Shown one piece after another: positions 1 to 63,872 of a stretch of 63,872 bases of DNA. Under the pieces are notes generated by a model. That model saw only the letters and a program-made list of their open reading frames with translations. It searched no databases and was not told the DNA's origin. This DNA comes from Flavobacteriales bacterium (lineage in GTDB: Bacteria > Bacteroidota > Bacteroidia > Flavobacteriales > Flavobacteriaceae). Each line of letters starts with the position of its first letter. Positions within the stretch are counted from its first letter, which is position 1. The translations under genes were made by a program, and so were the position numbers. The stretch is taken from NCBI GenBank assembly GCA_027061855.1, contig JAMOVT010000086.1, positions 1 through 63,872 of the forward strand, read 5' to 3'.

Positions 1-3000
1 TTATTTATTTTAACAAATATTTCCGCACAAAAGAAATCAAAAGACACCAAGGAATCTTCCCTGTATTCCGATATAAAATTGCGCAATATCGGTCCGGCTT
101 TTATGTCCGGTCGTATCTCAGATATTGCCATTCATCCTGAGAATGCCGCGATTTGGTATGTAACTGCCGGATCCGGTGGTGTTTGGAAAACAGAAAATGC
201 AGGAACCACTTGGAAATCTGTTTTTGACAGTCAAAAACCTTTTTCCATTGGTTGTATTACCATCGATCCAAACAATCCTCATCGTGTATGGGTTGGAACC
301 GGTGAAAATGTAGGCGGGAGACATATGAGTTTCGGAGATGGTATTTATCTCTCGGAAGATGATGGAAAAACATGGAAAAACAGAGGATTGAAAAAATCCG
401 AACATATTTCCAAAATAATTGTTCATCCAAAAAACTCAAATATCATTTATGTAGCTTCGCAAGGTCCCCTTTGGTCAAAAGGAGGTGACAGAGGATTCTA
501 TCTCAGTGAAGACGGAGGAAAGACTTGGAAAAAAACATTGGGAGATGATCAATGGACAGGAGTGACAGATATTGCCATTGATCCTCGTGAGCCTAATCGA
601 GTATATGCCGCCACTTGGCAACGACACAGAACCGTAGCCGCCTATATGGGAGGAGGTTGGAAATCCGCCATCTATCGATCTGAAGACGGAGGAAAGACCT
701 GGAAAAAAATTATGAAGGGGATCAAAAATGAAAAAGCGGGGAAAATTGCTTTGGCCGTATCACCTCAAAAACCCGATGAAATTTATGCCGCTGTGGAACA
801 TAATCGCAAAACAGGAACGGTATATAAATCCTATAACCGGGGAGAATCATGGCAAAAACAATCGGATGCCGTAGGAGGAGGAACCGGGCCGCATTACTAT
901 CAAGAGCTTTGGGCTAATCCTCATTATTATGATTTAATTTATCTGGCGAGTAATTATATGCTGGAATCTAAAGACGGAGGGAAACATTTTCATACATGGA
1001 AAGAGCAAAACAAACATGTCGATAACCATGCAGTGGCTTTTCGCAAGGATATGCCCGATTATATGCTGGTAGGAACAGACGGTGGATTATATGAGTCGTT
1101 TGACTTGGGGAAAACCTGGAAATTTATTAATAATCTTCCCATCACTCAATTTTATAAAATCGCGGTAGATCAAAGCAAACCTTTCTATTATATCTATGGA
1201 GGAACCCAAGATAACAGTACACAACGCGCTCCTTCCCAAACAGATAACATGCATGGTATTGCCAATCGTGATTGGGAAATAGTTCTTTTTGCCGACGGTC
1301 ATCAACCGGCAACCATACCGGGAAATAATGATATTGTTTATGCCGAGTGGCAACAAGGAAACTTGGTGCGTAAAGACTTAAAAACCGGTGAATCGGTATA
1401 TATCAAACCTCAACCACGAGAAGGAGAACCCCATGAACGCTACAATTGGGATGCGCCTGTATTAGTCAGCCCGCATAATCCCAAAACTTTATATGTAGGC
1501 TCATACAGAGTATGGAAATCAGAAGATATGGGGGATAGTTGGAAGCCTATTTCAGGAGATTTGACTAAACACGAAGAACGTTTTGAAAAACCCATTATGG
1601 GGAAAAAACAAAGCTGGGATTCCCCTTGGGATGTAGATGCCATGTCAGAATTTAATACGATCACCTCATTAAGCGAATCTCCGGTAAAAAAAGATTTGTT
1701 TTATGCAGGAACTGATGACGGACTGATACAAGTAACGGAAAACGGTGGAAAAACATGGCGAAAAATATCTGTAAACAAACTTCCCGGCTGCCCTGTTAAT
1801 GCTTATGTCAACGATATCAAAGCAGACCTTTTTGATGAAAATACGGTTTATGTTTCTTTAAGCAACCATAAAGAAGGTGATTACAATCCGTATTTATATA
1901 AAAGTACTGATAAAGGAAAAACCTGGAAAAAAATAACGGGAAATCTCAAAGCTCCTTTACTGATGTGGAGATTGGTTCAAGATCATAAAAATCCTCAGTT
2001 GCTTTTTGCGGGAACCGAATTTGGCATATATTTTACCAATAATGGTGGAAAAACATGGACCAAACTCAACACCGGTGCCAATATTTCATTCCGTGACCTT
2101 GCTATTCAAAAAGAAGAAAATGATTTGGTGGGAGGAAGTTTCGGAAGAGGAATTTTTATTTTGGATAATTATGATTTCCTTCGCAATCTGAATAATAATA
2201 CCTTAAAAAAAGAAAGTGTTTTATTCTCTCCCGGAAAAAGTTATTGGTATTTTCAAAGAGGAATTCTAGGGAGAAGCAAAAGAGGAACTCAAGGAGATAA
2301 TTATTTTCTCGGTGACAATCCGCCTTACGGAACTACCTTTACTTATTATTTAAAAAATAGTTTTGAAAGTCTGAAAGAGAAAAGACAAAAGAAAGAAAAG
2401 AAACTTGAAAAAGCAGGTGAAGATATTCCTTTTCCCGGATGGCAAAATCTCGATAAGGAAATAACAGAAATCAAACCCGGTTTATATCTTGAAATTCAAA
2501 ATCCGGAGGGAGAAATTCTGAAACGTATAAAATTAAAAAACAAAAAAGGTTTTCATAGAGTAACCTGGAATCATACACGTTCATCAAAAATACCCGGACA
2601 ATATGCCGAAGACATCCGCGTTGCTCCCGGCTCTTTTCAAGCCCAAATTATCCGCATTACACCCGAAGGAGACATACAAAAAATGGATGGTCCTGTTACT
2701 TTTAAGGTTGAAAGACTCTATCAACCTGCTTTAAAAGGAAAATCAATGGAAGAAGTTGCCTCATTCTGGAAAAAACTGGATGATCTAACGGCTAAAGTCA
2801 ATGTGCTACAAATCAGATTCAATAAATTAAAAGAAAACGGAAAAATATTGCAAAAAGCCTATTTAAAAGCGGAAAAAGAAAATCCTGAAATAGAAAAAGA
2901 TATAGCCGGCTTAAATAAAAAGATTTCCGAGCTTGATTTGGAAATTTATGGCAGTAAGGCCAAAAAAGAAGTAGGAGAAAGAACCAAACCCGGCTTATAT

Positions 3001-3195
3001 GACCGGCTTTCTACCGTTCAAATGGGAGTAAATCAATCGAGCTACGGACCTACTCCTACACATTTACAATCTTTTGAAATTGCACAAAAAGACTATAAAA
3101 AATACAAACAAGAAATTGAAAATTTAGAGAAAAAAGTAAATAATATTAAAGAAAAATTGGAAGAAATAGGTGCTCCTTATATTATTTTGAAATAA
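1..3195 (+). CDS. Secreted VPS10/BNR-repeat beta-propeller protein, 5' end missing
   Basis: The reading frame is open from base 1. Residues before the first TTG (79) read as the end of a signal peptide (LFILTNISAQ), so the true start lies left of the window and this is a 3' partial gene. The visible protein has many repeats of the type SEDGGKTWKK (for example near bases 340-380, 505-540, 685-710, 1735-1760, 2040-2065), the Asp-box/BNR signature of sortilin-like propellers. The C-terminal third (about 2350-3190) is Lys/Glu-rich and partly coiled coil. Bacteroidota carry many such secreted 'glycosyl hydrolase (BNR)' proteins; the substrate is not known. The next gene follows after 7 nt. Confidence 0.85.
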   Translation, partial: LFILTNISAQKKSKDTKESSLYSDIKLRNIGPAFMSGRISDIAIHPENAAIWYVTAGSGGVWKTENAGTTWKSVFDSQKPFSIGCITIDPNNPHRVWVGTGENVGGRHMSFGDGIYLSEDDGKTWKNRGLKKSEHISKIIVHPKNSNIIYVASQGPLWSKGGDRGFYLSEDGGKTWKKTLGDDQWTGVTDIAIDPREPNRVYAATWQRHRTVAAYMGGGWKSAIYRSEDGGKTWKKIMKGIKNEKAGKIALAVSPQKPDEIYAAVEHNRKTGTVYKSYNRGESWQKQSDAVGGGTGPHYYQELWANPHYYDLIYLASNYMLESKDGGKHFHTWKEQNKHVDNHAVAFRKDMPDYMLVGTDGGLYESFDLGKTWKFINNLPITQFYKIAVDQSKPFYYIYGGTQDNSTQRAPSQTDNMHGIANRDWEIVLFADGHQPATIPGNNDIVYAEWQQGNLVRKDLKTGESVYIKPQPREGEPHERYNWDAPVLVSPHNPKTLYVGSYRVWKSEDMGDSWKPISGDLTKHEERFEKPIMGKKQSWDSPWDVDAMSEFNTITSLSESPVKKDLFYAGTDDGLIQVTENGGKTWRKISVNKLPGCPVNAYVNDIKADLFDENTVYVSLSNHKEGDYNPYLYKSTDKGKTWKKITGNLKAPLLMWRLVQDHKNPQLLFAGTEFGIYFTNNGGKTWTKLNTGANISFRDLAIQKEENDLVGGSFGRGIFILDNYDFLRNLNNNTLKKESVLFSPGKSYWYFQRGILGRSKRGTQGDNYFLGDNPPYGTTFTYYLKNSFESLKEKRQKKEKKLEKAGEDIPFPGWQNLDKEITEIKPGLYLEIQNPEGEILKRIKLKNKKGFHRVTWNHTRSSKIPGQYAEDIRVAPGSFQAQIIRITPEGDIQKMDGPVTFKVERLYQPALKGKSMEEVASFWKKLDDLTAKVNVLQIRFNKLKENGKILQKAYLKAEKENPEIEKDIAGLNKKISELDLEIYGSKAKKEVGERTKPGLYDRLSTVQMGVNQSSYGPTPTHLQSFEIAQKDYKKYKQEIENLEKKVNNIKEKLEEIGAPYIILK

Positions 3196-3202
3196 TTATC
3201 TC

Positions 3203-3898
3203 ATGAAAAAAATAGGATTGATAGGCGGTATGAGTTGGGAATCCTCCCTTGAATACTACCGGATCATCAATGAAAAAGTACATGAGCAATTAGGCGGTTT
3301 CCATTCGGCAAAGTCTGTAATGGAATCCGTCGATTTTGCTGAAATTGAAAAATTACAACATCAAAATGAATGGAATGCACTCAGCCGTAAAATGGTAGAA
3401 GCAGCTCAAAACCTGGAAAAAGCTGATGCAGATATGGTAATTCTTTGTACCAATACCATGCACCTTTGCAGTGATGCCATTCAAAAAAACATTCATATTC
3501 CCTTTTTGCATATCGCTACTGCAACCGGAGAAAAAATCAAAGAAAAAAAACTGGATAAAGTGCTTTTGCTGGGCACCCAATTTACCATGGAAAAAGATTT
3601 TTATAAGGATATCCTTCACAAGGATTTTGGTGTTGAAGTGATAATTCCGGATAAAAAAGACCGGGAAATCATACATAAAATTATATATGAGGAATTGGTT
3701 CATGGAAAATTATTTGCGGAATCCAAAGAAAAATATTTGAAAATCATCCAAAAATCCATTGAAAAAGGAGCACAAGGAGCAATCCTGGGTTGTACTGAAA
3801 TTCCTTTGCTAATCAAACAAAAAGATGTAAAAATTCCCGTTTTTGACACTACCCAAATCCATGCTGAAAAAGCGGTGGAATGGGCATTAAAAAAATAA
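3203..3898 (+). CDS. Aspartate/glutamate racemase family protein
   Basis: 231 aa. The N-terminus MKKIGLIGGMSWESS and the two cysteines in the contexts LCTNTMH (Cys82) and LGCTEIPLL (Cys197) are the catalytic pair of cofactor-independent amino acid racemases of the YgeA/aspartate racemase group, which deprotonate and reprotonate the alpha carbon from opposite faces. No signal peptide, so cytosolic. It begins 7 nt after the propeller gene and is probably cotranscribed. Substrate (Asp, Glu or another amino acid) cannot be read from the sequence. Confidence 0.85.
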   Translation: MKKIGLIGGMSWESSLEYYRIINEKVHEQLGGFHSAKSVMESVDFAEIEKLQHQNEWNALSRKMVEAAQNLEKADADMVILCTNTMHLCSDAIQKNIHIPFLHIATATGEKIKEKKLDKVLLLGTQFTMEKDFYKDILHKDFGVEVIIPDKKDREIIHKIIYEELVHGKLFAESKEKYLKIIQKSIEKGAQGAILGCTEIPLLIKQKDVKIPVFDTTQIHAEKAVEWALKK

Positions 3899-4011
3899 CT
3901 AACCTATCAAAGAAATAAATCTAATTAATTGTTTGTTAATAAATTGCAATTAAAACTTACATATTCATATTTATTATTTTAAAAAAGCTAACAATTTTCA
4001 AATAATTAATG

Positions 4012-4019
4012 TATATTTG
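4012..4019 (+). promoter_or_regulatory. Candidate -7 box for the 4049 lipoprotein gene
   Basis: TATATTTG matches the Bacteroidota -7 consensus TAnnTTTG and lies 29 nt before the ATG at 4049 in a very AT-rich 150 nt gap. No clear TTTG is seen at the usual -33 distance, so this is a half match. Confidence 0.4.
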
Positions 4020-4048
4020 GTGAATATAACTTTAACAATAAAACAAAC

Positions 4049-4552
4049 ATGAAAACAAAATTCACTCTATTTTTAATGCTTACTTCGGCTTTATTTCTTT
4101 TTTCAAGTTGTGCAACTATTTTTAGCAAAAGCGTTTATCCCGTTACCTTTAATACCAATCCTCCCGGGGCAAAAATCATCATTCAAGACAGGGATAAAGA
4201 AACTGTCTTTGAGGGGACTACTCCGGCCACGGTAAACTTGGATGCCAGTGCAGGTTATTTTAAAAAGGCAAAATATACGATTACTTTTATAAAAGACGGA
4301 TACCAAACCAAAACCATTCCCGTATATGCTAAACTCGACGGTTGGTACTTTGCAAATCTTTTAATAGGTGGAGCAATAGGTATGCTAATTATTGATCCTG
4401 CCTCCGGCGCCATGTATAAACTCGACCCGCTGTATATTACCGAAACATTAATCCCCGAAACCGCACAAAAAAAGAAAAGAGAATTAAAAATTTATAGTAT
4501 AAACAATATTCCGGATGCCTGGAAAGAACATCTGGTTCTGGTGAAAGAATAG
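4049..4552 (+). CDS. PEGA-like lipoprotein of unknown function
   Basis: 167 aa. A hydrophobic leader ends in a lipobox (LFSSC, Cys about 21), so it is an envelope lipoprotein. The segment YPVTFNTNPPGAKIIIQD...YTITFIKDGYQTKTIPV has the Pro-Gly-Ala and 'KDGY' features of PEGA beta-sandwich domains. A short hydrophobic stretch (FANLLIGGAIGMLIID, about 108-123) follows, as in other Bacteroidota PEGA lipoproteins. It heads a run of three genes ending at a strong terminator (5976-6041). Confidence 0.7.
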   Translation: MKTKFTLFLMLTSALFLFSSCATIFSKSVYPVTFNTNPPGAKIIIQDRDKETVFEGTTPATVNLDASAGYFKKAKYTITFIKDGYQTKTIPVYAKLDGWYFANLLIGGAIGMLIIDPASGAMYKLDPLYITETLIPETAQKKKRELKIYSINNIPDAWKEHLVLVKE

Positions 4553-4564
4553 AAAGATTTATTG

Positions 4565-4954
4565 ATGTCACCGGTAGACAAAAAATATAAATACTTGAAT
4601 TACCTCCCAAAACCCATCCATCTTCCTCCCGAGGAATACGACTTGGTAGATGATTATGAATTTTGTCAAAAAGATCATCGCATACCCTTGTTGATTGCCA
4701 CTCAATTCGGTATTTTTCCCACAAACAAAACTTATGGAAAGAAACCTGTTTTAAATTATGCAAAATTGGAAGGTTTAGAAAACCGTAGAGTAGGGTTTAT
4801 AGGAAGAGCTTACGCAACCAGCAGAGAACGAAAAGGTATTTTTGAAATTTATATAGATGAAAAATTGTTAAATAAATTACAAACCGGAAAAATCAAAATT
4901 GATTTGAGCTTATGGGATGAAAACGGAGAACTAAGATCCGAAAACTTATTATAA
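4565..4954 (+). CDS. Hypothetical protein, 129 aa
   Basis: I do not recognise this family. The ATG at 4565 is preferred over an in-frame TTG just before it (4562). The protein is hydrophilic, without signal peptide or membrane segment. The middle has a Gly/Arg-rich strand pattern (RRVGFIGRAYATSRERKGIFEIYID) and the C-terminus reads KIKIDLSLWDENGEL, suggesting a small beta-rich domain. It follows the PEGA lipoprotein by 12 nt and precedes the next hypothetical by 27 nt. Confidence 0.6.
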   Translation: MSPVDKKYKYLNYLPKPIHLPPEEYDLVDDYEFCQKDHRIPLLIATQFGIFPTNKTYGKKPVLNYAKLEGLENRRVGFIGRAYATSRERKGIFEIYIDEKLLNKLQTGKIKIDLSLWDENGELRSENLL

Positions 4955-4981
4955 ACTTGTACTAAGCCTAAAATAACAAAC

Positions 4982-5956
4982 ATGAAACAATTACTCCCCA
5001 TTCTGAAAAACAGAATAGAAAAGGAAAAGCAAGAAGAAAGAGGAATGTTTATAGAAGATCTATTTAGCGGAAATAATTCTCCCATTATTATGTATGGGGA
5101 AGATAATGGAAATTTTATAGCCTATACTCCTGCCAAAACCGATGAAGAGAAGAAAAAAGTAAAAGAAAAAGCTCTTTCCAATTTAAAAAAAATAGAGGTT
5201 CCTTATCAAATTGAAGATATGGGAGATTATAAAATTATTATTGCACAGCATGAATATGCCGCCGAAAAAATTCTTGACCAGGATTTTATGAATAAACTTT
5301 CGCAAGTTCTTGAATCAAAATCAATAGTAGTGGGGATCCCCGAGAAAGGATTCCTTACAGCCGTAGCAAAAGGAAAAGGTGAATCCAATTTGTATGGAGC
5401 CGTTAAAAAAATGTATGCAAAACCCAATACCTATGCACTCTCTGATGCTATGTTTCTTGTTACTAAAGGTGAAATCGAAATGATGACCGGAAATAATGAG
5501 GATAGCAAAAGAGAAAACGAAATGGAAACCTTTAATTTGTCTGGAAAAAACAATGAAAAAGGAAAACTTGTATTTACTGCAAAAATAGGACACAAAACAG
5601 AAGACGGCTTGGCAGATCTCATACAAGAAGCTTTCGGATTATTTATGATTCATGGAATGAAAGATCCTAAAAACACCTATCCTCAACTGGATATATTTAT
5701 TGATCACCGCTATACAAAGATGACTCCCCAATTAAGAGAACGTATAAAAAAGATTGCCAAAAATATTACCGAACGAGGAGGCGCATTATTAATTCAAGAA
5801 CTCACGGGAGAAAAATTTAAAGTGCGGTTTTACTATGGAGATAACCAGCTGATTGCCGAAACCGGCGAACCTAATACTCATCAAGTAGGAAATAATAAAA
5901 AGACAACAAAAAAACAGACGGAAAACTCAAAACCTTGGTGGAAATTTTGGAAATAA
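4982..5956 (+). CDS. Hypothetical protein, possibly YtpQ/DUF1444-like
   Basis: 324 aa, no signal peptide. Features seen: a Lys/Glu-rich N-terminus, a central segment with SDAMFLVTKGEIEMMTGN (about 157-174), a variable acidic linker near 175-200, a second globular part (VFTAKIGHKTEDGLADLIQEAFGLFMIHG), and a charged, Trp-rich tail ending in PWWKFWK. The general look recalls DUF1444 (YtpQ) proteins, but I hold this loosely. It is the last gene before the 5976-6041 terminator. The aromatic-basic tail might touch membranes or a partner. Confidence 0.6.
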   Translation: MKQLLPILKNRIEKEKQEERGMFIEDLFSGNNSPIIMYGEDNGNFIAYTPAKTDEEKKKVKEKALSNLKKIEVPYQIEDMGDYKIIIAQHEYAAEKILDQDFMNKLSQVLESKSIVVGIPEKGFLTAVAKGKGESNLYGAVKKMYAKPNTYALSDAMFLVTKGEIEMMTGNNEDSKRENEMETFNLSGKNNEKGKLVFTAKIGHKTEDGLADLIQEAFGLFMIHGMKDPKNTYPQLDIFIDHRYTKMTPQLRERIKKIAKNITERGGALLIQELTGEKFKVRFYYGDNQLIAETGEPNTHQVGNNKKTTKKQTENSKPWWKFWK

Positions 5957-5975
5957 TTCCTTATCTTTATCCCCC

Positions 5976-6041
5976 GAAAGTTGCCGTGTTACGGACTGTT
6001 CTTTAGAACTTTACCGTATTTGTGCCGGCAGCTTTCTTTTT
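5976..6041 (+). terminator. Long multi-stem terminator after the 4049-5956 genes
   Basis: Three nested stems: an outer 11 bp stem (5976-5986 with 6026-6036, one G-U), TACGG/CCGTA (5990-5994 with 6014-6018) and GTTCT/AGAAC (5998-6002 with 6005-6009), followed by five T. It is larger than a normal intrinsic terminator. It lies between convergent genes and overlaps the stop of the next minus-strand gene. Confidence 0.7.
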
Positions 6042-7602
6042 ACCACCAATGCAATTGATTATCTTTATCCAAATTGAAAATCCTTTCCTCTTCTTTTCCT
6101 TCTTTTTCTTTAAGCCAATAAAGGGCTTTTTCTGGAACCGCCTCAAAATGTAACGGATTTTTGCCGTCGGCTTTTTTCGTGTCGATTAATATCCACCCGT
6201 TATCCCAATAATACAATTCGTAATCGCTATCGGGTTTGAAATGTGCTTGACGTATTTCATCGGTGGTTTTAACAATCGCTCTGCGAGTAGTGGAATATAA
6301 ATCCACAGCGGTTTTATGAATCGTATCGGGCACAAAATAATGCAATTTTCCTTGGTCATCCACCAGGAAAGGTTGATTGAAAAAAATCAGTGAATCGTTC
6401 TTGTAAAAAGCTCCATTATAAACAATTTCTTTTCCAAGATTTTTGAAGAGAACTTTTTTATTTTCCCTGTCGATTTTTCCCCAAGCCGTAGGTTCCCATT
6501 TCCCAGAATTGAAAACCGTTAAATATCCAAAATGAATACTATCGGGAATATCGATATTTATTTCAGGTGCTATATCAAGGGTTTCAATATATTCCGGAGT
6601 CACATCGATATAATGTTTACTGCGCAACCAAGCAGGAATTTTTTCATATTGGGGTTTAATAACAGACAAAGAACTGTCTTGAATGGCAAAAGTTTTGCGG
6701 TAAACCTTGGCTTTTTTATTTTCCAGTTTGTATTCTCCGGGATTGTTTAAAGCCCCCATAAAAATCACCACTTTCCCGTTTTTGTCATAGGTGGCATTCC
6801 ATGCATGATTATTGCCTGTAGTAGGCCAGTGGGTAACATAATCTGTCATCACGGGAATACCGTTGGCGCGCATGGCATAAGCTGCCAAATTGGTCATATC
6901 TTCACAGCGTCCTAGCTTGGTTTTCAACATTTCTTGTAATCCCTGATCGGTAGGGTGCCGGTATAAGCGGGAATCAAATTTAAACCATGATTTTAAATTT
7001 TTATTGATTAATACAGCGGCTTCTATTGGATCTGTAATGTCTTTCATACTGTCTTGCAAGCCCGAATATTGTTCTATAAAATAAGAACGCCAATCTTCCA
7101 AAGGTTCATTACTACCGCGATATGGTAAGATATAGTTGAGAAATTTTTCAAAACTTAAATTCTTGGCCCAGGGTTTTTCCCAAGCTTTAAAGGCCATCTC
7201 AATATTGTTGATCAGATAATCCGAAGTAATTACCTGGCTGTCATAGATAATGGTATCACGCACAAAATCTATCTTTCCTATTTGTTTTTCTATGGAATCC
7301 CATGCTTTTATCATTTGTTTATAATCGGGATAATCCAAAACATTAAAATTAACCCGGTGTTTTGCCGTATCTACCAATTTTGCTTTACTATAAGAATGCC
7401 CCAGCATATTTTTAATCAAAAAAGAGGCAGCTTCATATTTTAAACTATCGGTTTTGTAATGATCAAGTACTTTTATCAATTCATTTTTATTGGCTCCGGC
7501 CTCATTAAAAACTTTTTCAAATTCCTTAAAATTTTTCTCCCTTTTTCCACAAGAAGTCCATATAATGATACCCGCTATAAAAACCAAAATTTTTGATTTC
7601 AT
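6040..7602 (-). CDS. Transglutaminase-like lipoprotein
   Basis: 520 aa. The leader ends in a lipobox (IIWTSC, Cys18). Residues about 225-280 hold a transglutaminase/cysteine-protease-like triad: Cys233 in GRCEDM, His266 in NNHAWN and Asp273 in TYD. The 'GRCEDMTNLAAYAMRANGIP' context is typical of bacterial transglutaminase-like domains. The rest looks like beta-sandwich domains. Bacteroidota encode many such secreted proteins and their substrates are mostly unknown. It stands alone on the minus strand. Confidence 0.8.
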   Translation of the reverse strand: MKSKILVFIAGIIIWTSCGKREKNFKEFEKVFNEAGANKNELIKVLDHYKTDSLKYEAASFLIKNMLGHSYSKAKLVDTAKHRVNFNVLDYPDYKQMIKAWDSIEKQIGKIDFVRDTIIYDSQVITSDYLINNIEMAFKAWEKPWAKNLSFEKFLNYILPYRGSNEPLEDWRSYFIEQYSGLQDSMKDITDPIEAAVLINKNLKSWFKFDSRLYRHPTDQGLQEMLKTKLGRCEDMTNLAAYAMRANGIPVMTDYVTHWPTTGNNHAWNATYDKNGKVVIFMGALNNPGEYKLENKKAKVYRKTFAIQDSSLSVIKPQYEKIPAWLRSKHYIDVTPEYIETLDIAPEINIDIPDSIHFGYLTVFNSGKWEPTAWGKIDRENKKVLFKNLGKEIVYNGAFYKNDSLIFFNQPFLVDDQGKLHYFVPDTIHKTAVDLYSTTRRAIVKTTDEIRQAHFKPDSDYELYYWDNGWILIDTKKADGKNPLHFEAVPEKALYWLKEKEGKEEERIFNLDKDNQLHWW

Positions 7603-7753
7603 TTATTAAGATTTATGATATTTTAAAAATACAATTTTTTATAGTAAACCAAATCATTTTAGATAAAATTCATGCTGATTATCAAGATAAACTTTTAGCA
7701 GCATTATATGCTAGCAAGGTAAAATACAAGATTTTAAATAAAACTTAATAAAA

Positions 7754-8767
7754 TTAATTTTTAATTACTAAGCCTCTGGTCACAAAGGTTTTCAAATTTC
7801 CTTTTTCATCGCTGTAAATTAAAAGAGCTTTCAACTCCGGATGCTTGGAAAGTAAAGCTTTACATCCTTCCAACCCCAAAGCCATACAAGCCGTAGCATA
7901 ACCGTCGGCGGTCATACAATTGTCGGCAATAATGGTAGCGCTTAATAAATGACTGATTTCCGGATAACCTGTTTTGGAATTAATTGTATGCACATATTTC
8001 TTTCCTGTTTTCTTATCCACATAAAACTTCCTGTAATTCCCCGAAGTAGCCATTGATTTGTTTATCAACTCGATTTTTGAAAATAGTTTCTTGTCAGACT
8101 GTCTATCGGGATTATCGATAGCAACAATCCAAGGACGATTTTTTAAAGTATTTTTGCCCTTACCCAAAACCTCTCCACCTATTTCCACTAGGTAATCTTT
8201 ATAACCTCGATCGGAAAATAATTTTCCTACCCGGTCGATTGCATAGCCTTTGGCAATCGAATTATAGTCAATAAAAACTTGGGGAAATTTTTTCCTTAAA
8301 GTATCCCCTTTGTCAAGCCAAATCAAATCATATCCTACATATTTCATCAGTGAATCCACTATACTGCTATCCTTTTCTATTCCCGGAATTTTTTTCCCGG
8401 GGCCAAAACCATACGCATTCACCACAATCCCGATTGTAGGGTCATATACTCCCTCGGTTTGTTCATAAATTTTACCGGCTTCTTCATAAACTTCTTTAAA
8501 CATCTCATCCACCTTCAACTCTTCTCCTTTATTAATACGGCTGATCAATGAATTGGGACGATAAGTAGAGAGCGAAGCATTTACGGCTTCAATCACACTA
8601 TCAATGTCTTTTTCGGTAACTGGTTGTGAAATACTATCACCAAAAGCCGTGATATGATAGGTCGTCCCCAAGGCTTCTCCTTGAAAATATTGTTTTTCCG
8701 TCACTGCTTTGTGCTTGCAAGAAACAGCAAGTAAAATAAAAAGAAAAAGGAATTTAATAACTTTCAT
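7754..8767 (-). CDS. apbE: FAD:protein FMN transferase
   Basis: 337 aa lipoprotein (lipobox LAVSC, Cys17). It moves FMN from FAD onto Thr residues of exported or membrane proteins, working outside the cytoplasmic membrane. Typical motifs: FQGEALGTTYHITAFG at the N-terminus, STYRPNSLISRIN, VGIVVNAYGFGPGK-like region, DYNSIAKGYAIDRV, and MATSGNYRKFY. It lies just downstream of nqrF. NqrB and NqrC here carry the acceptor motifs, so they are its likely substrates. A terminator and a repeat separate it from nqrF, so it is probably transcribed on its own. Confidence 0.95.
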   Translation of the reverse strand: MKVIKFLFLFILLAVSCKHKAVTEKQYFQGEALGTTYHITAFGDSISQPVTEKDIDSVIEAVNASLSTYRPNSLISRINKGEELKVDEMFKEVYEEAGKIYEQTEGVYDPTIGIVVNAYGFGPGKKIPGIEKDSSIVDSLMKYVGYDLIWLDKGDTLRKKFPQVFIDYNSIAKGYAIDRVGKLFSDRGYKDYLVEIGGEVLGKGKNTLKNRPWIVAIDNPDRQSDKKLFSKIELINKSMATSGNYRKFYVDKKTGKKYVHTINSKTGYPEISHLLSATIIADNCMTADGYATACMALGLEGCKALLSKHPELKALLIYSDEKGNLKTFVTRGLVIKN

Positions 8768-8783
8768 AATGTATTTTTTTTGG

Positions 8784-8860
8784 GCGTTGCGGCTAATGGC
8801 CGCCGGGCTATCCGCTCTATCTTTTTTTGCAAAAAAGGATGCCGCTTCTATCCCTAACGC
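8784..8860. repeat. Structured dispersed repeat, copy 1
   Basis: Shares a GC-rich core with 47510-47592: GGGCTAT(T/C)CGCT, TATC, a T-run, GCAAAAAAGGATGCCGCT, CTATCCCT. The outer arms GCGTT (8784-8788) and AACGC (8856-8860) are complementary, and CTTTTTT/AAAAAAG forms an inner stem. It sits between apbE and nqrF, just upstream of the apbE start. Base composition is clearly richer in GC than the neighbouring spacer. Confidence 0.75.
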
Positions 8861-8889
8861 AAGCTGGTTTGTTATAAGTATAATCCTAT

Positions 8890-8925
8890 GAAAAAGAGGT
8901 CAAATACACATCCGACCTCTTTTTC
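8890..8925 (-). terminator. Terminator of the nqr operon
   Basis: A perfect 12 bp inverted repeat, GAAAAAGAGGTC / GACCTCTTTTTC with a 12 nt loop, 18 nt after the nqrF stop. T/A runs on both sides make it usable in both directions. Confidence 0.85.
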
Positions 8926-8943
8926 ATTATTTTCTTATCCGGT

Positions 8944-10251
8944 TTATCCACCAAAATCATCAAAACGAATATTTTCGGGAGGCACGCCAAGATTATCGAG
9001 CATACCTACTACCGCTTTATTCATCATTGGAGGTCCACAGAAGTAATATTCTATATCTTCGGGAGTTTCGTGCTTGCTCAAATAGTTATCATATAAAGCT
9101 TGGTGCACAAAACCTACAAAACCATCTCCGGGACAATCCAAACATTCTTTTACTTTCCAATCGTCTTCCGGACGGGGTTCGGATAAAACTAAATAGAATT
9201 TAAAATTAGGGAATTCTTTTTCCAGTTTTCTGAAATGATCCACATAGAAGAGTTCTCGTTTGCTTCGACCTCCGTACCAGTAGGAAACCTTGCGATCGGT
9301 TTTTAAGGTTTTAAATAAGTGGAACAAATGCGAGCGCATGGGAGCCATACCGGCACCTCCACCTATATAAACCATTTCGGCATCAGAATCTTCATTGATA
9401 AAGAACTCACCATAAGGGCCGGAAATTTTTACAATATCTCCCGGTTTACGTGAGAAAATATAAGAAGAAGCAACTCCGGGATTGACATCCATCCAGGTAT
9501 TTTTTTCTCTGTCCCATGGTGGTGTGGCAATACGTACATTAAGCATGATACGTCTTCCTTCGGCAGGATAACTGGCCATAGAATAAGCACGTGTAACTTC
9601 TTCATCATTTTTCATTACCAAAGGCCAAAGGTTGAATTTATCCCAATCCTCTTTAAATTTATCCGGTTCTCCGGGATGCTCTTCGGGGTGAGCAGTGATA
9701 TCAATATCTTTATAAGGCACTGTAACAGGGGGAACATCTATCTGGATATATCCTCCGGCTTTATAGTTGATATCTTCGGGGACTTCCACTACAAATTCTT
9801 TGATGAAAGAAGCCACATTGTAATTGGAAACCACCTTGGCATCCCATTTTTTTACACCGAATACTTCTTCCGGCACTTCAATCTCCATATCTTCTTTTAC
9901 CTTGACCTGACAACCCAAACGCCATCCTTCTTCTTTCTCTTTCAAAGTGAAATGCGGCTCTTCGGTAGGAAGCATATTTCCTCCTCCTTTCAACACTTTT
10001 ACTTTACATTGCAAGCAGGTTCCCCCTCCTCCACAAGCAGAAGGCAAAAATATTTTTTCATTGGACAAGGTATTGAGTAATGTGGAACCGGATTCCACTT
10101 CCACTTCTTTTTCGCCGTTAATTTTAATTTTCACCTTTCCTCCGGGCAATAATTTTGATTTGGCCCATAACAGAGCAATAACCAATATTAATACTACTAC
10201 AAGGAAAACTGCTACACTGACGATGATTACTTTTATCATTTGTTGATCCAT
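8944..10251 (-). CDS. nqrF: Na+-translocating NADH:quinone reductase subunit F
   Basis: 435 aa. NADH entry subunit: NADH to FAD to a [2Fe-2S] cluster. Seen: one N-terminal membrane helix (7-29), a ferredoxin domain with Cys73, Cys79, Cys82 and Cys114 ([12 protein letters not shown]...GCQ), the FAD-binding RAYSMAS motif, a NAD-binding [12 protein letters not shown] segment, and a C-terminal FCGPPMMN. Full length for the family. Last gene of the nqrABCDEF operon and followed by a strong terminator. Confidence 0.97.
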
Positions 10252-10272
10252 CTTCTATCTTATTTCTTAATA

Positions 10273-10887
10273 TTATATTTTAATTCCCATAAAGGCCATA
10301 AAGGCAATTGCCATCAAGCCTGTTACGATAAAGGTGATTCCCAAGCCTCGCAAAGGAGCCGGAACGTTTGAATAGGAAATTTTTTCCCGGATAGCAGCCA
10401 ATAACAAAATAGCAATTAACCAACCGATACCGGATCCCAATCCATAAACCACTGCCTCGGAAACTTGTGTAAATTCTTTTTGTTGCATAAATAAAGAACC
10501 TCCCAAAATGGCACAGTTTACCGCAATCAAGGGTAAGAAAATTCCCAAAGATGCATAAAGTGCCGGTGCAAAACGTTCCACAACCATTTCAACCAACTGT
10601 ACCATTGCTGCAATTACCGCAATGAACATAATAAAACTAAGGAAGCTTAAATCAACATCAGCCAAAGAAGGATCCAGCCATTTCAATGCTCCCGGTTGTA
10701 ATAAATATTTATCAATCAAAAAGTTAACAGGCACAGTAATGGTTAATACAAAAACTACCGCTGCACCAAGTCCGACAGCTGTTTTTACCTTTTTGGATAC
10801 GGCCAAATAGGAACACATACCCAAGAAAAAGGCAAAAACCATGTTTTCTATAAATATACTTCGTACGAATAAATTAATTAAATCCAT
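10273..10887 (-). CDS. nqrE: NQR subunit E
   Basis: 204 aa polytopic membrane protein with about six helices, including [17 protein letters not shown] near the N-terminus. Like NqrD it contributes to the sodium path and to the intramembrane Fe centre held by Cys residues of D and E (Cys25 in GMCSYL and a Cys in AVNCAILGG are visible here). Lies 21 nt upstream of nqrF and 12 nt after nqrD. Confidence 0.96.
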
Positions 10888-10899
10888 AATTCAAATTTT

Positions 10900-11529
10900 T
10901 TAGTCTTTTTCGGTTAACTGAGGATACATACTTCTTTGTACCCAGATATATATTCCCAAAGTAATCAATGCCATTGCCGGTAAAAGCATCATTGCATTGT
11001 TTACATATCCCATTTCATAGAAAGAATCCGGAATCACTTGTTTGTCAAATAAAGTTCCCGAACCTAGTAATTCTCTAAAAAAGGCCACTATAATTAATAC
11101 CAAACCGTAGCCGGCTCCATTTCCTATTCCGTCAAGAAAAGAATCCCAAGGTTTATTCCCCAAAGCAAAAGCTTCCAATCGACCCATTACTATACAGTTG
11201 GTAATAATCAAACCTACAAAGACCGATAATTGTTTACTGACGTCATAAGCATAGGCTTTTAGAATTTGGTCTACCAAAATTACCAAAGCAGCAACTACCA
11301 GTAATTGAATGATGATACGTATCCGGTTGGGAATATAATTTCGCATCAATGAAATAATTACATTACTGAAAGCCAAAACCACCATTACGGACAAAGCCAT
11401 TACAATGGCAGGCATCAATTTTACGGTAATAGCCAATGCCGAACATATTCCCAATACTTGTACTGTAATCGGGTTGTTCTCATTTAGCGGATCTTTTACA
11501 AGATCTATCCATTTATGTTTTTTTGCCAT
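10900..11529 (-). CDS. nqrD: NQR subunit D
   Basis: 209 aa, six predicted membrane helices. It is the structural pair of NqrE. The Cys-containing helices LGICSALAIT and IITNCIVMGR match the conserved positions that coordinate the intramembrane iron. nqrC ends 2 nt before its start, so the two are tightly coupled. Confidence 0.96.
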   Translation of the reverse strand: MAKKHKWIDLVKDPLNENNPITVQVLGICSALAITVKLMPAIVMALSVMVVLAFSNVIISLMRNYIPNRIRIIIQLLVVAALVILVDQILKAYAYDVSKQLSVFVGLIITNCIVMGRLEAFALGNKPWDSFLDGIGNGAGYGLVLIIVAFFRELLGSGTLFDKQVIPDSFYEMGYVNNAMMLLPAMALITLGIYIWVQRSMYPQLTEKD

Positions 11530-11531
11530 TT

Positions 11532-12299
11532 TTACTTATTTTTTTGATTTCTTATTTTTTCAAAGAAAGGAAGATAATGTTTCAATCTTTCTTGAATCAT
11601 ATTAGTTACTCCGTTACTTGTTAAAGTAGAACCCGAGATAGCATCTATTTCGTGGTCTTCTTTGTCTTTATTTTCAGGATCTTTATTTCCTTTTAAAAGA
11701 GTAATACCTCTAAAAGTTCCATCTTTATCAAAGATTTTTTCTCCTTTAAATTGGTCTTCAAACCATTTTTTTGTAATCTCTGCACCTAATCCGGGGGTTT
11801 CTCCTTTGTGACCGAATTTCACTCCTTTTACGGTATTCAAATCTTCTTCAAGAGCGATATAGCCCCAAATATCATCCCATAAACCCTTTCCGTAAAGCGG
11901 AATTACATAATAAGTTTTTCCGTCTTTTTGAGCTATAAAAATCGGATAACGCTGTTCTTTCTCGGGCTTTTTTATTTCCGTTTTCAAATTAATATCAAAA
12001 GCATTTACGGACTCATCAATTTCTCCTTCCGAAGTCAAAGCATATTGCTTTAAAAAATATTTATTAAAATATTGCTCTATCAATTTATAATTCAATTTTA
12101 ATCCTTGTGCAATTACTTCCGAAGTTAAAAAATCCTGATCCACACCGATGGTATACATAATATCCATCATTTTTTCTTGCCGCTTATTTTGCTCTTGCAA
12201 AGGTTTGAGTCCCATTGCAGCCAACGAAAGTAATACTCCGATTACTATTACTACAACGGTGGCAAAAAATATTGTATATATATTACTATTTCTGTCCAT
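11532..12299 (-). CDS. nqrC: NQR subunit C with covalent FMN site
   Basis: 255 aa: one N-terminal membrane helix (8-30) and a periplasmic FMN-binding domain. The flavinylation motif DAISGSTLTS is at 219-228, with acceptor Thr225, the same number as in the well-studied Vibrio protein. FMN is attached by ApbE, encoded downstream at 7754. Spacing to nqrB is 11 nt. Confidence 0.97.
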   Translation of the reverse strand: MDRNSNIYTIFFATVVVIVIGVLLSLAAMGLKPLQEQNKRQEKMMDIMYTIGVDQDFLTSEVIAQGLKLNYKLIEQYFNKYFLKQYALTSEGEIDESVNAFDINLKTEIKKPEKEQRYPIFIAQKDGKTYYVIPLYGKGLWDDIWGYIALEEDLNTVKGVKFGHKGETPGLGAEITKKWFEDQFKGEKIFDKDGTFRGITLLKGNKDPENKDKEDHEIDAISGSTLTSNGVTNMIQERLKHYLPFFEKIRNQKNK

Positions 12300-12310
12300 A
12301 ACAATTCTTA

Positions 12311-13459
12311 TTAAGCGGTTTGTTTATTAAATCGTTTCATTCTTCTTTTTATATTGGACTGAACCACATAGAAGTCAATCGTAGGAGCAACTACATTCAT
12401 CAACAAAATCGCCAACATTACTCCTTCGGGGTAAGCCGGATTGAATACACGAATTAAGATAGCAAATACACCGATCATAAATCCGTAGATCCATTTTCCC
12501 ACTCTGGTTTGTGCAGCCGTTACCGGATCGGTAGCCATAAATACAATACCGAAGGCCAAGCCTCCTACAAGAAGATGTTGCCACCAAGGAAATCTCATCA
12601 ATTCATTGGCTCCCCACATATTGAACAACAAAGCCATTAAGGCAGCTCCCAATACTCCCGAGAGCATAATTCGCCAACTGGCTACTCGCGTATATAAAAG
12701 CAATACGGCTCCTATCAATATCATAATTACAGAAGTTTCTCCAATACTTCCGGGAATGGTTCCAACAAACATATCCCACCAAGTATAGGCCAATTCTTTT
12801 CCTTGATTTAAAGCTCCAAGAATGGTTTCTCCTGAATACGCATCGGCATTTTCAGGTTTGGGTATCCATACCTCATTTCCCGACATAAAAGTGGGATAAG
12901 CAAAAAAGGCAAAAGCCCTGGCTGTCAATGCAGGGTTAACAATATTCATCCCTGTTCCTCCGAATACCTCTTTTCCTATTACCACGGCAAAGGCTACAGA
13001 AATAGCCAAAATCCATAAGGGTATGGTTACCGGCATAATAAGAGGAATCAGTAATCCCGTTACCAAATAGCCTTCATTTACTTCATGTCCTCGAAGAATA
13101 GCAAAATAAAATTCGATTCCTAAACCGACAACATAGGATACGATGATCAAAGGCAGGACTTTCCAGAAACCATAAACAAAGGCCTCCCAATTTGTAAAAT
13201 CCACGCCTGCTTGATTAAAATATTGATATCCTACATTCCACATCCCGAAAAGAGTGGCCGGAATCAATGCTAATACAACAGTAAACATCACACGTTTCAA
13301 ATCGACAGCATCACGAATATGTGCTCCTCTTTGTGTGGTTTCATCGGGAGTAAACATAAAAGTATACATCGCCTGATAGGCCGGATGATACTTCTCCAAT
13401 TTTCCTCCTTCAAGAAACAAGTGTTCGTATTTCTTAAAAAATTTCTCTATAACTTTCAT
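12311..13459 (-). CDS. nqrB: NQR subunit B with covalent FMN site
   Basis: 382 aa, the main membrane subunit with about ten helices and the quinone and riboflavin sites. The FMN acceptor lies in DAYSGET (206-212, Thr212), matching the D-x-x-S-G-x-T flavinylation pattern. GKEVFGGTGMNIVNPALTARAF is the conserved family block. Operon position between nqrA and nqrC. Confidence 0.97.
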   Translation of the reverse strand: MKVIEKFFKKYEHLFLEGGKLEKYHPAYQAMYTFMFTPDETTQRGAHIRDAVDLKRVMFTVVLALIPATLFGMWNVGYQYFNQAGVDFTNWEAFVYGFWKVLPLIIVSYVVGLGIEFYFAILRGHEVNEGYLVTGLLIPLIMPVTIPLWILAISVAFAVVIGKEVFGGTGMNIVNPALTARAFAFFAYPTFMSGNEVWIPKPENADAYSGETILGALNQGKELAYTWWDMFVGTIPGSIGETSVIMILIGAVLLLYTRVASWRIMLSGVLGAALMALLFNMWGANELMRFPWWQHLLVGGLAFGIVFMATDPVTAAQTRVGKWIYGFMIGVFAILIRVFNPAYPEGVMLAILLMNVVAPTIDFYVVQSNIKRRMKRFNKQTA

Positions 13460-13490
13460 CTATTTATTTTTTGATACAAATTATTATTGT

Positions 13491-14837
13491 TTAACTCTCC
13501 ATTTCTACTTGCATAATATCCAAGCCTTTACGAATGATATATTGTGCATCCAGTTTTGATGAGCTGATATAATCTACCAATGCAAAATCTTCGGGAGCTA
13601 CTTCCAAAATCCCAAGTGCTTCCATTTTTTCCACATCTCCCAATAGAGCCGCTTTAAGCAAATGCACGGGATAAATATCCATCGGCATAACACTGTCAAA
13701 TTCATCTGTCATAACGAAGGCTCTTTCTTCTCCGTAAAGATTAGCATCTAAATCCAATTCTTTATTAATAGGCAAAATATTAAAGCGATAAAAACTTTTT
13801 CTGTTTTCGGCCAAAAAAGGCATCCAACCCAAGAATCTGGATTTTTTCCCCAGTGGAATAGCTGTCACTTCATTATCATAAAAATTTAAATAGGGGTCAT
13901 CTGTTATATTTGCTCCGGTAAGCACATTTCCACTGATAATACGGGCTTCTCCTTCTTTGAGATATTCTTTTAAGAAATCAGAAAGGTCGGCCCCCGGAGT
14001 AATAAGGAAATATTGGGGAGTTTTAACCATAGAACCGGCAAGAGCTATAATCTTCTGCGGATTATAGGTTCCGGTATTAAATAAATTTCCTATTTGTGCC
14101 ACATGAACCGGATTTACCACCCAAATGCGATCTCCTTTTGCAATGGGTTCAAATTTTTCAATATGGATACTCGGATTTCCGGCTGGGTGAGGCCCCTCTG
14201 CCTTAATTACTTCCACACCTTCTGTATTCTCTAATTTAGAGGCCGAATTATTATCTACAATTAAATAAATTTTTCCGGAAGTAAGTTTTTTTAGAGCTTC
14301 TATTCCCGTTTGAAAATCTTTCAGTTTATCACTAAGAATGAAATCATAATTTACTCCCAAAGGCGCACTGTCATAAGCCGAGATAAAAATGGCTTTCGGC
14401 TCATCTTCGGGTTTGGCAATTACATCATAAGGACGTTGTTTAATAACGGGGAAAAGTCCGCTTTCCAATAATACATCAAGAATCTCTTCACGGGAAGCTT
14501 TCTTAGGGTCTTTGACTTCAAATTTTTTATATTGATCTTCGGTATCGGGTTTGATAAGAATTTTCAATATTTTTCTTCTCTCCCCACGCACTATATCTTC
14601 TATGGTACCGCTTACAGGTGAAGTGAATTTGATCCGGTCATTGTATTTATGATAAAAAATAGGATCACCTACATCAACATGATCTCCCGGTTTTACCATT
14701 AAACGCGGATTTATACCATAAAATTCGACAGGTCTGACAGCATACATTTTTGAACGGGGAGCTTGACCCAATTGTTCAGCCGGCTTCCCTTTCAATTTGA
14801 TGTCCAAACCTTTTGATACTTTTACTTTTTTATGCAT
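13491..14837 (-). CDS. nqrA: NQR subunit A
   Basis: 448 aa peripheral subunit of the NQR complex. N-terminal KGLDIKLKGKPAEQ and the KPGDHVDVGDPIFYHK biotinyl/lipoyl-like fold are typical; PVSGTIEDIVRGERRKI follows. First gene of nqrABCDEF, preceded by a near-consensus promoter (14874-14903). Confidence 0.96.
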   Translation of the reverse strand: MHKKVKVSKGLDIKLKGKPAEQLGQAPRSKMYAVRPVEFYGINPRLMVKPGDHVDVGDPIFYHKYNDRIKFTSPVSGTIEDIVRGERRKILKILIKPDTEDQYKKFEVKDPKKASREEILDVLLESGLFPVIKQRPYDVIAKPEDEPKAIFISAYDSAPLGVNYDFILSDKLKDFQTGIEALKKLTSGKIYLIVDNNSASKLENTEGVEVIKAEGPHPAGNPSIHIEKFEPIAKGDRIWVVNPVHVAQIGNLFNTGTYNPQKIIALAGSMVKTPQYFLITPGADLSDFLKEYLKEGEARIISGNVLTGANITDDPYLNFYDNEVTAIPLGKKSRFLGWMPFLAENRKSFYRFNILPINKELDLDANLYGEERAFVMTDEFDSVMPMDIYPVHLLKAALLGDVEKMEALGILEVAPEDFALVDYISSSKLDAQYIIRKGLDIMQVEMES

Positions 14838-14873
14838 AATTCAGGTCTATTACTAATTAGTTTTATCAAGGGA

Positions 14874-14903
14874 CAAATTTATGAAATAGATTTGTAACAC
14901 AAA
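14874..14903 (-). promoter_or_regulatory. Promoter of the nqr operon
   Basis: On the minus strand TTTG (14903-14900), an 18 nt spacer, and TAAATTTG (14881-14874), matching the Bacteroidota consensus TTTG/TAnnTTTG. The nqrA ATG lies 36 nt downstream. Confidence 0.7.
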
Positions 14904-14927
14904 TGACTTTTGTCTTTTTATTTTGCA

Positions 14928-14935
14928 TATTTTTG
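14928..14935 (+). promoter_or_regulatory. Candidate -7 box for the CBS gene
   Basis: TATTTTTG, a perfect TAnnTTTG, 20 nt before the ATG at 14956. A TTTG at 14909-14912 is only 15 nt upstream, shorter than usual. It is divergent from the nqr promoter. Confidence 0.5.
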
Positions 14936-14955
14936 TAAATATAAATCACCAAGTT

Positions 14956-15609
14956 ATGTCTATAAAAACCTATCGTTTCAGGCCTTTTGCATTTGAAGAT
15001 AAAATCCGGGATGCCATTGATACGTGTAAACATTACGGATTTAGCCATATCCCTATTGTTGAGAAAGGTATTTTCAGAGGAATGTTGCGCTGCGATGATC
15101 TTATGGAATATGAAAAAAGTCAAAAAAACCTCGAAGGATTAAGAGATTATATTGAAAAAATTTATCTCTCCGATAAAATGACTTGGACGGATACACTGGC
15201 CTTAATGATTCGTAATGAAGCCAATGTATTGGGTGTTCTGGATCTATCCGGAAAATTTATAGGCATTCGCTTATTGGATGATATTATTAATTTTCTGGCA
15301 GAAAAAGATTTTATCAATAAAGGAGGCTATGTATTGGTAATCAGGAAAAATACCGCTGATTTTTCCATAAGCGAAGTAGCACAAATCATCGAATCCGACG
15401 GAGGTGTTATTTTAGGAATTTTGATAAACGAAACTAACGGAGAAACAGAACTCGAAATTAAAATACAAACCGAAGACATTAACGAAATTATCCAAAGTTT
15501 CCGGCGCTTTGATTATACCATTATAAGCGAAATGGAAGAAGATCTGCATTTGCAAGAACTAAAGGAGCATTCCGCTTTTTTGAAAAAATATTTGGAGATA
15601 GGAGATTAA
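14956..15609 (+). CDS. CBS-pair protein with ACT-like C-terminal half
   Basis: 217 aa from the ATG at 14956 (an in-frame TTG at 14923 falls inside the promoter). Residues about 8-125 form a CBS pair (DAIDTCKHYGFSHIPIVEKG...LALMIRNEANVLGVLDLSGKFIGI). The last 75 residues (YVLVIRKNTADFSISEVAQIIESDGGVILG) look like an ACT-type fold. CBS pairs usually bind adenine nucleotides. Bacteroidota carry this architecture widely, but its function is unknown. It is divergent from nqrA, and its stop overlaps the stop of comF. Confidence 0.8.
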   Translation: MSIKTYRFRPFAFEDKIRDAIDTCKHYGFSHIPIVEKGIFRGMLRCDDLMEYEKSQKNLEGLRDYIEKIYLSDKMTWTDTLALMIRNEANVLGVLDLSGKFIGIRLLDDIINFLAEKDFINKGGYVLVIRKNTADFSISEVAQIIESDGGVILGILINETNGETELEIKIQTEDINEIIQSFRRFDYTIISEMEEDLHLQELKEHSAFLKKYLEIGD

Positions 15610-16298
15610 AGTTGATCTGCCGTTGCTATGGTAGCTATACTTATTTTTACTCCTTTTATTTTTTTTAATTCGCGTGAAGCTTCTACCAAAGTGGCTCCCG
15701 TAGTAATTACATCATCAATCAGCAGGATATGTTTTCCAATGAACTTATCCGAAGAATGAAGTCCGAAAACTCCTTTTACATTTTCTTTTCTTTGTAGTGC
15801 ATTTTTTTTGGTTTGGGTTTCATTAGCAGTTTTCTTATAAAGCAATTTTTCTTCATATTGAGCTTCTACTATGTTGGCTAATTGCTTACCAAAAAGTGTC
15901 AGTTGATTATATCCCCTTTTTTTTAATTTTTTAGGATGCAAAGGAATGGGGACAATGAAATCAAACATTTTTTCAGGCAAATCCTTTTGTATCTTTTTTC
16001 CTAGAAGTTCCCCGAAAATATCTCCTAATTCCTGATGTCCTTTATATTTTAATTGATGCAGAAGTTCCTGTATCATTCCTTGTTTGGAAAAGAAAAACAA
16101 TGAAGTAGCTGCTTCTATTTCCACAAAGGGTATTATTTGCTTATAAACATCATTATTTTGATCCAGTTTATAGGTTGTATAAGGCAAACGACTTAAACAT
16201 ATATGACAAATTTCTTTATCTTGTTCCGATAGTAAAGCGCCACACGAAAGGCATTCGCGTGGAAAAAATAACTGCAATAAGGAAGTAAAAACAGACAT
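15606..16298 (-). CDS. comF: ComF family phosphoribosyltransferase-like protein
   Basis: 230 aa. An N-terminal zinc-ribbon with Cys16, Cys19, Cys31 and Cys34 (CLSCG...CHIC) and a C-terminal PRTase fold with the PRPP loop IDDVITTGAT (about 194-203). ComF homologues take part in natural DNA uptake and recombination in several phyla. The ATG directly abuts the seven-T tract of the recA terminator, so no separate promoter space exists. It overlaps by 4 nt with the convergent CBS gene. Confidence 0.9.
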   Translation of the reverse strand: MSVFTSLLQLFFPRECLSCGALLSEQDKEICHICLSRLPYTTYKLDQNNDVYKQIIPFVEIEAATSLFFFSKQGMIQELLHQLKYKGHQELGDIFGELLGKKIQKDLPEKMFDFIVPIPLHPKKLKKRGYNQLTLFGKQLANIVEAQYEEKLLYKKTANETQTKKNALQRKENVKGVFGLHSSDKFIGKHILLIDDVITTGATLVEASRELKKIKGVKISIATIATADQL

Positions 16299-16326
16299 AA
16301 AAAAAGCGGCAATGAGATACCGCTTT
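16299..16326 (-). terminator. recA terminator running into the comF start
   Basis: Stem AAAGCGG/CCGCTTT (16320-16326 with 16303-16309 on plus coordinates) with a 10 nt loop, then seven T on the minus strand (16305-16299) directly followed by the comF ATG. Confidence 0.8.
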
Positions 16327-16349
16327 AAATATATAAAATATATTAGAAA

Positions 16350-17384
16350 TTAATCTTCCTTATTTTTTAAGTGCTCTTTAATTTTTTCTTCCAATTCTTC
16401 CATTAATTCGGGATTATCGGCAATCAGATTTTTCACGGCATCTCTTCCTTGTCCTAATTTGGTATCGCCATAGCTAAACCAAGAGCCGCTTTTTTTAATG
16501 ATATCAAAATCTACGGCAAGGTCTAATAATTCGCCCACGCGCGAAATTCCTTCTCCGTACATAATATCAAATTCGGCTGTTTTAAAAGGAGGTGCCACTT
16601 TGTTTTTTACAACTTTTACACGTGTTTTATTTCCCATGACATTCCCTTGGGAGTCTTTAATTTGAGTGGAACGACGTACATCCAGACGTGCCGAAGAATA
16701 AAATTTCAAGGCATTTCCTCCGGTTGTAGTTTCAGGATTTCCAAATACCACTCCGATTTTATCCCTCAACTGGTTAATGAAAATAACCGTAGAATTGGTT
16801 TTGGCAATAGAGGAGGTCAATTTTCTCAAGGCTTGTGACATCAAACGGGCATGCAGTCCCATTTTTGAGTCTCCCATCTCTCCTTCAATTTCACTTTTAG
16901 GAGTCAAAGCGGCTACTGAATCCACCACGATTATATCAATGGCTCCCGATCGAATAAGGTTATCAACAATTTCCAAGGCTTGCTCACCATAATCAGGCTG
17001 TGAGATGATAAGATTCTCTACATCCACTCCAAGATTTTTGGCATAGAAACGGTCAAAAGCATGTTCTGCATCGATAAACGCCGCAATTCCCCCTTTTTTT
17101 TGCGCCTCTGCGATAGCATGCAAGGCCAATGTTGTTTTTCCCGAAGATTCGGGACCGTAAATTTCAATTACCCGTCCTCGAGGATAACCGCCGATACCCA
17201 TCGCAATATCCAAACCAATGGAACCGGTGGGTATAGCATCTTGTTCTTCTACGGGTTGAGAACCAAGAGTCATCACGGTTCCTTTTCCATAGGTTTTTTC
17301 CAATTTATTTAAAGTCAGTTCCAGCGCTTTTCTTTTTGCTTCCAGTTCTGCTTGTGCTTTTTTGTCTGTATCTTTTTTTGCCAT
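16350..17384 (-). CDS. recA: Recombinase RecA
   Basis: 344 aa, full length. Walker A GPESSGKT at 77-84, the conserved IDAEHAFD and QPDYGEQAL segments, and loop L2 around [15 protein letters not shown]. Forms ATP-dependent filaments on single-stranded DNA for homologous recombination. The acidic/basic C-terminal tail ([21 protein letters not shown]) is present. It lies 12 nt downstream of frr, so the two form an operon. I see no LexA-box-like element upstream. Confidence 0.98.
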
Positions 17385-17396
17385 TGTATTAGTTAC

Positions 17397-17963
17397 TTAA
17401 ACGGTCATTATGTCTTTTTCTTTTTTCTCCAAATGTTTTTCAACCTCTTTGATATATTTATCGGTCAGTTCCTGAATTTTATCGTGTGCCATCTTTGACT
17501 CGTCTTCGGATATCTCTTTTTCTTTCTCCATTTTTTTTATGTCATTATTGGCATCCTTACGAATATTTCGAATACTTACCCGGGCAATTTCAGCTTCATC
17601 TTTTGCTTTTTTCACCAATTCTTTTCTGCGTTCTTCTGTCAACGGAGGAACATTAATAATAATTTTTTCTCCGTTATTCATCGGATTAAAACCGATATTG
17701 GCTTCCATTATCGCTTTTTCAATCACATGAAGCAAATTCTTTTCCCAAGGTTGTATCGTCAATGTACGTGCATCTTGCACTCCTACATTGGCTACTTGAG
17801 ATAAAGGAGTTTGCGTCCCGTAATAATCGACGGTTACGGTTGATAACATTTGCGGAGAAGCTTTTCCGGCACGGATACTTTTCAGTTCGTGCTCAAGATG
17901 TTGTATGCTTTTTTGCATATGCTCTTCGGCTTCATCATATATAAAATTAAGTTCTTCACTCAT
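17397..17963 (-). CDS. frr: Ribosome recycling factor
   Basis: 188 aa, normal length. The family blocks SIRAGKASPQML, DYYGTQTPLSQVANV and LTEERRKELVKKAKDEAEIARVSIRNIRKDAN are all present. With EF-G it splits post-termination ribosomes. First gene of frr-recA, behind a promoter at 17988-18019. In many Bacteroidota frr follows pyrH; here pyrH is at 29.4 kb instead. Confidence 0.97.
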   Translation of the reverse strand: MSEELNFIYDEAEEHMQKSIQHLEHELKSIRAGKASPQMLSTVTVDYYGTQTPLSQVANVGVQDARTLTIQPWEKNLLHVIEKAIMEANIGFNPMNNGEKIIINVPPLTEERRKELVKKAKDEAEIARVSIRNIRKDANNDIKKMEKEKEISEDESKMAHDKIQELTDKYIKEVEKHLEKKEKDIMTV

Positions 17964-17987
17964 AATTTTACTTTTTTAGCGTTTTTT

Positions 17988-18019
17988 CAAATATACGTTA
18001 TTTTTTACAGATTATCAAA
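17988..18019 (-). promoter_or_regulatory. Promoter of frr-recA
   Basis: Minus strand TTTG (18019-18016), 20 nt spacer, TATATTTG (17995-17988). The frr ATG is 24 nt downstream. Confidence 0.65.
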
Positions 18020-18040
18020 AATCATTCCTTGTAGAAAGGC

Positions 18041-19192
18041 TTAAATTTTCTCTATGATCAATTGTTTTTCTTGAGAAGAATGAGCAAGAATGGTTTCTAT
18101 CATTTGATGGTAATATTTAGGTTCCTTCACAAAGTCTATATTACTGATATCCAATATCAAAACATTCAAATCTTTTTGTGTTTTGATAAAATTCATATAG
18201 CCTTCATGGATTTGTTCCAAATATTCCCCTTTGATGGATTGCTCGTATTCACGCCCTCTTTTTTTAATATTTTCCAATAGACGATCGATGTTTTGGTAAA
18301 GGTAAATATAGAGGTCGGGTTTTACTAAATCTTTATACATGAAATTAAAAATCTTTCTGTAAAGACCGTATTCTTCTTCTGAGAGAGTGACATTGGCAAA
18401 AATCAATGATTTAAATACGTAATAATCGGAAATTACAGAAGTTTTAAACAAATCATATTGAGCCAAATCGTCCGAAAGCTGCTGATATCTATCTGCCAAA
18501 AAAGACATTTCAAGCGGAAAAGCATAGCGTTTCGGATCTTCATAAAATTTAGGTAAAAAGGCATTTTCTTCAAAACGTTCCAAGACCAATTTCGAATTGA
18601 AATCTTTGGCAAATTGGGTGGCAAAAGTAGTTTTTCCCGCACCGATATTTCCTTCTATGGCGATAAAATTAAATGGTATTTCTTTGTTGTATTCCAATTT
18701 TTTCTCGAGTCTTTTCGGTTGATTTTTATCAGGCGATAAAGTTAGTAATTCTAAATGATTTTTTTTTAATTGAGGATGAAAATAATCGGGTAAAATTTCT
18801 GCCAAAGGGTATAAAACAAAATTTCTATCCGGAATGCCGGGATGGGGAATTTTCAATAAATCTTCATCAATAAATTCATTATCAATGTATAAGATGTCGA
18901 TATCCAGACTCCGGTTTTTGTATTTTTTGTCGATGCTTTTTTCTTCTCTTCCCAAGGTTCTCTCAATTTCACGGGTGATTTTTAATATTTGGAAAGGCGA
19001 AAAAGAAGTTTCGACTTCCAAGGCTAAATTATAAAAGTAATCCCCTTCAAAATCCATAGCGGGTGATTCATAGATAGACGATACACTTGTTATTTTTCCA
19101 ATGCGTGAGGAAATATAAAACAAAGCATTTTCAATATTACGCAACCGGTTTCCTTTATTGCTCCCTAATCCGAATACAACTTTACTCTCCAT
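18041..19192 (-). CDS. folK: HPPK-deoxynucleoside kinase fusion
   Basis: 383 aa from the ATG at 19192 (a TTG three codons earlier overlaps the ZIP stop). Residues 1-155 are 6-hydroxymethyl-7,8-dihydropterin pyrophosphokinase: FGLGSNKGNR, and NRSLDIDILYID with the metal-binding Asp residues, then PHPGIPDRNFVLYPL. Residues about 172-383 are a deoxynucleoside kinase with P-loop GNIGAGKTT (181-189) and a C-terminal lid-like RGREYEQ. The first half serves folate synthesis, the second phosphorylates a deoxynucleoside, probably deoxyadenosine. Both active-site motif sets are intact, so this is a bifunctional protein. The ZIP gene stops 5 nt upstream. Confidence 0.92.
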   Translation of the reverse strand: MESKVVFGLGSNKGNRLRNIENALFYISSRIGKITSVSSIYESPAMDFEGDYFYNLALEVETSFSPFQILKITREIERTLGREEKSIDKKYKNRSLDIDILYIDNEFIDEDLLKIPHPGIPDRNFVLYPLAEILPDYFHPQLKKNHLELLTLSPDKNQPKRLEKKLEYNKEIPFNFIAIEGNIGAGKTTFATQFAKDFNSKLVLERFEENAFLPKFYEDPKRYAFPLEMSFLADRYQQLSDDLAQYDLFKTSVISDYYVFKSLIFANVTLSEEEYGLYRKIFNFMYKDLVKPDLYIYLYQNIDRLLENIKKRGREYEQSIKGEYLEQIHEGYMNFIKTQKDLNVLILDISNIDFVKEPKYYHQMIETILAHSSQEKQLIIEKI

Positions 19193-19197
19193 ATCTA

Positions 19198-19872
19198 TCA
19201 AGCCATATAAGCCAAAACCATTGCTATAATTATCACTAAAAATTTTCGGATTTTAAAATCATGCGAATGCTCGTTTTCAAATAAGATAGTGGTTCCCACA
19301 TGAGTTAAAATACCTGCTACGAATGCATTGATATAAGCTTCATATTCTTTAAGAAAAGTGAGTTCATGCCCCAACCATGCCGCAAGGGGAGACATGGCAG
19401 CAAAAATACTCAATAGCAATAAAATTTTTCGTAATGAATAACCTGCTGAAATCATTAAAGTAGTAAGAATAATTGATATGGGGAGTTTATGTACCAAAAT
19501 GGCATAAAAATAGGATGAATGAAAATGGTCTCCGGAATTTATCGGCAGTCCTTCCATAAAGGCGTGAATACATAAACTTATCCAAACCAGCCAAGGTGTT
19601 TTTTTAAGAAAAGCATGTTGATGACCGTGCTCGGCCCCATGTGAAAAAACTTCTAAGAATAATTGAAAAAGTATTCCCAAAAGGATAAACACTCCAATCT
19701 TTTTGTCGGGAACCGCATATACATCGGGAAGAATATGAAAAACGATTATCGATAATAAATAAGCTCCACTGAAACTCAATAAAAAATGTATATATTGAGG
19801 TTTAAGGTCTTTGATAAAATAGGCAATCAGACCTCCTGCAATCACCACTGCAAATAATAAGAAATAAATCAT
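19198..19872 (-). CDS. ZIP family metal transporter
   Basis: 224 aa with about seven or eight membrane helices. A His-rich loop (HGAEHGHQHAF, about 79-89) and the helix IHAFMEGLPINSG carry the HxxxE metal-binding motif of helices 4/5 of ZIP proteins, which move Zn2+ or Fe2+ into the cytosol. The second metal site helix is HKLPISIIL. It is in an apparent operon with the folK fusion (5 nt gap), with no obvious functional link. Confidence 0.85.
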   Translation of the reverse strand: MIYFLLFAVVIAGGLIAYFIKDLKPQYIHFLLSFSGAYLLSIIVFHILPDVYAVPDKKIGVFILLGILFQLFLEVFSHGAEHGHQHAFLKKTPWLVWISLCIHAFMEGLPINSGDHFHSSYFYAILVHKLPISIILTTLMISAGYSLRKILLLLSIFAAMSPLAAWLGHELTFLKEYEAYINAFVAGILTHVGTTILFENEHSHDFKIRKFLVIIIAMVLAYMA

Positions 19873-19918
19873 GACTTTTTCTTTCTAACAAAAATAAGCT
19901 AAAAAAAGACCAAAAAAA

Positions 19919-19940
19919 AATCGAAGCGATTGCTTCGATT
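19919..19940 (-). terminator. Terminator of the RNase G gene
   Basis: Perfect stem AATCGAAGC/GCTTCGATT with a 4 nt loop, A-rich and T-rich runs on both sides, directly at the end of the 19944 gene. Confidence 0.85.
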
Positions 19941-19943
19941 TTT

Positions 19944-21488
19944 TTATAATTGGATTTGTTCTTCCCCGTCAAAATATTTGTATTCCAAATACTTAAATGA
20001 ATCGCGGGGTTGCACATTTACTTTGATTTTATATTTCCACCACCATTTGTTTTTGATGGAAAACAATCCTTTGGTAAGGTAAGCGGCAATAAACGGGTGC
20101 AAATGCAGGCTTATTTTTTTATAGCCTTTTTCTGCCATTTTTTTAATTTCTCCTTCCATTTTTGAAATGAGAGTAATCGGCGCATCCGTTTGTCCTTTCA
20201 TCACCAAACTGGGATCTTTCTCAGTGGTTTCAATATTTCTTTCGGGGCGGAAACGCTGACGGGTGATTTGCATCAAGCCGAATTTAGTCAAGGGCAAAAT
20301 CTTATGTTTTGCTCTGTCATCAGCCATTTCCTCTTTCATTTTTTCATAGAGTTTCTTCCTGTTTTCAGGATCCTTTAAATCAATGAAATCCACCACAATG
20401 ATACCTCCCATATCCCGCAAACGCAATTGACGGGCTACTTCGGCAGCTGCTTGCAAATTCACTTGAAGAGAATTTTCTTCCTGGCTTTGTTTTTTATCGG
20501 ATGAGTTACCGCTGTTTACATCAATCACATGCATGGCTTCGGTGTGTTCAATAATCAAATACGCACCTTTATCCAGCATGACATGTCTTCCGAAAGAAGA
20601 TTTTATCTGTCTCTCAATGCCATATTTTTCAAAAATAGGCACTTTGGAATCATGGTATTTTACAATGGATTCTAAATCCGGGGCTATATCTCTGATAAAA
20701 TCCAATATTTCCAGGTATAGCAATTCATCATCCACTACAATTTTGGTAAAATTATTATTTAAAATATCACGTAACATACTCGTTACACGATTGCTTTCTC
20801 CAAATATTTTTTGCGGTGGATGTGCATATTGAATTTTGGAAGCTAATGCATTCCATTTTTCAATTAAGTTTTGTAGGTCTTTATCGAGTTCCGCTACTTT
20901 TCTGTCTTTGGCTGCCGTTCGTATAATTACTCCAAAATTTTTTGGTTTTATACTTCTTACCAGCCTGATCAGACGTTCTCTTTCTGCTTCATCGTCAATT
21001 TTTTGTGATACGGAAACTTTGTTATAAAAAGGAACCAATATAAGATAGCGACCGGCTAATGAGATTTCAGAAGTAAGTCGCGGGCCTTTTGTGGAAATAG
21101 GTTCTTTTAATATTTGAACTAAAAGATTTTGTTTTGATTTTAAAACATCTTTGATGTTGCCCGCTTTGTCAATATCGGGTTCTAAAGTAAAATTTTTTAA
21201 TGAGAAATCCTTTAATTTTCCGGATCCTGCTTGCTTCAGAAATTTAATGAGTGATTTGATTTGCGGTCCTAAATCATGATAATGTAAAAAACCGTCTTTT
21301 TCAGAACCAACATGAACAAAAGCGGCATTTAAACCGGGGATTACTTTGTTTGTACGGGCTAGAAAAACATCTCCTACATTAAATTTACTGGAAGTTTCCT
21401 CTTTGTGAAGTTCAGTGAGCTTGCCGTCTTTTACCAAGGCAAAGTCAATAGCGGAAGGCGTAGACCGAATGATTAATTCTGTATCCAT
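19944..21488 (-). CDS. rng: Ribonuclease E/G family endoribonuclease
   Basis: 514 aa. S1-type RNA-binding domain near 36-110 (VGDVFLARTNKVIPGLNAAFVHVG), then the catalytic DNase I-like domain with the metal Asp residues in IDVNSGN and VVDFIDLKD. It cuts single-stranded RNA in rRNA maturation and decay. The CPxCxG zinc-link motif of the E. coli enzymes is not visible; that region reads TTEKDPSLVMKGQTDAPI, as I remember for Bacteroidota homologues. Downstream of HU and a 30-residue basic protein on the same strand. Confidence 0.93.
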   Translation of the reverse strand: MDTELIIRSTPSAIDFALVKDGKLTELHKEETSSKFNVGDVFLARTNKVIPGLNAAFVHVGSEKDGFLHYHDLGPQIKSLIKFLKQAGSGKLKDFSLKNFTLEPDIDKAGNIKDVLKSKQNLLVQILKEPISTKGPRLTSEISLAGRYLILVPFYNKVSVSQKIDDEAERERLIRLVRSIKPKNFGVIIRTAAKDRKVAELDKDLQNLIEKWNALASKIQYAHPPQKIFGESNRVTSMLRDILNNNFTKIVVDDELLYLEILDFIRDIAPDLESIVKYHDSKVPIFEKYGIERQIKSSFGRHVMLDKGAYLIIEHTEAMHVIDVNSGNSSDKKQSQEENSLQVNLQAAAEVARQLRLRDMGGIIVVDFIDLKDPENRKKLYEKMKEEMADDRAKHKILPLTKFGLMQITRQRFRPERNIETTEKDPSLVMKGQTDAPITLISKMEGEIKKMAEKGYKKISLHLHPFIAAYLTKGLFSIKNKWWWKYKIKVNVQPRDSFKYLEYKYFDGEEQIQL

Positions 21489-21539
21489 TCCTTCGTTTTT
21501 TAAGGGTTAATATGTCAATGATCTCTTGTAGAGTTTTTT

Positions 21540-21573
21540 AAAAGAAAAAGTAGGAAGACCTACTTTTTCTTTT
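21540..21573 (-). terminator. Terminator after the HU-basic peptide genes
   Basis: A 15 bp perfect inverted repeat (21540-21554 with 21559-21573, loop AAGA). It overlaps the last codons and stop of the 30-residue gene; the T-rich 3' arm acts as the U tract on the minus strand. Confidence 0.7.
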
Positions 21574-21652
21574 TATGTCTGTTTGCTCTACTTCTTTTTT
21601 TACGTTTGTGCGTAGCAATTTTTTTACGTTTTCTTTTTTTTCCGCTTGGCAT
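21560..21652 (-). CDS. 30-residue Lys/Arg-rich conserved small protein
   Basis: An ATG at 21652 opens a 30-codon frame starting MPSGKKRKRKKIATHKRKKR and ending NRHKKKK. About two thirds of residues are Lys, Arg or His. I recall near-identical tiny ORFs next to HU in other Bacteroidota, usually unannotated. The gene starts 4 nt after the HU stop and ends inside a terminator, so it is cotranscribed with HU. A nucleic-acid or ribosome-binding role is inferred only from composition. Confidence 0.75.
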   Translation of the reverse strand: MPSGKKRKRKKIATHKRKKRSRANRHKKKK

Positions 21653-21656
21653 AGTC

Positions 21657-21944
21657 TTAAGGTTTTACGTTTTCTTTAATCTGATTTACAAATGTTTTGG
21701 AAGGTTTGAAGGCAGGAATATAATGAGCCGGAATTTTAATGGAAGTGTTTTTTGAAATATTTCTTCCAACTTTTTCCGCTCTATATTTGTTTATAAAGCT
21801 TCCAAAACCTCTTAAATAAACATTTTCGTTTGAAGCTAAACTGTTTTTAACTTCATCGACAAAATGTTCAACCACTGCCAGGACATCTTTTTTATCAAGT
21901 CCTGTCTTATCAGCAATCTTCGCAACAATTTCTGCTTTTGTCAT
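21657..21944 (-). CDS. HU/IHF family DNA-binding protein
   Basis: 95 aa. MTKAEIVAKIADKTGLDKKDV and the beta-arm region GFGSFINKYRAEKVGRNISKNTSIKIPAHYIPAFKPSK match HU-type histone-like proteins that bend and compact DNA. It follows a near-consensus promoter and is followed at once by the 30-residue basic gene. Confidence 0.95.
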   Translation of the reverse strand: MTKAEIVAKIADKTGLDKKDVLAVVEHFVDEVKNSLASNENVYLRGFGSFINKYRAEKVGRNISKNTSIKIPAHYIPAFKPSKTFVNQIKENVKP

Positions 21945-21987
21945 AATTATTCTTTTATAAGTCTCTTTTGTTTAATTATTGGGTTTG

Positions 21988-22017
21988 CAAATATAATACA
22001 TATAATTGAAATGCAAA
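21988..22017 (-). promoter_or_regulatory. Promoter of the HU gene
   Basis: Minus strand TTTG (22017-22014), 18 nt spacer, TATATTTG (21995-21988), a full match to the Bacteroidota consensus; the HU ATG is 43 nt downstream. Confidence 0.7.
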
Positions 22018-22096
22018 AGATTAGAATATCTTTTTAAAATATTTTTATTCAACAAACTTTTATACTATTAATAATAATAAAGAAACTTCTTTTGTT

Positions 22097-22104
22097 TATT
22101 TTTG
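22097..22104 (+). promoter_or_regulatory. -7 box almost touching the mutY start
   Basis: TATTTTTG ends only 6 nt before the ATG at 22111. With transcription normally starting about 5-8 nt after this box, the mRNA would be leaderless or nearly so. No clear -33 TTTG is seen. Confidence 0.5.
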
Positions 22105-22110
22105 CGCCCG

Positions 22111-23136
22111 ATGAACACAAAACAACTTCTGAATTGGTATAAAGAAAATGCGCGTGATTTACCTTGGCGAAAAACAACCGATCCTTATCTTATATGGGTT
22201 TCCGAAATTATCCTGCAACAAACCCGAGTAGTGCAAGGCATTGATTATTATCATAAATTTATTGAAAAATTTCCAAGTCTTCATAAATTGGCTGCTGCAA
22301 ATGAACAGGAAGTTCTGAAAGCATGGGAAGGTTTGGGGTATTATTCCCGTGCGAGAAATTTGCATTTTACCGCCAAAGATTTAATCAATAATTATCAAGG
22401 GAAATTTCCATCCGATTATATAGGATTACTCCGCTTGAAAGGTATCGGACCCTATACGGCCGCCGCCATTGCCTCTTTTGCTTTCGGGCAAAAAGTACCG
22501 GCAATAGATGGAAATGTAATGCGTTTTTTATCCCGGTATTATGGATTGGAAAATAATATTGCCTCCTCATCGGAAGTGAAAATTTTCAGACAAAAAGCCG
22601 AAAAAATAATTGACCCCGACAATCCGGGTTTGTTTAATCAAGCAATGATGGAATTCGGAGCCATGCAATGCACTCCCTCCTCACCCGATTGTGGCAAATG
22701 TATTTTCCAACAACAATGTATAGCATATCAAACCGGAAAAGTAAATCAATTACCGGTCAAAATCAAAATCCAAAAAATACGTTCCCGTCACCTTCACTTT
22801 TTTCTTATATACTGTGAAGGGGAATTCCTCATAGAAAAAAGAACGGAAAAAGGAATTTGGAAAAATCTGTATCAACTTCCTTTGATAGAAACGAACTCCA
22901 AAAATCTCAAAGAAGAGGAAATGAAAGAATTTCTACGTAAATATAATTTGAAGACAGGAAAAAATGCAAAAAAAATCAATTCGCTTACCCATCTTCTTTC
23001 TCATCAAAAACTACACATAAACTTCTGGATACTAAATACTTGCACTTCCACAGGATTCTTTATAGAACCCAAAGATATCGAGAGGTATCCTTTTCCTATT
23101 GTTATTGCAAAATTTTTGGATAATTATTTTAATTGA
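22111..23136 (+). CDS. mutY: A/G-specific adenine glycosylase
   Basis: 341 aa from the ATG at 22111. Catalytic Glu in SEIILQQTR, HhH motif LKGIGPYTAAAIASFAFG, catalytic Asp in PAIDGNV, and the [4Fe-4S] cysteines spaced C-x6-C-x2-C-x5-C (MQCTPSSPDCGKCIFQQQC). The C-terminal NUDIX-like domain (IEKRTEKGIWKNLYQLPLIE, then SHQKLHINFW) reads 8-oxoG. It removes adenine mispaired with 8-oxoguanine. First gene of mutY-ssb-gldE. Confidence 0.97.
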   Translation: MNTKQLLNWYKENARDLPWRKTTDPYLIWVSEIILQQTRVVQGIDYYHKFIEKFPSLHKLAAANEQEVLKAWEGLGYYSRARNLHFTAKDLINNYQGKFPSDYIGLLRLKGIGPYTAAAIASFAFGQKVPAIDGNVMRFLSRYYGLENNIASSSEVKIFRQKAEKIIDPDNPGLFNQAMMEFGAMQCTPSSPDCGKCIFQQQCIAYQTGKVNQLPVKIKIQKIRSRHLHFFLIYCEGEFLIEKRTEKGIWKNLYQLPLIETNSKNLKEEEMKEFLRKYNLKTGKNAKKINSLTHLLSHQKLHINFWILNTCTSTGFFIEPKDIERYPFPIVIAKFLDNYFN

Positions 23137-23187
23137 TATACCTTTGAATTATAATGTATCTGTAAAATACTGTAATTAATTTTTATC

Positions 23188-23643
23188 ATGAACGGAACAA
23201 TCAATAAAGTCATCTTAATCGGACATCTCGGAGACAATGTAAAAATGCATTTCTTTGAAGGAGGAAATTCTATCGGACGCTTTCCTTTGGCTACCAATGA
23301 TAGTTATATCAACAAACAAACCGGCGAAAAAGTAGTCAATACCGAATGGCATAATATTGTTGTGCGAAATAAATTGGCCGAAATTTTTGAACGTTATGCA
23401 AAAAAAGGTGATAAAGTATATCTGGAAGGACGTTTAAAAACACGGAGATGGACAGACGAGACCGGAAGAGAACGCTATATGACAGAGATCCATGTCACCG
23501 AATTTACTTTTTTATCTCCTAAACCTTCGGCGCAACCCAACCCGAATAATCCTTCAACCTCTCCAACGCAAAATACTAATAACGTTGAACCAAAAACCGA
23601 TTCTTCTTTGCCGGAACCCGAAGAAGACGATTTACCTTTTTAA
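23188..23643 (+). CDS. ssb: Single-stranded DNA-binding protein
   Basis: 151 aa. OB fold (MNGTINKVILIGHLGDNVKMHFFEGG...WHNIVVRNKLAEIFERYAKKGDKVYLEGRLKTRRW), a Pro/Asn-rich flexible linker, and the acidic tip EEDDLPF that binds partner repair and replication proteins. 51 nt after mutY and 11 nt before gldE. Confidence 0.97.
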   Translation: MNGTINKVILIGHLGDNVKMHFFEGGNSIGRFPLATNDSYINKQTGEKVVNTEWHNIVVRNKLAEIFERYAKKGDKVYLEGRLKTRRWTDETGRERYMTEIHVTEFTFLSPKPSAQPNPNNPSTSPTQNTNNVEPKTDSSLPEPEEDDLPF

Positions 23644-23654
23644 TTTTATAAACT

Positions 23655-24938
23655 ATGGATGACCCGGATAGCTTGTCTGTCTTTTATCAATTACTGCCTT
23701 ATCTCATTTCAATAATTGTCTTATTGATTTTGTCGGCCTTAATTTCAGGTTCGGAGACCTCTTTTTTTTCTCTGACTCCTGTACAACTTGACGAACTTAA
23801 AAAGAAAAAAAACGGAGAAATCATTATTTCTTTACTCAAAAAACCCAAAGAGCTATTGGCGACTATTTTGGTAGCCAACAATTTTATTAATATAGGTATT
23901 GTAATTTTGTCTACTTATCTGACTGCAATTCTACTGGAAGGTATCGGAGGATGGTGGAAATACATTATCGAAATCGGGCTGGTTACTTTTTTAATCTTAC
24001 TTTTCGGTGAAATTTTACCCAAGGTATATGCCAACAGACATCCCGAACGTTTTGCTTTGCTAATGGCAAAACCCATTCAGTTTTTGCAAAAAATCCTTTA
24101 TCCTCTGAGCATTATTCTGGTAAAATCGACCAAGTTGGTTGAAAAAAAATTAAAAAAAGAAAATGTTAACCTCTCTGTTGACCAACTTTCCCAAGTATTG
24201 GAAATGACAGAAGACAGTGAAACCTCCGAGGAAGAAAAGAAAATTTTTGACGGTATTATTTCCTTCGGAGAAACTGAAGCCAAACAAATAATGAAACCGC
24301 GAATCGATGTATTTGCTTTGGAAGATACGCTTACTTCTAACGAGGTAATTAAGGAAGTGAGTTCCCATGGCTTTTCACGTATTCCCGTATATCATGAAAA
24401 TATTGACAATATAATCGGTGTACTTTTTGCCAAAGATTTATTGCCTTACTTAAACCAAGAAAATTTTGATTGGCTTTCTCTTTTGCGACAACCCTTTTTT
24501 GTCCCCGAAAATATCAAGTTGGATGATTTGCTAAAAGATTTCCAAGATAAAAAAACGCATTTGGCAGTAGTAGTGGATGAATATGGAGGAACTTCTGGAA
24601 TCATTACTTTGGAGGATGTAATAGAGGAAATCGTAGGGGAAATCACAGATGAATATGATACCGATGAGCATCAGTTTTTACGCATCAATAAAAACACCTA
24701 CGAATTTGAAGGTAAAACCGCTCTTAAAGATTTTTATAAAATCATGGAACTCAGCGATGAAGAAGAAACAAAATTTGAAAAAGAAAAAGGAGATGCAGAG
24801 AGTTTGGCCGGCTTCTTTTTAGAGCATTTCGGAGGATTTCCGAACCGGAATGATAAAATAAATTTTGACGGTTTTGAACTTACCGCCACTTCTATGGATG
24901 GAAAAAGAATCAAAAAAATCAAAGTGAAAAGAAAATAG
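23655..24938 (+). CDS. gldE: Gliding motility-associated protein GldE (CNNM/CorC type)
   Basis: 427 aa. N-terminal CNNM domain with three or four membrane helices (about 12-150; SGSETSFFSLTPVQL), a CBS pair (IMKPRIDVFALEDTLTSNEVIKEVSSHGFSRIPVY...THLAVVVDEYGGTSGIITLEDVIEEIVGEI), and a CorC-HlyC C-terminal domain. In flavobacteria the mutY-ssb-gldE order is characteristic and GldE supports gliding/type IX secretion together with GldD. gldD, usually next, is not here; the following gene is on the opposite strand, 3 nt away. Confidence 0.9.
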   Translation: MDDPDSLSVFYQLLPYLISIIVLLILSALISGSETSFFSLTPVQLDELKKKKNGEIIISLLKKPKELLATILVANNFINIGIVILSTYLTAILLEGIGGWWKYIIEIGLVTFLILLFGEILPKVYANRHPERFALLMAKPIQFLQKILYPLSIILVKSTKLVEKKLKKENVNLSVDQLSQVLEMTEDSETSEEEKKIFDGIISFGETEAKQIMKPRIDVFALEDTLTSNEVIKEVSSHGFSRIPVYHENIDNIIGVLFAKDLLPYLNQENFDWLSLLRQPFFVPENIKLDDLLKDFQDKKTHLAVVVDEYGGTSGIITLEDVIEEIVGEITDEYDTDEHQFLRINKNTYEFEGKTALKDFYKIMELSDEEETKFEKEKGDAESLAGFFLEHFGGFPNRNDKINFDGFELTATSMDGKRIKKIKVKRK

Positions 24939-24941
24939 TCA

Positions 24942-25856
24942 CTATCTTTTTTTGCTGTAAATATCTTTTATTTCTTTCACAATAAAAAAACCGTCACTAC
25001 CTTTTTTTTGATACAACGGCATCAGCATAAATCCTTTTTGCGGGCTTTTAATTTGTTTTTGGTAATGTGTTGCCAAAGGCTCATTTTGATCGATTTGTTT
25101 AAAGTTATAATAGCCTTTATTCATTTTAAAAAACCGGCTGTCATCCAATTGGTGACGATAAGTCAATTCCAAATGGTAAGGATAAACTTCTCCCTCTTTT
25201 TGTAGCTTTTTACGGCTTCTTTTGACTATTTCCAAATCATCTTTTACAATTCCTTCATAAGCCAACAGGTGCCATATTGCCGCTTCCAGATTCTCTGTGG
25301 CTCGTGAGGTTCCATGGGTTCCTCCTTCTACCACAATACTCGTCATTCCTTTGTTTCCGTAATAAGCCAAAGCAGTTCCCGGAAGACTCTCGGAAAGCTT
25401 TTCAATAAAAGGAATATGAAAAGAAGAAGCGAGATCCAAACTTTTTTTATTGTGAGTCGGGATACAGAAGATTCCACTTTCTGCCGAAAATGTATGTAAG
25501 TCCAGTAATGTACAGTCTTTATAATTCTGTTGACAAATATTTTCTATTATCGCATGTAGTTCTTTCAAGTCTTTTGTGTCGGCTATTTCTTCAAGATCCC
25601 CTGTGATATATTCATCCAACCATAACCGGTTTAAGTCTTTATCAATAAACCGTTCCCCGGTTTGCAAGGCAGATAAATTCCCTTTTAAAAAATATACTTT
25701 TCCCTTCTTTAAATATTCCGGATGAGCTTTCAATTGCTCAGTCACTTTATCAATGGCTTCCAAACCCGAAACTTCATTCCCATGCATGCCTCCGATGATA
25801 ATTACCTTATGGGATTCGTCTTTGCCTAAAATATCGATTATATGAGGTGAATTCAT
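24942..25856 (-). CDS. Succinylglutamate desuccinylase/aspartoacylase family protein
   Basis: 304 aa zinc carboxypeptidase fold. Zinc ligands visible: His25 and Glu28 in GGMHGNE, and His121 in LLDLHTF; DLNR (74-77) is the usual substrate-binding Arg segment. Family members remove acyl groups from N-acyl amino acids. No arginine catabolism genes are nearby, so the AstE label would be wrong. Instead it is 43 nt downstream of a GCS2/CBS ligase-like gene, which suggests a shared small amide or peptide substrate. Confidence 0.85.
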   Translation of the reverse strand: MNSPHIIDILGKDESHKVIIIGGMHGNEVSGLEAIDKVTEQLKAHPEYLKKGKVYFLKGNLSALQTGERFIDKDLNRLWLDEYITGDLEEIADTKDLKELHAIIENICQQNYKDCTLLDLHTFSAESGIFCIPTHNKKSLDLASSFHIPFIEKLSESLPGTALAYYGNKGMTSIVVEGGTHGTSRATENLEAAIWHLLAYEGIVKDDLEIVKRSRKKLQKEGEVYPYHLELTYRHQLDDSRFFKMNKGYYNFKQIDQNEPLATHYQKQIKSPQKGFMLMPLYQKKGSDGFFIVKEIKDIYSKKR

Positions 25857-25899
25857 ATTTTTGCTTTCAAAATAATTGCAAATATACTAATTACATCAA

Positions 25900-27810
25900 T
25901 TATTTAAAGCGTTTAAACAAGCGTTTACTCAGATGAAAAAAGTCGGCTTCGGTAAGCATTCCAATAAGTTTATTATTTTGGATAACCGGTAAGGAGCCTA
26001 TTTTGTGTTTATCCATGATTTCCATAGCTTCTTCCACTTTTTGATCAGGAGCTACGGTCAAAGGTTTTTCGATCATTATATCCTTTACTTTTAAATCTTT
26101 CAAGCCGGTATCTTCATTCATCTTTCGTAATATACGAAGCAAGCCTCTTGAAGTGACCAAGCCTACAAAATCGCCTTTTTCATTTTCCACGGGTACATAG
26201 CGAAGTTTGGCCCAGTTCATCATGTCGGCAACAAATTCCAAAATGTCATTGGGCTGAACAGATAAAATATCGGTTTGCATCACTTCTTCTACCAATAAAT
26301 CCGAAGGACGCCAATGAGGCAGAGCATTTAAATCCGGTATATTCCACTTATGCACCGGAATTTCCTTTTTCTGATTTTCGATAGCTGATTCTGTAATCAA
26401 AGATAAAATTTCCTCTTTTGAGGCTTTGTCTTGAAATTCTTTAAAAGTATCCAATATCCATGAGCTTCCATTTTGTCCTATATTGACTCTTTCTTCTATA
26501 ATTCCGAGGTATTTGTCAATATCTTCGGATTTCATTTTCCTTAATTTTAAACCTTCTCTGGCTACCGGTAATAATTCTTTTACAACCAAATCCCTCAGGC
26601 TGTATTTTTTCTTGTTAAACCAGGTGAATTGCTTGGTCATTCCACTTCTGGCCGCTGCATAAAAATTATCTTTGGCATCGTCAAAATTCATCAACTGCGT
26701 TACATCATCCAGCCTCTTGCAATAACCTTCCATCAAACCCAACCAAAAAGCGGTATTGGCCATTTCATCCAGAATAGTAGGACCGGCGGGAAACATCCGG
26801 GCTTCTATACGTAAATGAGGTTTTCCGTTGGGAGATATTCCATACACCGGCCTGTTCCATCTGTAAATGGTTGAATTATGCACAGTCAAAGCTTTTAGTG
26901 ACGGAGTTTCACCTCTTTTTACCATCTCCAAACTATCCTCATTGATATCCGCTCCCAATAATACACGGTAACGTAAAATATCTTCTTTAAAGAGATCCAT
27001 TACAGAATCTTTAATCCAGCCGGTTCCAAAAGTTACCCGCGGATGATGTTCTCTAATATGCTCGGTACTTACTCTTGTATCAATCGCTTGTTGAAATAAG
27101 GCTATTCTCGTTTCACGCCACAATCTCTTTCCGAATAATAAAGGAGCATTCACTGCTGTGGCCAAAACAGGGCCGGCAATAGCCTGGGCAATATTGTATT
27201 TTTTTACAAACTTATCGGCATCCACTTGCAAATGAACCTGAAATCCGGTATTTGCCGCTTCAATCATCCCACTGTCCAAGCGGATATTCAGTTCATCTAT
27301 TCCATATATATTAATAAGAAATTCTTCTCCACGCATAGCTTTTAACGCATCCATCAGAGCATAATATCTTTCAAAAGGAGTAATATTGTCTCTTCCAATA
27401 TCAAATTTGCGAATGGTTGGCAAAATGCCTGTTAAAATTAAATCCCCTCCTTTTTTTTGAACAATTTTGCGCACTTTTTCAAGATCTTGGAAAATTTCTT
27501 TTTCCATTTCGGAAAGGGCATTTCCAGTAAAATCACGCGGAGAAGCATTGGTTTCCAAATTAAATTTTGCCAATTCGGGGCTCAGATTATCCATTTTTGC
27601 TTCTTCCAGCACTTCCAGGTTCACCGGAAAAGGTTTATAGTTCTGATCTACCAAACAAAATTCCTGTTCGGCTCCGATCTTATACACTCCTTTTTCAAAC
27701 CTGTCCTCTTCAAGCATCTTTTCAAAAGCTTGTACATCTTTCAAAAGGTTTTTAGTGAAATTCTTAATCTCTTTTTCAGAATTGGCCAAACGTACATTAA
27801 AATCTCCCAT
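25900..27810 (-). CDS. GCS2-type glutamate-cysteine ligase-like protein fused to a CBS pair
   Basis: 636 aa. Residues about 1-480 match the carboxylate-amine ligase GCS2 fold: IGAEQEFCLVD near the N-terminus, NLETNASPRDF, a YYALMDALKAMRG helix, the VHLQVDADKF strand and LRIEARMFPAGPT. Residues about 512-636 are two CBS motifs (MQTDILSVQPND...YVPVENEKGDFVGLVTS and MIEKPLTVAPDQ...GSLPVIQNNKLIGMLTEADF). GCS2 enzymes make a gamma-glutamyl or similar amide with ATP; the CBS pair suggests control by adenine nucleotides. The true substrate is unknown. Operon with the aspartoacylase-like gene. Confidence 0.85.
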   Translation of the reverse strand: MGDFNVRLANSEKEIKNFTKNLLKDVQAFEKMLEEDRFEKGVYKIGAEQEFCLVDQNYKPFPVNLEVLEEAKMDNLSPELAKFNLETNASPRDFTGNALSEMEKEIFQDLEKVRKIVQKKGGDLILTGILPTIRKFDIGRDNITPFERYYALMDALKAMRGEEFLINIYGIDELNIRLDSGMIEAANTGFQVHLQVDADKFVKKYNIAQAIAGPVLATAVNAPLLFGKRLWRETRIALFQQAIDTRVSTEHIREHHPRVTFGTGWIKDSVMDLFKEDILRYRVLLGADINEDSLEMVKRGETPSLKALTVHNSTIYRWNRPVYGISPNGKPHLRIEARMFPAGPTILDEMANTAFWLGLMEGYCKRLDDVTQLMNFDDAKDNFYAAARSGMTKQFTWFNKKKYSLRDLVVKELLPVAREGLKLRKMKSEDIDKYLGIIEERVNIGQNGSSWILDTFKEFQDKASKEEILSLITESAIENQKKEIPVHKWNIPDLNALPHWRPSDLLVEEVMQTDILSVQPNDILEFVADMMNWAKLRYVPVENEKGDFVGLVTSRGLLRILRKMNEDTGLKDLKVKDIMIEKPLTVAPDQKVEEAMEIMDKHKIGSLPVIQNNKLIGMLTEADFFHLSKRLFKRFK

Positions 27811-27836
27811 AATAAAATTGAATAAACATATAAGGC

Positions 27837-27844
27837 CAAAGTTA
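27837..27844 (-). promoter_or_regulatory. Candidate -7 box for the GCS2/CBS gene
   Basis: Minus strand TAACTTTG (27844-27837), a perfect TAnnTTTG, 26 nt before the ATG. No good -33 element is seen. Confidence 0.45.
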
Positions 27845-27960
27845 AATAAGATTTTAAATTAACATAATTTTTACTTTAAAAATTTTAATAATCAGCAAAT
27901 TTTTATTAAATTTTCAACAGGATATTTTATTTCAAAATTATTTTAAATTTTATCTAATTT

Positions 27961-27978
27961 TTCTGCATCTTTGCAGAA
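27961..27978 (+). promoter_or_regulatory. Palindrome over the likely promoter of the 30-residue membrane protein
   Basis: TTCTGCA TCTT TGCAGAA is a perfect 7 bp inverted repeat 11 nt before the ATG at 27990. The -7-like sequence CATCTTTG (27966-27973, one mismatch to TAnnTTTG) lies inside it, so the site could be an operator or an mRNA hairpin. Confidence 0.4.
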
Positions 27979-27989
27979 AATATTTCAAT

Positions 27990-28082
27990 ATGAAAGCAAC
28001 TGACAGTGTCTTGTATTTGATGGGAATGCTCATGATTTTCCTGGTAATTATCCTTTTGTTACAAATGTTTGGAGTATTATAA
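27990..28082 (+). CDS. 30-residue single-pass membrane protein
   Basis: ATG at 27990, stop at 28080-28082. The product starts MKATDSVLYLMGMLM and continues as one unbroken hydrophobic helix to the C-terminus (IFLVIILLLQMFGVL). Support for it being real: an ATG start, a palindrome/promoter-like site upstream, and an intrinsic terminator 4 nt after the stop. I recognise no family. Small single-helix proteins of this kind often assist larger membrane complexes, but no partner is adjacent. Confidence 0.55.
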   Translation: MKATDSVLYLMGMLMIFLVIILLLQMFGVL

Positions 28083-28086
28083 ATAA

Positions 28087-28112
28087 AAAAAGGAGCCAGC
28101 AGGCTCCTTTTT
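28087..28112. terminator. Bidirectional terminator between the small ORF and osmC
   Basis: AAAAAGGAGCC / GGCTCCTTTTT with loop AGCA. It serves the 27990 gene on plus and the osmC gene on minus. Confidence 0.85.
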
Positions 28113-28131
28113 CTTCAAAAAGTGATTAGAA

Positions 28132-28560
28132 TTATTCTTCTATAAAATTGATTTCATAGGTTACTTCGGCAAAACTTCTGAACATTTTATATACACCACA
28201 ATAGCGACTTTCTGATAAAGTAACACATTTGGTCAATTTTTCTTTATTGAGATTCTTGCCTTTAAAATTATAAATCACATGCACTTTATCATAATACTTG
28301 GGGTGCTCCTCAGTCATATGTGCATCAATATCGATATTAAAATCGGTTACATCCTCATCAATTCTCATTTTTTTCATTAATGCGGCTACGTCCAATCCGG
28401 TACATCCGGCCAAAGCCACTAACATAAAGGGCTTGGGTTGATAGCCTTCTCCTTTTCCTCCGAACTTTTCTTCTGCCTCAATCGGAATCGGTTCATCTTT
28501 TCCCGGTGTATATGCATCAAATTGCATTCCTCTTTTCCAAATCAATTTTGTTTGTCCCAT
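28132..28560 (-). CDS. OsmC family peroxiredoxin-like protein
   Basis: 142 aa. The two OsmC active-site cysteines are present: Cys53 in LAGCTGLDV and Cys121 in SESRYCGVYKM. OsmC proteins reduce organic hydroperoxides through this thiol pair in the cytosol. The YhfA-like subgroup also fits in length. Single-gene unit, 27 nt downstream of the beta-barrel gene. Confidence 0.88.
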   Translation of the reverse strand: MGQTKLIWKRGMQFDAYTPGKDEPIPIEAEEKFGGKGEGYQPKPFMLVALAGCTGLDVAALMKKMRIDEDVTDFNIDIDAHMTEEHPKYYDKVHVIYNFKGKNLNKEKLTKCVTLSESRYCGVYKMFRSFAEVTYEINFIEE

Positions 28561-28587
28561 AAATTTTCGTTTTTTTAAAATTCAAAA

Positions 28588-29298
28588 TTACAAAAAATAA
28601 TAAATCACTCCCAAATGAAAATCTCTCATATTAATAGGATTATTATTGTATTTTATTTCTTCTTTTATGATATTATTTAATCCATAATATAATGAAAAAT
28701 TCCATAAACCATATCCTACTGCCAAGGTATACCCAAAACGCCAAGGCTCACTAATTTCTAGTTTTTTATATATGATATTGGCTTTATCGGTTACAAATTG
28801 CGATTCGGAATTTAATACATAAGAAAAAGTAATTCCCGTGTATAATCTCCAAAATTTGAATTTGGTAGGAGTACTTCCCCTCCATCGTATTTCAACCGGA
28901 AAGTCAAGTTTATGCACTGTAAACGAATTGGTTTTATAATCTATTCCCTCCAAAGATTGAAAAAGCACATTACCGGTCTGTTCATCCACATAGATTTTTA
29001 AATTATGATAATAAACGTCCCTACTGTAACCAAAACCCACTCCAAATCCAAAATTACGTTGTTCATTTACCGGAAAGTCACGTATCAAACCAAAACGAAG
29101 CGAATTTGAAAAACCATTTTGTTTTACATCCGGAGGAAGATCTTTCAATACGATATATGACAAACCAAAATACAATTGATCTTCATAATAATGCTTATCC
29201 GGTTGATAAATAGAGTCAATTACCAAAGTTTCTTGTTGTCCGTAAGTTGTGACATAAGAAAAAAATATAAAAAAGAAAAAGGGAAAATACCGGGTCAT
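28588..29298 (-). CDS. Outer membrane beta-barrel protein
   Basis: 236 aa. A signal peptide (MTRYFPFFFFIFFSYVTTYGQ) is followed by alternating aromatic/hydrophobic strands (LRFGLIRDFPVNEQRNFGFGVGFGYSRD, WRFGYTLAVGYGLWNFSLYYGL) ending in a C-terminal aromatic strand (FHLGVIYYFL), as expected for an eight-strand barrel of the PF13568/PorT-like type. PorT itself is a type IX secretion component, but I cannot assign that role. Divergent from pyrH. Confidence 0.75.
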   Translation of the reverse strand: MTRYFPFFFFIFFSYVTTYGQQETLVIDSIYQPDKHYYEDQLYFGLSYIVLKDLPPDVKQNGFSNSLRFGLIRDFPVNEQRNFGFGVGFGYSRDVYYHNLKIYVDEQTGNVLFQSLEGIDYKTNSFTVHKLDFPVEIRWRGSTPTKFKFWRLYTGITFSYVLNSESQFVTDKANIIYKKLEISEPWRFGYTLAVGYGLWNFSLYYGLNNIIKEEIKYNNNPINMRDFHLGVIYYFL

Positions 29299-29349
29299 AT
29301 CTAAATAAACTAAAAAATCATTTCAAACAAAATTAAGCTATTTTTTTTA

Positions 29350-29369
29350 TTTTGCTTAATTTAGCAAAA
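29350..29369. promoter_or_regulatory. Inverted repeat between the beta-barrel gene and pyrH
   Basis: TTTTGCT TAATTT AGCAAAA, perfect 7 bp arms, 13 nt before the pyrH ATG at 29382. Could be an operator for the divergent pair or a leader hairpin. No stronger evidence. Confidence 0.3.
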
Positions 29370-29381
29370 ATAAGAAATGAC

Positions 29382-30089
29382 ATGATGAAATATAAAAGAA
29401 TCCTTCTTAAACTCAGTGGAGAATCATTAATGGGAAATAAATCTTACGGTATAGATCCTGACAAAGTCAATGAATTTGTTGAAGAAATCAAACCCTTAAT
29501 AGAAAAAGGGATTGAAATAGGAATCGTCATCGGAGGAGGAAATATTTTCAGAGGCTTATCGGAAGCCGGTAAAATGATGGACCGTACCCAAGGAGATTTT
29601 ATGGGGATGCTTGCTACGGTAATAAACGGAATGGCACTCCAAAGTGTTTTTCTAAAACAAGGTATCGCAAGTGAAATCCTCAGCGGCTTGAAAGTAGAAA
29701 AAATCGCCGATGTGGTTTCCCCTTTAAAAGCCAAAGAATTATTAAAAGAAAAAAAGGTAGTAATTTTTACCGGTGGAACCGGAAATCCGTTTTTTACTAC
29801 TGATACCGGTGCCGTATTACGAGCTTTGGAAATCAATGCCGATGCCATTTTTAAAGGAACAAGAGTAGACGGAATATATAATAAAGATCCCGAAAAATTC
29901 AAAGATGCTGTTAAATATCAGGGCATTTCTTATGATGAAGCTCTTCAAAAAGACTTAAAAATTATGGATTCTACTGCTTTTGCTCTGGCAAAAGACAATG
30001 GATTACCGATTATTGTTTTTGATATGAATACCAAAGGAAATCTTTTAAGACTTATTGAAGGAGAAAATTTAGGGACTATCGTAAACTAA
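29382..30089 (+). CDS. pyrH: UMP kinase
   Basis: 235 aa from the first of two adjacent ATGs (29382, 29385). YKRILLKLSGESLMG, the GGGNIFRG glycine loop, DRTQGDFMGMLATVINGMALQ and FTGGTGNPFFTTDTGA are diagnostic of the bacterial hexameric UMP kinase, which makes UDP from UMP and ATP. Not followed by frr as in many bacteria; it meets the next gene tail to tail with a 4 nt overlap. Confidence 0.97.
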   Translation: MMKYKRILLKLSGESLMGNKSYGIDPDKVNEFVEEIKPLIEKGIEIGIVIGGGNIFRGLSEAGKMMDRTQGDFMGMLATVINGMALQSVFLKQGIASEILSGLKVEKIADVVSPLKAKELLKEKKVVIFTGGTGNPFFTTDTGAVLRALEINADAIFKGTRVDGIYNKDPEKFKDAVKYQGISYDEALQKDLKIMDSTAFALAKDNGLPIIVFDMNTKGNLLRLIEGENLGTIVN

Positions 30090-30628
30090 TATCTTAATTC
30101 AATACGATGCGGTTTCCAAGTTAAAGAATCGCCCGTAAATCCTTTGCTTATATTTATGATTTCCATGAACTCCGGAATAAATTCAATCAATAAATAATCC
30201 TTTTCTTTATCCGGATAAAAGGCTTCCCAGGCAGGTTTCCAATATCTCTGCCGCAAAAGGCTGTCCCGGATAATATGGGATTTACCATATAAGGATACAT
30301 AAGCCAATTGTGTCTTATCGAAATAATGCATCGCTGTTTTCGGATTTTTCATTATTTCTTTAACTTTTCTTGATCTTGGATTGGTTCCAAAATAGATTTT
30401 CCATTGTTGTGTGGGAGAAAAAGGTTCAATAACTCTTGTCTTTGGATATCCCATAGAGTCTATGGAAATATATTCTGCGAAATAGGCATTTTTTATAATT
30501 TTCCGCGCCTCTTGCATAAGTGTGTTTTCTTGCATCGAAAAATTACCTCTAAATTTTTCTGGTTTTTGTTCTTTTGAGGGAGAACAAGATATAATTATCA
30601 GTATGTAAAGAAAGAAAATCTTTTTCAT
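30086..30628 (-). CDS. PNPOx-fold (general stress protein 26-like) lipoprotein
   Basis: 180 aa. Leader with lipobox (IIISC, Cys15), then a split-barrel flavin-binding domain: YAEYISIDSMGYPKTRVIEPF-like strand, WKIYFGTNPRSRKVKEIMKNPKTAMHYFD, YVSLYGKSHIIRD. This fold usually binds FMN or F420 in the cytosol; a lipoprotein form is less common. Substrate unknown. It starts 15 nt after the T tract of the rpo operon terminator. Confidence 0.8.
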   Translation of the reverse strand: MKKIFFLYILIIISCSPSKEQKPEKFRGNFSMQENTLMQEARKIIKNAYFAEYISIDSMGYPKTRVIEPFSPTQQWKIYFGTNPRSRKVKEIMKNPKTAMHYFDKTQLAYVSLYGKSHIIRDSLLRQRYWKPAWEAFYPDKEKDYLLIEFIPEFMEIINISKGFTGDSLTWKPHRIELRY

Positions 30629-30642
30629 AAGCTTAAAGATAT

Positions 30643-30677
30643 AAAAAAGCGAGAAACTTTATGTCTCTCGCTTTTTT
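30643..30677 (-). terminator. Terminator of the rpoBC-DUF3467 unit
   Basis: A 12 bp stem, AAAAAAGCGAGA / TCTCGCTTTTTT (30643-30654 with 30666-30677), 9 nt after the stop of the 30687 gene. Ends the supercluster that begins at the tRNA genes. Confidence 0.88.
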
Positions 30678-30686
30678 TATTAAAAT

Positions 30687-30998
30687 TTAGGCTTCTCCGG
30701 TCGGACCGAAATTAATCGGAGGCGGCCCGGATTGCTCATAATCTTTAATAGGTCCGTGTACCTTTTCAAAACGATTAATATTATCACTCAATGCGCGTAA
30801 CAATCGTTTGGCATGTTGAGGTGTAAGTATCACTCTCGATTTTACTTTTGCCTTAGGTACACCGGGCATGATTTTTACGAAATCAATAATAAACTCAGAT
30901 ACCGAATGATTGATAATAGCCAAGTTTGCATATACTCCTTCGGCTACGTCTTCGGGCAATTCAATATTGATTTGCTGTTGTTTTTTCGGGTCTTTCAT
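30687..30998 (-). CDS. DUF3467 family protein
   Basis: 103 aa, no signal peptide. INIELPEDVAEGVYANLAIINHSVSEFIIDFVKIMPGVPKAKVKSRVILTPQHAKRLLRAL is the DUF3467 pattern. It follows rpoC by 19 nt and ends the operon, a position I recall as common in Bacteroidota. Function unknown; the location points to a role tied to transcription or translation. Confidence 0.85.
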   Translation of the reverse strand: MKDPKKQQQINIELPEDVAEGVYANLAIINHSVSEFIIDFVKIMPGVPKAKVKSRVILTPQHAKRLLRALSDNINRFEKVHGPIKDYEQSGPPPINFGPTGEA

Positions 30999-31017
30999 TT
31001 CGGTATAAGTTTAAAAA

Positions 31018-34000
31018 TTATTCGTTAAAATCTTGCATGGCATCAATTACCATATTTTCATACTCGTCTTTTCTTCCGACGATAATATTCTCGTATTCTT
31101 TCAAGCCGGTTCCCGCAGGAATTTTTCTTCCTACGATTACATTCTCTTTCAAGCCTTCCAAATTATCTACTTTGGCTCTGATAGCAGCCTCGTTCAATAC
31201 TTTGGTTGTTTCCTGGAAGGAAGCAGCAGAGATAAAGGATTTGGTTTGTAGAGAAGCTCTTGTAATTCCTTGTAATACGGGTGATGCCGTAGCAGGAATT
31301 ACATCTCTTACTTTAACCAATTTTTTATCCTGACGTCTTAAAATAGAATTCTCTTCACGCAGTTCTCTCGGAGTAACCAATTGACCTGCTTTAAACTTGG
31401 TAGAATCTCCCGGATCTTCCACAACTTTCAATGAAGATAAACGGTCATTTTCTTCGATAAAATCAAATTTATGAACCAATTCTCCCGGTAAGAAAGTAGT
31501 ATCTCCTGACTCTTCAATCATTACTTTCTGCATCATTTGTCTTACCACCACTTCAAAGTGCTTATCATTGATTTTTACCCCTTGTAAACGATATACTTCC
31601 TGTACTTCATTTACCAAGTATTGTTGAACGGCAGAAGGCCCTTTAATTTTAAGGATATCGTTAGGTGTAATGGCTCCATCGGATAAAGGTGTTCCGGCTT
31701 TGATATAATCGTTTTCCTGAACCAAAATCTGATTGGAAAGTTTGATTAAGTACTTCTTCACCTCACCGGATTTGGAAGTAACGATAATCTCTCTGTTTCC
31801 ACGCTTGATTTTTCCGAAGGATACTACTCCGTCAATCTCTGAAACCACAGCAGGGTTGGAAGGATTACGTGCTTCAAACAATTCGGTTACCCTGGGCAAA
31901 CCTCCCGTGATATCGCCTGCTTTTACAGAACTACGAGGGATTTTCACCAAGATGGTTCCCGGTTTGATTTTCTCTCCGTCTTTTACCATAATTCGTGCTC
32001 CCAACGGAAGGTTATAGGATCGTAAAACCTCTCCCGATTTATCCAAAATCTTAATGGTCGGAATGAGTTTTTTATTCTTACTTTCCGTAATTACCAATTC
32101 CTCACGGTTGGTTTGCTCATCTTTTTCAAGCTGACAGGTGGTTCCGGGAATGATATTTTCGAACTGGATTTTTCCTCCGAATTCCGATATAATTACCGAG
32201 TTCCAAGGATCCCATTCGGCAATAATCTCTCCTTTCAATACTTTTTCTCCCGGTTTTTTGTACAATTTAGAACCGTAACTCAATTGATTTGTACTCAAAA
32301 CTTTTCCACTCTTCTCACCGATAATTTTTACCTCTGAAGTTCTGGAAATAACAATATCCACTTCAACTCCGTCTTCTTCCGATTTTACGGTTTTAAGATC
32401 CGTGATTTCCAATATACCGTCAAATTTGGCGATAAGGTTGGATTGTTCAGAAATATTTCCTGCAACCCCTCCTTGGTGGAATGTACGTAAGGTCAACTGT
32501 GTACCGGGCTCTCCAATAGACTGAGCGGCAACCACTCCTACGGCTTCTCCTTTTTCTACCATTTCACCGGTAGCCAAGTTTCGTCCGTAACATTTTGCAC
32601 AAACTCCGTGTCTGGATTCACAAGTAAGAGGAGAACGTACTTCAATGGATTCCAAGGAAGTTTCATTTATTTTCTCCACTATTTTTTCGGTAATTTCCTC
32701 ACCGGCACCTATGATTAATTCTCCCGTCTCGGGGTCATATACATCATTGAGCGTTACACGTCCAAGGATTCTTTCACCCAATGTCTCGACAATATCATTG
32801 TTTTTCTTTAAGGCTTCGACTTTGATGCCTCGCAATGTTCCACAATCTTCTTCTCTTACAACTACATCTTGCGATACATCTACCAAACGACGTGTTAAAT
32901 ATCCGGCATCAGCTGTTTTCAAAGCGGTATCCGCCAAACCTTTACGTGCCCCGTGAGTAGAGATAAAGTATTCCTGAATGGATAATCCTTCTTTAAAGTT
33001 GGATAAGATCGGGTTTTCAATTACTTCACCACCACCGGCAGTAGATTTCTTGGGCTTTGCCATCAATCCACGCATACCGATAAGCTGACGAATCTGATCT
33101 TTTGAACCCCGTGCACCGGAATCCAACATCATATAAACGGAGTTAAATCCTTGTTTATCTTCTGTGATTCGTCTCATCAATATTTCGGTCAATTGCACAT
33201 TGGCATTTGTCCAAACATCTACCGTTTTGTTATATTTTTCTTTTTTGGAAATAACCCCCATTGCATAGTCGGCATTAATGGCATCGACTTCTTTTTTGGC
33301 GGCATCTACAATCTCTTTCTTTTCTTCCGGTACCATAATATTACTCAAACCAAAGGATAATCCACCTTTGAAAGCATAATAATATCCCAACTCTTTGATT
33401 TCATCCAAGAATTTGGCTGTAGTCGGCACATCGGTTTTCTTTAATACGTCGGAAATGATTTTTCTTAACGAACCTTTGGTCAATACATCATTGATATAAG
33501 GAACTTTCTCGGGTTTTACTTCGTTAAATAAAATTCTACCCGGAGTGGTTTGCACCAATCTTTCAAATTCATTTCCTTCTTCATCAAAATCTTTGATAAG
33601 AACTTTGATATCGGCATGTAAATCCAATTTCCCTTCATTCATGGCAATTTTTACCTCTTCCGGGGAATAGAAAGTCATACCTTCTCCTTTAACGGGATCT
33701 TCGGGTGTGGATTTCTTGGGTTTTGTAATATAATATAATCCCAATACCATATCTTGTGAAGGTACCGTAATAGGCGAACCGTTTGCAGGGTTTAAGATAT
33801 TTTGAGAAGCCAACATCAATAATTGAGCTTCGAGAATCGCCTGAGGTCCCAAAGGAAGGTGAACAGCCATCTGGTCACCGTCGAAGTCGGCATTAAAAGC
33901 CGAACATACCAAAGGATGCAAACGAATGGCTTTTCCTTCGATTAACTTGGGTTGGAATGCCTGGATTCCCAATCTGTGCAAAGTCGGCGCACGGTTGAGT

Positions 34001-35310
34001 AATACGGGATGTCCTTTTAGTACGTTTTCCAAGATATCCCAAACAATCGGATCACGTCTGTCGATAATTTTCTTGGCCGATTTTACGGTTTTCACGACTC
34101 CTCTTTCGATGAGTTTTCTCACGATAAAAGGCTTGTATAATTCGGCTGCCATATCTTTGGGGATACCGGCTTCGTATAATTTCAAGTTAGGTCCAACCAC
34201 AATTACCGAACGAGCGGAGTAATCCACCCTTTTCCCCAAAAGGTTTTGACGGAAACGTCCTTGTTTTCCTTTTAATGAATCGGAAAGGGATTTTAAAGGA
34301 CGATTGGATTCGGTTTTTACAGCCGAAGATTTTCGGGTATTGTCAAACAAAGAATCTACGGCCTCTTGCAACATCCTTTTTTCATTTCTCAAAATCACTT
34401 CGGGTGCTTTGATATCCATCAATCTTTTCAATCGATTATTACGGATAATCACACGACGATAAAGATCATTTAAGTCGGATGTGGCAAAACGTCCTCCATC
34501 CAAAGGCACCAAGGGACGCAATTCGGGAGGAATCACCGGAATGATGTTCATTACCATCCATTCGGGTTTATTTTCACGTCTTTTATTGGCTTGACGGAAA
34601 GCTTCCACCACTTGCAAACGTTTAAGCGCTTCGGTTTTTCTTTGTTTTGAAGTTTCATGACTGGCTTTGTCCCTTAATTCATAAGAAAGTTCGTCCAAAT
34701 CAATGGAAGCCAATAAATCACGGATAGCCTCTCCTCCCATTTTGGCGACGAATTTATTGGGATCGCTGTCTTCCAAATATTCGTTGTCTTCGGGAAGTCT
34801 ATCCAAAATGTTTTGATATTCTTCTTCGGTAAGGAATTGCATTTTTTGAATGGGATTTCCTTCATCATCTACTGCCGGTCCCGGATTGATTACCACGTAT
34901 CTTTCGTAGTAAACAATCATTTCCAATTTCTTGGTAGGCAATCCCAGCAAATATCCGATTTTATTAGGTAAAGACCTAAAATACCAGATATGAACCACAG
35001 GAACTACCAACTCGATATGACCGACTCTTTCTCTTCGAACTTTCTTTTCTGTTACTTCTACCCCACAACGGTCACAAACGATTCCTTTATAACGGATTCT
35101 TTTGTATTTTCCACAAGCACATTCATAATCCTTGATCGGGCCGAATATTTTTTCACAAAATAATCCGTCTCTTTCGGGTTTATGTGTTCTATAATTGATA
35201 GTTTCGGGTTTTAAAACTTCTCCTCTGGATGCTCTTTTGATTTTATCCGGAGAGGATAACCCGATGGAAATTCTATCAAATTTTATTGTTTTATATTTAT
35301 TTTTTGCCAT
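31018..35310 (-). CDS. rpoC: RNA polymerase subunit beta'
   Basis: 1430 aa, uninterrupted. N-terminal zinc finger ([23 protein letters not shown]), the catalytic NADFDGD motif, the bridge-helix region and the second zinc site ([14 protein letters not shown]). With beta it forms the catalytic core. 21 nt after rpoB. No intein or large insertion beyond what is normal for the phylum. Confidence 0.99.
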
Positions 35311-35331
35311 AACTTTTCTAAAAAATTAATT

Positions 35332-38300
35332 TTATTTGTTTTGTGCTTTTTCCAAAACATCGTTTCCTTCCTTATCTTCCAAGCGTACGTCCAGACCCAA
35401 TCCTTTGAGTTCATGCATCAATACGTTGAAAGATTCGGGGATTCCGGGTTCGGGCATTGTATCACCTTTTACAATAGATGTATAGGCTCTTGCTCTTCCC
35501 ATTACATCATCGGATTTAATGGTTAACATTTCTTGAAGGGTATGTGAAGCACCATAAGCTTCCAGTGCCCATACCTCCATTTCTCCGAGACGTTGTCCTC
35601 CGAATTGAGCTTTACCTCCAAGCGGTTGTTGTGTAATCAAGGAATAAGGACCGATGGATCTTGCGTGCATCTTATCATCAATCATATGTCCTAATTTCAA
35701 CATATAGATTACACCTACGGTTGCTTTTTGATCAAATTTCTCTCCGGTTCCTCCGTCATAGAGATAAGTCTCTCCAAACTCGGGCAGGCCGGCTTCTTTG
35801 GTCAAAGCAATGATATCGTCCTCACTGGCTCCATCAAAAATAGGAGTGGAGAATTTCTGGCCGGTTTCTTTCCCTATCCATCCCAATACGGTTTCATAAA
35901 TCTGACCGATATTCATACGGGAAGGTACCCCTAGCGGATTCAATACGATATCAACCGGTGTACCGTCTTCCAAGAAAGGCATGTCTTCACGACGCACGAT
36001 TTTGGCTACAATACCTTTGTTTCCGTGACGTCCTGCCATTTTATCTCCTACTTTCAATTTTCTTTTTTGTACGATAAATACTTTGGCCAATTTGAGAATA
36101 CCTGCGGGTAATTCATCTCCCACGCTAATGGCAAATTTCTCACGACGAAGATTTCCTTTTAACTCGTTTAATCTAATTTTATAGTTATTGAGAAGTTCGG
36201 AAATCAATTCATTGGTATGCTTGTCTGTTGTCCAGGTTCCTTGTACCAAATGTTCAAAATCATGAACACTATTCAATAATTTCAGAGTAAATTTCTTTCC
36301 TTTTGGAATAATGTCTTTTCCCAAATCGTTTTTCACTCCCTGAGAAGTTTTTCCGTTGACAAGAGTGAAAAGCTTTTCGATCAAACGCTGACGCAATTGT
36401 TCGTGTTTCCCTTCGAATTCTCTTTCAAGTTGCTCGATCAATACTTTATCCTGAGCAGTTTTTCTACGGTCTTTTATCGATCTTGTGAAGAGTTTTTTAT
36501 CGATTACCACCCCTCGTAAAGAAGGAGAAGCTTTGAGTGAGGCATCTTTTACGTCGCCGGCTTTGTCTCCAAAAATAGCGCGAAGTAATTTTTCTTCGGG
36601 TGTAGGATCGGATTCTCCTTTGGGAGTTACTTTTCCTATTAAAATATCTCCCGGTTTTACTTCGGCTCCGATACGAATCATACCGTTTTCATCCAAATCT
36701 TTGGTTGCCTCTTCACTAACATTAGGAATGTCATTGGTCAATTCTTCTTGACCTAATTTTGTATCACGCACTTCCAAGGAATGTTCCACAATATGCAAAG
36801 AGGTGAAATAATCGTTTTTCACAACCTCTTCGGAAATAACAATTGCATCCTCAAAATTATATCCTTGCCAAGGCATAAATGCTACTCGCAAGTTTCTTCC
36901 CAAGGCCAATTCTCCATCTTGCGTGGCATATCCTTCGGTCAATACTTGTCCTTTGGTTACGCGGTCTCCTTTTTTTACAATAGGAGTAAGATTAATAGTA
37001 GTGTTTTGGTTTGTTTTTCTAAACTTAACTAATTCGTATGTTTTTTCATCTTCATCAAAACTTACCAATCTTTCATCTTCCGTACGATCATATTTAATCA
37101 CTATTTTCTTGGCATCTACATAAGTAACCACTCCGTCGCCTTCGGCATTGATCAAGATCCTTGAATCTTTTACCAAACGTTCTTCCAAACCGGTTCCTAC
37201 AATAGGAGCTTCGGGATTTAAAAGAGGAACGGCTTGCCGCATCATGTTTGATCCCATCAAGGCACGGTTGGCATCATTATGTTCCAAGAAAGGAATAAGG
37301 GAAGCCGAAATCGAAGCAATTTGATTCGGAGCCACATCCATATACTCCACTTCTTTTTTATTCACTACCGGGAAGTCACCTTCTTCTCTTGCCACCAAAA
37401 ATTCGGGAATGATGTTTCCTTCCTCATCGGTAGGAGTTTCTGCCTGAGCAATTTTGGTAGTTTCTTCTTCGGCGGTTAAATAATTGATTTCATCAAATTT
37501 CACCTGTGCATTCTCCACTTTACGATAGGGAGTTTCTATGAATCCCATATCATTTACTTTGGCATATACAGCCAAAGAGGAAATCAAACCGATATTTGGC
37601 CCTTCGGGAGTTTCAATGGGACATAAACGCCCGTAATGTGTATAGTGCACATCACGCACCTCAAATCCGGCTCTTTCACGAGAAAGACCTCCCGGTCCCA
37701 ATGCAGAAAGACGTCTTTTATGCGTAATCTCTGCTAACGGATTGGTTTGATCCATAAATTGAGACAGCTGGTTGGTCCCGAAGAATGATTTAATTACCGA
37801 AGACAAAGTTTTGGCATTAATCAAATCTATCGGAGTAAATACTTCATTATCTCTTACATTCATTCGCTCACGAATGGTTCTTACCATACGGGCCAATCCT
37901 ACACCGAATTGTTGAGAAAGTTGTTCTCCAACGGTTCTGACACGACGGTTAGACAAGTGATCGATATCATCGACTTCGGTCTTGGAGTTAATAAGCTGTA
38001 TCAAATGCTTGATAATGACAATGATGTCTTCACGGGTAAGTACTTGTACATCCAAAGGAATGTCCAAGCCTAATTTTTTATTGATACGGTAACGTCCCAC
38101 TTCTCCCAAGCTGTAACGTTGATCGGAGAAGAATAGTTTATCGATGATTCCTCTTGCGGTTTCTTCATCGGGTGGCTCGGCGTTACGTAATAATCTATAT
38201 ATATATTCTACCGCTTCTTTTCCTGAGTTGGTAGAATCTTTTTGTAAGGTATGATAAATAATGGCAAAATCGGAATTGGAAATATCCTCTTTATGCAATA

Positions 38301-39204
38301 AAACGGTTTTGGAACCGGACTCCAAGATATCGTCCAAATGTTCTTTTTCTATAACCGTATCACGATCAAGGATAATTTCATTACGTTCGATAGATACCAC
38401 TTCACCGGTATCTTCATCAACAAAATCTTCATGCCATGTTTTTAATAAACGGGCGGCTAATTTTCTCCCTACAATTTTTTTCAATCCGGTTTTGGTCACT
38501 TTTACCTCGTCTGCCAAACCGAATATTTCCAATATATCTTTATCTCTTTCAAACCCGATGGCTCTGAGAAGAGTAGTAATAGGTAATTTCTTTTTACGAT
38601 CGATATAAGCATACATCACCTGATTGATGTCCGTAGCAAATTCGATCCATGATCCTTTGAAAGGAATAATTCTTGCCGAGTATAATTTTGTACCGTTTGC
38701 ATGCACGGATTGTCCGAAGAAAACGCCGGGTGATCTGTGCAATTGAGATACAATTACCCTTTCGGCTCCGTTAATTACAAAAGTACCTCGTGGAGTCATA
38801 TAGGGAATATTTCCCAAATATACATCTTGTACTACGGTTTCGAACTCTTCGTGTTCCGGATCGTTACATTCGAGTTTTAAACGGGCTTTTAAAGGAACAC
38901 TGTATGTCAGTCCTCTTTCAATACACTCATGAATAGAATATCGGGGGGGGTCCACAAAATAATCGATAAATGAAAGTTCGAATTGATTGCGGGTATCCGT
39001 TACAGGAAAATTATCCTGAAAAGTTTTGTAAAGACCTTCGTTTTTACGATTTTCGGGTTTGGTTTCAAGTTGGAAAAAATCCTGAAAAGATTTTAATTGA
39101 ATGTCCAATAAATCCGGATAAGGAGGAATGTTTTTAACTCTTGAAAAACTAACTCGTTTTTGGGATTGGTCTTTTTTTGGAGTGATTTTTTTTGTATTTG
39201 CCAT
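35332..39204 (-). CDS. rpoB: RNA polymerase subunit beta
   Basis: 1290 aa. The rifampicin-pocket segment ([33 protein letters not shown]) keeps the wild-type Asp, His and Ser residues, so nothing indicates rifampicin resistance. Conserved GRHGNKG and the C-terminal [12 protein letters not shown] block are present. It is separated from rplL by a 151 nt leader with strong hairpins (39291-39335 and 39245-39259). Confidence 0.99.
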
Positions 39205-39244
39205 ATTTTAAGGACAAAATTAAAGGTTAACAAAAATTGTTACA

Positions 39245-39259
39245 CGCTGATTTTCAGCG
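39245..39259 (-). other. Small hairpin in the rpoB leader
   Basis: CGCTGA AAA TCAGCG on the minus strand, perfect 6 bp stem with a 3 nt loop, 41 nt before the rpoB ATG. It follows the larger composite hairpin. Confidence 0.55.
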
Positions 39260-39290
39260 ATATATACGCGTTAAATATTTTATACGCAAA

Positions 39291-39335
39291 TTGGTTTAGG
39301 TCTGTCCCGAAGGAAATCGGGAAGACCTAAACCAA
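39291..39335 (-). other. Composite hairpin between rplL and rpoB
   Basis: Outer 13 bp perfect stem (39323-39335 with 39291-39303) stacked on an inner 6 bp stem TCCCGA/TCGGGA, with only one bulged base between them. No U tract follows on the minus strand, so it looks more like an RNA-processing or partial attenuation site than a terminator. E. coli has an attenuator and an RNase III site at the same place. Confidence 0.7.
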
Positions 39336-39355
39336 AAAATTAAAATAGGTTAGAA

Positions 39356-39733
39356 CTATTTTAGTTCTACTTCTGCTCCTGCTTCTTCCAAAGATTTTTT
39401 GATACCTTCGGCTTCATCTTTAGAAACACCTTCTTTAACAGGTGCAGGTGCGCTGTCAACTACAGCTTTTGCTTCTTTTAGTCCAAGACCAGTTAATTCT
39501 TTAACTAATTTTACGACTGCCAATTTGGAAGAACCGGGTGATTTAAGAATTACATCGAATTCTGTTTTTTCTTCGCCTGCTCCTTCTGCGCCACCAGCTG
39601 CAGGACCTGCAACGGCTACAGCAGCTGCTGCGGGCTCAATTCCGTATTCTTCTTTCATGATATCAGCTAATTCGTTTACTTCTTTTACTGTCAAATTAAC
39701 TAATTGTTCTGCTAATGCTTTTAAATCTGCCAT
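39356..39733 (-). CDS. rplL: 50S ribosomal protein L7/L12
   Basis: 125 aa. N-terminal dimerisation helices ([29 protein letters not shown]), an Ala/Gly hinge, and the factor-binding C-terminal domain ([37 protein letters not shown]). Stalk protein that recruits translational GTPases. 46 nt after rplJ. Confidence 0.98.
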
Positions 39734-39779
39734 TTTTCTATCGTTTTTAATTATTATTTTTTGTTTGTTTTATTTAAAA

Positions 39780-40304
39780 TTATTCAGGTTTTTCGGATAA
39801 TGTTTTCAAGATACCTGCAATCTTGCCTCCACCCGATTGAAGAGCGGAAAGAACGTTTTTAACAGGAGATTGCAACAATCCGATCAATTCGCCAAGCAAT
39901 TCTTCTTTGGACTTGATATTTACCAAGTTATCCAATTGCTCATCTCCAATATAAATACCTTCTTCAATCCATGCACCTTTTAATACGGGTTTTTTTGATT
40001 TTTTGCGGTAGTTTTTAATGATTTTTGCCGGCTTGTTTCCTGTATCGGATAACATTAAAGCCGAGTTTCCTACCAATACTTCTACTAACTCTCCGAAATC
40101 TTTATCAGATTGATCCATTGCTTTTTTCAGCATGGTATTTTTTACTACTTGAAGTTTTACGTCTTCTTTATGACAAGCTCTTCGTAAATTTGAAGTGGTT
40201 TGTGCGTCAAGACCTAAAATATCTACCAAGTATATAACATTATATCCTGATAATTTTTCGGTTAGTTCATTTATTAATTGAGCTTTTTCTTCTCTGGTTC
40301 TCAT
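39780..40304 (-). CDS. rplJ: 50S ribosomal protein L10
   Basis: 174 aa. MRTREEKAQLINELTEKLSGYNVIYLVDILGLDAQTTSNLRR is the typical N-terminus; the C-terminal helix holds the L7/L12 dimers. Only 22 nt separate it from rplA, so there is no room for the long L10 operator leader known in E. coli unless it lies inside rplA. Confidence 0.97.
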   Translation of the reverse strand: MRTREEKAQLINELTEKLSGYNVIYLVDILGLDAQTTSNLRRACHKEDVKLQVVKNTMLKKAMDQSDKDFGELVEVLVGNSALMLSDTGNKPAKIIKNYRKKSKKPVLKGAWIEEGIYIGDEQLDNLVNIKSKEELLGELIGLLQSPVKNVLSALQSGGGKIAGILKTLSEKPE

Positions 40305-40326
40305 GTTTCGTTTTTTTAGATCTTAA

Positions 40327-41016
40327 TTAGATACTCTTAGGATCCACTTTGATTCCAGGTCCCATTGTGGATGATATGGCGATACTTTTCATATAGGTAC
40401 CTTTTGCAGCCGAAGGTTTTAACTTATTAAGCGTATGTAGCAATTCGGCAGCATTTTCCTCAATTTTTTGAGGGTCAAAAGAAACTTTTCCTACTGATGC
40501 ATGTACAATCCCCGTTTTATCCACTTTAAAATCGATTTTACCGGCTTTTACTTCTTTAACGGCTTTTCCCACTTCCATGGTTACCGTTCCGGTTTTGGGG
40601 TTAGGCATCAATCCTCTTGGTCCTAAAATTCTTCCCAAAGGCCCTAATTTTCTCATCACACTGGGCATAGTGATAATTACATCTACATCTGTCCAACCCG
40701 ATTTGATTTTATCCAAATATTCATCAAGTCCGACATAATCTGCACCAGCTGCTTTAGCTTCTTCTTCTTTGTCGGGAGTAACTAATGCCAGAACTTTTTT
40801 ATCTTTTCCTGTTCCGTGAGGTAATGTTACTACCCCTCTTACCATTTGATTGGCTTTTCTGGGATCTACTCCGAGACGAACTGCCAAATCAACAGAAGCG
40901 TCAAATTTTTCGGTAGATAAATCTTTTACCAATTTGCTGGCTTCCTGTAAAGAGTATTGAGTATTTTTATCGTATTTTGCTAATACTTCTCTTCTTTTTT
41001 TGCTTATTTTTGCCAT
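40327..41016 (-). CDS. rplA: 50S ribosomal protein L1
   Basis: 229 aa. [48 protein letters not shown] and [15 protein letters not shown] are diagnostic. L1 binds 23S rRNA at the L1 stalk and in many bacteria represses its own rplK-rplA mRNA. 15 nt after rplK. Confidence 0.98.
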
Positions 41017-41031
41017 TTTTAAACCGTTTTT

Positions 41032-41472
41032 TTAGTTAAAAGGATTCTCTCCTTCAATAGTTAAACCCATTGATCTGGCCGTTCCGGCTATCATTTTCAT
41101 GGCCGATTCTACCGAAAAGGCATTTAAATCGGGCATTTTGTCTTCTGCTATCTGTTTTACTTGTTCCCAAGTAACAGATCCTACTTTGTTTCGGTTTGGC
41201 TCTCCTGATCCTTTTTTAATTTTTGCGGCTTCCAGCAATTGAACTGCTGCAGGTGGTGTTTTAACAACAAAATCAAAAGATTTGTCTTTATACACATTGA
41301 TTGCAACGGGTAAAACTTTTCCCATTTTGTCTTGCGTACGTGCATTAAATTGCTTGCAAAACTCCATGATATTTACTCCTGCGGCACCTAAAGCGGGTCC
41401 AACCGGTGGCGAAGGATTCGCTTGACCTCCCCTAATTTGTAATTTGATTACTTTACTTATTTCTTTTGCCAT
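41032..41472 (-). CDS. rplK: 50S ribosomal protein L11
   Basis: 146 aa. [39 protein letters not shown] is the diagnostic N-terminal domain (thiostrepton region). The leader between nusG and this gene holds a 9 bp hairpin (41497-41525). Confidence 0.98.
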
Positions 41473-41496
41473 TTCTCTAATTGTTTTTGTTTATAT

Positions 41497-41525
41497 AAAC
41501 TATTTTGTTGGAAGCGAAATAGTTT
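41497..41525 (-). promoter_or_regulatory. Hairpin in the rplK-rplA leader, candidate L1 site
   Basis: AAACTATTT / AAATAGTTT, a perfect 9 bp stem with an 11 nt loop (CGCTTCCAACA), 24 nt before the rplK ATG. The position matches where L1 feedback acts in other bacteria; sequence similarity to the L1 rRNA site was not established. Confidence 0.4.
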
Positions 41526-41541
41526 AAAAATGCGTAACAGT

Positions 41542-42093
41542 TTATGCTTTTTTTATTTGATAATAATTCAAGTCCAAAGGTGTTTTTCTTCCAAAGAAAC
41601 GAACCATAACGGTGACTTTATTTCGTTCGGGATTTACACTTTCCACAATTCCTTCAAAACTTTTGAAGGGCCCGTCTGTAACAGTTACCTGATCACCTTC
41701 TTTAAAAGGAATTTGTACACTGCCGGAATTCAAAGCCAATTCATCGAGTTTTCCAAGTATTCTGTTTACCTCTTTTTTGGAAAGAGGCATAGGGTCTCCT
41801 CCTTTCACACCACTTAAAAACCCGATTACTCCGGGAATAGATTTCACTACATGAGGGAGTTCTCCGGCCAAATTAGCTTCTATATAAATATATCCGGGAA
41901 ATAAAGTTTTGTCTTTTTGAATACGTTTACCGTCTCTGATATGAAAAGTTTTTTCTGTAGGCACCAAAATATCCCCTACATAATCTTCCAGCTGATTACG
42001 TTGGATTTCATTCTCAATGAGTTTTTGGATTTTTGCCTCCTTCCCACTGATTACCTTAACTACATACCATTTTTTTACAGAATCGTTACTCAT
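41542..42093 (-). CDS. nusG: Transcription elongation/antitermination factor NusG
   Basis: 183 aa. N-terminal NGN domain (KKWYVVKVISGKEAKIQKLIENEI...PGYIYIEANLAGELPHVVKSIPGVIGFLSG) and C-terminal KOW domain (FKEGDQVTVTDGPFKSFEGIVESVNPERNKVTV). Links RNA polymerase to the ribosome or Rho. 3 nt after secE. Confidence 0.97.
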   Translation of the reverse strand: MSNDSVKKWYVVKVISGKEAKIQKLIENEIQRNQLEDYVGDILVPTEKTFHIRDGKRIQKDKTLFPGYIYIEANLAGELPHVVKSIPGVIGFLSGVKGGDPMPLSKKEVNRILGKLDELALNSGSVQIPFKEGDQVTVTDGPFKSFEGIVESVNPERNKVTVMVRFFGRKTPLDLNYYQIKKA

Positions 42094-42096
42094 CTT

Positions 42097-42303
42097 TTAT
42101 TTAGCGGGTTTAATAAGATTATAATAAGCTTGAAGTATGCTTCTGAAAATATAATCCACTATACCTATAAAGATAGAGAAGATTGCAGAGAAAATTGCTA
42201 CCACAATGGTTAATTTATATACTTCGTCCCAGCTGGGCCAAACTACATTATGAACCAACTCGTAGTAAGCTCCTTTCACGTATTCAATAAAACTTTTAAA
42301 CAT
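42097..42303 (-). CDS. secE: Preprotein translocase subunit SecE
   Basis: 68 aa from the ATG at 42303 (MFKSFIEYVKGAYYELVHNVVWPSWDEVYKLT). The short single-helix form: one membrane segment at about 30-58 preceded by the conserved WPSWDE amphipathic hinge. Part of SecYEG. A longer frame reaching 42393 runs through tRNA-Trp and is rejected. Confidence 0.95.
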   Translation of the reverse strand: MFKSFIEYVKGAYYELVHNVVWPSWDEVYKLTIVVAIFSAIFSIFIGIVDYIFRSILQAYYNLIKPAK

Positions 42304-42335
42304 ATTGTTATTTTTAAAAATAAAACTTTGTGTTG

Positions 42336-42408
42336 CACGGGCAGAGAGACTCGAACTCCCGACACCTGGTTTTGGAGACCAGTGCTCTACCAACTGAGCT
42401 ACGCCCGT
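42336..42408 (-). tRNA. trpT: tRNA-Trp (anticodon CCA)
   Basis: 73 nt without encoded CCA. Acceptor ACGGGCG/TGCCCGT, anticodon loop CTCCAAA between CTGGT and ACCAG, T-loop GTTCGAGTC. Lies between tuf and secE. Confidence 0.97.
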
Positions 42409-42415
42409 TTATAGA

Positions 42416-42448
42416 GAATTTGAAGCCTGAATATCAGACTTCAAATTC
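42416..42448 (-). other. Strong RNA hairpin between tuf and tRNA-Trp
   Basis: On the minus strand GAATTTGAAG-U-CTGA-UAU-TCAG-G-CTTCAAATTC: 10 bp, one U-G wobble, 4 bp and a 3 nt loop. On the plus strand the wobble would be an A-C mismatch, so the structure favours the sense RNA. No U tract follows; a processing site that separates tuf mRNA from the tRNA is likely. Confidence 0.65.
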
Positions 42449-42481
42449 ATCAAAATATTTCAAATCTTATAACTAATTAAA

Positions 42482-43669
42482 TTAGTCTAAAATTTCAGTG
42501 ATTTGTCCGGCACCTACTGTTCTACCACCTTCACGGATTGCAAAACGCAAACCTTTGTTGATAGCTACAGGGTAAATCAATTCAACTTCAATAGTCAAGT
42601 TATCTCCGGGCAATACCATCTCTACTCCTTCAGGTAGGTGAATTTCACCTGTAACATCTGTTGTTCTCAAATAGAATTGAGGACGATAATTGTTGTGGAA
42701 AGGAGTGTGACGACCACCTTCTTCTTTTTTCAAGATATAAACTTCCGCTTTGAATTTTCTGTGAGGAGTTATTGTACCGGGAGCAGCGATTACCATACCA
42801 CGACGGATTTGGTTTTTATCTACCCCTCTCAACAATAAACCTACATTATCACCGGCCTCTCCTCTATCAAGGATTTTACGGAACATTTCCACTCCGGTAA
42901 CAACAGAATTTAATTTTTCATCACCCAATCCGATGATTTCTACAGGATCTCCGGTATTGATAACTCCGGTTTCAATTCTACCGGTAGCAACTGTACCACG
43001 ACCTGTAATAGAGAATACATCTTCAACAGGCATCAAGAAAGGTTTTTCGGTATCTCTTTCGGGCTCAGGAATCCAGTTATCTACTGCATCCATTAATTCT
43101 TCAACAGTTTTTACCCATTTTTCTTCTCCGTTCAATGCACCTAAAGCAGATCCTTGGATAACAGGAGTGTTGTCTCCGTCATATTCATAGAAATCCAATA
43201 ATTCACGGATTTCCATTTCTACTAATTCTAATAATTCTTCATCGTCAACCATGTCCACTTTGTTCATGAATACAACAATTTTAGGCACACCTACCTGGCG
43301 AGCTAAAAGAATGTGTTCACGAGTTTGAGGCATAGGTCCGTCAGTAGCTGCCACTACTAAAATAGCACCGTCCATTTGGGCAGCACCAGTAACCATGTTT
43401 TTAACGTAATCGGCGTGACCGGGACAATCTACGTGAGCGTAGTGTCTTTTGTCAGTTTGATATTCTACGTGAGCAGTGTTAATGGTAATCCCCCTTTCTT
43501 TTTCTTCAGGAGCATTATCAATCGCTTCAAAGTCTTTTACTTCGGCAAGTCCTTTTTCTGCCAATACTTTTGTTATTGCAGCGGTCAATGTAGTTTTACC
43601 ATGATCCACGTGACCAATGGTACCTATATTAACGTGCGGTTTGGTTCTTTCGAATTTTTCTTTAGCCAT
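42482..43669 (-). CDS. tuf: Elongation factor Tu
   Basis: 395 aa. GTP-binding motifs [32 protein letters not shown] and the C-terminal domain ending [13 protein letters not shown]. Delivers aminoacyl-tRNA to the ribosome. Preceded by four tRNA genes and followed by tRNA-Trp; the only tuf copy in this window. Confidence 0.99.
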
Positions 43670-43714
43670 AATACTAATTTTTATCTATTTATTTTCTAAT
43701 ATAAGACTCCTTTG

Positions 43715-43786
43715 AGCCAATGACGGGATTTGAACCCGTGACCTCTTCCTTACCAAGGAAGCGCTCTACCCCTGAGCTACATCGGC
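43715..43786 (-). tRNA. thrT: tRNA-Thr (anticodon GGT)
   Basis: Acceptor GCCGATG/CATTGGC, anticodon loop TTGGTAA between CTTCC and GGAAG. 45 nt upstream of the tuf ATG. Confidence 0.96.
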
Positions 43787-43795
43787 CTTGAGTAG

Positions 43796-43868
43796 AGCGG
43801 GAGACGGGACTCGAACCCGCGACATTCAGCTTGGAAGGCTGATGCTCTACCAACTGAGCTACTCCCGC
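43796..43868 (-). tRNA. glyT: tRNA-Gly (anticodon TCC)
   Basis: Acceptor GCGGGAG/CTCCCGC, anticodon loop CTTCCAA between TCAGC and GCTGA. Only 9 nt from tRNA-Thr(GGT). Confidence 0.96.
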
Positions 43869-43905
43869 TTATTGCTCTCCCCTTTAAGAAAAGAGCTGAT
43901 TTTTG

Positions 43906-43986
<81 letters not shown>

Positions 43987-44009
43987 AAATCATTTTCAGT
44001 CTGTCAAAG

Positions 44010-44083
44010 AGCCGATGGAGGGACTCGAACCCACGACCTGCTGATTACAAATCAGCTGCTCTAGCCAGCTGAGCTACATCGGC
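44010..44083 (-). tRNA. thrU: tRNA-Thr (anticodon TGT)
   Basis: Acceptor GCCGATG/CATCGGC, anticodon loop TTTGTAA between GCTGA and TCAGC. First gene after the promoter at 44102-44132. Confidence 0.96.
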
Positions 44084-44101
44084 TTGCTGCTTAACGGATT
44101 G

Positions 44102-44132
44102 CAAAGTTACAAACTTTATTTTTTTTGACAAA
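44102..44132 (-). promoter_or_regulatory. Promoter of the tRNA-tuf-rpo supercluster
   Basis: Minus strand TTTG (44132-44129), 19 nt spacer, TAACTTTG (44109-44102): the best consensus match in the window. The first tRNA begins 18 nt downstream, so the 5' leader is very short. Confidence 0.8.
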
Positions 44133-44228
44133 ATAAAAGAAAAACTTTTTTGCTTTCCGTTTTGGCTTTGCAAAAGTAAACATATTTTTTTTATCACCAA
44201 ACAATTTTTCAAAAAAATTCTCTTAAAA

Positions 44229-44250
44229 AAAGACCGGTTTTCCGGTCTTT
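44229..44250 (-). terminator. Terminator after hpf
   Basis: AAAGACCGG TTTT CCGGTCTTT, perfect 9 bp stem followed on the minus strand by a T run. It isolates hpf from the tRNA promoter region. Confidence 0.85.
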
Positions 44251-44270
44251 CTCTCATTTGAGGTTTTTAT

Positions 44271-44564
44271 TTAGTTTTTTAGCTTTTCTTTTTGTTTTCT
44301 CAACTGCCTTTTTAATACATCATAAACCAGGTCCATTGCTTTCTCAAAAGTTTCGGCATCACGGCTTACTACAATTGAATTGCCAGGCACATTAATCTTT
44401 ACTTCCAAGGTTTTGTTTTTATCCCCACTGTTATTTACTTTTAAATAGACATCGGCTTCAATAACCTTGTCAAAAAAATTATCCAATCGGTCCAACTTTT
44501 TCTGAATAAAACTCAAAAGTTTGGGATCGGCCTTGAAATTGGTTGCTTGAAAAATTGCTTTCAT
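44271..44564 (-). CDS. hpf: Short-form ribosome hibernation promoting factor
   Basis: 97 aa. MKAIFQATNFKADPKLLSFIQKKLDRLDNFFDKVIEADVYLKV...VPGNSIVVSRDAETFEKAMDLVYDVLKRQLRKQKEKLKN is the HPF/RaiA fold with its basic C-terminal helix. It silences ribosomes under low growth. In the xerC-hpf-tRNA/tuf neighbourhood; 30 nt after xerC. Confidence 0.93.
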   Translation of the reverse strand: MKAIFQATNFKADPKLLSFIQKKLDRLDNFFDKVIEADVYLKVNNSGDKNKTLEVKINVPGNSIVVSRDAETFEKAMDLVYDVLKRQLRKQKEKLKN

Positions 44565-44594
44565 AATTCACTCTGTTTAATAGGGGTTAGACTT

Positions 44595-45485
44595 CTATTT
44601 TTTGCTCCTCGGATGAGCTTTTTTGTAAACATTTTTTAATTCTTGGATGCCGGCATGAGTATAAATTTGTGTAGCTGCCAGGCTGGAATGCCCTAATAAC
44701 TCCTTGATCGAATTCAAATCCGCTCCTTTATTTAATAAATGTGTAGCAAAAGTATGTCGTAACATATGCGGACTTTTTTTGTGTTTGATACTTACCTTAC
44801 CAATATACGAATTTATCAATCGCCAGACAAGTACATCATACATTTTTTTGCCTTTTTTTGTCAAAAATAAATAGGCTTCTATTTTATAGCCTTTAAAAAA
44901 ATGCTGTTTTACTTCTTCAAATTCTTTGATTAGATCAAGTGTCTCCGGTAATAACGGAAGGATTCGTTCCTTATTTCTCTTCCCGAGTACTTTTAACTCT
45001 TTTTTGGCAAAATCAATATCTGCCGTTTTGATATTGATAAGTTCTGCTTTCCTTATGCCGGTAGTATAAAACAAATGCAAAATCAAATAATCACGTACTC
45101 CTTCATAATCTTTATCAAAAAGATCTTTTTCCAAAAGAAGTTCCATTTCTTTTTCAGAAAAAGGCAAGGGGATTTTTTTTGCGGTCTTCAATCCGGAAAC
45201 TGCTGTCAACGGATTCTTGTCAATACTTTTTGTACGTAACAAAAATTTATAAAAACTTTTTAAAGAAGCCAACTTACGGTTGATACTTGTTTCGGCCAAG
45301 TTTCTTTCGGAGAGGTCGGCAATCCAATTTCTGATTTGCTTGGTTGTGGCTTCATGGGGTTCGACAGAATAATTGGCTTTCAAAAACGAACGGAAATCCG
45401 TCAAGTCATTCATATAACTCGTAATGGTATGCGGAGAGTAATTTTTTTCGTAAAGTAAATATTCCTTAAACTGATTGATGAGCAT
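44595..45485 (-). CDS. xerC: Tyrosine recombinase XerC/XerD family
   Basis: 296 aa. N-terminal SAM-like domain (FKEYLLYEKNYSPHTITSYMNDLTDF) and catalytic domain with Arg in TTGIRKAEL, HMLRHTFATHLL (His-x-x-Arg), LGHSS and the Tyr nucleophile in TQIYTH. Resolves chromosome dimers at dif. The ATG directly follows the seven-T tract of the rpsU terminator. No mobile-element features surround it, so a housekeeping Xer is more likely than an integrase. Confidence 0.92.
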   Translation of the reverse strand: MLINQFKEYLLYEKNYSPHTITSYMNDLTDFRSFLKANYSVEPHEATTKQIRNWIADLSERNLAETSINRKLASLKSFYKFLLRTKSIDKNPLTAVSGLKTAKKIPLPFSEKEMELLLEKDLFDKDYEGVRDYLILHLFYTTGIRKAELINIKTADIDFAKKELKVLGKRNKERILPLLPETLDLIKEFEEVKQHFFKGYKIEAYLFLTKKGKKMYDVLVWRLINSYIGKVSIKHKKSPHMLRHTFATHLLNKGADLNSIKELLGHSSLAATQIYTHAGIQELKNVYKKAHPRSKK

Positions 45486-45533
45486 AAAAAAAGCGTTAGA
45501 AAAACGAATTTAACACAATCCGTTTTCTAACGC
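45486..45533 (-). terminator. rpsU terminator running into the xerC start
   Basis: GCGTTAGAAAACG / CGTTTTTCTAACGC (one bulge, 14 nt loop), then seven T on the minus strand (45492-45486) directly followed by the xerC ATG, the same arrangement as recA/comF. Confidence 0.82.
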
Positions 45534-45556
45534 AAATTTTTGACTAAGAAAAAATC

Positions 45557-45754
45557 TTAGTATTGATCTTCCATATCACGAAGATGTTGAATGTACTTCG
45601 CTTTAAGGATTTGTTGTCTTCTTTTGACAGACGGTTTAGTGAATTGTTTACGATCGCGGATTTGACGCATCATTTTGGTACGGTCAAATTTACGTTTGAA
45701 ACGTTTCAATGCTCTGTCAATAGACTCTCCTTCTTTTACCGGTATGATCAACAT
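45557..45754 (-). CDS. rpsU: 30S ribosomal protein S21
   Basis: 65 aa, highly basic. MLIIPVKEGESIDRALKRFKRKFDRTKMMRQIRDRKQFTKPSVKRR is diagnostic. S21 sits near the anti-Shine-Dalgarno region of 16S rRNA. In Bacteroidota, which rarely use Shine-Dalgarno pairing, bS21 with its neighbours has been linked to occlusion of that sequence. Confidence 0.97.
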   Translation of the reverse strand: MLIIPVKEGESIDRALKRFKRKFDRTKMMRQIRDRKQFTKPSVKRRQQILKAKYIQHLRDMEDQY

Positions 45755-45835
45755 AGTTTTACACCTCTTTTTTGTTGGTTAAACATTTAATTTTGAGCTG
45801 CAAATATATAAAAAAATTTGATTCCCAAAGCTTTT

Positions 45836-46273
45836 TTATTCCATATCACAATTTATCCATTCATCATCCAAGTTGGCTCCGAGTTTTTTATAAAACTCGA
45901 TTGCCGGTTGATTCCAGTTCAATACTTGCCATCGAATACGTTTACAATTGTTTTCTTTTCCGAATTCCAAAACTTTATCGAGCAATGCGCTCCCTATTTT
46001 ATGTCCGCGGTATTTTTCTTTGACATATAAATCGTCCAAATAAAGAGATTTACCCACCCAGGTATAATAAACAAAATAAAAAAGGGCAAAACCTATGATT
46101 TCTCCATCGGGCTTTTCGGCAACCAACAGTTTAAAAAGATCTTTTTCCTGTTTCATTTGATCCAAAGTATTGGTTACTTTCTCGGGAGCACGCTCAAACA
46201 AAGCCAGTTCTTTTATCAATCCTAAAACCGCTTCCAAGTCTTTCTCTTCTCCCCAACGTATTTTATAGTCCAT
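45836..46273 (-). CDS. GNAT N-acetyltransferase, SAT-like
   Basis: 145 aa. YKIRWGEEKDLEAVLGLIKELALFERAPEKVTNT is close to diamine/thialysine acetyltransferases, and the acetyl-CoA loop is DLYVKEKYRGHKIGSALLDKV, followed by WQVLNWNQPAIEFYKKLGA. Likely acetylates a polyamine-like or lysine-analogue amine. 8 nt after the acyl-CoA dehydrogenase gene, so probably cotranscribed. Confidence 0.85.
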   Translation of the reverse strand: MDYKIRWGEEKDLEAVLGLIKELALFERAPEKVTNTLDQMKQEKDLFKLLVAEKPDGEIIGFALFYFVYYTWVGKSLYLDDLYVKEKYRGHKIGSALLDKVLEFGKENNCKRIRWQVLNWNQPAIEFYKKLGANLDDEWINCDME

Positions 46274-46281
46274 TTTTATAT

Positions 46282-47424
46282 TTAATCTTTTAATATGTTT
46301 CTTGAAATAACGAGTTTTTGTATTTCGGTAGTTCCCTCTCCGATGGTGGTCAATTTACTGTCGCGATAAAATTTCTCAACCGGAAAATCTTTGGTGTATC
46401 CGTATCCGCCAAAAATTTGGACCGCTTCATTTGCTATGCGCACACTCGCCTCCGAAGCATACATTTTTGCCATGGCTCCCAGTTTGGTCAAGTTTTGCTT
46501 GGTATCTTTCAAATAGGCGGCTTTTCTCAGTAATAATTCAGAGGCTTCTATTTCGGTAGCCATATCGGCCAATTTAAATGCGATGGCTTGGAATTGACTG
46601 ATGGGGCGTCCGAATTGTTCACGCTCTTTTGAGTATTTCAATGCCGCTTGATAAGCACCCTTAGCGATCCCCAGCGCATTAGATCCGATGGAAATTCTCC
46701 CACCATCCAAAATCTTTAAAGCCTGTACAAAACCATCTCCTACTTCTCCCAGTATATTTTCCTTGGGGATGCGGCAATTATCAAAAACCATTTCGGCGGT
46801 TTCACTTGCTCGCATACCCAATTTATTTTCTTTTTTTCCGGCACTAAATCCCGGTGTTCCTCTCTCCACTACAAAGGCGGTTGCATTACGTCGCGCCCCT
46901 TTTTCTCCGGTCCTGGCCAAAACAACAGCCACATCTCCTGTTTTTCCGTGCGTAATGAAATTTTTAGCTCCGTTCAAAACATAATAATCGCCGTCTTTCA
47001 CAGCTGTCGTGCTCATACTTCCCGCATCCGATCCCGTATTATGTTCTGTTAATCCCCAAGCACCAATCCATTCTCCCGTGGCTAATTTTGGCAACCATTT
47101 TCGACGTTGTTCTTCATTGCCAAACTCATAAATATGATTGGTACATAAAGAATTATGTGCGGCAACCGATAAGCCTATCGACGGATCCATTTGTGACAAT
47201 TCGTCTATAATCGTGACATAATCCTGGTAAGACAATCCCGATCCACCATATTCCTCGGGAATAATAATCCCCATAAAACCCAATTCTCCTAATTTTTTTA
47301 AAACATCAACGGGAAAGATTTGTTTTTCGTCCCATTCCATATAATAGGGCTCTATATATTGCTTGTTAAAATCGCGAACGGCTTGCGCTATGTGTTGTTG
47401 TTCTTCTGTCAACTCAAAATTCAT
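46282..47424 (-). CDS. Acyl-CoA dehydrogenase
   Basis: 380 aa. MNFELTEEQQHIAQAVRDF, the FAD-binding WGLTEHNTGSDAGSM and ITHGKTGDVAVVLART segments, the catalytic Glu region (QIFGGYGYTKDFPVEKFYRDSKLTTIGEGTTEIQK) and correct length. Oxidises short-chain or branched acyl-CoA in the cytosol, passing electrons to ETF. Good promoter at 47442-47471. Confidence 0.95.
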   Translation of the reverse strand: MNFELTEEQQHIAQAVRDFNKQYIEPYYMEWDEKQIFPVDVLKKLGELGFMGIIIPEEYGGSGLSYQDYVTIIDELSQMDPSIGLSVAAHNSLCTNHIYEFGNEEQRRKWLPKLATGEWIGAWGLTEHNTGSDAGSMSTTAVKDGDYYVLNGAKNFITHGKTGDVAVVLARTGEKGARRNATAFVVERGTPGFSAGKKENKLGMRASETAEMVFDNCRIPKENILGEVGDGFVQALKILDGGRISIGSNALGIAKGAYQAALKYSKEREQFGRPISQFQAIAFKLADMATEIEASELLLRKAAYLKDTKQNLTKLGAMAKMYASEASVRIANEAVQIFGGYGYTKDFPVEKFYRDSKLTTIGEGTTEIQKLVISRNILKD

Positions 47425-47441
47425 AATCGGTTATTTTTTTT

Positions 47442-47471
47442 CAAAAGTAGGTAAAAATACACAAAATCAAA
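47442..47471 (-). promoter_or_regulatory. Promoter of the acyl-CoA dehydrogenase gene
   Basis: Minus strand TTTG (47471-47468), 18 nt spacer, TACTTTTG (47449-47442); ATG 18 nt downstream. Confidence 0.65.
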
Positions 47472-47761
47472 ACCGGTCACAATAATACATATCAAAATAT
47501 TTTGTAAGGGCCTCTCCCTTCGCATACTCGGGCCGGGCTATTCGCTATATCTTTTTTTTTGCAAAAAAGGATGCCGCTACTATCCCTGAGGCGAATTAGA
47601 AGAATAATAGAAAGTTACCACTGCAAGTGGCTAAAAAATTATAGAAATTTAATTTTCTTAATGCCTTAATGGTTCAAGAAGAAAAAAAGACTTTCCCTTA
47701 TATTTAAAAGAAGTTCTATTTACTTAAATAAAGTTTGTTTAAGCCAATCTAAAAATCAGCT
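47472..47761. other. Gene-free spacer between typA and the acyl-CoA dehydrogenase
   Basis: Together with the promoter this makes a 337 nt gap. It holds repeat copy 2 (47510-47592). The rest is AT-rich, with only a weak CTTAAA/TTTAAG repeat near the typA end. I see no gene, and no convincing typA terminator. Confidence 0.6.
47510..47592. repeat. Structured dispersed repeat, copy 2
   Basis: Shares the core with copy 1 (8784-8860), including the identical blocks GCAAAAAAGGATGCCGCT and CTATCCCT. Its outer arms are GCCTC (47510-47514) and GAGGC (47588-47592), different from the GCGTT/AACGC of copy 1 but equally complementary. Confidence 0.75.
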
Positions 47762-49537
47762 TTACGCTCTGAAATTAATCTTACGCATACGTAAACTTTC
47801 GGGAGTAATTTCCAAATATTCATCATCCCGGATGTACTCCATCGCTTCTTCCAAAGAAAATTTTACTTTGGGAGCGATTTTCATACTTTCATCGGTACCG
47901 GAAGCACGCATATTGGTAATTTTTTTTCCTTTGGTCAAATTGGCCGTGATATCTTTATCCCGGGTATGCTCGCCAACTACCTGTCCTACATATACTTCCT
48001 CTCCGGGCTCAACAAAAAATCTTCCTCTGTCTTGCAAACGATCCAGTGAATAGGCAGATACTTTCCCCGCATCCATAGAAACGATAGCTCCCTTATTTCG
48101 TTCGGGAATGTCTCCTTTGTAGGGAGCGTATTCACGAAAACGGTGATTCATTACGGCAGTTCCGGCAGTAGCAGTCAAAATACTGTTTCTCAACCCGATT
48201 AATCCTCTGGAAGTAATATCAAATTCAAGATGCATTACATCTCCTTTGGGCTCCATTACCAATAAATCTCCTTTTCTTCCGGAAACCAATTCGATAACTT
48301 TTCCGCTGTATTCCTCAGGCACATCAATAACCAAGGTTTCGTAGGGCTCATGTTTTTTTCCGTCGATTTCTTTATATAATACTTGCGGTTTTCCCACTTG
48401 CAATTCATAACCTTCACGACGCATCGTTTCAATCAAAACGGATAAATGCAAAATTCCACGACCGAATACATTAAATTTATCTTCGGTATCGGTAGGCTCT
48501 ACACGCAAAGCCAGGTTTTTTTCCGTTTCTTTCATCAAACGGTCTCTCAAGTGGCGGGAAGTAACAAATTTTCCTTCTTTTCCGAAAAAAGGCGAATTAT
48601 TAATGGTAAAAAGCATACTCATTGTCGGCTCGTCAATGGCTATTCTTTCTAAAGCTTCGGGATGCTCGGCATCGGCAATGGTATCTCCGATTTCAAAGTT
48701 ATCCATTCCTACAATAGCGCAAATATCACCGCTTCTCACTTCGGTTACTTTTTCCTTTCCCAATCCCGTAAAAACATATAATTCTTTTACTCTGGATTTT
48801 TTTGGCTCTCCTTCTTTTCTTAATAACAGCACTTCTTCTCCTTGATGTATGGTTCCTCTGAATACACGTCCTATAGCTATCCTTCCCACAAAATTTGAAT
48901 AATCCAATGAAGTGATTTGCATTTGCAAAGGTCCTTCAAAATGTGGAGCTTCGGGAATGTGTTCCAAAATAGTATCCAATAAAGGAGCAACGGTTCCTGT
49001 GGGCTCTGTCCAGCCTTCGGTGCTCATCCAACCTTGTTTGGCCGAACCGTAAACCGTAGGAAAATCCAATTGGTCTTCGGTAGCTCCCAGGTTATACATT
49101 AAATCAAATATTTGTTCTTGCACCTCATCGGGTTTGCAATTTTCTTTATCCACTTTATTGATTACTACAATCGGTTTCAATCCGAGCGAAATCGCTTTTC
49201 CCAACACAAAACGTGTTTGGGGCATAGCTCCTTCAAAAGCATCTACGAGCAACAATACTCCGTCGGCCATTTTTAAAACTCGTTCTACTTCTCCACCGAA
49301 ATCGGCGTGACCGGGAGTGTCTATGATATTAATTTTTATATCTTTATATTCTACCGATACATTTTTGGAGAGAATGGTAATTCCTCTTTCTCTTTCAAGG
49401 TCATTACTGTCCAGCAATAAATCTTTGTGTTCTTTTCTTTCATCGAGCAGGTTACTCTCTTGTATTATTTTGTCCACCAAGGTTGTTTTTCCGTGGTCAA
49501 CGTGAGCAATAATTGCAATGTTTCTAATGGATTTCAT
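47762..49537 (-). CDS. typA: Translational GTPase TypA/BipA
   Basis: 591 aa. G motifs [32 protein letters not shown] and NKVDKENC, then EF-G-like domains and the BipA-specific C-terminus ending MRKINFRA. Acts on ribosome assembly and translation under stress, notably cold. The leader carries an 8 bp hairpin (49558-49584). Confidence 0.97.
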   Translation of the reverse strand: MKSIRNIAIIAHVDHGKTTLVDKIIQESNLLDERKEHKDLLLDSNDLERERGITILSKNVSVEYKDIKINIIDTPGHADFGGEVERVLKMADGVLLLVDAFEGAMPQTRFVLGKAISLGLKPIVVINKVDKENCKPDEVQEQIFDLMYNLGATEDQLDFPTVYGSAKQGWMSTEGWTEPTGTVAPLLDTILEHIPEAPHFEGPLQMQITSLDYSNFVGRIAIGRVFRGTIHQGEEVLLLRKEGEPKKSRVKELYVFTGLGKEKVTEVRSGDICAIVGMDNFEIGDTIADAEHPEALERIAIDEPTMSMLFTINNSPFFGKEGKFVTSRHLRDRLMKETEKNLALRVEPTDTEDKFNVFGRGILHLSVLIETMRREGYELQVGKPQVLYKEIDGKKHEPYETLVIDVPEEYSGKVIELVSGRKGDLLVMEPKGDVMHLEFDITSRGLIGLRNSILTATAGTAVMNHRFREYAPYKGDIPERNKGAIVSMDAGKVSAYSLDRLQDRGRFFVEPGEEVYVGQVVGEHTRDKDITANLTKGKKITNMRASGTDESMKIAPKVKFSLEEAMEYIRDDEYLEITPESLRMRKINFRA

Positions 49538-49557
49538 TCGGGTAATTCAATTTGAAG

Positions 49558-49584
49558 CCTTTATACATTAATTAAATATAAAGG
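49558..49584 (-). other. Hairpin in the typA 5' leader
   Basis: CCTTTATA / TATAAAGG, perfect 8 bp stem with an 11 nt loop, 21 nt before the typA ATG and downstream of its -7 box (49606-49613). Confidence 0.45.
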
Positions 49585-49605
49585 ACAGTTAAAAAATTCA
49601 AGTGG

Positions 49606-49613
49606 CAAAGATA
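49606..49613 (-). promoter_or_regulatory. -7 box for typA
   Basis: Minus strand TATCTTTG, a full TAnnTTTG match, 68 nt before the ATG. No clear -33 TTTG. It lies in the 316 nt gap 49538-49853, which otherwise holds only the typA leader and the promoter of the divergent lipoprotein gene. Confidence 0.5.
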
Positions 49614-49808
49614 GTCTATTTTAATTAAATCCATTCTTTACTATTTTTAATAAAAAAACAGGTTTAAATCTTTCGTATTTATATGAAAATGAAGGTTTCA
49701 AAAGCTTTTGCTAAATATTATAACATTTAAACCGGATTTTACACATATTTCATAAAAAACCATAACAAAAATACAAAAAAACGTAAACTCATTCCAGGAT
49801 ACTCTTTA

Positions 49809-49816
49809 TAATTTTG
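49809..49816 (+). promoter_or_regulatory. -7 box for the 49854 lipoprotein gene
   Basis: TAATTTTG, 37 nt before the ATG at 49854; -33 element not clear. Confidence 0.4.
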
Positions 49817-49853
49817 TCATGTAAATGAATGTTTAACTTTAAAATTAGGGAAT

Positions 49854-50696
49854 ATGAAAACTATCAAATTTTTATTTTTATTAGCAATAGCCACATTGTC
49901 GTTTACGGCATGTGATGACAGTAACGACTCTGCTATGGAGCCGGATATCGCCTCTATCATTAATGCTACCGATTTATATGTAACCAGTGATGTTGATGAA
50001 GCGACCGATGAAAGTTTAACAGCCTCAAAAACTGCTGAGGATCTGGCTATTGCACGTTGTTTTACTGTGGAATTAATTCCCAATCCCGACGGTTCATTTT
50101 GGCCTAAAAATTGGGTGATAGATTTTGGCACGGAAGGTTGTCTTAGTTCAATGGGAATTGTACGAACAGGAAAGATTTATGTCACTTTAACGGATTTTTG
50201 GAAAAACACAGGCTCTTTACGAAGCATTCGCTTTGAAGATTTTACAGTGGATGGAAATCAGGTTGAAGGTTTGAAAACGATTGAAAACACCGGACTTAAT
50301 GCTGACGGCCAGCTTACTTGGGAGCACAAAATTATAGGCGGCAAAGTCACTTTTGAAGATGGTACTACTACTACTTTGGAAAGTGACAGGTTTAGTGTGA
50401 TGGTAGCCGGAGCAGATACACCCGTTTTTTCTGATGATGAATACGATATGACCGGAACCTCTAGTGGAACAGACAGAAATGGAGTGAAATTTAATGCGGA
50501 GATCACTATTCCTCTACACTTTATAAGTGGTTGCCGATTCCCGGTTAGCGGAGAGCTTACCATTACTACCGAAGGGTCTGAAGTGCCAATTATAGTTGAT
50601 TATGGAGATGGTACTTGCGATAATGTTGCTACCGTAACAATCGGTTCGGAGGTAAAAGAAATTGAGTTGGGGATTTTTAACTTAATGAGTAATTAG
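49854..50696 (+). CDS. Lipoprotein of unknown function
   Basis: 280 aa. Leader with lipobox (SFTAC, Cys20) followed at once by acidic residues (DDSNDS), a pattern compatible with surface export of Bacteroidota lipoproteins. The rest is beta-rich with few charges, and contains several Asp/Gly/Thr turns (VDYGDGTCDNVATVTIG near the C-terminus). Four cysteines in the mature part (RCFTV, EGCLS, SGCRF, GTCDN) could pair. I do not recognise the family. Monocistronic, with terminator at 50717. Confidence 0.75.
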   Translation: MKTIKFLFLLAIATLSFTACDDSNDSAMEPDIASIINATDLYVTSDVDEATDESLTASKTAEDLAIARCFTVELIPNPDGSFWPKNWVIDFGTEGCLSSMGIVRTGKIYVTLTDFWKNTGSLRSIRFEDFTVDGNQVEGLKTIENTGLNADGQLTWEHKIIGGKVTFEDGTTTTLESDRFSVMVAGADTPVFSDDEYDMTGTSSGTDRNGVKFNAEITIPLHFISGCRFPVSGELTITTEGSEVPIIVDYGDGTCDNVATVTIGSEVKEIELGIFNLMSN

Positions 50697-50716
50697 TTGG
50701 GGATTTTTCATCATAG

Positions 50717-50749
50717 AAAAAGGGCTGTCGATTTATGACAGCCCTTTTT
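50717..50749. terminator. Bidirectional terminator between the lipoprotein and greA
   Basis: AAAAAGGGCTGTC / GACAGCCCTTTTT, perfect 13 bp stem with a 7 nt loop, between convergent genes. Confidence 0.9.
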
Positions 50750-50779
50750 ATTATTTAATGAATTAAATTTTTTCAAAAT

Positions 50780-51253
50780 CTATCTGGAAATTTCCAATAT
50801 TTCAAATTTCATCAAACCTGCCGGCACTTCTATTTCTGCAATTTCTCCTTTTTCTTTGCCTAAAAGACCTTTTCCTATGGGAGAGTCTACAGAAATTTTT
50901 CCTTCGGAAGGATTGGCTTCACTGGCAGAAACTAATGTATAAGTGCGTTCCATACCGTTATCCACATTTTTTATGGTAACCTTAGAAAAAATAAGCACCT
51001 TTGAAGTATCCAAATCCTTATCATCCAAGATACGCACTTTGGCCAAAGTAGATTGTAATTCTTGAATTTTATTATTTACACGCACTTGTTCTTCTTTTGC
51101 TGCATGGTATTCTGCATTTTCAGACAGATCCCCTTTGTCTCTTGCTTCGGCGATTCGTCTTGTAATATCCGGCATCTCAGTGAATTTGAGATATTCCAAT
51201 TCGTCCTTTAATTTTTTTAATCCTTCGGGGGTGAGATATACTATATCTGCCAT
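50780..51253 (-). CDS. greA: Transcript cleavage factor GreA
   Basis: 157 aa. Coiled-coil N-terminus (LTPEGLKKLKDELEYLKFTEMPDITRRIAEARDKGDLSENAEYHAAKEEQ) with the acidic tip, and the FKBP-like C-terminal domain. Rescues backtracked RNA polymerase by stimulating RNA cleavage. Promoter at 51319-51350. Confidence 0.97.
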   Translation of the reverse strand: MADIVYLTPEGLKKLKDELEYLKFTEMPDITRRIAEARDKGDLSENAEYHAAKEEQVRVNNKIQELQSTLAKVRILDDKDLDTSKVLIFSKVTIKNVDNGMERTYTLVSASEANPSEGKISVDSPIGKGLLGKEKGEIAEIEVPAGLMKFEILEISR

Positions 51254-51318
51254 AATTCAAAATTTTTAAAATTTATAAAAAATAAATCCTACCGGTTTAT
51301 GGGCAGGAAATATTATTG

Positions 51319-51350
51319 CAAATTTAAGACAATTTTTGTTATTTGTCAAA
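51319..51350 (-). promoter_or_regulatory. Promoter of greA
   Basis: Minus strand TTTG (51350-51347), 20 nt spacer, TAAATTTG (51326-51319); ATG 65 nt downstream. Confidence 0.55.
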
Positions 51351-51415
51351 TATTTATTTTAAAGAGCAAAAATATAATGCATTAATAATCAGAATGATTA
51401 TCAAATATAATTCTT

Positions 51416-51850
51416 CTATTTAGACACCGGTATTTTTTCAATACGTCTTTGATGCCTTCCTCCTTCAAAGCCGGTTTCCAAAAAAACCTTTACATATTCC
51501 AATGCTTGGTATTTTGAAATAAATCGTGCCGGCAGACTCAAAATATTCGCGTCATTATGCAACCTGGCCAGTTCCACTAATTCCCGACTCCAACATAATG
51601 CGGCTCTTACTCCTTGATGTTTGTTAGCAGTTATGGCGGCACCGTTCCCACTACCGCATAGTATAATCCCATAATCCACTTCTTTATTTTCCACAGCAAA
51701 AGCTACGGGGTGAATATAATCGGGATAATCCACACTCTCTGTACTATCCGTGCCGAAATTCTTTACTTCATGTCCTAATTCTTTTAAAAGATCCATAATG
51801 GCAAATTTGTACTCGGTACCGGCATGATCATTTCCAATGGCTATTTTCAT
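51416..51850 (-). CDS. rpiB: Ribose 5-phosphate isomerase B
   Basis: 144 aa. MKIAIGNDHAGTEYK, the catalytic Cys loop CGSGNGAAITANKHQGVRAALCWS, and NDANILSLPARFIS. Interconverts ribose 5-phosphate and ribulose 5-phosphate. Own unit, downstream of a terminator. Confidence 0.95.
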   Translation of the reverse strand: MKIAIGNDHAGTEYKFAIMDLLKELGHEVKNFGTDSTESVDYPDYIHPVAFAVENKEVDYGIILCGSGNGAAITANKHQGVRAALCWSRELVELARLHNDANILSLPARFISKYQALEYVKVFLETGFEGGRHQRRIEKIPVSK

Positions 51851-51881
51851 AATTGTCTATTTTTTTACAAAGATAATAAAT

Positions 51882-51914
51882 AAAAAAACCGCGATAAAAG
51901 ACTCACGGTTTTTT
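51882..51914 (-). terminator. Terminator after the 51950 lipoprotein gene
   Basis: AAAAAACCG / CGGTTTTTT, 9 bp stem with a 14 nt loop, T run on the minus strand before rpiB. Confidence 0.75.
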
Positions 51915-51949
51915 CGATTGGTCAGGATTAACAGAACAGCTATTTGGAT

Positions 51950-52843
51950 TTATTTTCCCATAGCTTGTGCCATTTTTTTCATTATTTCATAAGATTTTTT
52001 CATATCCTCTTCACTCATTTGAGCAGCCTCAGGATCTTCGCTTATAAGCATTTGTTTATATTCTTCATAACTCATGCCAGCCATTTTTTTTGCATTTTTT
52101 TGCATTTCGGCTTGTTCTTGTTCAGTCATTCCTCCGGCAAAACCCATATCTATTTCTTGAACGGGATAATCGGGTAATTGAAAATATTTTTCAGGCACAT
52201 CTATATCAAACTTGGCTTCTGTAGCTTCTTCCACCCTGTGAATACCCATCATTGTCATATCAATTTTTAAAGGCAAACCTTTGTATATCCATTGTTTCCC
52301 TCCCGGAATTTCCCAAATATCACAGGTATAGCCCAATACTTTTCCCGTGCCGATTTTTTTTCCGCCCATTGATTCTAGCATCTGCTTGCCTACTTCTTCC
52401 GCGTCTCCATTATTAAACATTTTTATCATATTCATAGCCGGATCCTGTTTAACATATATGATTTTATTTTTGGTGTCTACAGAATAACTTTTTCCATTAT
52501 CTAATTTATCAATAGTATGTGTTTCGGCTACATCCGTCTTCTTTTGTCCGAAAATATTTATTTTGGTTATTTGCTTTGAGTCTTCCTTTGTTAGCTCTTT
52601 AGCACCCCAATCTTTAAAATAAAGTTCCTTTGTGCCGGAACCACTTACGGTACCTCCCATTAATTTTCCGCTGGTAGTAATTTGGTATTTTACAATTCCC
52701 GATTTTATACTATATCTTTTCAAATTGTTTTCTTTTGAAGCAGCCTTCTCTGCCGATGACTCTTTCTCACTACCACTGTTATTTGCACAAGCCAAAAATA
52801 AAATGCTGAATAATGCAAATGAATTTATTACTATTTTTTTCAT
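51950..52843 (-). CDS. Lipoprotein of unknown function, DUF4412-like look
   Basis: 297 aa. Lipobox LFLAC (Cys19), then a low-complexity Ser/Glu/Lys linker. The domain YSIKSGIVKYQITTSGKLMGGTVSGSGTKELYFKDWGAKELTKED...YSVDTKNKIIYVKQDPAMNMIKMFNN and GYTCDIWEIPGGKQWIYKGLPLKIDM recalls DUF4412-type envelope proteins with a conserved Cys. The C-terminus is a Met/Lys/Glu-rich helix. Function unknown. Confidence 0.7.
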   Translation of the reverse strand: MKKIVINSFALFSILFLACANNSGSEKESSAEKAASKENNLKRYSIKSGIVKYQITTSGKLMGGTVSGSGTKELYFKDWGAKELTKEDSKQITKINIFGQKKTDVAETHTIDKLDNGKSYSVDTKNKIIYVKQDPAMNMIKMFNNGDAEEVGKQMLESMGGKKIGTGKVLGYTCDIWEIPGGKQWIYKGLPLKIDMTMMGIHRVEEATEAKFDIDVPEKYFQLPDYPVQEIDMGFAGGMTEQEQAEMQKNAKKMAGMSYEEYKQMLISEDPEAAQMSEEDMKKSYEIMKKMAQAMGK

Positions 52844-52915
52844 AACAACTAGGTTTTAGGTTTTTTTGTTGATGTAAATGTATATTCATTCCGCTGATTT
52901 TTTCACACTCATTAA

Positions 52916-52942
52916 GAGGATTATCCTCACCCCAACGGGTGA
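52916..52942. other. Two abutting small palindromes upstream of the 51950 lipoprotein gene
   Basis: GAGGAT T ATCCTC (52916-52928) runs into TCACCC CAAC GGGTGA (52927-52942). They lie in the 200 nt spacer between mscL and the lipoprotein gene, about 75-100 nt upstream of the latter. Role unknown. Confidence 0.4.
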
Positions 52943-52993
52943 TTTATAAGAATAAATAGGCTTTTACAGAGATAAAGCGCAAAAACCAATAAA

Positions 52994-53023
52994 AAAAAGA
53001 GTGATTGTTAGACCACTCTTTTT
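52994..53023 (-). terminator. Terminator of mscL
   Basis: AAAAAGAGTG / CACTCTTTTT, 10 bp stem with a 10 nt loop, 20 nt after the mscL stop. Confidence 0.85.
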
Positions 53024-53043
53024 CAGAATTTTTCAATTAATTT

Positions 53044-53460
53044 TTATTTCTTTTTCAGTAAATCTCTGATTTCCATTAATAAAACTTCTTCATTAGAAGG
53101 TTTGGGAGGCTCGGCAGGAGCTTCTTCTTCTTTTTTCTTCATATTGTTATATATTTTTACAATAAGGAACATCACCAGACCTACTATTAATAAATTAATA
53201 ATGGTATCAATCCATTCCCCATACATAATGGCATTCTCGGGACGCACGACCTTATCACCTTCGGTAATGGCTTCATCCAATACAATTTTCCAGTCTTTAA
53301 AACTGATTCCTCCTGTAAAATGACTGACAAAAGGCATCACAATCATACTTACAAAACCTTTCACCACCAAACCGATGGCTCCGGCCATAATCACGGCAAC
53401 GGCAAATTCGATTACATTGCCTCCCATGATAAATTTTTTAAATTCTTGATACATACTCAT
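53044..53460 (-). CDS. mscL: Large-conductance mechanosensitive channel
   Basis: 138 aa. EFKKFIMGGNVIEFAVAVIMAGAIGLVVKGFVSMIVMPFV is TM1 with its amphipathic N-terminal helix, NLLIVGLVMFLIVKIYNNM is TM2, and a charged C-terminal helix follows. Opens under hypo-osmotic shock. A -7 box TATATTTG is at 53488-53495. Confidence 0.96.
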   Translation of the reverse strand: MSMYQEFKKFIMGGNVIEFAVAVIMAGAIGLVVKGFVSMIVMPFVSHFTGGISFKDWKIVLDEAITEGDKVVRPENAIMYGEWIDTIINLLIVGLVMFLIVKIYNNMKKKEEEAPAEPPKPSNEEVLLMEIRDLLKKK

Positions 53461-53487
53461 AATTGATATTTTTTGGTTAATTTAATG

Positions 53488-53495
53488 CAAATATA
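53488..53495 (-). promoter_or_regulatory. -7 box for mscL
   Basis: Minus strand TATATTTG, 27 nt before the ATG; -33 element unclear. Confidence 0.5.
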
Positions 53496-53575
53496 ATATT
53501 TTAAATGAAAACATAAAAAAATAAATTATTGCAAATTCTTTTCTTAAAATTATACAAAATCTTGATTTAGGAGGC

Positions 53576-53610
53576 ATACCTAAATAACTTAGGTATTTTT
53601 TATATATTTG
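53576..53610 (+). promoter_or_regulatory. Palindrome and -7 box in front of padR
   Basis: ATACCTAA ATAAC TTAGGTAT (53576-53596), a perfect 8 bp inverted repeat, lies 6 nt before the -7 box TATATTTG (53603-53610), which ends 4 nt before the padR ATG. The palindrome is well placed as an operator for autorepression, and the mRNA would be nearly leaderless. Confidence 0.55.
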
Positions 53611-53614
53611 TTTT

Positions 53615-53980
53615 ATGAAAAAGAAAGAATCCATAAAAGGACAACTTCGCGCCGTGGTACTCCAAATTCTTACCGAGAAAAAAGAATCCTATGCTTATGA
53701 GATTATTCGAATCGTAAAAGAAAAAACAAATAGTGGCATTTTAATTACCGAAGGAGCTCTTTATCCGGTTTTACACAAACTTGAAGCCGAAGGTATCCTT
53801 TCGTCACAAATTAAGAATATCGGCAACCGCAATAGGAAATATTATTTTTTGACTGAAAAAGGAAAAAAAGAATCTGCTTTGCATTTAGAAAGCATCCGTG
53901 AATTTATACGCCATCTTAATATGCTTTTAAATCCGGATTTTAAACATATTTATAATGAAACTTACACGCGAACAAATTGA
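53615..53980 (+). CDS. PadR family transcriptional regulator
   Basis: 121 aa. A winged helix: IKGQLRAVVLQILTEKKESYAYEIIRIVKEKTNSGILITEGALYPVLHKLEAEGILSSQIKNIGNRNRKYYFLTEKGKKE is the classical PadR pattern (GALYPVLHKLE is the recognition helix region). A short dimerisation helix follows. PadR proteins usually repress their own promoter and a neighbouring membrane or efflux gene. It overlaps the next gene by 26 nt. Confidence 0.93.
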   Translation: MKKKESIKGQLRAVVLQILTEKKESYAYEIIRIVKEKTNSGILITEGALYPVLHKLEAEGILSSQIKNIGNRNRKYYFLTEKGKKESALHLESIREFIRHLNMLLNPDFKHIYNETYTRTN

Positions 53981-54497
53981 TTACATATTTGATTTTGTTA
54001 AAAAACACTATGTGGAATGGTATGATTTACAGGTGGAAATGGTAGATCATTTAGCTAATGACATAGAAAAAATTATGACGGAAAATCCCAAAATATCCTT
54101 TGAAAATGCCTTAGACAGAGCTTTTAGAAAATTTGGTCCGGCAGGATTTATGGAAGTAGCGGAACAAAAAATGAATGCAATTAAAAAATCTTATTTCAAA
54201 TATATATTTCAAGAATTCAAATACTTGTTTTTATCTCCCAAAATTTTCCTTTTCTTGTTTAGTTGGTACTTATTTTATTCCTTTCTATTTCATACCTCTT
54301 ATAAATTATACACCATTGTATTTATTTATTTGATTATTACAGTTATCCCTTTTTATTTTTTAGTGAAATATTCCTCCTATTTACGCAAGAAGAAAAAAAT
54401 AATCAAAAAGTATATTTGGCGGAAAGCAGCATTGTTCAAGCTGCCGCAATCATATATTTCCTTCTCGTCCTTCAACTTTCCTTACAAAGCTTTATAA
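53955..54497 (+). CDS. PadR-coupled membrane protein, N-terminal part (frame broken)
   Basis: Starts inside the end of padR (ATG 53955). Residues 1-75 are a charged helical domain (LTREQIDYIFDFVKKHYVEWYDLQVEMVDHLANDIEKIM...FENALDRAFRKFG), of a type often found beside PadR in Bacteroidota; two membrane helices follow at about 93-137. After a run of seven A (54393-54399) this frame soon ends, while the -1 frame stays open to 54667 and encodes two further membrane helices. One -1 slip at the A7 run would give a continuous protein of about 237 residues with four helices. Confidence 0.7.
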   Translation: MKLTREQIDYIFDFVKKHYVEWYDLQVEMVDHLANDIEKIMTENPKISFENALDRAFRKFGPAGFMEVAEQKMNAIKKSYFKYIFQEFKYLFLSPKIFLFLFSWYLFYSFLFHTSYKLYTIVFIYLIITVIPFYFLVKYSSYLRKKKKIIKKYIWRKAALFKLPQSYISFSSFNFPYKAL

Positions 54498-54667
54498 AAA
54501 TTTATAATAAAATAGATGCAGGCCAAGTGCATGATAAATTCTATCTGATTTTTTCTGTTATAAGTATTGTATTCTTCTGGTTCTATTATTATGCTTTTGT
54601 TTCCGTTCCCCGGAAAATGATCTCGCAGACTCTCCAAAAATATGAAGATATAACAATAAGTGTTTAG
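54416..54667 (+). CDS. C-terminal fragment of the frameshifted PadR-coupled membrane protein
   Basis: Open frame with no ATG near its beginning (first candidate start is a TTG at 54416), so it is unlikely to be translated on its own. It encodes two hydrophobic helices (AAAIIYFLLVLQLSL and FYLIFSVISIVFFWFYYYAFV). The frame is open back past the A7 tract, so it continues the 53955 gene after a -1 shift at about 54398. Ends 4 nt before a convergent permease gene. Confidence 0.6.
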   Translation: MAESSIVQAAAIIYFLLVLQLSLQSFIKIYNKIDAGQVHDKFYLIFSVISIVFFWFYYYAFVSVPRKMISQTLQKYEDITISV

Positions 54668-54671
54668 GGGA

Positions 54672-55661
54672 CTATGAGCGTTTATAAATCATATAAATCA
54701 CCAGAGGAGCTCCAAATAAAGCAGTTACTCCGTTAAGTGGCAGAGTGAGAGAAGAACCCGGAAGACGAGCAATCAAATCACAAAAAAGAAGCAAGGAAGC
54801 GCCTACAAGGATTACTCCCGGAATGAGTACTTGATGCAATTGAGTATGGAATATTTTACGGGCTATATGAGGCACCATTAAACCGACAAAAGCTATCGGG
54901 CCTACCAGTGCCGTAACAGTTCCCGTAAGCACACCGCTTATTAGAATAATATGTAAGTGCGTTTTTTTTAATGAAAATCCCAAAGAGATTGCATATTGTT
55001 CTCCCAGCAATAATGCGTTGAGTGATCGAATTAAAAAAAAACTGCTTAAAGAAAATAGAAATACCACAAGAAAGAAAAAAAACACTTCATACAGAGAGAG
55101 ATTCCCCGGATTGCCCATTGACCAAAAAACAAATTTTTGTAAATCCTCCGAAGAACTGAAAAAACTTAAAATCTGCACTAAAGCCCCGGAGAAAATACCG
55201 AGCATCAGGCCTATTATCAGTAATGACACTACATTTCTCAACTTATAATAAAATGAAAGAATCAACAAAAGAGTTAAAATACTTCCTATTGCAGCAGCCA
55301 TACTCAAAGAGATTTCACCGAGTTGCCTTCCTGCTAAACTTCCTCCCAATACTACCAATCCCACCATTAAACCCGCCCCGGAACTCAAACCAAGTATATA
55401 CGGCCCAACGATTGGATTTCGAAAAAGCGTCTGCATTAATAACCCGCTTATCCCCAATGCAATTCCGGTTAAAATAAGGCTTAATGTTTTTGGAAGGCGA
55501 TAATCCCATATCAAAGAGTTATATACAGAGGCGACCTCCGAATTTAGAAAAACCGAGGGCCATTTGTCCATTGGAATGACTACCGATCCCAAACCCAGGC
55601 TGAGGATAATTAAAAAAATCAAAAGAAAAATAAGAAATAAAAATTTGATTTTATTAGACAT
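54672..55661 (-). CDS. FecCD-type iron/cobalamin ABC transporter permease
   Basis: 329 aa from the ATG at 55661. About ten membrane helices; DYRLPKTLSLILTGIALGISGLLMQTLFRNPIVGPYILGLSSGAGL and GPIAFVGLMVPHIARKIF are the FecCD/BtuC signatures, and the latter includes the cytoplasmic contact with the ATPase. The ATP-binding and solute-binding partners are not in the window. It starts 34 nt after the aldehyde dehydrogenase stop on the same strand. Confidence 0.92.
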   Translation of the reverse strand: MSNKIKFLFLIFLLIFLIILSLGLGSVVIPMDKWPSVFLNSEVASVYNSLIWDYRLPKTLSLILTGIALGISGLLMQTLFRNPIVGPYILGLSSGAGLMVGLVVLGGSLAGRQLGEISLSMAAAIGSILTLLLILSFYYKLRNVVSLLIIGLMLGIFSGALVQILSFFSSSEDLQKFVFWSMGNPGNLSLYEVFFFFLVVFLFSLSSFFLIRSLNALLLGEQYAISLGFSLKKTHLHIILISGVLTGTVTALVGPIAFVGLMVPHIARKIFHTQLHQVLIPGVILVGASLLLFCDLIARLPGSSLTLPLNGVTALFGAPLVIYMIYKRS

Positions 55662-55695
55662 ATTATTATTAAAAAAATCAAAGATAAACAATGTT

Positions 55696-57114
55696 TTATC
55701 CTAAAACAATTAATTTGGGTTCCGTAAATTCTTGCATAACATATTTGGCTCCTTCTCTTCCCATTCCGGAGTCTTTAATACCGCCATATGGCATACTGTC
55801 GATTCTAAAACCCGGTGCATCATTGACTATAACACCTCCTACTTCCAGATTTTTTTGTGCTTGTAAAATATGTGGCAAATGATTGGAAAAAACACCGGCT
55901 TGCAAACCATAACGTGAATCATTCACCTTATCGATTGCTTCATTAAAATCTTTAAAAGACTCTATTAGAACTACGGGAGCAAAAGCTTCCTCAGTGTATA
56001 TTTTCATCCGGTTATCGGTACCGGTAAGTACCGTAGGTTCAAAAATATTGGCAGCCTTATCCAGTATTTTCCCTCCGTATAAAATTTTTGCCCCTTCTGC
56101 AACAGCCTCTTTCACCCAACTGTCAATTCTCATTAAATCATTATGAGAAATCATGCTTGAATTTATCACTTCTTCATCCGCTGGATTTCCCGATTTTACT
56201 TTTTTGGTTTCGTCTAAGAAATAATTTACAAAATCATTAAATACATTTTCCTGTACAAAAATTCTTTGCGTTGAAATACATATTTGTCCTGCATTAAGAA
56301 AACTCCCGTAAACCAATTTTCTTGCCGCTCTTTGATAATCGGCTGTTTCATCAACAATTGCCGCCGCATTTCCTCCCATTTCCAGCAAAACTTTCTTTTT
56401 TCCCGAAAGATTTTTAAGCATCCATCCTATTTTGTCACTTCCCGTAAAAGACAATATTTTAAATCGCGAATCCTCCACCATTTTCTGACTAAGGTGATTA
56501 TGGGTAAACAATATATTTACCGTTCCTTCCGGCAAACCGGTTTGATCGATTAATTCTGCAAATTTTAACATTGTCAAAGGCGCCTGGGGAGCCGGTTTCA
56601 CTGTAATACTTGCCCCTACTGCAATAGCGGGAATAATTTTGTGCAAAGCCAAATTTAAAGGAAAATTAAAAGGAGTGATGGCTAATACCGGTCCGGCAGC
56701 TTGCCGGATTGTATAGGCTGTTTTTCCTTGTCCGTTTAAATAATCCATTGGGACCATTTCTCCGGAAAATGAATAGGTTTCCCGAATTCCGGTTTTGATA
56801 TTATCCAATGCACGCATTACTTCACTTCTGGCATAACTGATCGGTTTCCCTGCTTCCCGCATAATTAATCGTGCAAAATCTTCTTTTTGACTATCCAAGA
56901 GTTGATAAAGTTTTTCTAAAAAAGCAGCCCTTTTTCCGGCTGAGTATTTTTTCATAACAGTAAAAGCCTGCCTGTTTGATTCCATCGCCATTTGCACCTC
57001 TTTTTCATTGGCAATGGGCACTTCACCTATAAGCTCTCCGGAATATTTATCATAAACTTCCAGAAATTCACCGGCGTTTATAAATTGGCCGTTTATATAA
57101 TTTTGATATTTCAT
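55696..57114 (-). CDS. Aldehyde dehydrogenase family protein
   Basis: 472 aa. Catalytic Cys in LNAGQICISTQR, general-base Glu in LLEMGGNAA, NAD-binding GPVLAITPFNFPLNLALHKIIPAIAVGA, and ITVKPAPQAPLT. Closest in look to lactaldehyde/succinate-semialdehyde-type NAD(P) enzymes; the exact aldehyde cannot be read. Divergent from the SusC gene. Promoter at 57134-57164. Confidence 0.92.
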   Translation of the reverse strand: MKYQNYINGQFINAGEFLEVYDKYSGELIGEVPIANEKEVQMAMESNRQAFTVMKKYSAGKRAAFLEKLYQLLDSQKEDFARLIMREAGKPISYARSEVMRALDNIKTGIRETYSFSGEMVPMDYLNGQGKTAYTIRQAAGPVLAITPFNFPLNLALHKIIPAIAVGASITVKPAPQAPLTMLKFAELIDQTGLPEGTVNILFTHNHLSQKMVEDSRFKILSFTGSDKIGWMLKNLSGKKKVLLEMGGNAAAIVDETADYQRAARKLVYGSFLNAGQICISTQRIFVQENVFNDFVNYFLDETKKVKSGNPADEEVINSSMISHNDLMRIDSWVKEAVAEGAKILYGGKILDKAANIFEPTVLTGTDNRMKIYTEEAFAPVVLIESFKDFNEAIDKVNDSRYGLQAGVFSNHLPHILQAQKNLEVGGVIVNDAPGFRIDSMPYGGIKDSGMGREGAKYVMQEFTEPKLIVLG

Positions 57115-57133
57115 TTTGTTTTATTTTTCTTAT

Positions 57134-57164
57134 CAAAGTTAAGAAACTGAGCGGAAAATAGAAA
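57134..57164 (-). promoter_or_regulatory. Promoter of the aldehyde dehydrogenase gene
   Basis: Minus strand TTTC (57164-57161, one mismatch to TTTG), 19 nt spacer, TAACTTTG (57141-57134); ATG 20 nt downstream. Confidence 0.55.
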
Positions 57165-57315
57165 CCTTTTAAATCACTCGTAATTTATATAATAACATAA
57201 CAATTAAATATAAATGGAATTTTTAATGAATTATGAATAAAAATGAATTTAAAAATTCGTCTTAAGAAAATCAAAAAAAAAGTTTGTATATTAGACCAAC
57301 TAAAAAAATTTAATT

Positions 57316-60300
57316 ATGAATAAATACAAATTACTCTTATGGATATTTTTAGGTTTTGTGCAAACTGCTTTTGCGCAAACCATAACTGTATCCGGTACGG
57401 TAACTGACCCTTCGGGAGAACCAATCCCGGGAGTCAATGTAGTAATAGAAGGTACACAAAGTGGTACTTCTACTGACTTTGACGGTAAATTTTCATTGGT
57501 TGCAAAACCCAATGATGTAATTATTTTCTCTTCACTGGGATATGAAACCTTGAAAAAAAAGGTAACAGGCCCCGGTCCTATGAATGTCGTATTAAAAGAA
57601 TCTGCTGATCAGCTTGATAAAGTAGTTGTCACTGCAATGGGTATCAAGAAAAAAGAGAAAGCATTAGGTTATGCCTCTCAACAAGTGAAAGTCGATGAAA
57701 TGAAGCAGATAAACCAAAATGCTTTAGCCAATATTCAAGGGCAAGTTTCAGGAGTGCAAATTTCACAATCTTCCGGTGCCGTTGGTGGCGGAGTTGATAT
57801 ATTAATTCGCGGTGTGAAATCATTGGATGCAAATGTCAGTAACCAACCTTTGATTGTTGTGGATGGTTTGAGGATTAGCAATGACATTATAGCTGGAAAT
57901 GTATTACCGAGCACAGGTAGTAATGCACCAAGCAGTGCTGAACAATTCTCTTTTTCAAACAGGGCTATTGATTTAAACCCTGACGACATTGAAAGCATTA
58001 CGGTTTTAAAAGGAGCTGCTGCTTCTGCCTTATATGGTATAGATGCTGCCAATGGAGCGATTGTAATTACAACAAAAAAAGGAAAAAAAGGAATGGCTCC
58101 AAAATATACTCTCTCTACTAAATTTACTTATAGTGATGTTAATAAATATGTTGACCTTCAGGACAAATGGAGAGAAGGTAGATTTCGCACTTCCAAAATC
58201 ACCATGGACCCCAACAATCCCAATATCAATCCCGTTCAAGTGAATGGATATGGAGAAAACAAAGGTTATTGGTTGATTAATGGCGCCACTTATAGCTTCC
58301 ATACCTGGGGACCGGAATATGGAGATGATCCAACTATCGTATTTCATGATATTTACAGGGATTTCTTTATTCAAGGAGCTAGTAATAATGTAAATTTAAG
58401 CGTAAGAGGAGGGCAGGAAAAATATGGATATTATCTTTCATTAGGGCGAAGTGCCAGCACCGGAGTAGTACCAAATACTTATTTTAATAAAACCAATTTA
58501 AGAATCCGGGCAGATTATCAATTGACTAAAAAAATCAATTTGGAAGTTTCTACAACTTATACAAATTCTAAAGGACAATTACCCAATAATGGAGACAAAT
58601 CCATTATGAGTTCATTGTCTTATTGGTCTCCTTCTATTGATGTAAATGATTATTTACTTCCCGATGGAAGACAAAAAAACTATACTCCCTATTGGATCGA
58701 TAATTCACGATATTTCGCAGAAAAAAGTAATTTACGATCTGATGTAGATAGAATTATAATAGGTACGAACGTAAACTGGAACCCAACAGATAGAATCAAT
58801 GTAAATTACCGGCTTTCTTCTGATAGTTATGTCGATAGTCGAAATCGATTTGTTCCGGCTGATTTAGATGTAGGAACTCAAGTGCAAGGTTTTATCGTTA
58901 ATCAAAATATCCGATTCAAAAGTTTAAATTCTACTTTGCTTGCCAGTTACAAATTTGATGTAAGTGAAGATATGAAACTTAAATTTTTAGCCGGAAATGA
59001 AGTGACTAAACAAGAAACATATAGTGAAAGGGTTCTTGGAGAAACTTTAATAGTTCCGGACTTTAATAATATAAGCAACACTCAAAATGTGTATCCTTCC
59101 AGTTATGTAATAGGGAAAAATAGAGTGGGAGTTTTTGGAGAAATAGATTTCGCCTATAAAGATAAATTTTTTATTAATATCACCGGAAGAAATGACTGGA
59201 GTTCCACTTTACCTAAACAAAACAGATCCTTTTTCTATCCCTCTGTTAATACATCTTATGTGTTTACGGACCTGATTGATAAAGAAAAAAAGGTTCTTTC
59301 TTTCGGTAAATTAAGATTCTCTTGGGCCAATGTGGGCAAAGATGCTCCGGAGGGAATTCTTGGAACGAATTGGTTTTTAACTCAGGTTCCTCAAAATCCT
59401 TCCGGTAATACCGGAGCAGTTTATCCTTCAACTACCGAAGGAGACTTAAACTTAAAACCCGAGAATCAAAGAACCTATGAATATGGGATAGATTTACGGT
59501 TTTTTGGAAATTTATTTAGAATAGATTATACCTACTATGATAATTTAAATACCGATTTGATAGCCAGAATTCCTGTAAGTCAAAGTTCAGGCAAAACTTT
59601 ACTTATTACTAATGCCGGAGCCATAAGCAATGTAGGACATGAAGTATTAGTAAGTGCCAAATGGTATAACAAACCTGATTTCAAATGGGCTACTACTATA
59701 AATTGGTCTACTAATAAAGGAAAAGTAGAGGATTTACCTACTGGCGTATCACAAATTATATATGCTAATAGCGGATATGCAGGAGTGGTTTCTATGGTTA
59801 AAGAAGGGGATGCCCCCGGCACATTATATGGCTACACATGGAAATATAACGAAAATGGAGATCGTATCATTTATTCCGATGGAATGCCACGTATAAATAC
59901 CAGTGAAAAAGTTATCGTTGGACAAGCCTTTCCGGATTGGGTAGGTTCTATCCAAAATATGTTTTCCTATAAAAATTTAAATTTCAGCTTCTTGGTAGAA
60001 TATAAAAAAGGAGGTGATGCTTATGATGCCGGACAAAGAAACAGTATTCGTGACGGAACCATAAAAATAACAGAAACCAGATATGAAAATGTGGTTTTGG
60101 ATGGAGTAATAGATGATGGAAATGGTGGATGGCAACCTAATAATATTCCTGCATATATAGATGAAAATTATTATAGAAGTTCTTCACGATATAATAGAGC
60201 ATCAGAAATTTTAGTCCAAGATGCCTCTTGGGTAAAACTTAGAAATATATCTCTTGCTTATACTTTTCCTTTAAAAATATTAAAAGGTACATTTATTAAA

Positions 60301-60468
60301 AATTTACAATTAAATGTATCCGGAGCCAATTTCTTGCTTTGGACTCCTTTTAGAGGATTTGACCCAGAAGGTAGTCAATATGCTGCTGGATCTAATACTT
60401 ATGGTTTTACCGGTTTAAACATTCCCTTAACCCAATCTTATAGCTTTGGAGTAAAAGTGGGATTCTAA
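57316..60468 (+). CDS. SusC/RagA family TonB-dependent outer membrane transporter
   Basis: 1050 aa. Signal peptide ending FVQTAFAQ; a carboxypeptidase-regulatory-like domain (TVSGTVTDPSGEPIPGVNVVIEGTQSGTSTDFDGKFSL, about 23-105); the TonB box/plug start DKVVVTAMGIKKKEKALGYASQQV; plug (about 120-260, VLKGAAASALYG); and a 22-strand barrel ending LTQSYSFGVKVGF. Takes up an oligosaccharide, peptide or other ligand together with the SusD partner 9 nt downstream. No enzymes, sensors or sigma/anti-sigma genes sit beside it, so the ligand is unknown. Confidence 0.96.
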   Translation: MNKYKLLLWIFLGFVQTAFAQTITVSGTVTDPSGEPIPGVNVVIEGTQSGTSTDFDGKFSLVAKPNDVIIFSSLGYETLKKKVTGPGPMNVVLKESADQLDKVVVTAMGIKKKEKALGYASQQVKVDEMKQINQNALANIQGQVSGVQISQSSGAVGGGVDILIRGVKSLDANVSNQPLIVVDGLRISNDIIAGNVLPSTGSNAPSSAEQFSFSNRAIDLNPDDIESITVLKGAAASALYGIDAANGAIVITTKKGKKGMAPKYTLSTKFTYSDVNKYVDLQDKWREGRFRTSKITMDPNNPNINPVQVNGYGENKGYWLINGATYSFHTWGPEYGDDPTIVFHDIYRDFFIQGASNNVNLSVRGGQEKYGYYLSLGRSASTGVVPNTYFNKTNLRIRADYQLTKKINLEVSTTYTNSKGQLPNNGDKSIMSSLSYWSPSIDVNDYLLPDGRQKNYTPYWIDNSRYFAEKSNLRSDVDRIIIGTNVNWNPTDRINVNYRLSSDSYVDSRNRFVPADLDVGTQVQGFIVNQNIRFKSLNSTLLASYKFDVSEDMKLKFLAGNEVTKQETYSERVLGETLIVPDFNNISNTQNVYPSSYVIGKNRVGVFGEIDFAYKDKFFINITGRNDWSSTLPKQNRSFFYPSVNTSYVFTDLIDKEKKVLSFGKLRFSWANVGKDAPEGILGTNWFLTQVPQNPSGNTGAVYPSTTEGDLNLKPENQRTYEYGIDLRFFGNLFRIDYTYYDNLNTDLIARIPVSQSSGKTLLITNAGAISNVGHEVLVSAKWYNKPDFKWATTINWSTNKGKVEDLPTGVSQIIYANSGYAGVVSMVKEGDAPGTLYGYTWKYNENGDRIIYSDGMPRINTSEKVIVGQAFPDWVGSIQNMFSYKNLNFSFLVEYKKGGDAYDAGQRNSIRDGTIKITETRYENVVLDGVIDDGNGGWQPNNIPAYIDENYYRSSSRYNRASEILVQDASWVKLRNISLAYTFPLKILKGTFIKNLQLNVSGANFLLWTPFRGFDPEGSQYAAGSNTYGFTGLNIPLTQSYSFGVKVGF

Positions 60469-60477
60469 AAATTAAAA

Positions 60478-61956
60478 ATGAATAAAATGAAAAAATACAA
60501 TTCAATCATATTATTATTCTTCATCCTGATAAGTACCTCGGGATGTAAAGATTTCTTTGATGTAAATACCAGATCGAATACCGTAGATGAAGCCAATCTG
60601 GAATTGAAACTTATGCTTCCCGACATAGAAAATTATATTACTTCTATTGAGTTTAGCAAGGCATTTTCTATGAGCCAGTTGCAACAACATACCGCTTCGT
60701 ATTTTGCAAATGGAGTAGATCAACATTATGAAACTTCTATGAGTGGGGCATGGAGAAATTACTACACTAAAGTTCTCTATACACTGAAAAAAATGAAAGA
60801 AATTGCCATAAACAAAGATGCTAAACATTATTTAGGTGTAGCTCAAATTTTAGATGCTATATCTTTGGGTATGGTAACGGATACCTATGGAGATATTCCC
60901 TATACCGAAGCGGGTGTAGGTAGCTTAAACTTAGAACCCGCTGTGGACGCTCAGCAACAGCTCTATTCAAAAATCCAAACTTTATTGGATGAAGGAATTG
61001 CTAATATTACTGCAACAGATAATTCCGGCCTTGAAAATATTACAGGAGATATCTTTTATAACGGTGATTTGGCAAAATGGGAGCGTTTGGCTTATACTTT
61101 AAAAGCAAGATATGCTTTGCATTTAACTAAAATTAATGGAATAAATGCCGCACAAGATGCTCTTACCTATTTGCAAAACGGGTTTACTTCAAATAACGAT
61201 GATTTACAATTATTTTATAATGATAAATATAAAAATCCTTGGCATACTGCAGTGGTTTTATCTGCTAATACAGGAAATTTGTCGATATTATTTTCCGAAC
61301 AAATTGTAAATTATATGAACGGTAGTATTTATGCGACTACTAATATAGACCCGCGACTCCCCGATTATGTAGATAATGGAGGAGCTGCCACTTATGATGG
61401 CGCTGTCAATGGAGCAGAAGGAGATGATGTAAATGGAAATCCCGCTAATACTCGTTTCAACGGTAACAGTTATTATTTTAAAGAAGACTCTCCTATTGTT
61501 CTTGCCAGTTATATGGAAGCGCTTTTCCTTAAAGCAGAGGCCGAGTTTTTAGTAAATGGTGGAAATACAACTACTACAGGTTCCACCCAAGCCGCTTATG
61601 ACGCCTATATGGAAGGAATACTTGCCAGTATGAACAAAATGGGGATTGATCCGGCTTTAAGAGATGCGTATATAAATGATCCGGCTATTGATGTAGGTTT
61701 AGGAAATTTAATACTGGAAAATATTATGGTGCAAAAATATGTTGCATTAGTTTTGAGTACTGAAATCTTCACCGACCTCAGACGTTATGATTTTTCTACT
61801 GATGTTTATCCCGGACTAGCTTTCCCTGCAAATAGAAATCCGGATATTCCCGCTGGTGAATGGCCACGAAGAGCTGTTTATCCATACTCAGAACCGGATC
61901 TTAATAATAATATCACTCAAGTAAATTTCTGGGATAGAATGTGGTGGGATCAATAA
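60478..61956 (+). CDS. SusD/RagB family surface lipoprotein
   Basis: 492 aa. Lipobox ISTSGC followed by KDFFDVNT, the usual SusD N-terminus. TPR-like helical fold with the SusD-like_2 features (ILDAISLGMVTDTYGDIPYTEA, WERLAYTLKARYALHL). An alternative ATG is at 60487. Surface lid of the SusCD pair that captures the ligand. Followed by a strong terminator (61981-62013). Confidence 0.95.
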   Translation: MNKMKKYNSIILLFFILISTSGCKDFFDVNTRSNTVDEANLELKLMLPDIENYITSIEFSKAFSMSQLQQHTASYFANGVDQHYETSMSGAWRNYYTKVLYTLKKMKEIAINKDAKHYLGVAQILDAISLGMVTDTYGDIPYTEAGVGSLNLEPAVDAQQQLYSKIQTLLDEGIANITATDNSGLENITGDIFYNGDLAKWERLAYTLKARYALHLTKINGINAAQDALTYLQNGFTSNNDDLQLFYNDKYKNPWHTAVVLSANTGNLSILFSEQIVNYMNGSIYATTNIDPRLPDYVDNGGAATYDGAVNGAEGDDVNGNPANTRFNGNSYYFKEDSPIVLASYMEALFLKAEAEFLVNGGNTTTTGSTQAAYDAYMEGILASMNKMGIDPALRDAYINDPAIDVGLGNLILENIMVQKYVALVLSTEIFTDLRRYDFSTDVYPGLAFPANRNPDIPAGEWPRRAVYPYSEPDLNNNITQVNFWDRMWWDQ

Positions 61957-61980
61957 AAATTCCAATTCTTAAACCTTAAT

Positions 61981-62013
61981 AAAAACAGGAACGAAGCTTT
62001 CGTTCCTGTTTTT
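61981..62013 (+). terminator. Terminator of the SusCD operon
   Basis: AAAAACAGGAACGAA / TTCGTTCCTGTTTTT, perfect 15 bp stem with a 3 nt loop, 24 nt after the SusD stop. Confidence 0.9.
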
Positions 62014-62059
62014 GTTTCCGGTCTCCTTGAAAATTGCTATTTTTACACAAAATATTTAT

Positions 62060-63628
62060 ATGCATCGCATTCTGTGGCTTTTTACGATTGTTATATTCTT
62101 CGCTGCTTGTGCACGTGTAGGTAATCCTACGGGAGGAGAAAAAGATACTACCCCGCCCAAAATACTTAAAACTATCCCGGAAAATAAAGCAACCAATTTT
62201 AAAGGACAAGAAATCAAGATATATTTTGACGAATTTATCCAACTTAAAAATATCAATAACGAACTTCTCATTACTCCTCCCCAAAAAAAACAACCCGAAA
62301 TCACTCCTCTCGGAACGGCTTCAAAAGAAATCAGAATTAAATTTAAAGACAGCCTGCTGCCCAATACTACTTATGTAATCAATTTTGGAGAAAGTATCGA
62401 GGATTTTAACGAGGGAAATAAATTGGGAAACTACCAATTTGTCTTTTCAACCGGCAACCAAATCGACAGTTTGAGTCTTAAAGGGAAAGTTACTCCTTTA
62501 TATTTTAAAAAAAATCCCGAAAAGATAATTCTGGGATTGTATCCGGCCGAGAAATTTACGGATTCCATTGTTTTCAGAGAACCTCCTTTTTATGTGGCCA
62601 AGACCGGAAAAAACGGAAATTTTCAATTCAATTACCTTAAAAAAGGAAAATATAAAATCATTGCACTGGCCGACGAGGTTACCAACTATGTCTATAATCC
62701 GCAAAAAGAAGCCATTGGCTTTATCGATTCCATTATTGAAATTCCCAAGGATAGTATGGTGAATGTATATCTGTTTAAAGAAAGAAAAAAATTTAAAGCC
62801 GATAAGTTTGAACAAGTATCCCATAATCATATCAAAGCCACTTATGAAGGGAATATCGATTCATTGGGTTTCCGGTTTCTGTCTCCCGTTGTCGATTCGT
62901 TGATTCTTATCGAACCCGCTCAAACCAATATATGGTATAAAAGCAATTCCGATTCAGTGAAAGTGGAAATGTTTAACGGAAAATACCGAAAAACACTTAA
63001 AGGAAAACGCAAAGAAGAAAAAGACAGCTTAAAGGTAATCCTGAAAATTCAAGCTGCTTTCCATCCTTTGGACAGTTTGATAATTCAAGGAAATATCCCC
63101 ATTATAAAAATTGATAAAAACAAAATCGAATTATTAAAAGACAGCCTTCCTTCTCCTTTTGAAATCAAGGAAAGAGCCCTCAAAAAATGGGAAGTGGTTT
63201 TTGATAAGGAAACAGGAAAAAAATACCAAATCAAAATATTTCCGGGAGCCGCAACCGATTATTTGGGAAATAAAAATAAAGATACTATCCAACGGAACTT
63301 TGCCATTGCAAAAGCCGACAAGTTCGGGAAATTGGTTCTAACAATTCCTGAAATCAACTCTCCGTATTTTGTGGAACTATTGGATTCTTCCAATAAAATC
63401 ATAAGAAAAAGCCCCACTACTATTCAAAATGAAATTGCCTTTGATTACTTAAAACCCGGAAAATATTATATTCGGATTATTTTTGATAAAAACCAAAACA
63501 ATAAGTGGGATACGGGAGATTACCTAAAACATCTTTATCCCGAAAAAATTATTTTGATTTCAAAACCTGTCGAAGTAAGAGCCAATTGGGATTTGAATCA
63601 AAAAATTGATATTTCCGGTTTTAAATAA
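62060..63628 (+). CDS. Ig-like (Big_5) domain lipoprotein
   Basis: 522 aa from the ATG at 62060 (an upstream TTG start would lie in the preceding terminator). Lipobox FFAAC with CARVGNPTGGEKDTTPPKIL, then a bacterial Ig-like domain (NKATNFKGQEIKIYFDEFIQLKNINNELLITPP...IRIKFKDSLLPNTTYVINFGESIEDFNEGN), a carboxypeptidase-regulatory-like middle (NGNFQFNYLKKGKYKIIALAD) and a second repeat near the end (YLKPGKYYIRIIFDKNQNNKWDTGDYLKHLYPEKI). Conserved in Bacteroidota as a single-copy envelope lipoprotein; function unknown. Confidence 0.85.
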   Translation: MHRILWLFTIVIFFAACARVGNPTGGEKDTTPPKILKTIPENKATNFKGQEIKIYFDEFIQLKNINNELLITPPQKKQPEITPLGTASKEIRIKFKDSLLPNTTYVINFGESIEDFNEGNKLGNYQFVFSTGNQIDSLSLKGKVTPLYFKKNPEKIILGLYPAEKFTDSIVFREPPFYVAKTGKNGNFQFNYLKKGKYKIIALADEVTNYVYNPQKEAIGFIDSIIEIPKDSMVNVYLFKERKKFKADKFEQVSHNHIKATYEGNIDSLGFRFLSPVVDSLILIEPAQTNIWYKSNSDSVKVEMFNGKYRKTLKGKRKEEKDSLKVILKIQAAFHPLDSLIIQGNIPIIKIDKNKIELLKDSLPSPFEIKERALKKWEVVFDKETGKKYQIKIFPGAATDYLGNKNKDTIQRNFAIAKADKFGKLVLTIPEINSPYFVELLDSSNKIIRKSPTTIQNEIAFDYLKPGKYYIRIIFDKNQNNKWDTGDYLKHLYPEKIILISKPVEVRANWDLNQKIDISGFK

Positions 63629-63663
63629 TTTTTTCATATCGAGCTCAAACAGGAAATCTTGAT

Positions 63664-63872
63664 TCTCATCAGAACGTAGCGATCAAAGGGAGCGAAGTGA
63701 AGATTCTCCCTTGTCAATCAGAACGAAGCGACCACAGGGAGCGAAGGGAAGATTCTCTCTTGTCAATCAGAACGCAGCGACCGCAGAGAGCGTCTCGTTT
63801 GTCATTCAGACGACCGCAGGGAGGAAGAATCTCTTTTTCCTAGCACGAGATTCCTCACTGTGTTCGGAATGA
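63664..63872. repeat. 49 bp tandem repeat with an inverted partial copy at the right edge
   Basis: Three units with CAGAAC at 63670, 63719 and 63768, exactly 49 nt apart (consensus GTCAATCAGAACG-AGCGACC-CAGGGAGCGAAG-GAAGATTCTC), then a diverged fourth unit from about 63801. From 63845 the sequence (GAGATTCCTCACTGTGTTCGGAATGA) is the reverse complement of the unit ends, so it would continue as an inverted copy beyond the window. No start codon or frame is kept. It resembles short GC-rich intergenic repeats common in Bacteroidota chromosomes. Confidence 0.75.

Follow-up and report, generated by a model that had tools for sequence, protein, structure and literature searches.

Flavo-1 as part of a modular, folded and probably mobile element of flavobacteria

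Flavo-1 (RF01705) was named by Weinberg et al. 2010, who list it as probably RNA and probably not cis-regulatory (PMC2864571), and in a 2022 review it ranks with the most abundant families of small RNA (PMC9029176). In the transcriptome of Flavobacterium psychrophilum, Flavo-1 hits seemingly occur in sense and antisense indistinctly and many fall outside transcribed regions; several transcript 5' regions nevertheless coincide with hits (PMC9723704). The accessible portions of the literature on Flavo-1, these three papers included, give no function for the family, and the accessible open-licence texts hold no statement that it is mobile or modular. The initial annotation of the locus studied here mentioned similar cores in other Flavobacteriia without a described function, which agrees with those portions, but the family itself already carried a name.

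Two kinds of small mobile sequence invite comparison. Like REP/REPIN sequences with their TnpA_REP (RAYT) transposases, Flavo-1 is small, folded, intergenic, strand-specific and present in high copy number; unlike them, it has no GT[AG]G foot, appears to form a three-way junction (in one of its two frames, frame B), carries an exchangeable module and has no linked Y1 gene that we could find. No REP family is known to us whose inner part is swapped while its frame is retained. With MITEs it shares a short, non-autonomous format, imperfect terminal inverted repeats (its P1 arms) and dispersal as a unit, and it differs from them by the lack of a target-site duplication, by selection on the internal fold and by the lack of any parent transposon found. 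Integron attC sites are presumably also alike in their single-strand fold, conserved base and variable tip. In Bacteroidetes, where RAYT subclass 2.6 is mostly found, the transposase genes are flanked by "atypical" structures that lack GT[AG]G and have copies elsewhere in the genome, according to the accessible part of the source (PMC6006769).

The window copies and the complete unit

The window, that is the whole stretch of 63,872 nucleotides from a Flavobacteriales bacterium, holds two copies of a dispersed repeat. On re-reading, both were found where the initial annotation had put them (8784-8860 and 47510-47592), with the shared blocks GCAAAAAAGGATGCCGCT and CTATCCCT identical between them and with complementary outer arms in each (GCGTT/AACGC in copy 1, GCCTC/GAGGC in copy 2). 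What had been counted as four of five arm bases changed is actually two of five base pairs, both of them double changes, hence four of ten bases. Both copies match RF01705 on the minus strand above its curated cut-off of 42 bits, so the pair is not a chance resemblance. All four genes bordering the copies also lie on the minus strand. In the following list, P1 is the outer stem, P2 the hairpin paired by Rfam and P3 a second small hairpin.

7754..8767, minus strand: ApbE family gene (PF02424), downstream of copy 1
8782..8860, minus strand: copy 1, complete unit in frame B with module 1, spanning the P1 5' arm to the CC that follows the P1 3' arm
8784..8788, minus strand: copy 1, P1 3' arm, AACGC on the minus strand (sequence, covariation)
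8789..8803, minus strand: copy 1, predicted P3, second hairpin GCGGC...GCCGC (sequence)
8797..8869, minus strand: copy 1, Rfam Flavo-1 match covering the P2 hairpin with its flanks (45.5 bits, E 1.4e-6)
8856..8860, minus strand: copy 1, P1 5' arm, GCGTT on the minus strand (sequence, covariation)
8944..10251, minus strand: 2Fe-2S / NAD-binding oxidoreductase gene (PF00175, PF00111), which we take to be NqrF(-like), upstream of copy 1 in the sense of transcription
46282..47424, minus strand: acyl-CoA dehydrogenase gene, downstream of copy 2
47508..47592, minus strand: copy 2, complete unit in frame B with module 1, spanning the P1 5' arm to the CC that follows the P1 3' arm
47510..47514, minus strand: copy 2, P1 3' arm, GAGGC on the minus strand (sequence)
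47527..47597, minus strand: copy 2, Rfam Flavo-1 match (53 bits, E 1.2e-8)
47588..47592, minus strand: copy 2, P1 5' arm, GCCTC on the minus strand (sequence)
47762..49537, minus strand: TypA/BipA GTPase gene (typA; PF00009, PF21018), upstream of copy 2

Elsewhere in the window, five tRNA genes are clustered on the minus strand (42336-44083).

A covariance-model scan of the source genome found six Flavo-1 copies, all six over the cut-off. By eye, all six have complementary arms directly outside the hairpin paired by Rfam (GCGTT/AACGC in three, GCGTG/CACGC in two and GCCTC/GAGGC in one) and share one order on the Rfam strand: P1 arm, ~GGGATNG...AGCGGCATCC..tip..GATATAGCGGATAGCCC (P2), P3, complementary P1 arm and CC. 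The Rfam model pairs P2 only and leaves P1 and P3 unpaired. As we read the aligned copies, P1 and P3 would close a three-way junction in frame B, P3 being variable or missing in other copies. A hammerhead-like and an attC-like arrangement were considered for the junction, but neither agrees with the order of its boxes. The family is found well beyond this genome, with a match in 23 of 40 relatives and in 57 of 395 genomes of a phylum-wide sample in which up to 11 candidates were scored per genome.

Pairing of P1 was assessed in frame-B copies picked by P2 alone, the five bases in front being sought as a reverse complement within 120 bases behind. Arm changes do not break the pairing as often as they keep it, since P1 pairs exactly in 53 of 62 copies. 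Among arms other than GCGTT, 21 of 26 pair, a number reached by none of 10,000 tail swaps (mean 4.67, maximum 12); in a looser version, 25 of 38 pair against 7.4 expected. Inspected by eye, the nine misses comprise three G.U, two A.C, two other changes and two mis-sorted frame-A copies (L181 and L214), which were kept in the count and belong to the five non-GCGTT misses. The stem of the Rfam model is likewise conserved as a pairing, with 98.9% of cells paired over 55 distinct frame-B rows and a covariation score of 0.380; shuffled rows score 0.148 (sd 0.013), with 0 of 500 reaching the observed value, and slid controls score at most 0.175. Pairs with two-sided change numbered 5 against 3.8, a level reached by 91 of 500 shuffles, and altogether the stem stands out clearly on three of five measures. 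Folding the copies singly gave nothing unusual on either strand (z 0.09 to 0.30), and the case therefore rests on comparison.

The strand that is folded can be approached from wobble pairs, given that a pairing kept as G.U on one strand reads A.C on its complement. On the Rfam strand, the six P2 pairs hold 20 G.U and no A.C and the tip stem 7 G.U and no A.C over 131 copies (69 frame A, 62 frame B), counts that come from non-independent copies, many of them gathered through the Rfam model, which itself favours G.U over A.C. In a model-free sample of 141 copies, where the search string dictated one side and the two kinds had unequal opportunity, the counts were 6 G.U, 1 A.C and 11 other mismatches. 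Based on these counts, the fold of one strand, the Rfam strand, appears to be selected, a result compatible with RNA as well as with single-stranded DNA. Covariation in P1 and in the Rfam stem, together with G.U without A.C in P2, thus strongly supports the initial proposal of compensatory change and selection on a hairpin. The accompanying statement that this is "not just copying" stands for the hairpin, which is selected, but the family is also copied and dispersed.

Frames and exchangeable modules

Comparison of the copies shows an element built from a frame and an inserted module, of which Rfam Flavo-1 covers just a part; this view is new here. Frame B, the type found in the window, reads ~GCGTTA(A/G)GGATNG [module] N'AGCC(C/T)GACC..GGTAACGCC, and frame A reads ~TAGCCCCGATNG [module] N'AGCGGGAWWAGCT. 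Module 1 is the Rfam core, so that the window copies and their P2 core correspond to RF01705, whereas P1, P3, the two frames and modules 2 to 4 fall outside its model. Module 2 (AGGCATTTGTTGGAGCTCCTCGCAGAGAGCGACTGCC) is quite unlike module 1, module 3 is defined from few copies and module 4 is a CTACCNTGTAG hairpin. A locus scan found each of modules 1 to 4 in both frames (72, 5, 1 and 4 in frame A; 57, 18, 1 and 4 in frame B).

The module-2 pattern has 74 matches in 17 of 32 genomes, against 2 for a reversed control, and occurs in both frames; among 30 of its loci that were inspected, L270, L275 and L288 are not element-like and L266 and L281 were misplaced by the script. Module 4 is dispersed in a pattern specific to the genome: G584 and G621 have 39 matches each, G763 has 19 and G689 has 18, 15 of 30 genomes have no match, and the reversed control has none. 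A loose frame scan additionally gave 41 cases classed as "B other" and 10 as "A other"; those inspected were chance or damaged matches, and none was counted as a module.

Three spacers were followed across relatives, 30 loci each. Between sufD and sufS, judged by eye, frame A carries module 1 in six loci and module 2 in six others, with no Rfam match in the latter six, and 18 loci are frameless; in one of these, just 6 bases, counting the stop codon, precede sufS. Between an exonuclease gene and miaA, in loci from one large genus that is probably Flavobacterium, frame A was seen by eye in 21 loci (module 1 or a near variant in 17, module 4 in two, module 3 in two), was absent from eight and was unclear in one. 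Between genes for an M20 peptidase and an argH-like protein, the frame is present in 17 loci, truncated in one and undetermined in one. These comparisons show that a frame can persist at a site while its module differs among relatives, which is also new here.

Several further observations concern the interior of the element. At one orthologous site (L199-L208), the distal tip stem is wholly different between species (ATTTTTT.., GTGCCG../..CGGCAC and CCTGGC../..GCCAG), as if exchanged with other copies. A GCGACC..GGA(A)GC stretch reminiscent of module 2 lies within long module-3-like inserts in L290, L292 and L305, and modules may for this reason nest or recombine. Other dispersed palindromes (CCTGAGC..GTCGAAGG and ACGAAGTTCACTGAACTCC) lie in element loops or directly adjoin elements, in spacers L208, L212, L201, L205 and L172 and in L299 and L303.

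Dispersal, ends and empty sites

Dispersal was best seen in uncultured Aquimarina sp. 821-3Z (as recorded), a genome met through an exact 28-base pattern in named genomes, where it accounts for many rows among the matches listed. Sixty stretches of 20 kb, together 1.2 Mb, contain 125 copies with frame B and module 1; extrapolated to 4.8 Mb, this gives an estimated ~500. In 38 copies with both ends, the flanks differ and similarity drops outside the P1 arm and outside the CC behind the P1 3' arm, part of both ends being fixed by the search strings; the unit from the P1 5' arm to CC is scattered over unrelated sites within a single genome. Its ends are not fully abrupt: position -1 is T in 31 and C in 7 of the 38, and A/T is preferred in the four bases that follow the unit. 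Over all 125 copies, the two bases before P1 are TT in 66, CT in 21, AT in 17, CC in 13, TC in 7 and GC in 1. No target-site duplication was seen, direct repeats of at least 2 bases at the joint occurring in 4 of 38 copies versus 2.5 with shuffled tails. Three 821-3Z copies at different places share one ~163-base tip extension. When copies from several genomes were compared, 49 of 93 had their nearest relative within their own genome, against a mean of 9.2 and a maximum of 23 under label shuffles.

A congener of the source organism keeps the gene order at both window sites and has no Flavo-1 match there, and some sites are filled across genera. No filled/empty pair at base resolution was obtained at the argH-like site, the exonuclease-miaA site or one 821-3Z site, the flanks being too diverged; at the 821-3Z site, the best relative is 76% identical and the two genes are non-adjacent. 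An all-against-all comparison of 119 loci led to 12 inspected pairs, six of them filled in both genomes at an identical position and none filled/empty. A 71-base query from copy 2 met nothing similar in 72,556 plasmid and 50,697 phage records.

Two side observations may be added. In G036, an order-level relative, a larger repeated unit, several hundred bases long, has the element at one end in six of seven copies (L062-L068) and another palindrome (TATAAACACACC..GGTGTGTTTATA) at its far end; all seven are antisense to the gene on that side. A viral contig (IMGVR_UViG_3300032087_005707, L458) has an exact match to the module-1 core pattern.

Placement among genes, candidate movers and competing readings

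On balance, we consider Flavo-1 to be probably a non-autonomous mobile element of ~90 bases that is recognised as a folded strand by a trans-acting enzyme. Such an enzyme would act in trans on the Rfam strand in its folded form, which would most likely be single-stranded DNA, would recognise it through the base of the fold (P1, purine mismatches and P3), and would excise or copy the element and insert it into intergenic DNA. Copies landing between divergent genes, that is in promoter regions, would later be lost, and those between tandem or convergent genes would persist, some until common to genera; some of these old copies may perhaps serve the host as spacer hairpins. Selection acting after insertion would deplete divergent gaps, and in matched loci 7 of 83 copies lie in such gaps against 42 of 135 control gaps (p 9e-5). 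No such depletion is seen in 821-3Z, where 23 of 115 copies lie in divergent gaps against 84 of 374 (p 0.61), and convergent gaps are overrepresented there, with 27 of 115 copies against 44 of 374 (p 0.004). Conservation of some sites across genera, which pure parasites would not need, counts against the mobile reading. No mobilising gene was identified, and scans that allowed up to ~420 bases inside a frame and covered part of each genome met no frame with a gene inside.

The rarity of copies between divergent genes would equally suit a structure acting in cis on mRNA between genes, through stability, processing or translation, as would the repeated occupation of compact spacers (sufD-sufS 12 of 30, exonuclease-miaA 21 of 30, M20 peptidase-argH-like 17 of 30). 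These same three spacers are, however, frameless in relatives, and at all three, which are frame-A sites, the strand with conserved pairing is not the mRNA strand. In tandem gaps, frame A is found 6 times in sense and 18 times in antisense (p 0.02) and frame B 17 times in each, so that frame B has no sense preference; these counts refer to 83 placed copies (10 of 93 were unplaced), and a count with shorter genes gave a like picture. The antisense preference of frame A and the convergent excess in 821-3Z indicate that copies are not placed simply at random, which also counts against the mobile reading. The Bacteroidetes -7 promoter motif TAnnTTTG shows no excess upstream of the copies (frame A 6 vs 4, 3 and 8 in controls; frame B 6 vs 7, 8 and 2), and this together with the sense parity of frame B misfits both an mRNA element in the Rfam sense and independent small RNA genes. 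We therefore hold the cis-acting reading to be unlikely.

If the element is mobile, as we favour, its mover could be a Y1 (HUH) REP transposase (RAYT) of the Bacteroidetes subclass 2.6, Flavo-1 then being a REP-type element with one of the "atypical" structures. The strand-specific fold, the intergenic location, the lack of target duplication and the high copy number are all REP-like, and a Y1 match is commoner in genomes with Flavo-1 (12 of 23) than in those without (1 of 17, p 0.002). This association is gone among genomes of at least 2.8 Mb (11 of 21 vs 1 of 4, p 0.59), in which copy number is also unrelated to Y1 number (Spearman 0.07). PF01797 has a match in six and none in the other six of the 12 genomes with at least five Flavo-1 matches; those without one are G000 (6 Flavo-1 matches), G004 (5), G005 (24; this genome is only 80% complete), G007 (13), G019 (22) and G025 (14). 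Among 30 Y1 loci, the 20 scanned held no Flavo-1 match over the cut-off, and the five genes resembling subclass 2.6 were seen by eye to be adjoined by other palindromes. A home-made Y1 profile found three of three controls and nothing in the 1.2 Mb plus 8-kb loci of 821-3Z, which are a minority of its ~4.8 Mb genome. A GT[AG]G 5' foot beside the hairpin was not seen in the 125 copies, a foot that subclass 2.6 is said to lack as well (PMC6006769, accessible part). Weighing these points, we regard a Y1 mover of this type as distinctly improbable. The five subclass-2.6-like Y1 genes (L135, L139, L140, L141 and L142) have palindromes of their own at their sides, such as GCTGCCGCGCGATT..AATCGCGCGGCAGC in L139; the Y1 gene of L142 reads MSRKYKFHNPEG...YIHQNP.

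A SINE-like route, in which the Rfam strand is transcribed, folded and inserted by a trans-acting reverse transcriptase, would account for the same strand counts and for a fold with G.U pairs and purine mismatches; the lack of promoter-motif excess upstream speaks against it, and it too seems quite unlikely to us. A family of trans-acting small RNA genes, as implied by the Rfam type of RF01705 ("Gene; sRNA") and by the 2010 listing as probably RNA and probably not cis-regulatory (PMC2864571, accessible part), is very unlikely in view of the estimated ~500 copies in one genome, the absence of promoter-motif excess and the F. psychrophilum hits, which have no consistent sense and are in many cases untranscribed (PMC9723704, accessible part).

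Returning to the mobile element that we favour, we tentatively raise the possibility, without thinking it the likelier outcome, that it represents a new class with a fixed frame and swappable modules, served by an enzyme unrelated to REP transposases and able to have its resident module replaced in place, Flavo-1 being one such module. If Flavo-1 is a mobile folded element, counts of it as an abundant small RNA and searches for its targets would be misdirected. Knowing where the complete unit begins and ends, which strand folds and that the 821-3Z genome is rich in copies would together open a direct route to the enzyme.
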